DNA of 32,329 bases from assembly GCA_016214385.1 (NCBI GenBank), contig JACROP010000007.1, forward strand, positions 1 through 32,329. The letters are read 5' to 3'. This document shows positions 1 to 32,329 of the stretch, in pieces (positions within the stretch are counted from its first letter, which is position 1; the number at the start of each line of letters is the position of its first letter). A model generated the notes under the pieces. That model saw only the letters and a list, made by a program, of their open reading frames with translations, made no database searches and was not told the DNA's origin. This DNA is from Nitrospirota bacterium (GTDB lineage: Bacteria > Nitrospirota > Thermodesulfovibrionia > UBA6902 > JACROP01). The position numbers and the translations under genes are program-made.

Positions 1-147
1 GAAAACAAAAAGGGCAAAAAACTTTTCGGCGGTATAGTTACAAACACAGACCCGAGAAATTATCGCGGAAGATGGGTTTATTTTGACGAGACGAGCACAG
101 AATTAAAGGAAAATGATTTTAGTAACTGGAAAAGCTTTGAACTTTGA
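1..147 (+). CDS. C-terminal fragment of an unidentified protein
   Basis: An open frame enters from the left edge and stops with TGA at 145-147, giving the last 48 residues of a protein. The peptide is polar and rich in Lys, Asn and aromatic residues, with the segment RNYRGRWVYFDE in the middle and NWKSFEL at the end. I do not recognise the family. The next 170 bases hold no convincing gene. The fragment sits immediately before two decayed accessory genes, so it may belong to the same island, but nothing in the visible part shows a function. Confidence 0.5.
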   Translation, partial: ENKKGKKLFGGIVTNTDPRNYRGRWVYFDETSTELKENDFSNWKSFEL

Positions 148-313
148 TTAGGCACGGGTTATTAGAAACTGCTTAAAGCTAAACACCAGATGCAATGAGG
201 TTAACAACCCACTCCTGAACTCACGGCTCGAATATTGAGGCAAAGATTACGAGATTAGGGTGGAGAGATGACGGAGGCAGGAGAAAAGATTATGAACTGG
301 AGAGAACGGAAAT

Positions 314-388
314 ATGGCTTTAAAATCAGTTGAATCACAAAACGTTGAGTTCAAATCCAACTGGAGAGATACTGCGAGTGATGTTTAA
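314..388 (+). pseudogene. 5' stub of an AlbA_2 (divergent AAA_4-type) domain gene
   Basis: The frame from ATG 314 reads MALKSVESQNVEFKSNWRD, then four unrelated codons and a stop. The segment ESQNVEFKSNWRD closely resembles the opening of AlbA_2-domain proteins, putative DNA-binding or ATP-binding regulators whose next residues are normally a conserved EYLK...CGFANA block. That continuation is absent. The frame instead runs into the leader of the fic remnant. I read this as a deletion joining the first ~20 codons of an AlbA_2 gene to the fic gene. The identification rests on about 13 residues. Confidence 0.45.
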
Positions 389-1372
389 ACCGAATTTTCG
401 GTATACGGATAAAATTGTCGGCGATCTTACCCAGATAGCCGCTGCAAGGGAACTCGTGCTGAATTCTCCTTTTATTCCGAAATGGGAGGTCTCGCTCCGC
501 CGGGACGCTATTATCAGGTCTGCTCATTCATCTACGGCGATTGAAGGAAACAGGTTGTCTTTCGAACAGGTCAGCGATCTTGCGCAAGGCCGTGAAATCA
601 TGGCAACTCGAAAAGACAGGCAGGAGGTTTTGAATTATCTCAAAGTTCTTCAGTCCATTGATAAGTTGACAGACGGCAAGAAAATAACTGAAAAAGACAT
701 TCTGATTGCGGCGTGTATCGGAATCGTTATGTCATAGTCGGGAACAGGTTGACAGGAGAGGTCTTTTTCAGGCCACCTTCAAATGAAGATGTCCCAAAAT
801 TAATGAAGGCATTGATTACGTGGCTGAGTTCTGCAGAGGCACAAGCTTTTGACCCTATTATTGAGGCTGGAATAGCTCATTATGAATTTGTGAGAATCCA
901 TCCCTTTATAGATGGAAATGGGAGAACTGCCCGTGTCCTTGCCACACTGATACTTTATTTGAGGGGATTTGATGCAAAACAATTCTTCTGTCTGGATGAC
1001 TATTATGACTCGGATAGGCCGGCATATTACCGGGTTCTTCAGGGCGTAGATCAAAAAACCCTCGATTTAACCGCTTGGCTCGAATACTTTGTTGAAGGCG
1101 TGAAGGTGAGCATTGCAGCTGTTAAGGAGAGCGTTGTCCGCCTCAGCAGCGAAAGACTGAGAAAGGCTAAGAAAGGGCAGATTGCTTTGACTGATAGGCA
1201 GATGAAGATTGTGGAGAGGATAATCCGGGATGGAAAAATTACTATCGGTGAAGTTGCGAAAGAATTTGAGATTTCAAGGCAGGCTGCTTTAAAGGAGATG
1301 AACAAACTGGTTGGACTGAAGGTTGTCAGACTCGAAGGAAAAGGCAGAGGGGCGTATTATGAGCTTGTCTAA
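381..1372 (+). pseudogene. Fic family AMP-transferase, internal deletion and frameshift
   Basis: Two overlapping frames together make one Fic protein. The first, from ATG 381 (GGAGAG upstream), carries the Fic_N region with the inhibitory helix motif SSTAIEGN at about 522-549 and ends with TAG at 735-737. The second frame (readable from GTG 713) continues with YRNRYVIVGN, the complete Fic motif HPFIDGNGRTAR (about 898-933) and a C-terminal winged helix. Intact relatives have roughly 20 further residues between the DIL of the first part and the YRN of the second. A deletion of that length with a change of frame explains the break. Fic enzymes transfer AMP or other nucleotides to protein hydroxyls. 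With the inhibitory helix and active site in different frames, a normal product is unlikely. An isolated Fic core translated from GTG 713 would lack self-inhibition, which cannot be excluded. Confidence 0.85.
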
Positions 1373-1374
1373 AC

Positions 1375-1408
1375 GGTTGTCGATTAGGTTGTCAATTAGG
1401 TTGTCATT
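1375..1408 (+). repeat. 12-bp tandem repeat after fic
   Basis: The unit GGTTGTCGATTA/GGTTGTCAATTA occurs at 1375-1386 and 1387-1398, with a partial third copy at 1399-1408. In the frame that passes through it, it reads as a Leu-Ser-x-Arg repeat of the kind sometimes found near the end of AlbA_2-family proteins. It lies just past the fic stop codon, so it may be another scrap of the gene whose 5' stub lies at 314. The rest of 1409-1495 shows no recognisable gene. Confidence 0.55.
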
Positions 1409-1495
1409 TGTAAAAGACGGGCAGTTTATTATGTTCTTCTATTTAGAGAATCTTTTTACCCAAGAGACGGAAAAGCGCATTGAACGCATTGCTGC

Positions 1496-2215
1496 ATGGG
1501 AAAATATAGATTTAAGATAAAACGGTTTAACCAAGAAGAAGATTCATCTCCTCGATGGGAAGAATTCGCTCTTAATATGGAACCTGCTGAAAGGGTTCTG
1601 GATGGTCTGATAAAGATCAAGGACAAACTTGACGGCTCACTTACTTTCAGGCATTCATGCGAACATGGCATCTGTGGCTCATGCGCCATGAAGATAAATG
1701 GCGAGAACAGGCTTTCCTGTCAGACCCTGATAAAGGATGTGCCTCAGAGGATTGTGATTGAGCCTCTGCCTGCATTTAAGGTTATTAAAGACGTGGTAAC
1801 TGACATGGAGATTTTCTTCAATGCAACAGACAATGTCAGCCCATACCTGATAAACCCTGAAGAGCCACCTGGGAGGGAAAGACTTCAAAGCCCTGATGAG
1901 CATGAGAAAATCCTTGAATCTGTAACCTGCATCATGTGCGGATGCTGCACATCAGCATGTCCGTCTTACTGGGCAGATAAGTCATACTTAGGCCCTTCAA
2001 CCCTTCTCAAGGCCTACAGATTTGCCTTTGACTCACGGGACAGGGCTATGAATGAAAGGCTTGATGCTATTGATAATCCCCATGGACTGTGGCGCTGCCA
2101 TAATATATTTAATTGCGTTGAGGTCTGTCCTAAGGAGATAAATGTAACATGGCATATATCACAGTTGAAAAAAAAGGCAGTAGCCAGAAAACTCCCCTAC
2201 TCAAGAAAGAAATAA
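1496..2215 (+). CDS. sdhB: Succinate dehydrogenase/fumarate reductase iron-sulfur subunit
   Basis: The 239-residue product is the electron-transfer subunit that passes electrons between the flavoprotein SdhA/FrdA and the quinone site in the membrane. All cluster ligands are visible. Cys55, 60, 63 and 75 bind the [2Fe-2S] centre. The run CIMCGCCTSACP (145-156) together with Cys201, 207 and 211 (CHNIFNCVEVCP) supplies the [4Fe-4S] and [3Fe-4S] centres. The ATG start gives the usual MGKYRFKIKRFN opening, but no good Shine-Dalgarno sequence precedes it. The flavoprotein and membrane-anchor genes are not adjacent: decayed fic debris lies upstream and a palindromic repeat downstream. Partners must be encoded elsewhere, or the operon was broken by rearrangement. 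Family assignment is firm; whether it works as succinate dehydrogenase or fumarate reductase cannot be told. Confidence 0.93.
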   Translation: MGKYRFKIKRFNQEEDSSPRWEEFALNMEPAERVLDGLIKIKDKLDGSLTFRHSCEHGICGSCAMKINGENRLSCQTLIKDVPQRIVIEPLPAFKVIKDVVTDMEIFFNATDNVSPYLINPEEPPGRERLQSPDEHEKILESVTCIMCGCCTSACPSYWADKSYLGPSTLLKAYRFAFDSRDRAMNERLDAIDNPHGLWRCHNIFNCVEVCPKEINVTWHISQLKKKAVARKLPYSRKK

Positions 2216-2254
2216 ATGGTTCTTTCGCAAAAAAGTTGAAAAAACGTATAAATA

Positions 2255-2404
2255 ACCACAGAGGCACTGAGAATATGTTTCTTTTTAAAACCACAAAGAA
2301 CACGAAGTTCACGAAGAGATAATAAATTAAAAACTTAGTGTTCTTCGTGCTCTTCGTGGTGTCATATTTTAGTTTTTTCTCTGTGTCTCAGTGTCTCTGT
2401 GGTT
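2255..2404. repeat. Nested imperfect palindromic repeat element
   Basis: Outer arms AACCACAGAGGCACTGAGA (2255-2273) and TCTCAGTGTCTCTGTGGTT (2386-2404) are inverted copies with one mismatch. Inner arms at 2290-2316 and 2343-2360, built on CACGAAG/CTTCGTG, are also inverted. The whole folds into a long two-stage hairpin between the converging sdhB and the Lrp-domain gene. Elements of this CACAGAG...CTCTGTG type are widespread dispersed repeats in environmental genomes. It could also end transcription from both sides. Confidence 0.75.
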
Positions 2405-2416
2405 TTTGTTCCTGGA

Positions 2417-2647
2417 CTACTCAACTGCGATAAATGTCTCTGTCCTGGATATTCCTTTAAGTCCCCTGATGTCTTTCAGGATTTTTTTGAAAATGGAGTC
2501 AAGGTCTTTGCTCTCAATTACTGCTATTACATCATAGACGCCTGTGATGAGGTCTGCCCCGCTCACGCCTTTAATGGCCCTTAATTTATCCCTTATGTCC
2601 CTTTCCTTGCCTGGCATTGTATTAGCCAGCAGATATACCTTTGCCAT
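2417..2647 (-). CDS. Stand-alone Lrp/AsnC ligand-binding (RAM) domain protein
   Basis: The 76-residue product is an alpha-beta RAM domain alone, without the DNA-binding helix-turn-helix of full Lrp/AsnC regulators. The pattern AKVYLLANTMPGKERDI...GVYDVIAVIESKD...GISRTETFIAVE is typical. In full regulators this domain binds amino acids and drives oligomerisation. Stand-alone copies are thought to act as small-molecule sensors or partners of other regulators, but no target is visible here. The ATG at 2647 is preferred because AAAGGAGG lies 5 nt upstream; a GTG two codons earlier would overlap that site. It is monocistronic, with repeats on both sides. Confidence 0.85.
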   Translation of the reverse strand: MAKVYLLANTMPGKERDIRDKLRAIKGVSGADLITGVYDVIAVIESKDLDSIFKKILKDIRGLKGISRTETFIAVE

Positions 2648-2745
2648 AGACACCTCCTTTAAGAAAAACTTACCACATCTAACATAAATTTCAAGATTAA
2701 ACCACTACCCAAATCCCGATTTAGAAAATGCCTTTTTCTTATAAC

Positions 2746-2813
2746 TCCCCTCACCCTCACCCTCTCCCATCCCCGGCCTCGCTCCGCGAAGCGGGGCGGG
2801 CAAGGGAGAGGGA
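2746..2813. repeat. CCCTCACCC/GGGAGAGGG inverted repeat
   Basis: The left half is a C-rich run with repeated CCCTCAC and the right half is GGCAAGGGAGAGGG, around a GC-rich core with the small hairpin GCTCCGCGAAGC. The same family appears inside the recombinase gene (15774-15811) and the restriction enzyme gene (30961-31000). Here it sits between the tonB-like gene and the Lrp-domain gene and could act as a terminator for the former. Confidence 0.65.
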
Positions 2814-2846
2814 ATTTTAAGGAAATTCTATCTCTGTTTTTAGGCA

Positions 2847-3614
2847 CTACCGTATATAAAACAGGCCTATTGCATAGATGAAATGGCCTGTGATTGTAAG
2901 GCTATCTTTATCATAGTCTTCTGGCAGGGGCCAGAAGGGCTCTGCATTTTTAAGTGCCTTTATTGCAGCCTCGTCGAGGTCTTTATGCCCTGAGGTGCGG
3001 ACCAGCTCTGCATCGCCAAGTCTGCCATTTTTTAGTATGGTGAATCTTATATAGAGGTCGCCGTAAATGCCTTTCCGTGCTGCCTCTGGAGGATACTGCC
3101 ATACGCTTTCAATCCTTTCCTTCAGCCTTCTCATATAGCCCATGTACTGGAATTCGGATGTATCGAAGGATACGCCCCTGTCTGTAGCGCTCTCCTTTTT
3201 GGCAAATTTCTCAACTGTCTCTTTATCAAAAAGTGGAAATCTTTTTGTCGGCCCGGGTGAGGGTTTAGCCTTTGGAATATCCCCGCTTTTACTGTCATCC
3301 GAGGAGGGCGCTTTCCCCCGGCTGAGCGTTGTACCGCCAGATGCTTCAGGTGTTTTTGTGTCTGTGCCCTCTCCATGCAGCCTCTTTGGAGCGATACCTT
3401 TTGAGATTGATGGCAGCTTCTCCGGTACAGGTTTAGATGGCTTTGCCGGTCTGTCCGGAGATGCGGGTGTAACAGGCCTGATATCAAATGGGCCTACTAT
3501 TTTTACATCAAATGGGGTGATTCTGCCTGGTCTGTTTAGATAAAACAGGGCAAATAAGACGAGTAGAATAAAGTGAATGGTCATGGATGTGGCTATGTAA
3601 CGGTTCAGTCTCAA
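2847..3614 (-). CDS. TonB family energy-transducing protein
   Basis: The 255-residue product has one N-terminal membrane segment (about residues 10-26). A Pro/Lys/Ser-rich periplasmic spacer follows (about 40-125), then a C-terminal TonB-type domain (about 160-255) with MRRLKERIESVWQYPPEAARKG and the repeat-like ALVRTSGHKDLDEAAIKALKNAEPF pattern, broken here only by small variations. TonB proteins couple the inner-membrane proton gradient to outer-membrane receptors. No exbB/exbD or receptor gene is nearby, so it may serve a distant system. The start overlaps the end of the upstream reductase gene by 4 nt (ATGA type), so the two are translationally coupled. The spacer is shorter than in E. 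coli TonB. Confidence 0.85.
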   Translation of the reverse strand: MRLNRYIATSMTIHFILLVLFALFYLNRPGRITPFDVKIVGPFDIRPVTPASPDRPAKPSKPVPEKLPSISKGIAPKRLHGEGTDTKTPEASGGTTLSRGKAPSSDDSKSGDIPKAKPSPGPTKRFPLFDKETVEKFAKKESATDRGVSFDTSEFQYMGYMRRLKERIESVWQYPPEAARKGIYGDLYIRFTILKNGRLGDAELVRTSGHKDLDEAAIKALKNAEPFWPLPEDYDKDSLTITGHFIYAIGLFYIR

Positions 3615-4717
3615 TGTAAAAACCTTCTGAAGAAACCTATATAGCTTAAAAGCCCTGATGTGCCCAGGTCTTTTCCTAACCAGAGCCTCATAGAGGCCTT
3701 CTGTATGTCTTTTCTCCTGTGAAGTTCAACGAGGTGCTCTGCATTTTCATCATTTTTTAAGAAATGCTCTTTAAGCCTCTGCATGAGATAAAACCTTTTT
3801 GCGTATTTCCTCTTCCATGTTTTTTCATACATGATGGGCCTGCCTGCAATGATAGCCTCAGCAGCCATCTGGCCGCTCTTCATAGCGTAATATATGCCTT
3901 CGTAGCTAAGAGGCATTACAAGTCCGGCGGCGTCTCCTACAAAAAGGACATTTCCATAAACCAGAGATTCACGCCTTTTTAAAGGTATTCTGTACACCTT
4001 CCCATTGCCTGTCTCGTTTAATTCACGCCGCCTTTTAAAGTTTTCAATAAGGCCTTTTAAGGCCTGCCCATCTGTTGAGCCTGTTCCTATACTTATGTGC
4101 TCCTTTTTAGGAAAGACCCAGGAATAGAGGCCAGGGGCATGGGATGAGCCAAACCAGAACTCGCAGCAGATGTTACTTGCGGTGCCAATCGTCAGACTGG
4201 AGACTTCGATCTCTTCCATCATTGTATAAAGGCATGGAAGATGAGCAAGGTTTAAAGCACTTACGACTCTGGAATTTACTCCATCTGCTGCAATTAAAAA
4301 ATCCGCTTTTAAAGTTTTTTCCTTCCCATCTTCAATTATAGTTATATTGAGGCTCCGGCCTTTTTCTTCTACTGAGGTTATTTCTGCCTCGATGAGATGC
4401 GCACCAGCCTTCTCTGCCATGTCTCTTAAGTTTCTGTCAAAGACCCCCCTCTCAACCATTAATAGTGAACTACCTTCAAGAGGTATATCAACCCTCAAGC
4501 CTTTTGGAGAAATGACCGAGATGGTTTTGACTTCCCTGTATGTTGCGCTAACAGGCAGGTTGAACTCTTCAAAAGCCCTCGATGGTATTCCGCCGCCGCA
4601 TGGTTTTATCCTTTTGAAGTCCTTTTCCACGAGGTAGACGTTTATGCCAGAGGAGGCAAGGTTTTTTGCAGCAATAGAGCCTGAAGGCCCGCCACCTGCT
4701 ACAACAACTGTACGCAT
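3611..4717 (-). CDS. Geranylgeranyl reductase-family FAD-dependent oxidoreductase
   Basis: The 368-residue flavoprotein has the N-terminal dinucleotide-binding motif GGGPSGSIAAKNLASSG followed by an acidic residue in YLVEKD. It also has the PCGGGIPSRAFEEF block typical of the geranylgeranyl reductase group and the second FAD motif GDAAGLVMPLSYEGI near residue 265. Members reduce isoprenoid double bonds (chlorophyll side chains, menaquinone tails, archaeal lipids) or act as related monooxygenases. The substrate here cannot be told; menaquinone-tail or lipid modification is a reasonable guess. Its start codon lies inside a perfect 38-bp tandem duplication that creates an upstream leader frame. 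The tonB-like gene follows with a 4-nt overlap. Confidence 0.85.
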   Translation of the reverse strand: MRTVVVAGGGPSGSIAAKNLASSGINVYLVEKDFKRIKPCGGGIPSRAFEEFNLPVSATYREVKTISVISPKGLRVDIPLEGSSLLMVERGVFDRNLRDMAEKAGAHLIEAEITSVEEKGRSLNITIIEDGKEKTLKADFLIAADGVNSRVVSALNLAHLPCLYTMMEEIEVSSLTIGTASNICCEFWFGSSHAPGLYSWVFPKKEHISIGTGSTDGQALKGLIENFKRRRELNETGNGKVYRIPLKRRESLVYGNVLFVGDAAGLVMPLSYEGIYYAMKSGQMAAEAIIAGRPIMYEKTWKRKYAKRFYLMQRLKEHFLKNDENAEHLVELHRRKDIQKASMRLWLGKDLGTSGLLSYIGFFRRFLH

Positions 4718-4779
4718 TATTCTATACCGAAAAATGGATATACAACTGTACGCATTATTCTATACCGAAAAATGGATAT
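4704..4779. repeat. Perfect 38-bp tandem duplication over a start codon
   Basis: Positions 4704-4741 and 4742-4779 are identical. The unit contains the first five codons and the 5' flank of the reductase gene (minus strand), so the translation start has been copied. Confidence 0.97.
4717..4755 (-). promoter_or_regulatory. Duplicated-start leader ORF coupled to the reductase
   Basis: The outer copy of the duplication supplies an ATG at 4755. Because 38 is not a multiple of three, its frame reads MRTVVYPFFGIE and stops at TAA. That stop overlaps the real start as TAATG, the classic arrangement for termination-reinitiation. It could modulate expression of the reductase or be a neutral by-product of the duplication. 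Confidence 0.5.
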
Positions 4780-4819
4780 ACATGTAATTTATGATAAATT
4801 TTAAAGTTCTTATTTGTTT

Positions 4820-5398
4820 TTATCCTATATTAAAGCCTGGAGGGAAGGGGCAGTATATCCTTGCTCTTTTAGGTGTAGGGCCGCTATCCAGGAAGTAAGC
4901 AGATATCTTAAAGAAAAAGTTTGCGACACTCCCTGATAAGCTCCCATCTCTGTTTTCCCTCCAGGGCCTGGTCTGTTCAACATCGTTGATGGCTACGATA
5001 AGGTAAAGGTTATCCTGTTCCATTCCCTTTATGTCTTCAGGGCTTGGTATCGGTATTCCCTTGGTAGAGCCAAACTGGGTATGGGAGTGGAAGTCCCCTA
5101 TAATCTGAAGCTTTTCAAACTTGGAAAGAATGGGCTCTATTTTTTTATGATTCCTGTGGTGGAATATTACGCCCTTTGGCTTTCTCTTGGCTGTCTGAAA
5201 ACTGAAGGCATGCTCGATAATAAAACGGTCCTCGAGCCTGTAGCCGAGGAGATAGCCGAGGGACTCCCGCTTGAAGACCTCTGCGCAGCTTAAAAGGAGG
5301 TCCATAAAGGCGTTCTCAGAGAGATACACCTTCTTTGGCCGCCTTTTTCTGGCTATTGTTTCCTGTGCTCTGGCAATCTTACTGTCATTACCGGGCAT
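4820..5398 (-). CDS. JAB1/MPN (JAMM) metalloprotease-like protein
   Basis: The 192-residue product has a JAMM domain. A glutamate lies in RESLGYLLGY (about residue 45) and the zinc motif is FHSHTQFG...PSPEDI, that is HxH followed by SxxD. The loop between HSH and SPED is about 12 residues rather than the usual 7. JAMM proteins are isopeptidases or peptidases acting on ubiquitin-like or cysteine-biosynthesis carrier proteins. No ubiquitin-like or ThiS-like partner is encoded nearby, so the substrate is unknown. The start overlaps the end of uspA by 46 nt. The ATG at 5398 has AGGGG about 8 nt upstream, so the overlap looks real. The C-terminal ~40 residues are not recognised. Confidence 0.75.
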   Translation of the reverse strand: MPGNDSKIARAQETIARKRRPKKVYLSENAFMDLLLSCAEVFKRESLGYLLGYRLEDRFIIEHAFSFQTAKRKPKGVIFHHRNHKKIEPILSKFEKLQIIGDFHSHTQFGSTKGIPIPSPEDIKGMEQDNLYLIVAINDVEQTRPWRENRDGSLSGSVANFFFKISAYFLDSGPTPKRARIYCPFPPGFNIG

Positions 5399-5808
5399 GG
5401 CGCACCCCTGACCACCTTTTCGGCAGTACTTCCAAAAATAATTCTATCCAGACCGCTCCTGCCATGGGTTCCAATAACTATCATGTCTATATTTTTTTCT
5501 TTAGCAAATTTTATTATCTCATCGTGGGGGATACCCCTTGAGATAATCTTTTCTACATTCTTGAAACCCCTCGTTTCTTCCATGCAGCACTTTTCCATCT
5601 CTTTCTGTGCCCCTGCAGCCATATCTTTGTAAAGTTCTTCCATTGGTATATGTGGGACATACCAGCCTGTAGCCTTGGCAACATCATAGATAACATGCAG
5701 GATGTAGAGTTTTGCATTGTAATGTTTTGCAAGGTCAACAGCATATGGCAGCGCATTGTAGGAACCTTCTGAAAAATCTGTTGGGAAAAGTATTTTTTCA
5801 ACTTTCAT
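5353..5808 (-). CDS. Universal stress protein, UspA family
   Basis: The 151-residue single-domain product opens with KILFPTDFSEGSYNAL. It carries the ATP-binding signature GTHGRSGLDRIIFGST near residue 120, so it is of the ATP-binding class rather than the non-binding UspA type. These soluble dimers respond to starvation, redox or energy stress by unknown means. It lies 3 nt downstream of galT and overlaps the JAMM gene, so the three are probably co-transcribed. The internal CCMEE pair is not a family hallmark. Confidence 0.9.
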   Translation of the reverse strand: MKVEKILFPTDFSEGSYNALPYAVDLAKHYNAKLYILHVIYDVAKATGWYVPHIPMEELYKDMAAGAQKEMEKCCMEETRGFKNVEKIISRGIPHDEIIKFAKEKNIDMIVIGTHGRSGLDRIIFGSTAEKVVRGAPCPVMTVRLPEHRKQ

Positions 5809-5811
5809 GAC

Positions 5812-6837
5812 TTAAACCTCCCTTAAATATTTTGCACAGTCCTCAGGGGATGTGGGTAATACGTAAGAGCCGGAGCCCCATTCAAACCCGGCAGTTCTTG
5901 TCAGGCGGGGCATTATTTCTATATGCCAGTGAAAATCCTCTCCGAGGGTATGCCAGTGATCGCGCCTCGGGATGCGGCTCGGAGCAGTATGCAGCACTGA
6001 GTTGTAAGGTGGATCATCGAGGAGTTTTTTGAGTTTGCCGACAATTGTAATCAGAGTTATTGCAAGGTCTTCTTCCTCTTCCCTGTTTATGTCCTGAAAG
6101 GCACAATTATGCTTTTTCGGCAATATCCACATCTCAAAGGGGAATCTTGATGCAAATGGGCACAAGGCCACAAAGCTCCTGTTTTCGAGGATTATTCTAT
6201 CACCCATCCTGACGTCTTCTCTTATGATATCGCAGAATATGCACCTGTCTTTGAAATTATAATAGAGTTTGGCGCCATCGAGTTCTTCCTTGACCCTGCT
6301 TGGAATAATGGGTGTTGCAACGAGCTGGGAATGGGGATGGCTAAAACGGGCGCCAGCCGCCTTCCCATGATTTTTAAAAATCAATATATATCTCAGCCTC
6401 GGGTCTTTTTCGAGGTCAAGGATTCTTTCTTTATACGTTGATATTACCATTACAATCTGTTCCATGCCTGCATCTTCAGGCGCTCTAAAGTGTTCCGGGG
6501 TCTCTATGATTATCTCGTTGGCTCCTATGCCATCCATTTTGTCATACATCCCGATGCCCTGCCTGTTTAAATCTCCCTCTATCTGGAGCAGTGGCTGGAA
6601 ATCAGGAATGACCCTTGTAAGCCAGCCGGCTTTATCTGGCTTGGTTCCTGCCTTCCTTATGGCCCTTATTTCGTGCGGTGTATTCATTTCTTTTCCCTCG
6701 CATAAAGGGCATGTTGCAGGGTCATCCGGAGGCTCCTTTAAACTGGCGTACTCGGACGGCCTCTTAGACTCATTTTTAAAAACAATAACCCACTGGCCCA
6801 GGATAGGGTCTTTCCTCAATTCATGCATTGCGTTCAT
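5812..6837 (-). CDS. galT: Galactose-1-phosphate uridylyltransferase (HIT superfamily)
   Basis: The 341-residue product matches GalT. The opening is LRKDPILGQWVIVFKNESKRP. It has a CPLC zinc pair near residue 43, the catalytic HPHSQ in GARFSHPHSQLVATP, a second Cys pair in CIFCDII and a closing DHWHTLGEDFHWHIEIMPR block. GalT exchanges UMP between UDP-glucose and galactose-1-phosphate. Relatives in organisms without a full Leloir pathway may act as other hexose-1-phosphate nucleotidylyltransferases, and no other galactose gene is near. Several starts are possible: TTG 6858, ATG 6837 and ATG 6828. I chose 6837, which overlaps the end of coaX by 17 nt with GGCGG upstream. Confidence 0.87.
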   Translation of the reverse strand: MNAMHELRKDPILGQWVIVFKNESKRPSEYASLKEPPDDPATCPLCEGKEMNTPHEIRAIRKAGTKPDKAGWLTRVIPDFQPLLQIEGDLNRQGIGMYDKMDGIGANEIIIETPEHFRAPEDAGMEQIVMVISTYKERILDLEKDPRLRYILIFKNHGKAAGARFSHPHSQLVATPIIPSRVKEELDGAKLYYNFKDRCIFCDIIREDVRMGDRIILENRSFVALCPFASRFPFEMWILPKKHNCAFQDINREEEEDLAITLITIVGKLKKLLDDPPYNSVLHTAPSRIPRRDHWHTLGEDFHWHIEIMPRLTRTAGFEWGSGSYVLPTSPEDCAKYLREV

Positions 6838-7576
6838 AGAGCAACCGCCGACCTTCAAGAGTTAAATCAGGCTTAATCTCTATTGCCCCCTCTATGTAAG
6901 GAGCTACAAGCCCAGCGAAACCACCAGTGGCAACTACTCTCAGGTCTTCCTTTAGCTCTTTTTTCACCTCTCTTATAATTTTTTCAGTGGCCCCGGCATG
7001 GCCTATGACCAGCCCTGATAAAATGTTGCTTGCAGTATCGTCCCCGATTACTTTTTCCGGCCTTTTTAGCTCTATCCTCGGCAGTTTTGATGTCTTTTCA
7101 CAGAGGGCATCTGCTGAAATTCCAAGGCCAGGCATTATCAGGCCACCTGTGTATTCGCCTTTATCTATGATGGCGCTGAAAGTGGTGGCAGTGCCAAAGT
7201 CTATAACAAGCACAGGGCTATTGTAAAGATTATAGGCAGCAACTGCATTGGCAATCCTATCAGCGCCGAGGTCTTCAGGATTTTTTATATTGAACTTCAG
7301 GCCTGTATTGAGCCTGCTGCTTACAATTAGGGAGTTAATCGAAAAGCTCTTTCTTACGGCATTTGTGAAGGCATCGGTGATTTCAGGGACTACGGAAGAT
7401 AAAATAGCGCCTTCTGGCTTTTTGAGGTGACTGTGGAAGATAAAGCTCTCTAAGAGAAGAGAGTATTCATCAGTAGAGCGCAGCGGTCTTGTATTGAGCC
7501 GCCAGGTGGTTTTAAACCCATCGCTGTAGGCTCCTATTGTTATATTGGTGTTGCCTATGTCAATAGCTAAAAGCAT
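6821..7576 (-). CDS. coaX: Type III pantothenate kinase
   Basis: The 251-residue product phosphorylates pantothenate, the first step of coenzyme A synthesis. It shows the ASKHA-fold motifs of CoaX: the N-terminal DIGNTNITIG phosphate loop, the GADRIAN motif, the DFGTATTF block and GGLIMPG. The length is normal. It follows birA by 6 nt on the same strand, a common pairing of BirA and CoaX, and overlaps galT at its 3' end. CoaX enzymes differ from CoaA in lacking feedback by CoA and in needing a monovalent cation. Confidence 0.95.
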   Translation of the reverse strand: MLLAIDIGNTNITIGAYSDGFKTTWRLNTRPLRSTDEYSLLLESFIFHSHLKKPEGAILSSVVPEITDAFTNAVRKSFSINSLIVSSRLNTGLKFNIKNPEDLGADRIANAVAAYNLYNSPVLVIDFGTATTFSAIIDKGEYTGGLIMPGLGISADALCEKTSKLPRIELKRPEKVIGDDTASNILSGLVIGHAGATEKIIREVKKELKEDLRVVATGGFAGLVAPYIEGAIEIKPDLTLEGRRLLYERNA

Positions 7577-7582
7577 TACCGC

Positions 7583-8587
7583 TCACTGTTCTTTGGATTT
7601 TGAATTTTTCAGTATTGTAACATCTCCAGCACATACTTTCTCGATCCGGCCTGAGGGAAGTTTTACTATAAGTTCACCATCGTCATCGATGTTTTCGGCA
7701 ATTCCTGAGATTATCCGCTTTGCCATTGATACTTTTACCCTTTTCCCGAGGGTGGATGTAAGAGTTCTCCACTCATCGAGCAGGGGTCTTCTGCCGACCT
7801 TTAAAAGGACACTGTACCAGTGTTCCAGCTCTCTCAATATCCGACCTAAAAATTCAACCCTGCTTATTGATTCCCGGGCTTCGTGCTTCAAAGAAGTGGC
7901 TATGATCCTCACGTCCTAAGGCAGGGTGTTTAAGTCAAGGTTTACATTTATACCCATACCGAGGGCGACAAAGCTTATCCTGTCCATGTCTGATTTCATT
8001 TCTGTAAGGACACCCCCAACTTTTTTGTCTCCTATAAGGATGTCGTTGGGCCACTTTATTGTGGCCTTGAGCCCTGTGTATTTCCTTATGGCCGAGACAA
8101 TTGAAACTGCAGCCATGAGGGTAAGGAGTGTCGCATCTTTTGGCGGAAATGGCGGCCTTAAGAGTAAAGTAAAATAAAGATTTACGCCGGGTGGAGAGAT
8201 CCAGGTTCTTCCGAGTCTGCCCTTTCCTTTTTCCTGTGCATCTGCAACAACGATGGTTCCCTCCGGGCTTCCTTTCTGACCCATCTCCATGGCTATGTCA
8301 TTGGTTGATGTGGTTGATTCAAAGAATAAGACTTTTTTGCCGAGGAGTTTCCCCTGAAAAACTCCTGTGATTTCATCTGCGGTCAGGATATCAGGGCTGC
8401 GCAGGAGCTTGTAACCCTTCGACGGCGAAGAATTGATAACATAGCCTTTTTGTTTCATAGCCTTTATCCTCTTCCAGATGCCTGCCCTTGTGATTCCGAG
8501 GGCCTTGCTCATGGCCTCGCCTGATACAAAGGTGCCTTCCCTTTCTTTTAAGAGTTTCAGGAGGTTATTGCCCACAGCTTTTTCCAT
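7583..8587 (-). pseudogene. birA: Biotin-protein ligase/repressor interrupted by in-frame TAG
   Basis: Read through, this is a normal BirA of about 333 residues. It has an N-terminal winged helix (about 1-60), the biotinyl-AMP loop GKGRLGRTW, KWPNDILIGDKKVGGVLTEM and GINVNLDL. The C-terminal SH3-like domain ends in VKLPSGRIEKVCAGDVTIL. Codon 224 (7916-7918) is TAG, followed directly in the same frame by DVRIIATSLKHEARESISRVEFL. Relatives usually have Glu or Gln there, one base from TAG. The first 223 codons keep most of the catalytic core but lose its last helices and the C-terminal domain. Downstream starts exist at GTG 7912. The ATG at 8587 was chosen because the N-terminus fits the family and overlaps the upstream gene by 23 nt. 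A recent nonsense mutation, a sequencing error or readthrough are all possible. Confidence 0.88.
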
Positions 8588-8816
8588 AAATGAGAAACCT
8601 TTCAGCAAGTATCCGTCTGAATCTCGGTGCATAAATAAGGTCGTATACATCAGCCTTGTCAGGGAAAAGAGCCATAGCTGCTTTCCTGGCCTCAGAAAGC
8701 AGAAACCGTGCCTCTTGAAAAGTCATATCTGATTGCATGAGGATGCTACAGGTGAGGTCAACCACAAACCTCAACTTCCTGAGTCTCTGTTCCTCTTCTT
8801 CTATTAGTTCTTTCAT
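8565..8816 (-). CDS. Small conserved-looking protein of unknown function
   Basis: The 83-residue product is charged and predicted helical. It has a strongly acidic then basic N-terminus (MKELIEEEEQRLRKLR), a central helix with QEARFLLSEARKAA and a C-terminal DVYDLIYAPRFRRILAERF. There is no signal peptide or membrane segment. It begins directly after the stop of nth and ends inside the start of birA, so it is embedded in the operon with normal overlaps, which supports it being real. I do not recognise a family with a known role. Confidence 0.7.
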   Translation of the reverse strand: MKELIEEEEQRLRKLRFVVDLTCSILMQSDMTFQEARFLLSEARKAAMALFPDKADVYDLIYAPRFRRILAERFLIYGKSCGQ

Positions 8817-9452
8817 TTAATGACTGCCCACTGTTTTATCCTGCCATTCGCATTCATCATAAAGCACACATTCAGGACATTTTGGCTTTCTTGCAATGCA
8901 GGTCTCTCTCCCATGCAATATCAAAGCGAGATTAAAGGCAGTCCATTTTTCCATGGGAAGCTGTCCTGTCAGTTCTTCTTCTACCCTGTCAGGGTTATCC
9001 GAGTGGGCAATGCCGAGCCTGTTTGAAACCCTGAGCACATGAGTGTCAACTGCAATGGCCTGACCTCCAAAGGCACTGCCTATTATAACATTTGCAGTTT
9101 TCCTTCCAACACCTGGAAGGGCTGTAAGCTCCACGGTTGTCGAAGGGACTTTACCCTTAAAGTCACTGACAATTTTTTCGCAACAATTGATTATCATCTT
9201 TGCCTTGTTTTTATAAAAACCTGTTGGTTTTATTTCTTTTTCCAGCGTCTTTAAATCAGCCTTTGCGTAATCCCCTGCTGTTTTGTATTTTTTAAATAGA
9301 TTTTTAGTCACTTCATTTACCCTGATGTCTGTGCACTGGGCTGAAAGGATTGTAGCGACAAGTAGCTCCAGTGGATTCGAAAAATTAAGTGCTATCTTAG
9401 GGTCTGGATATTTTTTTAGTAACAGTTTATTTATCTTTTTTGCATCGGCCAT
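8817..9452 (-). CDS. nth: Endonuclease III (DNA glycosylase/AP lyase)
   Basis: The 211-residue product removes oxidised pyrimidines and cleaves at the abasic site in base excision repair. The helix-hairpin-helix LPGVGRKTANVI contains the catalytic Lys. The catalytic Asp is in AVDTHVLRVSNRLG. The C-terminal iron-sulfur loop has the exact C-x6-C-x2-C-x5-C spacing (CIARKPKC, CPEC, CVLYDEC). I chose ATG 9452, which gives the usual MADAKKINKLLLKKYPD opening; ATG 9485 would add 11 residues. Neither has a strong ribosome site. Its upstream flank is a repeat cluster. Confidence 0.95.
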   Translation of the reverse strand: MADAKKINKLLLKKYPDPKIALNFSNPLELLVATILSAQCTDIRVNEVTKNLFKKYKTAGDYAKADLKTLEKEIKPTGFYKNKAKMIINCCEKIVSDFKGKVPSTTVELTALPGVGRKTANVIIGSAFGGQAIAVDTHVLRVSNRLGIAHSDNPDRVEEELTGQLPMEKWTAFNLALILHGRETCIARKPKCPECVLYDECEWQDKTVGSH

Positions 9453-9487
9453 TTTTAAGCATTTACCTGAGCAAATTCGACTCATTT

Positions 9488-9604
9488 GTCATTTCGACCA
9501 TTTCCCGTTTGTCATTTCGACCCCCTTTTGTCATTTCGACCGAAGGGAGAAATCTTAAATGCCTGAGCAGAACGATAAGATTCCTCACTTCATTCGGAAT
9601 GACA
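9488..9604. repeat. GTCATTTCGACC repeat cluster
   Basis: GTCATTTCGACC occurs three times (9488-9499, 9511-9522, 9530-9541). The last copy continues as GAAGGGAGAAATCTTAAAT and then GATTCCTCACTTCATTCGGAATGACA, which is its distant inverted partner. The whole is a palindromic dispersed repeat between nth and the lactamase-fold gene. A related copy lies in the cluster at 11283-11601. Confidence 0.8.
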
Positions 9605-9615
9605 GGAAGCGATTA

Positions 9616-10320
9616 CTATTCTTCCTGAAGTATCACAACCTCGATTTTCCCCTTTAATCCCTCAGCAAACTTCCTGGCATCCTCCCTGGAGCCAACAGTA
9701 GATGCATAATGCATTGGTATTGCCACCTTTGGTTTTATTGCGAGGGCAGCCTTTACTGCCTCTTCGGCTGTCATAACATAGGTCCCTGAGACTGGAAGCA
9801 GGGCTATATCAGCCCTTATGGCGGTCTCCATTTCAGGGATGTAATCTGTATCGCCAGCATGGTAAATCCTCTGGCCTTTTGTTTTAATGATATACCCGAC
9901 CCATCCTCTGTCTTTCGTATGAAACTGTTTGTTTGTGTTGTATGCTGGAACTGCCTCTATCTCTATGCCCTCAACAGTGACCTTATCGCCTGGTTTGATT
10001 GTTTTGATATTTCCTGAAAGCTTTTTTGCAGAGTCCGCTGTGGTAACAATTACTGTCTTTGGCCCCTGGATTTTCTTTACATCTTCAAGGGAACAGTGGT
10101 CATAGTGTTCATGGGTTATAAGGATGATGTCTGCGGTGTCTTTCTTTTTGATTTTAAAAGGGTCTATGTATATTACCTTTTCCCCGATAATCTTAAAACT
10201 GTCATGCCCGAGCCAGTGAATATCTTTTATCATGGCTTTTACCCTCCCTTTGTCCTCTGCCCCGACAGAGGCAGATAGGAACATAATAATAGCAGCTAAA
10301 ACAAATAAAACCCTTTTCAT
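9616..10320 (-). CDS. Exported metallo-beta-lactamase-fold hydrolase
   Basis: The 234-residue product has a clear signal peptide (MKRVLFVLAAIIMFLSASVGA, cleavage after about residue 21) and a UPF0173-like metallo-beta-lactamase fold. The metal motif is ITHEHYDH (HxHxDH), followed by AGDTDYIPEM and a late IPMHY histidine. Relatives are metal-dependent hydrolases of unknown substrate; export points to a periplasmic role. GGGGAG lies just upstream of the ATG. It stands alone between repeat-rich spacers and seems to have its own transcript. Confidence 0.85.
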   Translation of the reverse strand: MKRVLFVLAAIIMFLSASVGAEDKGRVKAMIKDIHWLGHDSFKIIGEKVIYIDPFKIKKKDTADIILITHEHYDHCSLEDVKKIQGPKTVIVTTADSAKKLSGNIKTIKPGDKVTVEGIEIEAVPAYNTNKQFHTKDRGWVGYIIKTKGQRIYHAGDTDYIPEMETAIRADIALLPVSGTYVMTAEEAVKAALAIKPKVAIPMHYASTVGSREDARKFAEGLKGKIEVVILQEE

Positions 10321-10557
10321 TGGTGGGCTCCCCTTTTTTTAAATTATATCACATGAGTAATGAGACAGGAAAGGGGCATTTTATACTTAAAAATCAACGA
10401 GTTAAGTCCTTAGGATTTGTTGCCAATCCCGATGCATCGGGACTAAATGGGCAGGGGCAAGCCCTGCCCCTGCAGGGTTCGGCAACAGCCTTAATTGACA
10501 GTATCTGCATTAATGCATAAAATTCCTTTAAAACTCTTCATAAAGTAAGGATGAGAC
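10321..10557. repeat. Gene-free spacer with two hairpins
   Basis: This spacer between divergent genes holds the 16-bp palindrome TCCCGATGCATCGGGA (10427-10442). It also holds a hairpin with arms CAGGGGCA (10452-10459) and TGCCCCTG (10465-10472). No gene, RNA gene or clear promoter pair was found. AAGGATGAG before 10558 is the ribosome site of the next gene. Confidence 0.7.
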
Positions 10558-11277
10558 ATGGAAGAAGACTCCCTTAATAAAATCTTGCAGCACCTTAAGG
10601 CTAAGAGAAGCCTCGATTTTAGCGCTTACAAGATAGATACATTAAAACGCCGTATAGAGCAGAGATTCCCTCTGACACAAACCACATCTTACAAAGATTA
10701 TTTTGACTATTTGCAATCCCGTGATAAAGAGATCGATGCCTTAATCGAGTCAATCACTATAAAAGTAAGTCATGTTTTCAGAGGCCCTATTGTTTTTGAT
10801 GTGCTTGATTCCTTTATCCTTCCACACGTTATCAAACAGGGCGGGGCAGTACGGGTATGGTGTGCTATTGAAAAGGCACAGTCTGGCGTATACAGCGATA
10901 AGGTTATACAGGAGGTCAAGAAAAAATACCTTGATAAATATTTTACAAAGAAAGGCCAGGATTACGAAGTCGCAGACGAAATAAAGGCGATAGTTGATTT
11001 TGGTTACCACGACCTTGTCCATGGTGGAAGTCCTGCGCATGGAATCTTTGCAGACTATAATATTATCCTGTGCAGAAATGTCCTTATATATTTTCAGCTT
11101 GAGCTTCAGGAAAGAGTTATAAAAAATTTTGCCAGGATATTAAAACCTGAGGGAATTCTTGTGCTCGGAGAGGCTGAGTCAATATCTTTAAGTTGTGCAG
11201 AGGATTTTGAAGATGCATTCCCGGAGACAAAAATATATAAAAAGAGGCATGTAGAAGGCAGCAACTGGATGTCTTAA
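10558..11277 (+). pseudogene. CheR-type methyltransferase lacking the SAM-binding core
   Basis: The 239-residue frame is intact and well started (AAGGA, 6 nt, ATG). It matches chemotaxis receptor methyltransferases at both ends. The N-terminal helical domain is present, then HVFRGPIVFDVLDSFILP, and later GVYSDK...YLDKYF, ILCRNVLIYF and GILVLGEAESI. Between VRVWCA and EKAQSGVYS the family normally has some 40 residues containing the GCxxGEE S-adenosylmethionine loop and the TDI motif. All of it is missing, in frame. The product should not bind the cofactor. No receptor, CheA or CheW gene is nearby. I class it as a decayed gene, although a non-catalytic role of the remaining scaffold is conceivable. 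Confidence 0.8.
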
Positions 11278-11282
11278 ACCCA

Positions 11283-11601
11283 AATTACGCAAGCCTCCCC
11301 AAATGTCATTGCGAGGAGTCCCGAAGTTTCGGGACGACGTGGCAATCTCATCACTCAAAATGAGATTCCTCGCGGAGACTGTCCCGAGCGGAAAGACAAG
11401 ATTCCTCGCTTCGCTCGGAATGACAAGCGAGGGACTCGGAATGATTCGCCGAGGCGAAAAGGGCTCGAAATGACAGCAAAGTAGTTGTCATTTCGACCGA
11501 AGGGAGAAATCTTTTTGTGGTGGTTAAGATTCCTCCCCTTCACTTCGTTCAGGGCTCGGAATGACAATGGGCAAGTGTTTTTCATATACCCTTGCGTAAT
11601 T
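11283..11601. repeat. Composite repeat cluster bounded by 11-bp inverted ends
   Basis: AATTACGCAAG (11283-11293) and its inverse CTTGCGTAATT (11591-11601) bound a patchwork of dispersed repeats. One is a TCATTGCGAGGAG...GCAATCTCAT unit with the palindrome TCCCGAAGTTTCGGGA (11319-11334) nested in it. Several GATTCCTC...GGAATGACA units follow, then a GTCATTTCGACCGAAGGGAG unit at about 11488. No gene is encoded. It separates the cheR relic from the convergent mnmE and may include the mnmE terminator. Confidence 0.75.
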
Positions 11602-11613
11602 CGTGTTAAATAT

Positions 11614-13005
11614 TTACTTCCCGATACAAAAATCCCTGAAGATTTTATCAAGGACATCTTCCGGGGTAGTTGGGCCGAGGATTTCGCCGAGGGCATCAAG
11701 GGCTTCTCTTAACTCTATAGATAGAAACTCAGGAGAGACATTTCTATTAAGGCTGTCCATAAAAGACTTTATAGATTCAACCGCCCTTTCCAGCGCCCTC
11801 ACATGTCTTAAGTTTGTTACAAGGACAGTTGAATCGGCACCACCGTTTAAAGCTATGCTGGTTATCCTGTCTTTCAATTCATTTAACCCAGACCCTTTTA
11901 GAGCAGATATTAGGACTGCTGGTTTATCTGATGGCAGGGCATCTATGTTCATTTTTTGTGAGAGGTCTGCTTTGTTTATAACTAAGATTATGTTTTTTGA
12001 GATTGCCCTTTCAATCAGGTCTTTATCAGTCTCTCTCAATGGTTCGCTTCCATCGAGAACAAGCAGAACCAGGTCTGCCCCCTCCATTGTCCTGAGACTC
12101 CTCTGCACACCCTCTCTTTCAGCGACATCCCTGGCCTCTCTTATCCCTGCTGTATCCATAACCCTTACTGGAAAACCATTGATGTTCAAATATTCCTCAA
12201 TGACATCCCTTGTTGTCCCTGGCATCTCTGTTACTATTGCCCTGTCCTGTTCAAGGAGTGCATTAAGAAGAGAAGACTTTCCCACATTGGGTCTACCGAT
12301 AATAGCTGTTTTGAGTCCCTCCCGCAGGATTATTCCCTGCCTTGAATTATCTATAAGTTGCTGGAGCTCCCTCCGCAGTTCAATGGCCCTTTCTCCCATA
12401 TCTTTTAAAGAGGGTGGTTCTATATCCTCCTCAGGGAAATCAATATGGGCTTCAACAAACGCACTTAATTCAATCAGTTCATTCCTGAGAGCTTCGATTT
12501 TCCTTGAAAGCCTTCCACCAAGTTGCTCCATGGCAGCCTTCTGACTGTGCTCTGTCATTGACTTTATGATATCAAGCACAGCCTCTGCCTGTGTAAGGTC
12601 GAGCCTGCCGTTTAAAAAGGCCCTTTTTGTAAATTCTCCAGGTTCTGCAAGCCTTGCACCTGCTTTTAAGACAAGCTCCAGGACCCTGCGAAGTGGCACA
12701 GGGCCTCCATGACAATTTATCTCCGCTATATCTTCCTTTGTATAGGTTTTAGGAGCCTTCATCAGTGATACGAGGACCTCATCAACAGGCTCATTTACCG
12801 CAGGGTCTATAATGTGGCCATACATGATTCTGTGGGATGGGCAATTGTGCAGGGTTTTGCCTGCAGGACCTTTAAACAGGGTATCTACTATGGATATGGC
12901 GTCTTTTCCGCTGAGTCTTACAATGCCGATACCGCTATGCCCCACAGGAGTCGAGATAGCGGCAATAGTGTCTTCTACGTCGGGATCGACTCGTACCGAG
13001 TTCAT
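11614..13005 (-). CDS. mnmE: tRNA modification GTPase MnmE
   Basis: The 463-residue product works with MnmG to build the cnm5/cmnm5 group on wobble uridine 34 of tRNAs. It has the N-terminal folate-binding domain (IAAISTPVGHSGIGIVRLSG, opening at about residue 14), a central helical part and a GTPase domain. The GTPase motifs are GRPNVGKSS, GTTRD, DTAG and NKAD. The C-terminus is FCIGK, whose Cys is catalytic. The length is normal. It overlaps yidC by 4 nt and is the last gene of the rpmH operon. jag, which often lies between yidC and mnmE, is absent. Confidence 0.97.
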   Translation of the reverse strand: MNSVRVDPDVEDTIAAISTPVGHSGIGIVRLSGKDAISIVDTLFKGPAGKTLHNCPSHRIMYGHIIDPAVNEPVDEVLVSLMKAPKTYTKEDIAEINCHGGPVPLRRVLELVLKAGARLAEPGEFTKRAFLNGRLDLTQAEAVLDIIKSMTEHSQKAAMEQLGGRLSRKIEALRNELIELSAFVEAHIDFPEEDIEPPSLKDMGERAIELRRELQQLIDNSRQGIILREGLKTAIIGRPNVGKSSLLNALLEQDRAIVTEMPGTTRDVIEEYLNINGFPVRVMDTAGIREARDVAEREGVQRSLRTMEGADLVLLVLDGSEPLRETDKDLIERAISKNIILVINKADLSQKMNIDALPSDKPAVLISALKGSGLNELKDRITSIALNGGADSTVLVTNLRHVRALERAVESIKSFMDSLNRNVSPEFLSIELREALDALGEILGPTTPEDVLDKIFRDFCIGK

Positions 13006-14564
13006 GAAGATGAAGCTTTTTTGTTTACATAAAACTGCTGGATAATGCTGAGGATATTGTTTACAAGCCAGTAGAGGACAAGCCCTGAGGGGAAACTCAG
13101 AAATATAAAGGTAAAGACAATAGGCAGGAACATCATTATTTTATTCTGTGTTGGGTCAAGGCTTGATGGAGTCATCTTCTGTTGAATTACCATGGTGATG
13201 CCCATGACTACCGGGAGTATGTAATATGGGTCTTTTGCCGAAAGGTCTTTTATCCACCAGAAGAAAGGTGCGCCTCTCAGCTCTATGGCCATGTTAAGAA
13301 TATTATAAAGGGCAAGAAATATGGGTATCTGAAGGAGCATGGGCAGGCACCCTCCCATAGGGTTTGCCTTTTGCTGTTTGTAAAGCCCCATGAGTTCTTT
13401 GTTTAATTTCTGCTTATCTTTTTTGTATTTTTCTTGTAACTCCTTTATTCTGGGCTGAAGGGCCTGCATCTTTTTCATTGTCTGCTGCCCTTTATTGATA
13501 AGGGGAATAAAGGGGATTTTCGTGACAATGGTGAGGACTATTATTGCAAAGCCATAATTGTGGAGAAAAGAATTAAAGAACTTTAAGACCCAGAAAAGGG
13601 GCATTGCTATTATGGAGAAAAAACCGAAATCTATTATGTGTTCCAATCCGACATTAATGGCTTTTAGTCTGTCATATTCCTTTGGCCCGGCATAAAGTAT
13701 AAAGCTGCTTTTTTGGGGGCCAAGTCTTAAGGCAATCTCAGCATTTTCTCCGCTCTTCCAGACACTGGCGCCTTCAACTCGATGCGAGTCTTCACTGAGA
13801 GTCGCTTTGACTCTCTTTTCTATTGGAGCAATGGCTGCTGTAAAGTATTTGTCTTCCTGGGCAATCCAGCGAATATTGCCGGTAAAATCCATGGGCCCTT
13901 TTAGTTTCTCAGCAGTAAACTCTTTTCTATCAGAGTCAATAAGGATTACTGGACCCTTATGACTGTCAGCGGTTTTATCAAAAAGGCCAAAGTCAGAACC
14001 TACAGGAAAGAGATACGATTGTACACCATCCATCTCAACTGAGATGTCGACCTTGTACTCGTTGTTATAAAAGGTTAAGGTTTTCTTGATAGAAAAGTTC
14101 TGGTGGCTGTAAGTGAAAGTTACATTCCCCGTCTCTCTGTTCTTATTTAATGTAAGACCCTTTGTATTTACCTGGTAAATGACCTTGAGCGGTAAATCCT
14201 GCTCTGTGCCTTCAAGAAGAAGTCCTAATGGCGGGATTGGCCCTGGTTGTTTAAGCAGTTTTATGGGATTCCCATCTTTATCATTATATTTCTTAAGTTC
14301 CCAGGATTTTATAACCCCGCCCTTATTTGTTAATACGGCTTTGTACAGATCTGTCTCCACTGTGATGTCCACACCTGTTTCCTCAGGCGGTAGAATTTCT
14401 TCTGGTAGCTTTTTTGGCAAAGGTGTTGGGGTTGTTTCTTTTTTAACCTCTACTGGCTTTTGCACCTCTGGCTGCTGCGGCACAGGTTTGGGTGCGAAGA
14501 CATATTGATAAACAATCAGGATCAGCACTGCTAAAACTATTGCTAAGAGAGTTCGTTTTTCCAT
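13002..14564 (-). CDS. yidC: Membrane protein insertase YidC
   Basis: The 520-residue product inserts membrane proteins alone or with SecYEG. It has an N-terminal membrane segment (about 5-24) and a Pro-rich stretch, then a large periplasmic beta domain. The conserved insertase core follows with the NKGQQTMKKMQALQP coiled coil, GCLPMLLQIPIFLALYNIL and FPSGLVLYWLVNNILSI. The Arg of the hydrophilic groove in E. coli appears to be Lys here (TIVTKIPFIPL). The start ATG (14564) overlaps the yidD stop as TAATG and gives the usual [11 protein letters not shown] opening. Confidence 0.97.
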   Translation of the reverse strand: MEKRTLLAIVLAVLILIVYQYVFAPKPVPQQPEVQKPVEVKKETTPTPLPKKLPEEILPPEETGVDITVETDLYKAVLTNKGGVIKSWELKKYNDKDGNPIKLLKQPGPIPPLGLLLEGTEQDLPLKVIYQVNTKGLTLNKNRETGNVTFTYSHQNFSIKKTLTFYNNEYKVDISVEMDGVQSYLFPVGSDFGLFDKTADSHKGPVILIDSDRKEFTAEKLKGPMDFTGNIRWIAQEDKYFTAAIAPIEKRVKATLSEDSHRVEGASVWKSGENAEIALRLGPQKSSFILYAGPKEYDRLKAINVGLEHIIDFGFFSIIAMPLFWVLKFFNSFLHNYGFAIIVLTIVTKIPFIPLINKGQQTMKKMQALQPRIKELQEKYKKDKQKLNKELMGLYKQQKANPMGGCLPMLLQIPIFLALYNILNMAIELRGAPFFWWIKDLSAKDPYYILPVVMGITMVIQQKMTPSSLDPTQNKIMMFLPIVFTFIFLSFPSGLVLYWLVNNILSIIQQFYVNKKASSS

Positions 14565-14773
14565 TATTTCACCGGGTCGTAGCCACCTGGATGCAAGGGG
14601 TGGCACTTTGCTATCCTCTTCAAAGTGAGCCAGAGCCCTTTTAGAAAACCATACTGCTCAAGGGCATCAAGGCTGTAGCTTGAACATGTAGGATAAAACC
14701 TGCATGTATTTGGTAAAAACGGAGAGATGTAGCTTTTATATCCTTTAACTATAATTATTGCTAATGCCTTCAA
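14564..14773 (-). CDS. yidD: Membrane protein insertion efficiency factor YidD
   Basis: The 69-residue product has the family pattern [20 protein letters not shown]...[18 protein letters not shown], including the conserved Cys residues. YidD is a small membrane-associated helper of YidC. It starts only 12 nt after the rpmH stop codon and ends in a TAATG overlap with yidC, so all three are one transcript. Confidence 0.95.
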
Positions 14774-14785
14774 TATACTACAACC

Positions 14786-14926
14786 TTAGACAGCTAATCT
14801 CTTCCGACCCTTATTACGTCTTCTCTTGAGAATCCTGCGGCCTCCCTTTGTACTCATCCTCTCAAGAAAACCGTGGGTTCTCTTGCGTCTTCTATTGTGA
14901 GGGCGAAAAGTTGTATAAGTCCCCAT
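14786..14926 (-). CDS. rpmH: 50S ribosomal protein L34
   Basis: This 46-residue, very basic protein begins [20 protein letters not shown] and contains [17 protein letters not shown] and KGRKRLAV, the complete L34 pattern. AAAGGA lies about 8 nt before the ATG. It follows the initiator tRNA by 18 nt. The gene that usually comes next, rnpA, is not there: yidD begins 12 nt after the stop. Confidence 0.97.
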
Positions 14927-14944
14927 CTTTTTATTCCTTTCATT

Positions 14945-15021
<77 letters not shown>

Positions 15022-15046
15022 ATATTAATTATTTAATGATTCACTT

Positions 15047-15076
15047 ATAATAATAAGAGTGCCGTCTAAAAGTCAA
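15047..15076 (-). promoter_or_regulatory. Probable sigma-70 promoter of tRNA-fMet/rpmH operon
   Basis: On the minus strand TTGACT (15071-15076) is followed after 18 nt by TATTAT (15047-15052). These are good matches to the -35 and -10 boxes, about 25-30 nt before the tRNA 5' end. It would drive tRNA-fMet, rpmH, yidD, yidC and mnmE. Confidence 0.6.
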
Positions 15077-15149
15077 TGCTACGAAAATGCATAGCGAGCG
15101 CATTCCCAGTTAGCGAGCGAATATTAAAGGTAATAATTCCTTACATTTC

Positions 15150-15191
15150 GAAGATTCCCCGTCCCGAAGTTTCGGGACTGCGGGGAGCTTC
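15150..15191. repeat. Nested palindrome GAAG-CCCCG / TCCCGAAGTTTCGGGA / CGGGG-CTTC
   Basis: An outer inverted repeat (GAAGATTCCCCG and CGGGGAGCTTC) has the 16-bp palindrome TCCCGAAGTTTCGGGA (15162-15177) at its centre. It is a dispersed repeat rather than a standard terminator, as no T run follows. The remainder of 15077-15259 holds only the short direct repeat TAGCGAGCG. Confidence 0.7.
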
Positions 15192-15259
15192 AATTTATTG
15201 ATTTTACTAAATCTCATCCACTTCGGCTGATAGAAAGTTGCCAACTCGTTCCCTCTCCC

Positions 15260-15389
15260 TTGCCCTCCCCTACGACCCTCAGCTTGTTTGCAAAGGTCAA
15301 AAGCATCCCAGGCCACAAATGGCACCCAGCCGAAAAATACTGGAGCTTTCCCGATACCAATGGAACTTTAGAGAAGATTCTAAAGGCTT
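15260..15389 (+). pseudogene. Frameshifted duplicate of the recombinase 5' module
   Basis: This stretch is nearly identical to 15488-15616, the part of the recombinase gene that encodes its HARP-like module. An extra T at about 15288 puts it out of frame, and the first ~20 bases differ more. A frame starting at 15238 runs through it into the recombinase, but the encoded peptide is nonsense after PYDPQLV. It is best read as the remnant of a second, related recombinase gene fused to this one by deletion, or as a tandem duplication. Confidence 0.8.
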
Positions 15390-15670
15390 AATGAGCTTGT
15401 CGAATTTAGGGGGGATTGATATAATCTTACCGATTGGAGGTAATTATGGGGTGACTATCAGTAAGAATAGCTCAGGTAGGATAACAGTTGCCTTCCCTTA
15501 TAACCCTCAGCTTGTTGCAAAGGTCAAAAGCATCCCAGGCCACAAATGGCACCCAGCCGAAAAATACTGGAGCTTTCCCGATACCAATGGAACTTTAGAG
15601 AAGATTCTAAAGGCTTTTGACGGAGAAGAAATTCATATAGACCCTGTGTTGCAAGTCCAGCCTTCCACCC

Positions 15671-15708
15671 CTGTCATTGCGAGGAGCGAAGCGACGAAGC
15701 AATCTCAT
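15671..15708. repeat. In-frame TCATTGCGAGGAGCGAAGCG repeat in recombinase linker
   Basis: This is the dispersed repeat seen at 11304-11350, here in its uninterrupted form. It is translated as VIARSEATKQS in the recombinase linker. It adds residues without a stop or frameshift. Confidence 0.85.
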
Positions 15709-15773
15709 ATCTCTCCGTTTAGAAAAACAAAAGAAGTTCCCTCGCCCCTTTGGGGAGAGACCACCATCTTTAC

Positions 15774-15811
15774 CCCCTCTCCCCTTGCGGGAGAGGGCAA
15801 GGGTGAGGGGG
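15774..15811. repeat. In-frame CCCTCTCCC/GGGAGAGGG repeat in recombinase linker
   Basis: The palindromic element CCCTCTCCCCTTGCGGGAGA... is translated as PSPLAGEGKGEG. It is the same family as 2746-2813 and 30961-31000. A smaller CCCCTTTGGGG hairpin lies just before it. Confidence 0.85.
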
Positions 15812-16630
15812 ATTTTGAAGACCTCCGCAGAGAACTCCTCTCAAGAAAATACAGTTATAAAACCGTCAAGGGTTATATCTATTTCAATAGAGATTTTCTG
15901 AACTTTTCAGGCAAAAACCCCGCTGAGATTAACGATAACGACATAAAAGATTATCTTCTTTACCTTGCAGAAGAAAAACAATCTGCAACTTCCACATTGA
16001 ATCAGGCAATCAATGCCCTCAAGTTTTACTACGGCTCAATGCTAAAGAGAAAGTTTATTTACGAACTAAAAAGACCTCGCAAGGACAAGAAATTGCCGGT
16101 TGTTTTAAGCAAGGAAGAAGTTGCAAAAATCTTATCTTCCGTGGATAATTTAAAGCATAAAGCCCTGCTTATGCTCGTCTACTCAGCAGGGTTAAGAGTT
16201 GGCGAAGTAGTGAAATTGAAGCCAGAAGACATTGACAGTAAAAGGATGCTCGTTTTTCTCAAAGGTTCAAAAGGCAGAAAAGATAGATACACATTACTAT
16301 CTGAAACTACTTTAAAGACCTTAAGAGAATATTGGAAGGAATATAAACCAACAAAGTGGTTGTTTCCTGGACCAGACAAAGAAAGATACATTACCATAAG
16401 AACTGCCCAAAGGGTATTTGAGATGGCATGTGAAAAGGCAGGAATTAAAAAGGATGTTGCAATTCATAGCCTCAGACATTCATTTGCCACTCATCTTTTA
16501 GAAAATGGGACAGATTTGAGATACACCCCGCACTTTATGGAGAACCTAAAATGTAAAATGTATAATTTAGGTTTTAGGTTTGACCCCAAAACCATGACAT
16601 TGCAAAAGTTAAGAAAGAGGTAAAGTATTA

Positions 16631-17050
16631 ATGCCAGGGAAAATTTTAAAATGGAAAAAAGAGGCAGATTCTTGTAAACATGCAGTTATTGTGGATTTTG
16701 TATTCGACAATGGATTGTTTTTTATATCAATAAAAAACATTATCGATGAGCCAGTGTTTAAGGTTTCTATTAAATTTGACAAAAAGATATTTGGTGTAGA
16801 AGGGAGTAAAGAAATTTCAGCGCTTCCACTTTTTCAAAATATCGAATTCTTGCCTCCTCAAAAGGAAATCATGACATTTTTAGATACTAGTGCATCGTAT
16901 TTTAGAAGAGGAGAACCTACAAAGATTTCTGCAAGGATTTCATATCAAGATTCGAAGGGAACGAAATACTCTACTACCATAAAACACAATTTAGAAATAT
17001 ATAAGGAAATCGGATACATACGTAGATTGGAGATGGGACATATCACATAG
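16631..17050 (+). CDS. Unknown protein next to the injection-system tube gene
   Basis: The 139-residue soluble protein looks like a beta-sandwich, with alternating strands such as HAVIVDFVFDNGLFFISIKN and KISARISYQDSKGTKYSTTIKHN. It ends in a charged helix (LEIYKEIGYIRRLE). There is no signal peptide or membrane segment. I do not recognise a characterised family. It starts 8 nt after the recombinase stop and is followed after 18 nt by the tube-like gene, so it is probably co-transcribed with it. Its base and codon use is more A/T-rich than that of the housekeeping neighbours, which fits acquisition with the island. A partner or chaperone of the tube protein is a guess from position only. Confidence 0.75.
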   Translation: MPGKILKWKKEADSCKHAVIVDFVFDNGLFFISIKNIIDEPVFKVSIKFDKKIFGVEGSKEISALPLFQNIEFLPPQKEIMTFLDTSASYFRRGEPTKISARISYQDSKGTKYSTTIKHNLEIYKEIGYIRRLEMGHIT

Positions 17051-17068
17051 ACAGGAGGTGATACAGCT

Positions 17069-17512
17069 ATGCCAGTAGGAACAAGAAAAGACCCCTATAT
17101 AAATTTTATGTTCATGGTAGAAATTGACGGCATCGCCCAGGCCGGGTTTAGCGAGTGCATAATTGGAGATACAACCATAGACTCCATAGAGTACAGAGAG
17201 GGCAATGAGCCTACAACAGTAAGAAAACTATCAGGACTTACTAAGTATGGAAATATCATACTTAAATGGGGAATAACAGATTCGATGGATCTCTATAACT
17301 GGATAAAGAAGGTTATAGAATCTGGTGCAGAAGGAGAAAGGAAAAATATGTCCATTATCATAATGGATGAAGCTGGCAATGGTAAGGTTAGGTGGGACAT
17401 TGTTAACGCATGGCCTGTAAGATATAAACCTTCAGACTTAAAAGCCAAAGGTAATGAAGTATCTATTGAGACGATAGAGATAGCCCATGAGGGACTGATA
17501 CGAGTAAGTTAG
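17069..17512 (+). CDS. Phage tail/contractile injection system inner tube protein
   Basis: The 147-residue product matches the gp19/TIGR02241 family, which forms the inner tube of phage tails and extracellular contractile injection systems (Afp1/Pvc1-like). Visible hallmarks are DPYINFMFMVEIDG near the start, AGFSEC, the EYREGNEPTTVRKLSGLTKYGNI block, LKWGITDSMDLYNW, and the closing NAWPVRYKPSDLKAKGNEVS with IEIAHEGL. AGGAGGTGAT before the ATG is a strong ribosome site. No sheath, baseplate, spike, ATPase or terminator gene is present, so it is an orphan here. It may complement a distant system, be a relic, or have been reused. The family is certain; the role is not. Confidence 0.88.
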   Translation: MPVGTRKDPYINFMFMVEIDGIAQAGFSECIIGDTTIDSIEYREGNEPTTVRKLSGLTKYGNIILKWGITDSMDLYNWIKKVIESGAEGERKNMSIIIMDEAGNGKVRWDIVNAWPVRYKPSDLKAKGNEVSIETIEIAHEGLIRVS

Positions 17513-17600
17513 GAGACTCTTTTGACTGAGTCATCTTAAGAGATGCGATAGAAACATGTTGGGTGGGAAATGACAAGATTAAGTCAAAGTATGGGCAAAA

Positions 17601-17685
17601 CAGCGTATAACAGCGGATAAAAGGCTACGGTGCTATGCACCTTCGGCAACTTCTTTTATCCGCAGCCCGTTTGAAACTTAACGCA
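17601..17685. other. attC-like folded recombination site (candidate)
   Basis: The sequence starts CAGCGTATAACAGCGG. It has an 11-bp stem GCGGATAAAAG (17613-17623) / CTTTTATCCGC (17653-17663) and an inner hairpin GGTGC-TAT-GCACC (17629-17641). It continues GCAGCCCGTTTGAAA and ends TTAACGC (17678-17684), an imperfect inverse of the GCGTATAA at the left. Layout, size and the TAAC...AGCCCGTT pattern resemble integron attC sites, but the right-hand core (GTTTGAA) departs from GTTRRRY. It lies after the tube-protein gene in an otherwise gene-free spacer. It may instead be a terminator or repeat. Confidence 0.4.
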
Positions 17686-17705
17686 CATTTAGAGTATGAT
17701 TAATA

Positions 17706-18716
17706 ATGTTTCAGAGTTTAAGCACAACAGGCATTGGAAGCCTTCCTCATACAGACCCGGAAGAGGCATGCAGGGTTGTCTTTGAATCGGTAGATATACC
17801 CTTCTGGCCACAGCTCCCGCACAGGAGTTTTCTTGAACTCATGATCCCGCAGTATTCTGAGGGATTCCCTTTTATAAGGATTGAGGGAGAAAACCTCTGG
17901 GTGGAGAAAAACAGTGATGATGCTGTCCGCGCTTTTTATGAATCCATGGATAAAAAGATGGGGTTTCCCATATCAGAAGACCATGCACTGGGATTACATG
18001 CTTTTATAGGGCTTCTTAAAAAAGGCAGGAAGCTCAGGGCATTGAAAGGGCAGGTTACAGGGCCATTGACCTTTACCCTTGGACTTGCTGACAACCAGAA
18101 GAGACCTATTTATTTTGATGAAGAAATGAGGGAGCTTGCACTCGGACTACTTAAAGGCAAGGCACGGTGGCAGATAGAAACACTTCGACCGTTTGCCGAT
18201 GAGATAATTATTTTTATAGATGAGCCAATCCTGTCAGCCCTCGGCACATCAGCTTATATAGGCGTTGATAGCATCGAGGCCTCGAGGCTGCTTAACGAGA
18301 TGGTAAGCACAATAAAATCATACGGGGCCATTGCCGGCATTCATTGCTGCAGTAAAGCTTACTGGCCTATGGTCTTCTCCTCAGGCCTTGATATATTCAG
18401 CTTTGATGCCTATTTTTTCTGGGACACCCTCGGTATTTATCCTGATGAAGTAAAGGCTTTTATAAATAGGGGGGGGATTATCGCGTGGGGCATTGTGCCA
18501 ACCACAGAAGCCATAAGGAAAGTTACTATTAATGGGCTGCAGGAGCAGTTCGGAAGGGGACTGGATTCTATAGAAGCGATTGGTGTTGCGAGGGAAAGAC
18601 TCATAAATCAGAGCCTCATTACCCCATCCTGCGGGACCGGCTCTATGGAGGTTGAGGATGCAATGAAGGTTTTTTCGCTCCTGAAAGGATTAAAAGAATC
18701 TTATGCGAGGGATTAA
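17706..18716 (+). CDS. Short MetE-like methionine synthase (URO-D/CIMS fold)
   Basis: The 336-residue product is the C-terminal catalytic barrel of cobalamin-independent methionine synthase without the N-terminal half. It opens TTGIGSLPHTDPEEACRVVF. It has the DEP motif in FIDEPILSALG, the zinc ligands His and Cys in GIHCCSK and the final Cys in TPSCGTGSM. Short 'core' MetE proteins of this kind, described in Dehalococcoides-like anaerobes, take the methyl group from a corrinoid protein rather than from methyl-tetrahydrofolate. Whether that is true here is inference. No strong ribosome site precedes ATG 17706. It overlaps tmk by 14 nt and heads the operon. Confidence 0.82.
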   Translation: MFQSLSTTGIGSLPHTDPEEACRVVFESVDIPFWPQLPHRSFLELMIPQYSEGFPFIRIEGENLWVEKNSDDAVRAFYESMDKKMGFPISEDHALGLHAFIGLLKKGRKLRALKGQVTGPLTFTLGLADNQKRPIYFDEEMRELALGLLKGKARWQIETLRPFADEIIIFIDEPILSALGTSAYIGVDSIEASRLLNEMVSTIKSYGAIAGIHCCSKAYWPMVFSSGLDIFSFDAYFFWDTLGIYPDEVKAFINRGGIIAWGIVPTTEAIRKVTINGLQEQFGRGLDSIEAIGVARERLINQSLITPSCGTGSMEVEDAMKVFSLLKGLKESYARD

Positions 18717-19377
18717 AAGGGAAATCAAAAAGAAAACAGTTAAAAGAAAGTTTCGAGGTTTCATTTCCTTTGAGGGCATAGAGGGTTCTGGAAAAAGCAC
18801 ACAGGCAAAACTCCTGGCGCAATATTTAAGAAGAAACGGCTACAGTGTCTTAACTACCGAAGAGCCAGGCGGTACAGAGATAGGACATAAAATAAGGACG
18901 ATTCTTTTAGACACGGCGCATAAACATATGAGCCCACTCACAGAGCTTTTACTATACAATGCATCGAGGGCACAACATATAAAGGAAGTAATCGAACCGG
19001 CACTCGCAAAAGGCATTATTGTAATAACAGACCGCTTTTTTGACTCGACAGTTGCCTACCAGGGTTATGGCAGAGGGATAAACCCGGCTCTCATAAAAGC
19101 AATTGATAGGGTCTCGACACACCACCTGAAGCCTGACATTACCTTTCTCCTTGACCTGAATGTCGAAGAAGGATTAAAGAGGAACAGGGGCGCGAGGAAA
19201 AAAGACAGGTTTGAGGCAGAGGACATCGAGTTTCACAAAAAGGTCAGGAGGGGCTACATGAAGATTGCCCGCGAGGAGCCAGATAGAGTGCGGGTAATCA
19301 ATGCTTATGGCAGCAGGCAAACAGTCCATGAGAGGATAAAGGAAGAGATTAAGAAGATATGGCCTTCAGGGATATAA
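18703..19377 (+). CDS. tmk: Thymidylate kinase
   Basis: The 224-residue product phosphorylates dTMP to dTDP. It has the P-loop FEGIEGSGKST, the DRFFDSTVAYQGYGRG substrate motif (DR followed by aromatic residues) and a LID region RNRGARKKDRFE. The N-terminus carries about 18 extra basic residues (MRGIKREIKKKTVKRKF) before the usual GFISFEG start. No alternative start lies closer, so this extension seems real. It overlaps the genes on both sides (14 and 19 nt). Confidence 0.95.
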   Translation: MRGIKREIKKKTVKRKFRGFISFEGIEGSGKSTQAKLLAQYLRRNGYSVLTTEEPGGTEIGHKIRTILLDTAHKHMSPLTELLLYNASRAQHIKEVIEPALAKGIIVITDRFFDSTVAYQGYGRGINPALIKAIDRVSTHHLKPDITFLLDLNVEEGLKRNRGARKKDRFEAEDIEFHKKVRRGYMKIAREEPDRVRVINAYGSRQTVHERIKEEIKKIWPSGI

Positions 19378-20429
19378 TAGGTCAGGACAGGGCAATAGAG
19401 ATTCTTGCTGGAAGTATTAGAAACGCCCGCATCTCTCATGCCTATCTTTTCTCAGGGGACGATGGCATAGGCAAGAGGCTCACAGCCATTAACTTTGCTA
19501 AGGCAGTTAATTGCCTAAAAGCAGAGACAAGAGACAAGAGACAAGAGACAAGTAAATATAATAACTCGTCGCTCGTCACTCGTCTCTCGTCTCTGGAAAA
19601 GTCACTCGTCACTCAAATAGACTCTTGCGACGAATGTCCATCGTGCATAAAAATCAAAAAAGGCATTCACCCTGATGTGCTTGAAATAAGCCCCGAAGAC
19701 GGCATAATAAGGGTAAATGAGATAAGAAGGCTTGAGGAACTGCTGTCTTACAAAGCCTTTGAGGGAAAATGGAAAGTGGTCATAGTCGATGGTGCAGAGT
19801 GTCTCAATCAGTCCGCTGCAAATGCCTTTCTCAAGACCCTCGAAGAGCCTCCAGGCCAGAGCCTGATAATTCTTGTATCATCAATGTTAGGGTTAATCCC
19901 TCAGACAATTCTATCAAGGTGCCAGAGGATAAATTTTTCTCCCTTACCCATCAAAAAATTACAGGATTTGCTTCAGCAGATGGGGCAGGGCCAGGCCTCA
20001 GTCCTGAGCCGCATTTCTCAGGGAAGGCTTGGATTGGCCCTGAATGGGGATTTAATCCAGCAGAGAGAACGGTCTTTAAACGAATTTAAAACTCTTATCA
20101 ATGGCCCGAAGGATGAAATATGGGGCGGAGGTAACAGGGATGCAATGGAGGAATGGTTTGATTGGGCCCTGCTATGGCTCAGGGATATTGCAGTTTATAA
20201 GGCTACAGGTGAAGCCACGCTCCTGATAAATTATGACATGGAAGCAGAAATTAGAGAACTTGCAGAAAATGCAGATTTAAATACTATCACGGCCCTCTCA
20301 AAAGAGCTTTATAATATAAAGGGCCTTCTGCGTTTTAATCTAAGCAAGCACATAACAGTTTATTATACAGGCATACTTCTTAAACACAGTTTGAAGTTAA
20401 ATATAAAATTGGGAAAGGTGGTAGATTAA
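19359..20429 (+). CDS. holB: DNA polymerase III delta-prime subunit
   Basis: The 356-residue product is a clamp-loader subunit. It opens MAFRDIIGQDRAIEIL, has the degenerate P-loop SGDDGIGKR, a zinc knuckle ending CDECPSC, and the sensor region LKTLEEPP...LSRCQRINF. Delta-prime subunits do not hydrolyse ATP, which agrees with the degenerate loop. Between AVNCL and DSCDECPSC lie about 35 residues encoded by tandem GAGACAA and CTCGTCAC repeats, a loop where relatives have only a few residues. The gene stays open, and the conserved tmk-holB-ricT order supports function. Confidence 0.92.
   Translation: MAFRDIIGQDRAIEILAGSIRNARISHAYLFSGDDGIGKRLTAINFAKAVNCLKAETRDKRQETSKYNNSSLVTRLSSLEKSLVTQIDSCDECPSCIKIKKGIHPDVLEISPEDGIIRVNEIRRLEELLSYKAFEGKWKVVIVDGAECLNQSAANAFLKTLEEPPGQSLIILVSSMLGLIPQTILSRCQRINFSPLPIKKLQDLLQQMGQGQASVLSRISQGRLGLALNGDLIQQRERSLNEFKTLINGPKDEIWGGGNRDAMEEWFDWALLWLRDIAVYKATGEATLLINYDMEAEIRELAENADLNTITALSKELYNIKGLLRFNLSKHITVYYTGILLKHSLKLNIKLGKVVD
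19523..19615. repeat. In-frame tandem repeat insertion in holB
   Basis: About four GAGACAA units (19523-19552) are followed, after a short AT-rich spacer, by CTCGTCGCTCGTCACTCGTC-type units to 19615. The same CTCGTCA unit occurs in metG at 22011-22041. Together they add an Arg/Lys/Ser/Thr-rich loop before the zinc knuckle. Confidence 0.85.
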
Positions 20430-20430
20430 G

Positions 20431-21294
20431 GTGACTGAAGTAATAGGTGTGAGATTCAAGCCCTGCGGCAAGATTTATGACTTTGAGATAAATGGCATAG
20501 ATGTAAATCCGGGCAAGTGGGTGGTTGTTGAATCAGAGATGGGTCTGAGCCTCGGCCTTGTTGTCAGGGGGAGGCATAGCGTAGAGGAGTCAGACAAACA
20601 GTTTAAAAAGGTGTTAAGGGTTGCAACAGAAGAAGACATCGAGCAGGACAGAAACAATGGGCCTCTCGAAGAAGAGGCAAGGCTTTTCTGTCTCGAAAAG
20701 GTGAAGGAACGGGGACTTCCCATGAAGGTTATCGGGACAGAGGCAACCCTCGACCGGAAAAGGATCATTTTCCATTTCACCGCTGAAGGCAGGATTGACT
20801 TCAGAGAGTTAGTGAGAGACCTCGCTGCTAAGTTTAAAACAAGGATAGAGATGAGGCAGATAGGTGTACGGGACGAAGTAAAATTTCTCGGGGGCATTGG
20901 TATTTGTGGCAGGCAGGTCTGCTGCGCGCTTTTTCTTACATCTTTCGAACCTGTCTCTATAAGGATGGCAAAAAAGCAGGAGCTTGTATTAAACCCTAAC
21001 AAGCTTTCAGGCCTGTGCGGCCGCTTGATGTGCTGCCTTGGCTATGAATATGAGGAGCCTTCCCTGGAAAGGACAACACCGAATCCCGATGAATCGGGAC
21101 AAAAAATAGAGACCTGTATTGAGCCTGTCGAAATATCAGAGGAAGAAAAAACCACAGAAACTGTAGAGATATCATCCCAGATGGCAATTAGCTCCAGAGA
21201 AGATATCAAGGCAGAGCCTCGTTCTGAGCAAGAATCCGAAAAAGGCAAGCCATTCAGCAGGAGGAGGAGGTTTGGAAAGAAAAGGAGGAGATGA
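20431..21294 (+). CDS. ricT: PSP1-domain protein RicT/YaaT-like
   Basis: The 287-residue product has a PSP1 domain with the Cys motifs GICGRQVCCALF (about 160-170) and GLCGRLMCCLGYE (about 193-205). In Bacillus the RicT partner of RicA and RicF carries iron-sulfur clusters and helps RNase Y process mRNAs. RicA/RicF are not seen here, and the role in this organism is unknown. It starts with GTG (AAAGGTGG upstream), 1 nt after holB, and overlaps metG by 4 nt. The C-terminal ~70 residues are a variable acidic then very basic tail (RRRRFGKKRRR) and include peptides encoded by dispersed palindromes. Confidence 0.88.
   Translation: MTEVIGVRFKPCGKIYDFEINGIDVNPGKWVVVESEMGLSLGLVVRGRHSVEESDKQFKKVLRVATEEDIEQDRNNGPLEEEARLFCLEKVKERGLPMKVIGTEATLDRKRIIFHFTAEGRIDFRELVRDLAAKFKTRIEMRQIGVRDEVKFLGGIGICGRQVCCALFLTSFEPVSIRMAKKQELVLNPNKLSGLCGRLMCCLGYEYEEPSLERTTPNPDESGQKIETCIEPVEISEEEKTTETVEISSQMAISSREDIKAEPRSEQESEKGKPFSRRRRFGKKRRR
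21084..21099. repeat. TCCCGATGAATCGGGA palindrome inside ricT
   Basis: This is a palindrome with 7-bp arms, translated within NPDESGQ of the RicT tail. It has the TCCCGA-N4-TCGGGA form also seen at 10427, 11319 and 15162. A second repeat-like string, GAGCCTGTCGAAATATC, follows at about 21120. Confidence 0.75.
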
Positions 21295-22856
21295 CCAAGT
21301 TCTATGTGACCACTCCTATTTACTATGTGAATGATGTCCCGCACATAGGCCATGCATACACAACCATAGCAGCAGATATACTTGCAAGGCGAAACAGGTT
21401 GCTCGGTAAAAGGGTGTTTTTCTTGACTGGCACAGATGAGCACGGCCAGAAGGTAGAGAAAGCTGCTGCTGAGAAGGGGCACACACCAAAAGAGCATGCA
21501 GACCTGATGGTGGAGAACTTCAAACAACTCTGGGGGAAGCTCAATATCTCAAATGATGCCTTTATTCGCACCACAGACAATGGCCACAGAAAGGTTGTGC
21601 AGGAGATCCTTCAGAGACTTTATGAAAAGGGGGATATAGAAAAACGGCCATACTCAGGATGGTACTGTACACCTGATGAGAGGTTCTGGGCAGAAAAAGA
21701 CCTGATAGAAGGGAGCTGTCCTGATTGCGGAAGGCCTGTGGAACATATCGAGGAAGAAAATTTCTTTTTCCTCATGTCAAAATACCAGGAATGGCTTATA
21801 ACATATATAGAGGCCACTCCGTATTATATCCTTCCAGAGACAAGGCGGAATGAGGTCCTCGGGTTTTTAAAAAATAATACTCTCGGCGACCTCTGCATAT
21901 CAAGGCCACGGCACAGACTCTCATGGGGGATACCCTTGCCCTTTGATGAAAACTATGTAACATATGTGTGGTTTGACGCCCTTGTAAATTACTATTCAGC
22001 CACCCGCTATCTCGTCACTCGTCACTCGTCACTCGCTACTCAAGATGGTTGGTGGCCTGCAGACCATCACATTATAGGCAAGGACATCCTCACAACACAT
22101 GCCATATACTGGTCAACCATGTTAAAGGCCCTCGATATGCCTCTTCCAGAAAACATATTCGCCCATGGATGGTGGACTGTTAAGGGTAAGAAGATGTCAA
22201 AGTCCCTCGGCAATGTTGTTGACCCTCATGAGATGATCGATAAATATGGCGTTGATGCATTCAGGTATTTCCTGTTCAGAGAAGTGCCTTTTGGTCTGGA
22301 TGGGGATTTCTCAGAGGATGCGATGATAAAACGCATAAATACAGACCTTGCAAATGATCTGGGGAACCTTTTAAGTCGTTCCTTGACAATGATTGAAAAA
22401 TATAGAGATGGGGAAATCCCCCTACCAATTAATAGTAGCGATAGAGAAGGTTTAGAAAAAAGGATTCAGGCATGGTTTTCTGATGCTACCGGTCTTCAAA
22501 AAAGCTGTGATAGTTTTTTAAAAAAACTTGAGTTCCATCATGCCCTTGTTCAATTATGGCTTGTTATAAATGAGGTAAATAAATATATAGAGGATAGCGC
22601 TCCATGGAAAGCATGGAAAGAAAAGGATCAAGGTACCCTATCCAATACGCTTTATACGCTGGCCGAAGCATTACGTCTTATTGCAGTCTATCTTTTTCCA
22701 TTTATGCCATCAACAGCAGAGAAAATATGGAAACAGCTTGGAATAAAGGATGACATAAACAAAACCAAATTTGAAACGGTTAAAACCTGGGGCGGATTAA
22801 AACCTGGCATAAAAGTTCAGAAGGCAGAAGTGCTTTTTCCAAGAATTGAACCTTAG
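21291..22856 (+). CDS. metG: Methionyl-tRNA synthetase, short form
   Basis: The 521-residue product charges tRNA-Met. HIGH is at residues 18-21 (VPHIGHAYTT) and KMSKS at about 301 (GKKMSKSLGN). The connective peptide has a single knuckle-like set (GWYCTPDERFW, then SCPDCGRPVE). The C-terminal anticodon-binding helical domain is complete, and the EMAP/Arc1p-like dimerisation domain of long forms is absent. Around residue 245, ATRYLVTRHSSLATQDGWW contains a peptide encoded by CTCGTCACTCGTCAC repeats, where relatives have a variable loop before FWPAD. It ends in TAG, which shows that TAG is a normal stop in this genome. Confidence 0.96.
   Translation: MTKFYVTTPIYYVNDVPHIGHAYTTIAADILARRNRLLGKRVFFLTGTDEHGQKVEKAAAEKGHTPKEHADLMVENFKQLWGKLNISNDAFIRTTDNGHRKVVQEILQRLYEKGDIEKRPYSGWYCTPDERFWAEKDLIEGSCPDCGRPVEHIEEENFFFLMSKYQEWLITYIEATPYYILPETRRNEVLGFLKNNTLGDLCISRPRHRLSWGIPLPFDENYVTYVWFDALVNYYSATRYLVTRHSSLATQDGWWPADHHIIGKDILTTHAIYWSTMLKALDMPLPENIFAHGWWTVKGKKMSKSLGNVVDPHEMIDKYGVDAFRYFLFREVPFGLDGDFSEDAMIKRINTDLANDLGNLLSRSLTMIEKYRDGEIPLPINSSDREGLEKRIQAWFSDATGLQKSCDSFLKKLEFHHALVQLWLVINEVNKYIEDSAPWKAWKEKDQGTLSNTLYTLAEALRLIAVYLFPFMPSTAEKIWKQLGIKDDINKTKFETVKTWGGLKPGIKVQKAEVLFPRIEP
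22011..22041. repeat. In-frame CTCGTCA tandem repeat in metG
   Basis: About three and a half copies of a CTCGTCA-type unit, translated LVTRHSSLATQ. The same family as in holB. Confidence 0.85.
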
Positions 22857-23061
22857 CAGGCTGTTCAAAAAGTATTTATTCATGCTTAGTTTGTCATTCC
22901 TGCGAAAGCAGGAATCCAGAATCTCTTGAATTTACAAGACTCTGGATTCCCGCTAAAAACATGCGGGAATGACACTTATGGTTATTTTAGAGTTTTTCAA
23001 CAGCCTCTAAAAACATGCGGGAATGACACTTATGGTTATTTTAGAGTTTTTCAACAGCCTG
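22857..23061. repeat. MITE-like palindromic element with 54-bp tandem duplication
   Basis: CAGGCTGTTCAAAAA (from 22857) and TTTTTCAACAGCCTG (23047-23061) form the terminal inverted repeat with one mismatch. Inside are GTCATTCCTGCGAAAGCAGG...CCAGA and the inverse TCTGGATTCCCGCT...GCGGGAATGAC. The right part is duplicated exactly (22953-23006 and 23007-23060). It starts directly after the metG stop codon. No transposase is encoded. Confidence 0.88.
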
Positions 23062-23078
23062 TTAGTTCGATAAACTCA

Positions 23079-23555
23079 CTACGGAGTGCCGAGCCGCTTC
23101 TTTTCTGTCTCCTTATCTACTTCCTTAAGCTTATCTATGCTGTCTTTCAGTTCCTGATTTTTTGCCTTAAGCCGTGATATTTCTTCCTGCTGCTCTTTTA
23201 TAACACTTAATATCCTTATCCATGCTTCTGCATCACTCTTCATCGGACTTTCTGGGAACATGGAGACAAGCTTCTCAAATGTCTTAATGGCTTTAGAATA
23301 ATCCCTGTGTGGATTCTTGGGATAGCTCAAGATGTATCCTCTGCAAAAAAGGGCTATATCCCTGTCTCCTGCTTTCTCTATTTTGTTCACATGCTTTGTT
23401 GCGCCATTAAAGTCTTCGCTGTCCATCATTTCAGTAATCCGGGCAATTTCTTCCCGGCTTTTTTCTGTCTTTATAATGCTGTTGATGCTGCATCCTGAAA
23501 GGAGTGCAATTATTGTAAAAAAAATAAATGCCTTTTTGAAGCTATGCATTTTCAC
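23079..23555 (-). CDS. Small lipoprotein with coiled-coil C-terminus
   Basis: The 158-residue product has a lipoprotein signal (MKMHSFKKAFIFFTIIALLSGC, lipobox LSGC). A TPR-like helical middle follows (DFNGATKHVNKIEKAGDRD, then YSKAIKTFEKLVSMFPESP), resembling YfiO/BamD-like repeats. The C-terminus is a coiled coil of KEQQEEISRLKAKNQELK type. The GTG at 23555 overlaps the stop of the upstream GGDEF gene, with AGGAG 9 nt before it; ATG 23549 is the alternative. Coupled expression with the GGDEF protein suggests they act together at the envelope, but the function is unknown. Confidence 0.75.
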   Translation of the reverse strand: MKMHSFKKAFIFFTIIALLSGCSINSIIKTEKSREEIARITEMMDSEDFNGATKHVNKIEKAGDRDIALFCRGYILSYPKNPHRDYSKAIKTFEKLVSMFPESPMKSDAEAWIRILSVIKEQQEEISRLKAKNQELKDSIDKLKEVDKETEKKRLGTP

Positions 23556-24877
23556 GAAGACCGTCTCCTCTCCATGACATAGAGGCTCTTTGGAAAAGTT
23601 TTTGCATATTTTTTAAGTTCAGTTAACCTCTGCGCCACTTCCTTTGGGTCTCTTATTACTTCGCTTTTATTAGTGACTACAGCAATTGAAATAGTCATTA
23701 TCGGAAACTCCATAACCTCATTCTGGCGATTGGTGGAGATAATATAACCCTTTTTTGCATCCTCAGGATCATAAAACTCTTTTGCAGAGTTGTCAAACTT
23801 CTCGATGATATTATTGCAGATGGTTTTGACGTTGTCGGGGCTGCAGATAATTACAAAATCGTCTCCACCGATATGGCCCACAAAATCACCCTCGCTTCCA
23901 TATTCCTTTACAACATCTGTGATGAGCCTTCCAAGCCAGGCCAGCACATCACTCCCACGGGCATAACCATATTTATCGCTGAAGGACTTGAAGTAGTCTA
24001 TATCAGCGAAACAGAATGCGAATTTTCTATCCTCGCTTAGTCTGAGTATCAATTCTTTTTCAATTGCCAGATTGCCAGGCAGTTTTGTAAGAGGGTTTGC
24101 ATCGAGGTTCATGGCTTCAAGCTCTTTAAGCCTTGCAGACATCTCCTTGAATGAGACGGCTAATTCTGCGAGTTCGTCCATTCCCCTTATGAGAGGGACA
24201 TTATCATAGTTTCCACTCCTTATGGACTGTGTTGCCACCTTCAGGCTCTCTATCGAGGAAGAGATATAGTTTGTCAGGAAATATGCAAATATTCCACCTG
24301 ATAGCAACGAGAGCAGGCCAAGAATAGATGCCACAGCAAATGCCCTTTCTCCCAATTTGTTTGATTCGTTAATCTTCTCGTTTCTCTGGGCAAAAAGTTT
24401 AAACTCAAGCTCATTCAGAGACATTTTTATTTTATTGAAGGTGCTTTTTAGATCATGCTCTGATAGATTTTCTGCCTCTCGATATCTTTTGGCTTTTGTT
24501 AGTGAAATCTCTTTTGAAAATATATTGTCATAGGCATCATGAAGTTTTTTAATTTTCTCGATTACTGTTGCCATTGATGGCTGCAGGCTCGCCATCCTCT
24601 CCAGTGTCTGCTCAAACTCGTAGCTCCTGTTCCAGAAGACATCAGAAACTTCTGAGTCCCTCAGAATAAGGTATCGCTTTTCATAACTGTCCTGGGCCAG
24701 CAGGTTGTCTCTCATGTTTTTGAGGTTTTCTACAGCAGGCAAATCTCTGTAAACAATGGAGTTGGTAATGTTGTTCAAATTGCGGAGGCTCCAGACCGCA
24801 TAAAGGCCGACTATGACGGTAAAGAGCATCATAACTGCATAGCCGAAGAATATCTTATTTTTCAGTGTGAATCTCAA
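23552..24877 (-). CDS. Membrane GGDEF-domain protein (putative diguanylate cyclase)
   Basis: The 441-residue product has a membrane segment at about 11-30 and a helical periplasmic sensor domain of four-helix-bundle type (about 31-180). A second membrane segment (181-202) and a HAMP linker (about 203-256) precede a GGDEF domain (about 262-435). The signature is GGDDF (337-341) instead of GG(D/E)EF. The metal Asp in FADIDYFKSFSDKYG is present. The fourth signature residue, Glu to Asp, makes catalysis uncertain. It may make c-di-GMP weakly or only bind GTP or protein. A lipoprotein gene follows with a 4-nt overlap. Confidence 0.88.
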   Translation of the reverse strand: MRFTLKNKIFFGYAVMMLFTVIVGLYAVWSLRNLNNITNSIVYRDLPAVENLKNMRDNLLAQDSYEKRYLILRDSEVSDVFWNRSYEFEQTLERMASLQPSMATVIEKIKKLHDAYDNIFSKEISLTKAKRYREAENLSEHDLKSTFNKIKMSLNELEFKLFAQRNEKINESNKLGERAFAVASILGLLSLLSGGIFAYFLTNYISSSIESLKVATQSIRSGNYDNVPLIRGMDELAELAVSFKEMSARLKELEAMNLDANPLTKLPGNLAIEKELILRLSEDRKFAFCFADIDYFKSFSDKYGYARGSDVLAWLGRLITDVVKEYGSEGDFVGHIGGDDFVIICSPDNVKTICNNIIEKFDNSAKEFYDPEDAKKGYIISTNRQNEVMEFPIMTISIAVVTNKSEVIRDPKEVAQRLTELKKYAKTFPKSLYVMERRRSS

Positions 24878-24920
24878 AACATCCTCCTGAGCCCTTCCCT
24901 CTTTGTCATTCTGAATCAGG

Positions 24921-24963
24921 ATAAATTAGGCCAATGTTTAAATATAACATTGGCCTAATTTAT
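24921..24963. promoter_or_regulatory. Perfect 18-bp inverted repeat between divergent genes
   Basis: Arms ATAAATTAGGCCAATGTT (24921-24938) and AACATTGGCCTAATTTAT (24946-24963) are exact inverses around a 7-nt AT loop. It lies 44 nt before the GGDEF start and 86 nt before the MOSC start. It is upstream of both genes, so it cannot terminate either of them; an operator for a dimeric regulator is possible. It could also be a remnant of a small palindromic repeat. Confidence 0.6.
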
Positions 24964-25048
24964 TTTGCAAAAATAAGAGCCACATGTCAAAAGGTAATAT
25001 TGCCCTACGTCCTTCCTTTTCAAAAAGTCTTTATGTTATCCTAACACA

Positions 25049-25489
25049 ATGAAGGGCAGGGTTGTCTCAGTAAATATCAGCGACAAAAAGGGGCAGAGGA
25101 AAAAGAAGACAGCAGAGGCTTATTTGAGGGAAGATTTCGGTATTAATGGAGATGCCCATGCCTCTGAAAAATGGCACAGGCAGGTGAGTCTCCTTGCACT
25201 TGAAAGTATAAAGAAGATGCAGGCCATGGGCCTGAAAGTTGGCCCTGGTGATTTTGCCGAAAACATAACAACAGAGGGCATTGATCTCCTCGGCCTTCCT
25301 CTCGGCACAAAAATAAGTATAGGCAATGATGTAGTGATTGAAGTCAGCCAGATAGGCAAGGAATGTCATACCCGCTGCGCCATTTACCGCCAGGCAGGGG
25401 ATTGTGTAATGCCGAAAGAAGGAATCTTTGTCAGGGTGCTTAAAGGCGGTAAGGTCACGGAGGGAGACACTATAAGAGTTAAACGGTAA
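25049..25489 (+). CDS. MOSC domain protein
   Basis: The 146-residue single-domain product matches MOSC proteins (relatives of the molybdenum-cofactor sulfurase C-terminus). It has GDAHASEKWHRQVSLLALESI, GDFAENITTEGIDLLGLPLGT and the conserved Cys in IGKECHTRCAIYRQAGDCVMP. MOSC proteins bind or transfer sulfur to molybdenum cofactor. The next gene, moaB, is also in this pathway, which supports the role. Only short repeats (25488-25542) separate the two. Confidence 0.88.
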   Translation: MKGRVVSVNISDKKGQRKKKTAEAYLREDFGINGDAHASEKWHRQVSLLALESIKKMQAMGLKVGPGDFAENITTEGIDLLGLPLGTKISIGNDVVIEVSQIGKECHTRCAIYRQAGDCVMPKEGIFVRVLKGGKVTEGDTIRVKR

Positions 25490-25542
25490 GAGTTGAGAGT
25501 TGAGGAAGTATATAGGGATTTTTAACTTTTAACTTTTAACTT
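25488..25542. repeat. Short tandem repeats between MOSC and moaB genes
   Basis: GAGTTGAGAGTTGAG is followed by three AACTTTT units (TTTTTAACTTTTAACTTTTA). The two parts are roughly inverse to each other and probably form a weak hairpin. They belong to the same general class of low-complexity insertions as in holB. Confidence 0.6.
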
Positions 25543-25548
25543 GTTATT

Positions 25549-26037
25549 ATGATAAAAGTTGCTGTATTAACACTAAGCGATAAAGGCTCGAAGGGTGAGC
25601 GTGAAGACAGGAGCGGCCCGGCCATTGCCGAGATTATAAAGACAATCAATGGCGAAGTGGTCAGCTATGAGGTCCTCCCTGATGAAAAAGAATTAATAAA
25701 GCAGACGCTCCTCAACCTGTGTAGTAAGGCAGACCTTATTCTGACTACTGGAGGCACTGGACTTACGCCGCGGGATGTGACTCCAGAGGCAACAATGGAT
25801 GTTATAGAAAGGGAGATACCTGGCATAGCCGAGACAATGAGGATGGAAGGATTGAAAAAGACTAATAGAGCTATGCTTTCAAGGGCTGTAGCAGGTGTGA
25901 GGGGACAGACCCTGATAATAAACCTGCCTGGTAGTCCAACTGCGGTTAAGGAGAACTTAGAAATAATCCTGAATGTAATCCCCCATGCCATAGAAAAAAT
26001 AAAAGGGGACACAGGGGAGTGTGCAAGAGATGACTGA
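25549..26037 (+). CDS. moaB: Molybdopterin biosynthesis protein MoaB/Mog
   Basis: The 162-residue product has the MoeA/MogA-type fold with the signature TTGGTGLTPRDVTPEAT near residue 65 and INLPGSPTAVKENL near 125. Such proteins adenylylate molybdopterin before metal insertion, in either molybdenum or tungsten cofactor synthesis. It overlaps ccdA by 8 nt and follows the MOSC gene. Confidence 0.92.
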   Translation: MIKVAVLTLSDKGSKGEREDRSGPAIAEIIKTINGEVVSYEVLPDEKELIKQTLLNLCSKADLILTTGGTGLTPRDVTPEATMDVIEREIPGIAETMRMEGLKKTNRAMLSRAVAGVRGQTLIINLPGSPTAVKENLEIILNVIPHAIEKIKGDTGECARDD

Positions 26038-26749
26038 TGTATCTTATCCACTTGCCTTTCTTGCAGGTTTTCTCTCTTTTCTTTCGCCCTGCGTCCTGCC
26101 GCTAATACCATCATATGTATCATATATGACAGGCGCCTCTTTCGAGGATATGAGAACAGGAGACAGAGCTAAAATAAGAAAGCTTACCATCATCAATTCC
26201 CTCGCCTTTATTTTTGGGTTCTCCTTTATCTTTATTTCACTCGGCGCATCGTCTTCTGCCATAGGTGGCCTCTTGATGCAGCATCAGGATGCCTTAAGGA
26301 TTGGCGGCGGAGTCCTTATAATCATCTTCGGCCTTTATATTATGGGTGTATTCAATATAAAGTTTCTTTCAAGAGAGAGAAAGCTTCATGTTCGTGGCAA
26401 ACCATCGGGCTATCTCGGCTCTTTTTTCATAGGGATGACCTTTGCAGCAGGTTGGACACCATGCATAGGGCCAATCCTCGGCTCAATCCTCCTTTATGCA
26501 AGCACAACAGGTTCTGTTTCTTACGGATTCAATTTACTGCTTGTTTACTCGATTGGTCTGGGCCTCCCATTTTTTATAACTTCCATTGCCATAAATGCTT
26601 TTCTTAGTCGTTTAACCGCAATTCAGCGATACATGAAGGCAATAATAATCCTGAGCGGTTTGTTGCTTATAGCTTTTGGCCTGATGCTTCTGACAGATTC
26701 CTTGCAGGTCGTGGTTGGCCTGATTCCTGATTTCGGTTTTAAATTTTAA
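26030..26749 (+). CDS. ccdA: Cytochrome c biogenesis protein CcdA
   Basis: The 239-residue integral membrane protein has six predicted segments. Its two redox Cys lie in FLSPCVLPLIPSYVSYMTG (first segment) and AAGWTPCIGPILGS (fourth). CcdA carries reducing power from cytoplasmic thioredoxin across the membrane for apocytochrome c and other exported thiol proteins. ATG 26030 is preferred (GGGGAG about 10 nt upstream); GTG 26021 is possible. No CcsA/ResB gene is nearby. The moaB overlap indicates co-transcription. Confidence 0.93.
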   Translation: MTDVSYPLAFLAGFLSFLSPCVLPLIPSYVSYMTGASFEDMRTGDRAKIRKLTIINSLAFIFGFSFIFISLGASSSAIGGLLMQHQDALRIGGGVLIIIFGLYIMGVFNIKFLSRERKLHVRGKPSGYLGSFFIGMTFAAGWTPCIGPILGSILLYASTTGSVSYGFNLLLVYSIGLGLPFFITSIAINAFLSRLTAIQRYMKAIIILSGLLLIAFGLMLLTDSLQVVVGLIPDFGFKF

Positions 26750-26751
26750 AA

Positions 26752-27540
26752 ATGGATATATCAACGCTGAGAAGGATTGGTAAAAGACTCAGGGCTGAGG
26801 TCCCGCCCCTTGTGTGGGAGCTTTATGGAAGCGCTCCCCTCGGGAAAGGGGCAAGCGGGGATAAGACTTATCCCATAGACAGAAAAGCTGAGGAGATAGT
26901 ATTTGAAGAAATAGAAAGGCTCAAAGTGCCTGTTACCCTTGTGTCCGAGGAATACGGCTGGAAGGATATCAGGGGAGGTGGCCAGAGACTCTTAATAGAC
27001 CCTATAGATGGCAGCAAGAATGCACTTTCTGGCCTGCCATTTTTTTCGACCTCAATTGCACTGGTAGACGGAAACAGGCTTGGAGACACGTTGCTCGGCT
27101 ACATTATAAATCTCGTAAACGGTGATGAATTCTGGGCTTTCCGAGGCAGCGGTAGCTTTTTCAATGAAAGGCCCATAAAGACACAACAGGACGATGAGAT
27201 CAGAGTTATTGCCTATGAAGCTCAGATGCCGAAAAGGGACATCCCGAGGATTTCGCCTCTTCTTTACCTTTCAATGAGGACGAGGTGTCTCGGCTCAACA
27301 GCGCTTGATATGGCCCTTCTTGCACAGGGCTCTATAAGCATATTTGTTACTCCTGCGCCTTCGAGGAGTTTTGACTTTGCAGCAGGCTGGCTTTTAGTAA
27401 GGGAGGCAGGTGGTATTGTTACTGACCTTGAGGGGAGAGAGCTCGATGAAATTGAGATAGGGGTCAATAAGACAGCTCCATTACTTGCCTCTGGAAATGT
27501 TGAACTGCATAAGAAGGCCATTGCGACCCTGAAGAGCTAA
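26752..27540 (+). CDS. Inositol monophosphatase/fructose bisphosphatase family protein
   Basis: The 262-residue product has the metal-binding motifs LVSEEYG, LLIDPIDGSKNALSGLPFF and SFDFAAGWLLVREAGG of the IMPase superfamily. SKNA replaces the usual TxNF of bacterial SuhB, and the general pattern is closest to archaeal-type IMPase/FBPase enzymes. It may hydrolyse inositol phosphates or fructose-1,6-bisphosphate; a pgk gene lies close by on the opposite strand, so a sugar-phosphate role is plausible. It starts 2 nt after ccdA. Its stop overlaps the convergent small gene by 4 nt. Confidence 0.87.
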   Translation: MDISTLRRIGKRLRAEVPPLVWELYGSAPLGKGASGDKTYPIDRKAEEIVFEEIERLKVPVTLVSEEYGWKDIRGGGQRLLIDPIDGSKNALSGLPFFSTSIALVDGNRLGDTLLGYIINLVNGDEFWAFRGSGSFFNERPIKTQQDDEIRVIAYEAQMPKRDIPRISPLLYLSMRTRCLGSTALDMALLAQGSISIFVTPAPSRSFDFAAGWLLVREAGGIVTDLEGRELDEIEIGVNKTAPLLASGNVELHKKAIATLKS

Positions 27541-27773
27541 GGCATATTAATCACTATTTCATAACTTCCAACCGCAACTTTATCAGCAAGTCCTTTTTGC
27601 CAGAGAAGTTCCACGACCTTTGTCTTTGAATTTCTGGGGACCATAAGGATTAATTTTGCGCCGAGCCCTGAGAGGGCACCTTCGAGGTTTACGCTTACCT
27701 CCTTATAATCCCGCGAAAGTTTTTCCCTGAGGTATGCGACCATCCAGTCATGGATAAGTTTTTCAGCGCGCAT
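27537..27773 (-). CDS. Small protein of unknown function downstream of pgk
   Basis: The 78-residue alpha/beta protein begins MRAEKLIHDWMVAYLREKLSR and ends in a hydrophobic strand, VAVGSYEIVINMP. It contains a GAKLILMVPRNSKTKVVELLW segment. It starts inside the last codons of pgk (11-nt overlap) and runs to the convergent IMPase stop. The tight packing supports expression. I do not recognise a characterised family. Confidence 0.65.
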   Translation of the reverse strand: MRAEKLIHDWMVAYLREKLSRDYKEVSVNLEGALSGLGAKLILMVPRNSKTKVVELLWQKGLADKVAVGSYEIVINMP

Positions 27774-29085
27774 CTTTCCCGAATCTCTCTTTATTCTCCA
27801 TCAGGGACTGCACTGGTTTTAATCCATAGGGACTGCCCTGTTCTATGGCAGTAAGCACAGTTCCTCCGCCTGTAAAGAAATAGTATTTTGCGTTATCCAT
27901 AACAGAAAGATAAAGGCCAGGGCATAAGCTCTTGAACTCCTGGAGTGTGTCGCCACCTCCATACATCTTGAGGGCAATACTGTTTTTGTCTATTGTGCTG
28001 TCGAGGGCCTCGGAGCCGAGGGTAAAATGCGGAGTAAAGCCCATCACTGCATTGACAAAGATAGTCCTGGCATCGGCTATAATTTTTGAGACCTTCTCGT
28101 CTATCAATGATTCCGGGTCAATGTCAAGGACATAACCGTACCTCTTTCTTTTTTTGAAGTCTTTGATGGATATTGTCCTGTACTTATCCTCCACCTTCCC
28201 TTCTATTGTGTCAGACTCAACGATGTAGGGAAGCTCTATAATCTTGCCCTTTTCCCTGTCCATAGCGACAAGCTCTTTTGCTGCCTCTATGTCCCTGTCA
28301 GTAACACCCTCGATGTGAATGTCATACCTGGCACAGAGATATGTGTTGTATATGACCCCTCCTAAAATCAGGTTGTCCACCTTGTCGTAGATTGCATAGA
28401 GCGGCCCTATCTTGGTGTCATATTTTGCGCCAGCGACAACTGCAACAAACGGCCTTTCGGGGTTCATGATGCGACTCAAGTTCTCTATCTCCTGCTGCAT
28501 GAGAAAGCCTGCATAGGATGGGAGATGCCTTGTAATATCGTAAGTTGAGGCATGTGGCTGCCATGAACCAAAAGCATCATTTATATAGATGTCTGCAAGG
28601 CCTGCAAGCTGAAGGGAAAAGCTCTCCCTGAGAGGGCCTTCTGCCTCCTCTCCCTGAAACCACCTTGTATTCGGGAGATATACGCCTCCGATTTTTCTGT
28701 CTTTCAGGTCTTTTATGGCGAGGTTTATCGATGTGTCAATACCTGCTATCCCTCGCTCAGGGTCAATATTAAATTTTGGAATATGGAACTTTGTGTGGAG
28801 CTTGTGTTCAAGGTATTCAACAATCGGTTCTACAGAATCCCCGAGGCTGCACCTTATCTGGCCTGTCTTTTTGTCCCTGGGCCTTCCCACATGAGTCATG
28901 AGGATAGGCCTGCCTCCCCTCTCCACTATGTTGTAAAGGGTGCCGAGACTTCGGTCTATCCTGTAAGGGTCTCTTACAACACCATTCTTTACGACATTGT
29001 GGTCAAACCTGACAAGGACTACCCTTCCATTGAGATCAGCCCCCTGAATCAGGGGAAGCCTTTTATCACGATTTTGTCCGGCCAT
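27763..29085 (-). CDS. pgk: Divergent phosphoglycerate kinase
   Basis: The 440-residue product is longer than the usual ~395. Recognisable parts are VLVRFDHNVVKNG (substrate Asp/Asn), MTHVGRPRDKKTG, PNTRWFQGEEAEG, YINDAFGSWQPHAS, VAGAKYDTKIG, MYGGGDT and FFTGGGTVLTAIEQG. The NDAFG block lacks the His-Arg pair that normally binds 3-phosphoglycerate, and the WNGPMG element reads NAVMGFTPHF. So the fold is Pgk, but activity with the normal substrates is not assured. ATG 29085 gives the natural MAGQNRDKRL start although no ribosome site is obvious; an upstream extension to 29226 codes for an unlikely hydrophobic peptide. A canonical pgk may exist elsewhere. Confidence 0.82.
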   Translation of the reverse strand: MAGQNRDKRLPLIQGADLNGRVVLVRFDHNVVKNGVVRDPYRIDRSLGTLYNIVERGGRPILMTHVGRPRDKKTGQIRCSLGDSVEPIVEYLEHKLHTKFHIPKFNIDPERGIAGIDTSINLAIKDLKDRKIGGVYLPNTRWFQGEEAEGPLRESFSLQLAGLADIYINDAFGSWQPHASTYDITRHLPSYAGFLMQQEIENLSRIMNPERPFVAVVAGAKYDTKIGPLYAIYDKVDNLILGGVIYNTYLCARYDIHIEGVTDRDIEAAKELVAMDREKGKIIELPYIVESDTIEGKVEDKYRTISIKDFKKRKRYGYVLDIDPESLIDEKVSKIIADARTIFVNAVMGFTPHFTLGSEALDSTIDKNSIALKMYGGGDTLQEFKSLCPGLYLSVMDNAKYYFFTGGGTVLTAIEQGSPYGLKPVQSLMENKERFGKDAR

Positions 29086-29266
29086 GCTACATTTTACCAA
29101 AACTTCAACATATTTTGGGGATAGAAACCTTGAAAATAGAGTTAAGCAAGATATCACATAAAAGGCGAGATAACTAGTTACAAAAGAACTATTCCATATT
29201 TGTGAGAAATCGTCTATATTTATCATATTAATAATTGAAATGGTGAATAGAGTCTAAAAATTAGTA

Positions 29267-32200
29267 ATGGTAAGACGCCATAAAAATAGAGCCTTATTTT
29301 CAAATCACTATCTCGCCAATCTCCTCCCCGGAGAAAATGAATGGAAGATAAATGTTGAATCAGTCTTTAAAAAGATAAAAACCCTCTATGACTCAAAGAA
29401 ATTAGAACTCCCATCACTAAACGAAAGCCAGTTAAGAAAACATTTCCTTGATGGGATTTTTGAGATTCTCGGCTTTACCATTGATGTAGAGCCACCAGCC
29501 ATAGGAGAGGAATGGGCAAAGAAGCCTGATTATGCCCTTTTCAGGGATAACGATGCACTAAGGTCCGCAAGAAAGAAAAAAGAAGGCAGATACTTTAGCA
29601 CCGCCCTCTGTATCGGTGAGGCAAAGAGATGGGGAAGGCCACTTGATAGGAAATCGAAGATAGAGGCAGATCCCTTTGAAATGCAAAACCCTTCATTACA
29701 GATGTCAAGATACCTGTGGTTGACAGGTGTCAAATGGGGAATTCTTACAGATGGAAGGTTCTGGCGTTTGTATGAAAGAGAAACCTCAAAGCGTCTTGAT
29801 ATTTATTATGAAATAGACCTTGAAGACCTGCTGCTTTACGGCAGTCTTGATGACTTCAAATACTTCTATATCTTCTTTTCTGCAGATGCTTTCCCGGCCT
29901 TTCTTGATAAGGTCTATAAGGGCAGTGTTGATTATGCCAAAGAGGTTGGAGACGAACTCAAAGAGAATGTATATAAGGCCCTGAAGGTTTTATCAGAGGG
30001 TTTCCTGAAAACACATGGAAACAGACTGTCGCAGGAAAATCTAAAAGAAGTTCATGATAACTCACTGATTCTCCTTTACCGTCTTTTGTTTATTCTCTAT
30101 GCAGAATACAGGGAACTTCTCCCTCTATATGAAAACACTCTTTACACAGAATCCTACAGCTTCGATTCCCTGAAAAAAGAAATATCAAGAAGGCTTGACC
30201 AAAATGAGAGTATTCCTGCTTCTACATTCCACTACTGGAATAAACTCAAAGAGCTCTTTGAGATAATAAACAACGGGAATAAAGAGCTTGATGTGCCTCC
30301 CTATAATGGGGGTCTTTTTAATCCAGAGAAACATCCTTTTCTTGAAAGAAATAGGCTGGGAGATTTTTATATTTCCAGAGCAATTGATCTGCTTTCTCGC
30401 TCATCTGAGAAGGCATACATAGATTATGGAAGCCTTGAAATAAGGCACCTCGGCTCCATCTATGAAGGACTCCTTGAGTATAAGCTTAAAATGGCAGAGG
30501 AAGACATATATCCAGTTAAGGAAATGGGCAAAGAAGTCTATATCCTGCTAAATAAAGCCGGAGACAATGCCAGAAAGATACGAGAAGATGAAATTATCAA
30601 GGCAGGTGCGATATATCTTGTAACTGACAAAGGAGAACGGAAGGCAACAGGAAGTTATTACACACCTGACTATATTGTGGAGTATATCGTAGAAAATACA
30701 TTGAGGCCTGTAATTGAAGAAAAGAAAAAAAACATTGCTGAAAAAATCTCAGGGTTTAAAGAAAAGATAAAGACATCAAGGGGAATAAACAGGGAGCTTT
30801 ATCAAAAAGAGCTTCAGAGGATTGAGAACAACTTTATTGATGAACTTCTTTCCATAAAAGTCCTTGACCCTGCAATGGGATCTGGTCATTTCCTTGTTGA
30901 GGCCGTTGATTTTCTTGCCCATGAATTGATTAATGTTGTAGGGGGTGAATTACCAGCAACTCCTCCTCCCTTGATGGGAGGGGGTAAGGGGGAGGGTGAG
31001 CCTGACGAAGAAGACATAAGATGGGCAAGGCGTGAGGTAGTAGAGAAATGCATTTTTGGAGTTGATGTAAACCCACTATCAGTTGAACTTGCAAAGTTAT
31101 CCCTCTGGTTACATACAGTAGCAAGGAACAGACCCCTCAATTTCCTTGACCATCATCTAAGATGCGGTAATTCCCTCATAGGTGCAAGGATAGAAGATCT
31201 GGCAGGTTTGCCTGAACTGAAAAAGAAAAAGACTGCTGAAGGACAACCAAGACAATTGGGCCTTTTTGAGAGCATCTTCAAAGAGAAGGTTAACATCCTC
31301 TTAGGTGCCTTTGCACAGATAGAGGGACTTCCTTCGGACACAGTTGAGCAAATAAGGGAGAAAGAAAGGCTGTACCAACATTTTAGAAATATTGTATCCC
31401 GCTTTCAGGATGTGGCCGATATATGGACATCTGTTTATTTTGGTAATGGGATTGACTTTAGCAAATACCAGAGCCTTCAGGATAATTTAAGGGCAAACGA
31501 TGATCTATGGAAAAATCTGAGAAATGAGCAGTGGTTTAAAGAAGCAAAGGCCTTCGCTGACGACAAGAGGTTCTTCCACTGGGAGCTTGAGTTTCCAGAG
31601 GTATTCTTTGAAGGCCATCTGAGAAAGGAAAACCCAGGATTTGATTGCGTGATAGGCAATCCGCCTTACGATGTTTTGTCCGAACTTGAACAGGGAAAAG
31701 ATGTAGAACCAGAAAAAGACTTTTTCTCACAAAATTTGATTTATGGACCAGCCATTGGAAGCAAACTAAATCTTTATCGTTTATTTAGTGTTCTATCCTT
31801 AAATCTTCTCAAAGATAAAGGGATGCACGGGTTTATAGTTCCAATGTCACTATTGGCTGACAAACAGGCAAGGCCTCTTCGTAAATATATGCTAATAAAA
31901 ACTAGCATTCAGGAAATAGAAGCATTTCCGCAAAAGGATGATCCCGCAAATAGAGTTTTCTCAGAGGCAAAGCTTTCTACATGTATATATATCCTCAGAA
32001 AGGACGCCCCATTATCATTTTCTATTAGAATACATCCGGGAAAGGACATATGGGAGAGTTCAACATCTTTAACGATTAAACCATCTCAAATTGAAGAATT
32101 TGATAAGGAAAATTTAAGCATTCCGAGCTATCCCAATATGACCACCGATGATTTTAACCTTGCTCTAAAACTGAACAGGGTTTCCCAAGGGAGCATTCTT

Positions 32201-32329
32201 AAACATTTTGCACAATCCCAGCAGGGTGAAGTTAATCTTACAGCACATTCTGAGTTTTTGTCAGATGAAAATAAAGGACAAATTGTTTTGAGGGGCGCTC
32301 ACATAAATCGCTATGCGTTTCAGGAAGAG
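29267..32329 (+). CDS. Type IIG (Eco57I-like) restriction-modification enzyme, 3' end outside
   Basis: The visible 1021 residues start at ATG 29267 (MVRRHKNRALFSNHYL) and run off the right edge. The N-terminal part has a PD-(D/E)xK nuclease pattern, KPDYALF (about 86) and CIGEAKRWGRPLD (about 118). A helical region follows. The N6-adenine methyltransferase comes next, with motif I VLDPAMGSGHFLVEA (about 532), FGVDVNPLSVELAKLSLWLH and motif IV CVIGNPPYD (about 798). The start of a target-recognition domain lies beyond. Such single-chain enzymes methylate and cut DNA outside their target. Between VVGGEL and EPDEEDIRWARREV an in-frame dispersed repeat adds about 13 residues. No separate methylase or specificity gene is visible. 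Confidence 0.92.
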   Translation, partial: MVRRHKNRALFSNHYLANLLPGENEWKINVESVFKKIKTLYDSKKLELPSLNESQLRKHFLDGIFEILGFTIDVEPPAIGEEWAKKPDYALFRDNDALRSARKKKEGRYFSTALCIGEAKRWGRPLDRKSKIEADPFEMQNPSLQMSRYLWLTGVKWGILTDGRFWRLYERETSKRLDIYYEIDLEDLLLYGSLDDFKYFYIFFSADAFPAFLDKVYKGSVDYAKEVGDELKENVYKALKVLSEGFLKTHGNRLSQENLKEVHDNSLILLYRLLFILYAEYRELLPLYENTLYTESYSFDSLKKEISRRLDQNESIPASTFHYWNKLKELFEIINNGNKELDVPPYNGGLFNPEKHPFLERNRLGDFYISRAIDLLSRSSEKAYIDYGSLEIRHLGSIYEGLLEYKLKMAEEDIYPVKEMGKEVYILLNKAGDNARKIREDEIIKAGAIYLVTDKGERKATGSYYTPDYIVEYIVENTLRPVIEEKKKNIAEKISGFKEKIKTSRGINRELYQKELQRIENNFIDELLSIKVLDPAMGSGHFLVEAVDFLAHELINVVGGELPATPPPLMGGGKGEGEPDEEDIRWARREVVEKCIFGVDVNPLSVELAKLSLWLHTVARNRPLNFLDHHLRCGNSLIGARIEDLAGLPELKKKKTAEGQPRQLGLFESIFKEKVNILLGAFAQIEGLPSDTVEQIREKERLYQHFRNIVSRFQDVADIWTSVYFGNGIDFSKYQSLQDNLRANDDLWKNLRNEQWFKEAKAFADDKRFFHWELEFPEVFFEGHLRKENPGFDCVIGNPPYDVLSELEQGKDVEPEKDFFSQNLIYGPAIGSKLNLYRLFSVLSLNLLKDKGMHGFIVPMSLLADKQARPLRKYMLIKTSIQEIEAFPQKDDPANRVFSEAKLSTCIYILRKDAPLSFSIRIHPGKDIWESSTSLTIKPSQIEEFDKENLSIPSYPNMTTDDFNLALKLNRVSQGSILKHFAQSQQGEVNLTAHSEFLSDENKGQIVLRGAHINRYAFQEE
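30961..31000. repeat. In-frame CCCTCCC/GGGAGGGG repeat in the restriction gene
   Basis: TCCTCCTCCCTTGATGGGAG and the following G-rich half form an imperfect hairpin translated as PPPLMGGGKGEGEP. The GGGKGEGE reading matches PLAGEGKGEG in the recombinase, showing the same element in the same reading frame. Confidence 0.85.

Follow-up and report, generated by a model that had tools for sequence, protein, structure and literature searches.

The window analysed here, a stretch of 32,329 nucleotides, is an entire contig of a draft assembly (2.0 Mb in 182 contigs) and carries birA, an essential biotin ligase gene, whose reading frame is broken by one TAG. The question is whether this stop is a real feature of the gene, which would then be dead, split in two or read through, or whether it was introduced by the assembly.

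The birA reading frame and the site of the stop

Reverse-strand translation of birA, on the minus strand from 8587 to 7583, yields 334 codons, of which only one is an internal stop, in the context ...NTLP*DVRIIATSLK.... The internal stop is TAG at codon 224 (7918..7916), and the gene is terminated by TGA at 7585..7583. The features are as follows:

7919..8587, minus strand: birA before the stop, 223 codons, with the HTH domain and the greater part of the catalytic domain, to GMGINVNLDLNTLP (translation, Pfam)
7916..7918, minus strand: in-frame TAG of birA, codon 224 (sequence; alignment to E. coli BirA)
7910..7912, minus strand: GTG, the second codon after the TAG and the closest conceivable (candidate) restart codon (open reading frame list, sequence)
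7583..7912, minus strand: birA after the stop, an open frame of 109 aa with its own TGA, encoding BPL_C and the last part of the catalytic domain (open reading frame list, Pfam)

According to Pfam, the N-terminal winged HTH domain HTH_11 (50.1 bits against a cut-off of 25) and the catalytic domain BPL_LplA_LipB (81.7 bits) lie before the TAG and BPL_C lies after it, all above their cut-offs. This order is that of class II (bifunctional) BirA, from which the window gene differs by one in-frame TAG at codon 224. In the sequence as it stands, BPL_C is encoded in frame yet 3′ of the TAG, so it would not be on the same chain without readthrough. The alignment places both GKGRLGRTW and IKWPND in the window BirA; we take the former to be the biotin-binding motif and KWPND to be a catalytic-domain motif. 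The protein is identical to E. coli BirA at 95 of 319 aligned positions and shares 49-59% identity with 17 aligned relatives. Its best PDB sequence matches are BirA and biotin-[acetyl-CoA-carboxylase] ligases, and the alignments shown cross the stop position ungapped; against the relatives, too, both sides of the TAG align with no gap at the stop. By sequence, the relatives of the contig include Nitrospirota and a Thermodesulfovibrionia bacterium. The window birA is an ordinary class II (HTH-bearing) biotin ligase of a bacterium related to Nitrospirota. The initial annotation, which described a birA with one in-frame TAG, homology on both sides and a GTG two codons further on, is thus borne out by the translation, Pfam, the ungapped alignment and the sequence itself. 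Many of the relatives' BirA matches (loci L010, L012, L015-L018 and others) begin near residue 59-70 and may be without the HTH, which the window gene keeps.

In the alignment, the counterpart of codon 224 in E. coli BirA is residue 216, which belongs to the adenylate-binding loop. Residues V214, V219 and W223 are placed in this loop, around the adenine base, in PMC2821413. The TAG falls between the equivalents of V214 and V219, inside the loop, and a chain break at this codon would be predicted to cut the loop, with loss of the remaining catalytic domain and BPL_C. The initial annotation had located the stop exactly where BirA relatives read P-E/Q-D. The proline preceding the TAG is indeed invariant in 18 aligned sequences, but the rest of that description is somewhat too narrow: among 80 wider relatives the residue at the stop position is variable (E 32, P 13, K 8, D 8, S 7, A 5, gap 3, T 2, V 1, H 1).

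Conservation of the gene and of the stop

Before the TAG, the window BirA keeps 31 of the 32 columns that are invariant in the 17 other sequences; after the TAG, it keeps all seven such columns. The ratio of identity after the stop to identity before it is 0.81 in the window against 0.65-0.83 in the 17 others. Because conservation after the TAG is as good as in intact relatives, the stop should be either new or not real. An old, decaying pseudogene was rejected for the same reason, as conservation beyond the TAG has not loosened. Three readings fit this comparison: the birA stop arose recently, it is not real, or the part downstream of it is still made.

The stop itself is not shared. Of 61 genomes searched for birA, 56 gave a match, and 30 loci were examined, the window and 29 relatives. 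A central stop occurs in none of the 29 relatives' loci, where the stops are terminal, or nearly so, in the matched stretch. All of the 80 loci from named genomes span codon 224 without a stop at this codon, and three have stops near the C-terminus. A phylum sample of 295 genomes gave a core-region birA match in 271; among the 150 core matches listed, only that of the window has a stop inside (0 of the 149 others). Across these aligned loci, the TAG does not behave as a conserved device, whether for splitting or for readthrough. No conspecific genome was found for comparison: genome contigs gave relatives at 36-52% identity, and viral contigs gave two remote matches only.

These counts bear directly on the idea that the stop is real and that BirA works as two chains, with ribosomes stopping at the TAG and reinitiating at the GTG, and with the resulting chains of 223 and 109 aa assembling around a cut in the adenylate-binding loop. 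The position of the GTG, the conservation of the part after the TAG and the presence of one evident client only, AccB, are all in keeping with it. In addition, an engineered form of the E. coli enzyme, BirA*, tolerates cuts at other sites followed by reassembly (PMC5467174); there, as would hold for the window gene, BirA consists of an N-terminal and a C-terminal piece. However, none of the examined relatives, nor any of the other core matches listed, is split here, and inspection upstream of the GTG reveals only an AGGA one base before it, too close for normal spacing. The Split-BioID cuts given in that paper (Q65/L66, E256/G257, N270/F271 and N273/R274, with E140/Q141 from another study) include none in the adenylate-binding loop, unlike the window TAG. 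Moreover, the engineered pieces were picked as inactive alone, required forced pairing and reached ~2.5% relative activity (PMC5467174). We therefore consider a naturally split BirA unlikely, with a slender chance of being correct.

Substitute ligase, client and reading of UAG

If birA were dead, another enzyme would be expected to take its place, and the initial annotation had offered a second ligase as one way out. A PF03099 profile search of the genome gave two matches, birA and a protein on contig C148, and no second biotin ligase. The C148 protein, of the lipoate LplA type, was rejected as such because LplA-B_cat matches it better than BPL_LplA_LipB and because RRPTGGRAILH replaces the biotin motif. 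Relatives mostly give a single birA match, so a second ligase would be unusual in the group. AccB (EAMKLMNE) and AccC are intact in the genome, and therefore BirA has a client, AccB being the only evident one.

A real, fixed nonsense mutation would mean that birA is dying and that an unassembled or unrecognised ligase biotinylates instead. The genome is rated 98.94% complete and 0.89% contaminated, so about 1% of it may be missing; 11 of the 253 good-quality genomes of the phylum sample have no birA match; and other genes of the window are broken as well. Set against these points are the rarity of second ligases in the group, the lipoate type of the only other PF03099 protein, the intact AccB and AccC, and a sequence after the TAG that is not decaying. 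On balance, fixed loss of birA is doubtful.

No tRNA with a CUA anticodon, which would suppress the stop, occurs among the 38 tRNA genes read in the assembly, an incomplete set (it includes, for instance, no Ile tRNA that bears its own anticodon). Release factor RF1 is intact and has the PVT motif, and RF2 is intact. In a 408-kb sample, TAG ends 39 of 204 long open frames and is the rarest of the three stops. A suppressor tRNA or recoding of UAG was rejected on these grounds, with no CUA tRNA, an intact RF1 and TAG in use as a stop. The remark of the initial annotation that wholesale reassignment of UAG is unlikely agrees with these results, as does its observation, confirmed in the sequence, that metG and the tube gene end in TAG; of what it proposed to look for, no second ligase was found in the genome and no CUA suppressor among the 38 tRNA genes read.

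Alternatively, a near-cognate tRNA might read through a real stop at a low level and so supply the single client with enough BirA. Both sides of the TAG are conserved, TAG is the least used stop, and there are two tRNA-Gln genes (anticodons CTG and TTG), all of which would suit such a mechanism. The lack of a CUA tRNA in the set of 38 and the intact RF1 with its PVT motif argue against it, and because the stop is kept in no relative among the loci examined and matches listed, nothing suggests a programmed site. We regard readthrough as very improbable. With one ligase, an LplA of the lipoate type, no CUA tRNA among those read, both release factors intact and TAG in use, neither a substitute ligase nor recoding is at hand, and a fixed null birA or a recoded UAG is implausible.

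Faults in the same assembly and the favoured reading

The assembly, which appears to be of the metagenome type, has other faults, of a sort that a cell would scarcely tolerate. Its sole tRNA-Tyr-like gene (contig C91, 7509-7593; locus L072, 310-394), which adjoins tRNA-Thr and ends 28 bases from the contig end, has the anticodon GTG (His). The anticodon is GTA in 22 of the 22 relatives' genomes with a Tyr-type match reaching it, a count from which two tRNA-Ser matches and five matches that were too short were left out. The GTG is probably an erroneous base near the end of the contig. The ybeY gene (contig C36; locus L251, 12206-12558, minus strand) matches its family only at positions 67-126, with a frame change and the middle piece gone, whereas in 20 of 20 relatives the match starts from profile position 25 or earlier and is nearly full. 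Within the window, a CheR-type methyltransferase (10558-11277) matches the SAM domain only from profile position 76 while its frame stays open, as would follow from loss of an internal segment or from local misassembly. A Fic family gene (330-1372) lies on two overlapping frames, with the Fic_N and Fic matches on different ones, and, like CheR, is short of an internal stretch. All four faults are most simply explained as local assembly errors; for CheR and Fic, real gene decay is possible. Elsewhere in the window, the span 14945-17512 is perhaps what is left of an integrated element: after a tRNA-Met come a tyrosine integrase (15238-16623), an unknown ORF and a tail tube gene of the T4 gp19 type (17069-17512).

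According to a review (PMC7111523), uncorrected local assembly errors in MAGs place incorrect protein-coding sequences in databases. The present case is alike in that local faults break genes in a near-complete draft. However, the faults differ in kind, since those of ybeY, CheR and Fic resemble small deletions and that of birA would be a substitution, and the birA TAG lies well inside a 32-kb contig, unlike the tRNA-Tyr base. A coding-potential scan for stop-interrupted genes covered 407,927 bases (20% of the genome), and its best-scoring candidates were reviewed by eye; among the candidates listed, no in-frame stop within one gene was seen besides that of birA, which indicates that base errors are not rampant. 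A few top candidate pairs were checked with Pfam, and those with matches on both sides proved to be pairs of separate genes. The frame change in ybeY was a chance find in the same candidate list. A literature search gave nothing on consensus-error premature stop codons or on UAG readthrough in MAGs.

The four options that the initial annotation had left unranked can now be ordered. Assembly error is the best supported, because the same assembly holds an implausible tRNA-Tyr, ybeY, CheR and Fic; no second ligase was detected in the genome and no CUA tRNA among the 38 read, and the split protein, which is unlikely, has no supporting signal. In our view, with a probability of about three in four, the draft, apparently metagenome-type assembly either has an erroneous consensus base in birA or captured a null allele present in a minority, and we infer that the base at codon 224 is wrong or rare. 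On this reading, the living population would most likely make full-length BirA that biotinylates AccB.

Rather than new biology, the birA stop thus most probably reflects a fault of the assembly or an uncommon inactive copy of the gene. The case cautions that, where one base creates a stop in an essential gene of a draft genome, further faults in that assembly need to be weighed before any biological conclusion is drawn. Should the TAG be genuine and the protein functional, this locus would encode a natural split biotin ligase that arose from a single base change, a natural version of the enzyme that biotechnology splits on purpose.

Follow-up and report, generated by a model that had tools for sequence, protein, structure and literature searches.

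An orphan injection-system tube protein and a small beta-sandwich partner as a candidate two-gene module in Nitrospirota and ANME-1 archaea

Introduction

Studies of CIS tube proteins treat them as components of sheathed injection machines. The locus described here raises the question of what such a protein does when its gene stands apart from a machine and adjoins the gene of a small partner protein. The locus lies in the 2.0 Mb genome of a Nitrospirota bacterium (assembly GCA_016214385.1, completeness 98.9%), within a stretch of 32,329 nucleotides of contig JACROP010000007.1 that is referred to below as the window. If the pair is kept without a machine in bacteria and archaea, this would represent a second life for the tube ring. 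Moreover, the partner, named U139 after its 139 residues, would be a marker by which genome surveys could distinguish tubes in reuse from those of genuine eCIS.

Organization of the Locus

The locus consists of three open reading frames on one strand, separated by gaps of 7 and 18 nt, so that the close spacing (<20 nt) described previously is confirmed among the real genes. They follow a tRNA-Met/yidC/mnmE cluster and are succeeded by a run of housekeeping genes. The tRNA-Met was the sole match near the locus in a search for known RNAs, scans for promoters and terminators around the locus gave hits at chance level, and an element boundary sought in the window was not found. The U139 gene has a GC content of 32% vs. 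43% for the window.

Two further repeats were observed in the window. At 16543-16580, between the break of the recombinase gene and U139, there is an inverted repeat of 15 bp (87%), accompanied by a promoter-like TATAAT; it could be the marker of a join or the driver of the pair, with promoter hits in this region being at chance level. An 18-bp perfect inverted repeat with a loop of 7 nt (ATAAATTAGGCCAATGTT) is located at 24921-24963.

The Tube Protein

The last of the three genes (17069..17512, plus strand) encodes a protein of 147 aa that had been described as a contractile-system tube protein. Its assignment is unambiguous, as it matches the gp19/CIS tube family PF06841 with an E value of 1e-45 and TIGR02241 with 2e-43, which identifies it as a main tube protein of the eCIS type. 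A strong ribosome-binding site, AGGAGGTGAT, can be read in the sequence at 17053..17062 on the same strand. With a pLDDT of 67, the AF2 model is only modestly reliable and served solely for fold confirmation; by Foldseek, the fold agrees with CIS tubes, and the nearest solved structures are 7b5h and 7adz. The protein is 71% identical to tubes in complete eCIS operons of the same class, while its similarity to phage tubes is merely about 31%. One complete operon of this class (L176; G180:C53:96000-114000) includes a 437-aa gene which, judged by eye, has the look of a DUF4157-type cargo.

Among the tube positions conserved in eCIS, 60 of 66 are retained in the window protein and 64 of 66 in the orphan tubes of ANME-1 archaea discussed below. 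Ile64 is common to all three orphan tubes and is found in 0 of the 27 eCIS tubes compared, where Thr or Ser occupies this position. In the window tube, the conserved Arg11 and Arg14 are additionally replaced by Ile and Met. Residues 11, 14 and 64 are possible sites of a changed lumen or partner contact.

The Partner Protein U139

U139 (16631..17050, plus strand) is recognized as an open reading frame with homologues, and it is predicted to be a cytoplasmic beta-sandwich. Its AF2 model (pLDDT 81) shows a small beta-sandwich with terminal helices. By sequence, it has no match in Pfam, NCBIfam, PADLOC or the PDB, and shows just a weak similarity (E 4e-4) to phrog_9607, a phage family whose function is unknown. 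The earlier wording of an uncharacterised beta protein is therefore appropriate, since no named family applies. A named fold could not be assigned either: Foldseek matches were weak, with 3isy and the cytoplasmic domains of Kir channels as the best at a query TM below 0.5. One viral protein matches the model at TM 0.55 in the structure search.

The short form of U139 is rare. None was found elsewhere in 396 genomes of the window's phylum, and beyond two ANME-1 loci, none in 58 genomes of the ANME-1 class; a profile search of 394 genomes of the ANME-1 phylum yielded no further copy. U139 was likewise absent from 14 other genomes holding related tubes, and among the fetched tube loci, it was found near no tube other than those of the ANME-1 pairs. 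A role as an eCIS accessory was rejected on these grounds. Searches of viral contigs and plasmids found no U139, and those of phages gave a single match at chance level. Together with the low similarity of phage tubes, these results led us to reject a viral origin of the pair.

Recurrence of the Pair in ANME-1 Archaea

When the genomes of about 85,000 species were scanned with a tube pattern, 203 relatives emerged, and the analysis continued with the best 80 loci. A sheath gene is present in 78 of these 80 loci. The two sheathless ones come from ANME-1, a group of methane-eating archaea, and belong to Methanophagales archaeon RS_14_10 (L015) and to the ANME-1 single-cell genome AG-394-G06 (L017). 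Among the best 80 of 203 loci, U139 stands beside the tube in exactly these two, an association with a Fisher p of 3e-4, which counts the many related Paenibacillus among the 78 sheathed loci as independent. The homologues match U139 with 62% identity over 112 aa and lie directly 3' of the tube gene. In all three genomes that hold a short-form U139, the two genes are adjacent on the same strand with fewer than 40 nt between them; the known instances are these three only, and two of them come from close relatives. Since the pair recurs without a sheath in ANME-1, the tube is not confined to full operons, nor is the pair limited to a single genome. The central guess of the preliminary description, namely, that a tube protein has been reused alongside a partner dedicated to it, gains support from this recurrence.

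The two ANME-1 copies share a common block of 1.1 kb (92%), and their surroundings are mostly different. On each of the two ANME-1 contigs, the region upstream of the pair holds a type IIG restriction-modification gene (L015:159-2363 and L220:5312-7702); the two genes are related, and their distances are about 3 and 11 kb. Also close to the tube and U139 in L015 are what look by eye like an MNT/HEPN pair and an AbrB/PIN pair. In the same locus, imperfect direct repeats of about 135 bp (5130-5264 and 7089-7221) bracket the unit; in L017, the upstream (5') copy alone is present (7751-7879), and about 0.7 Mb of that genome yielded no other clear copy. These repeats were considered as possible element ends. 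Papers on ANME eCIS report sparse clusters in ANME-1 (PMC10553843; see also PMC9012536), and the pair is not described in the accessible parts of these papers or of the other literature searched.

Absence of an Injection Machine

The genome of the window holds one copy of PF06841 and no second tube. The sheath family PF04984 was detected neither in this genome nor in the two ANME-1 genomes, whereas two control genomes were positive. Nine other eCIS genes, searched with queries from the L176 operon, were not found in the window or in the ANME-1 loci; in three positive-control loci, most of these genes were detected. In other words, the sheath, baseplate, spike, cap and ATPase that define an eCIS locus do not accompany the tube, and the previous claim that the window contains no other tail or injection genes is upheld. 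The sheath and tube searches also gave no indication of an injection apparatus elsewhere in the genome, nor of a remote contractile machine of the kind that an orphan Hcp-like protein would serve. The ANME-1 genomes are incomplete, so that distant eCIS genes may have been missed in them.

The Recombinase Remnant and the Hairpin

Upstream of U139 lies the remnant of a XerA-type tyrosine recombinase with a HARP-like N-terminal module (15391..16525, plus strand). PF00589 covers positions 2-149 of 172, and the NF040815 match reaches 234 of 263. The DNA homology that it shares with intact relatives from its order breaks off at about 16525, and the LGH box with the second histidine and the catalytic Tyr (motif IYTHVS), present in two of these relatives, are missing. 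The gene described earlier as a recombinase of the XerC/D class is not intact: the catalytic end has been lost and the 461-aa frame is broken. The score also falls below the cut-offs of the IntI models, so that a functional integron integrase is not indicated.

The description of the N-terminal module as HARP-like holds in part: a match to PF07443 exists, but at 19.6 bits, it is under the Pfam cut-off of 25. A direct duplicate of this module (15260..15389, plus strand) is out of frame and contains an internal stop; the copies at 15288-15389 and 15515-15616 are 100% identical over 102 nt. As the first copy is out of frame, the gene proper begins near 15391 and not at 15238. The linker that joins the HARP-like module to the recombinase core contains two REP-like repeats in frame (15676-15809). 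Similar repeat remnants occur at the same linker in the two intact relatives (L133 and L134), as though insertions favoured this site. Fragments of the same recombinase family are scattered through the genome of the window and through its order. The recombinase is probably a decayed bystander that lies outside the module.

Downstream of the tube gene, an inverted-repeat search found a perfect stem of 11 bp (17613-17623 and 17653-17663, no strand assigned) with a loop region of 29 nt, which had been presented as an attC-like fold. The attC consensus is RYYYAAC...GTTRRRY, with an imperfect stem and extrahelical bases. The flanking heptamers deviate from it by one mismatch (GTATAAC) and two mismatches (GTTTGAA). 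The folding z-score of 17613-17663 is -2.0 or -3.1, depending on the strand, and nine further inverted repeats at least as long as this one occur elsewhere in the window. No second copy of the fold was found in the genome, which gives no array, and none of the 395 other genomes of the phylum contains its core pattern. An integron gene cassette was rejected because the R sites are mismatched, the stem is perfect, a second copy is missing and the recombinase has no catalytic end. The single, unique stem with deviating core sites is consequently not accepted as attC or as part of the module, and is probably a bystander hairpin.

Evolutionary History and Selection

The order of the two genes is inverted between the lineages, with U139 preceding the tube in the window and following it in ANME-1. 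In the tree, the window tube groups with the eCIS tubes of its own class and with Methanosarcina, and the ANME-1 orphan tubes fall in another eCIS lineage. A tree constrained to unite the three orphan tubes in a single clade is worse by 25 log units (AU p = 0.036), a modest value given a short protein of 147 residues and the long branch of the window tube. Both ANME-1 genes are under purifying selection, with a dN/dS of 0.28 for the tube (Fisher p 0.005) and of 0.18 for U139 (Fisher p 1e-6). Either the association was transferred and one partner was then replaced, or it was built twice, and both histories point to function. Given the inverted gene order and the different tube lineages, the link between the tube and U139 looks functional.

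Interpretation of the Pair

We propose that U139 and the tube constitute a self-contained two-gene module, in which an eCIS tube is reused with a dedicated partner outside a contractile machine, and we regard the chances of this proposal as about even. The pair might instead be a relic of a decaying eCIS locus, comprising the tube and an accessory or immunity gene. Such a history would suit a window tube that is nearest to the eCIS tubes of its own class, has a long branch and lies near a decayed recombinase, but it appears unlikely: U139 occurs in none of the eCIS loci examined, both ANME-1 genes are under purifying selection, and the same two genes would need to have survived in two unrelated lineages. 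It is quite unlikely that the pair is a remote component, with an extra tube and U139 as cargo or adaptor for an injection system whose genes lie in another part of the genome. A well-known precedent exists in orphan Hcp genes, whose products are used by T6SS loci at a distance, and the tube could carry U139 as cargo; however, neither the 98.9% complete genome of the window nor either ANME-1 genome has a sheath, and the former lacks a second tube.

That U139 and the tube are unrelated and merely happen to adjoin each other is very improbable. The instances are few and the gene order in the window is unlike that in ANME-1, yet the close same-strand adjacency holds in all three genomes with a short-form U139, and U139 coincides exactly with the sheathless tubes among the best 80 of 203 loci. 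Scarcely any credence is left for the view of the preliminary description, in which the pair is a mobile cassette that the neighbouring HARP-Xer recombinase would move via the attC-like site. The presence of the pair in bacteria and archaea, the low GC of U139 and the different neighbours of the two ANME-1 copies speak for movement, and mobility of the pair is only hinted at by them. The cassette reading is largely refuted by the dead recombinase without its catalytic end, by the lack of any recombinase, HARP-like or other, beside the ANME-1 pairs, by the unique fold without attC features and by the failure to find an element boundary in the window.

If the two genes are indeed a self-contained module, a main tube protein would have been captured from an eCIS. 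Judged by its sequence, this protein should be able to form hexameric rings or short tubes, and the retention of most conserved positions suggests that ring formation is probably preserved. U139, a small cytoplasmic beta-sandwich made alongside the tube, would most likely bind the ring at its end, rim or lumen; physical contact between the two proteins is what we infer. U139 would thereby control or use ring assembly in the cytoplasm, with no contractile machine. As no injection machine was found in the three genomes, a function inside the cell is more probable than delivery.

The most likely use may be intracellular conflict: the orphan tube, together with U139, would serve as a decoy or poison subunit and keep incoming contractile phages, or competing injection systems, from assembling their tubes. 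This possibility is attractive because interference with tail assembly is an established defence strategy (PMC11364771, PMC10884400); it is only a guess, and one considerably more apt to miss than to hit. The pair has no match as a defence system in PADLOC. In a wider formulation, it would be a two-gene system of bacteria and archaea, whose tube was taken over on two or more occasions from different injection systems and forms a machine-free ring with a beta-sandwich partner for conflict or scaffolding. This formulation is tentative, and on balance we lean against it. Because the link between the tube and U139 is exclusive, a second life of the tube ring can be tested directly using two small proteins.

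Comparison with Known Systems

The closest known counterpart of the window tube is the main tube of eCIS/PLTS (Afp1/Pvc1 type; 7adz, 7b5h), with which it shares both family and fold. Those systems encode a full machine, whereas the present tube lacks a neighbouring sheath, second tube, baseplate, spike, cap or ATPase gene and is accompanied by U139 instead. Orphan Hcp of T6SS is likewise a tube protein encoded apart from its machine. It serves a T6SS of the same genome; in the present case, no machine was found, and the partner belongs to an unnamed family.

The Tai and Tab systems of tail-assembly inhibition (PMC11364771, PMC10884400) resemble the pair in the proposed effect alone, which is to stop foreign tail assembly. 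Their descriptions stem from prophages and satellites, and the target of Tab is the tape measure protein. Finally, a distant U139-like domain, with roughly 22-29% identity, is found in larger proteins from seven loci. Several of these proteins have an apparent N-terminal membrane helix and one is fused to AlbA_2, whereas U139 is the soluble domain alone, encoded beside a tube gene.
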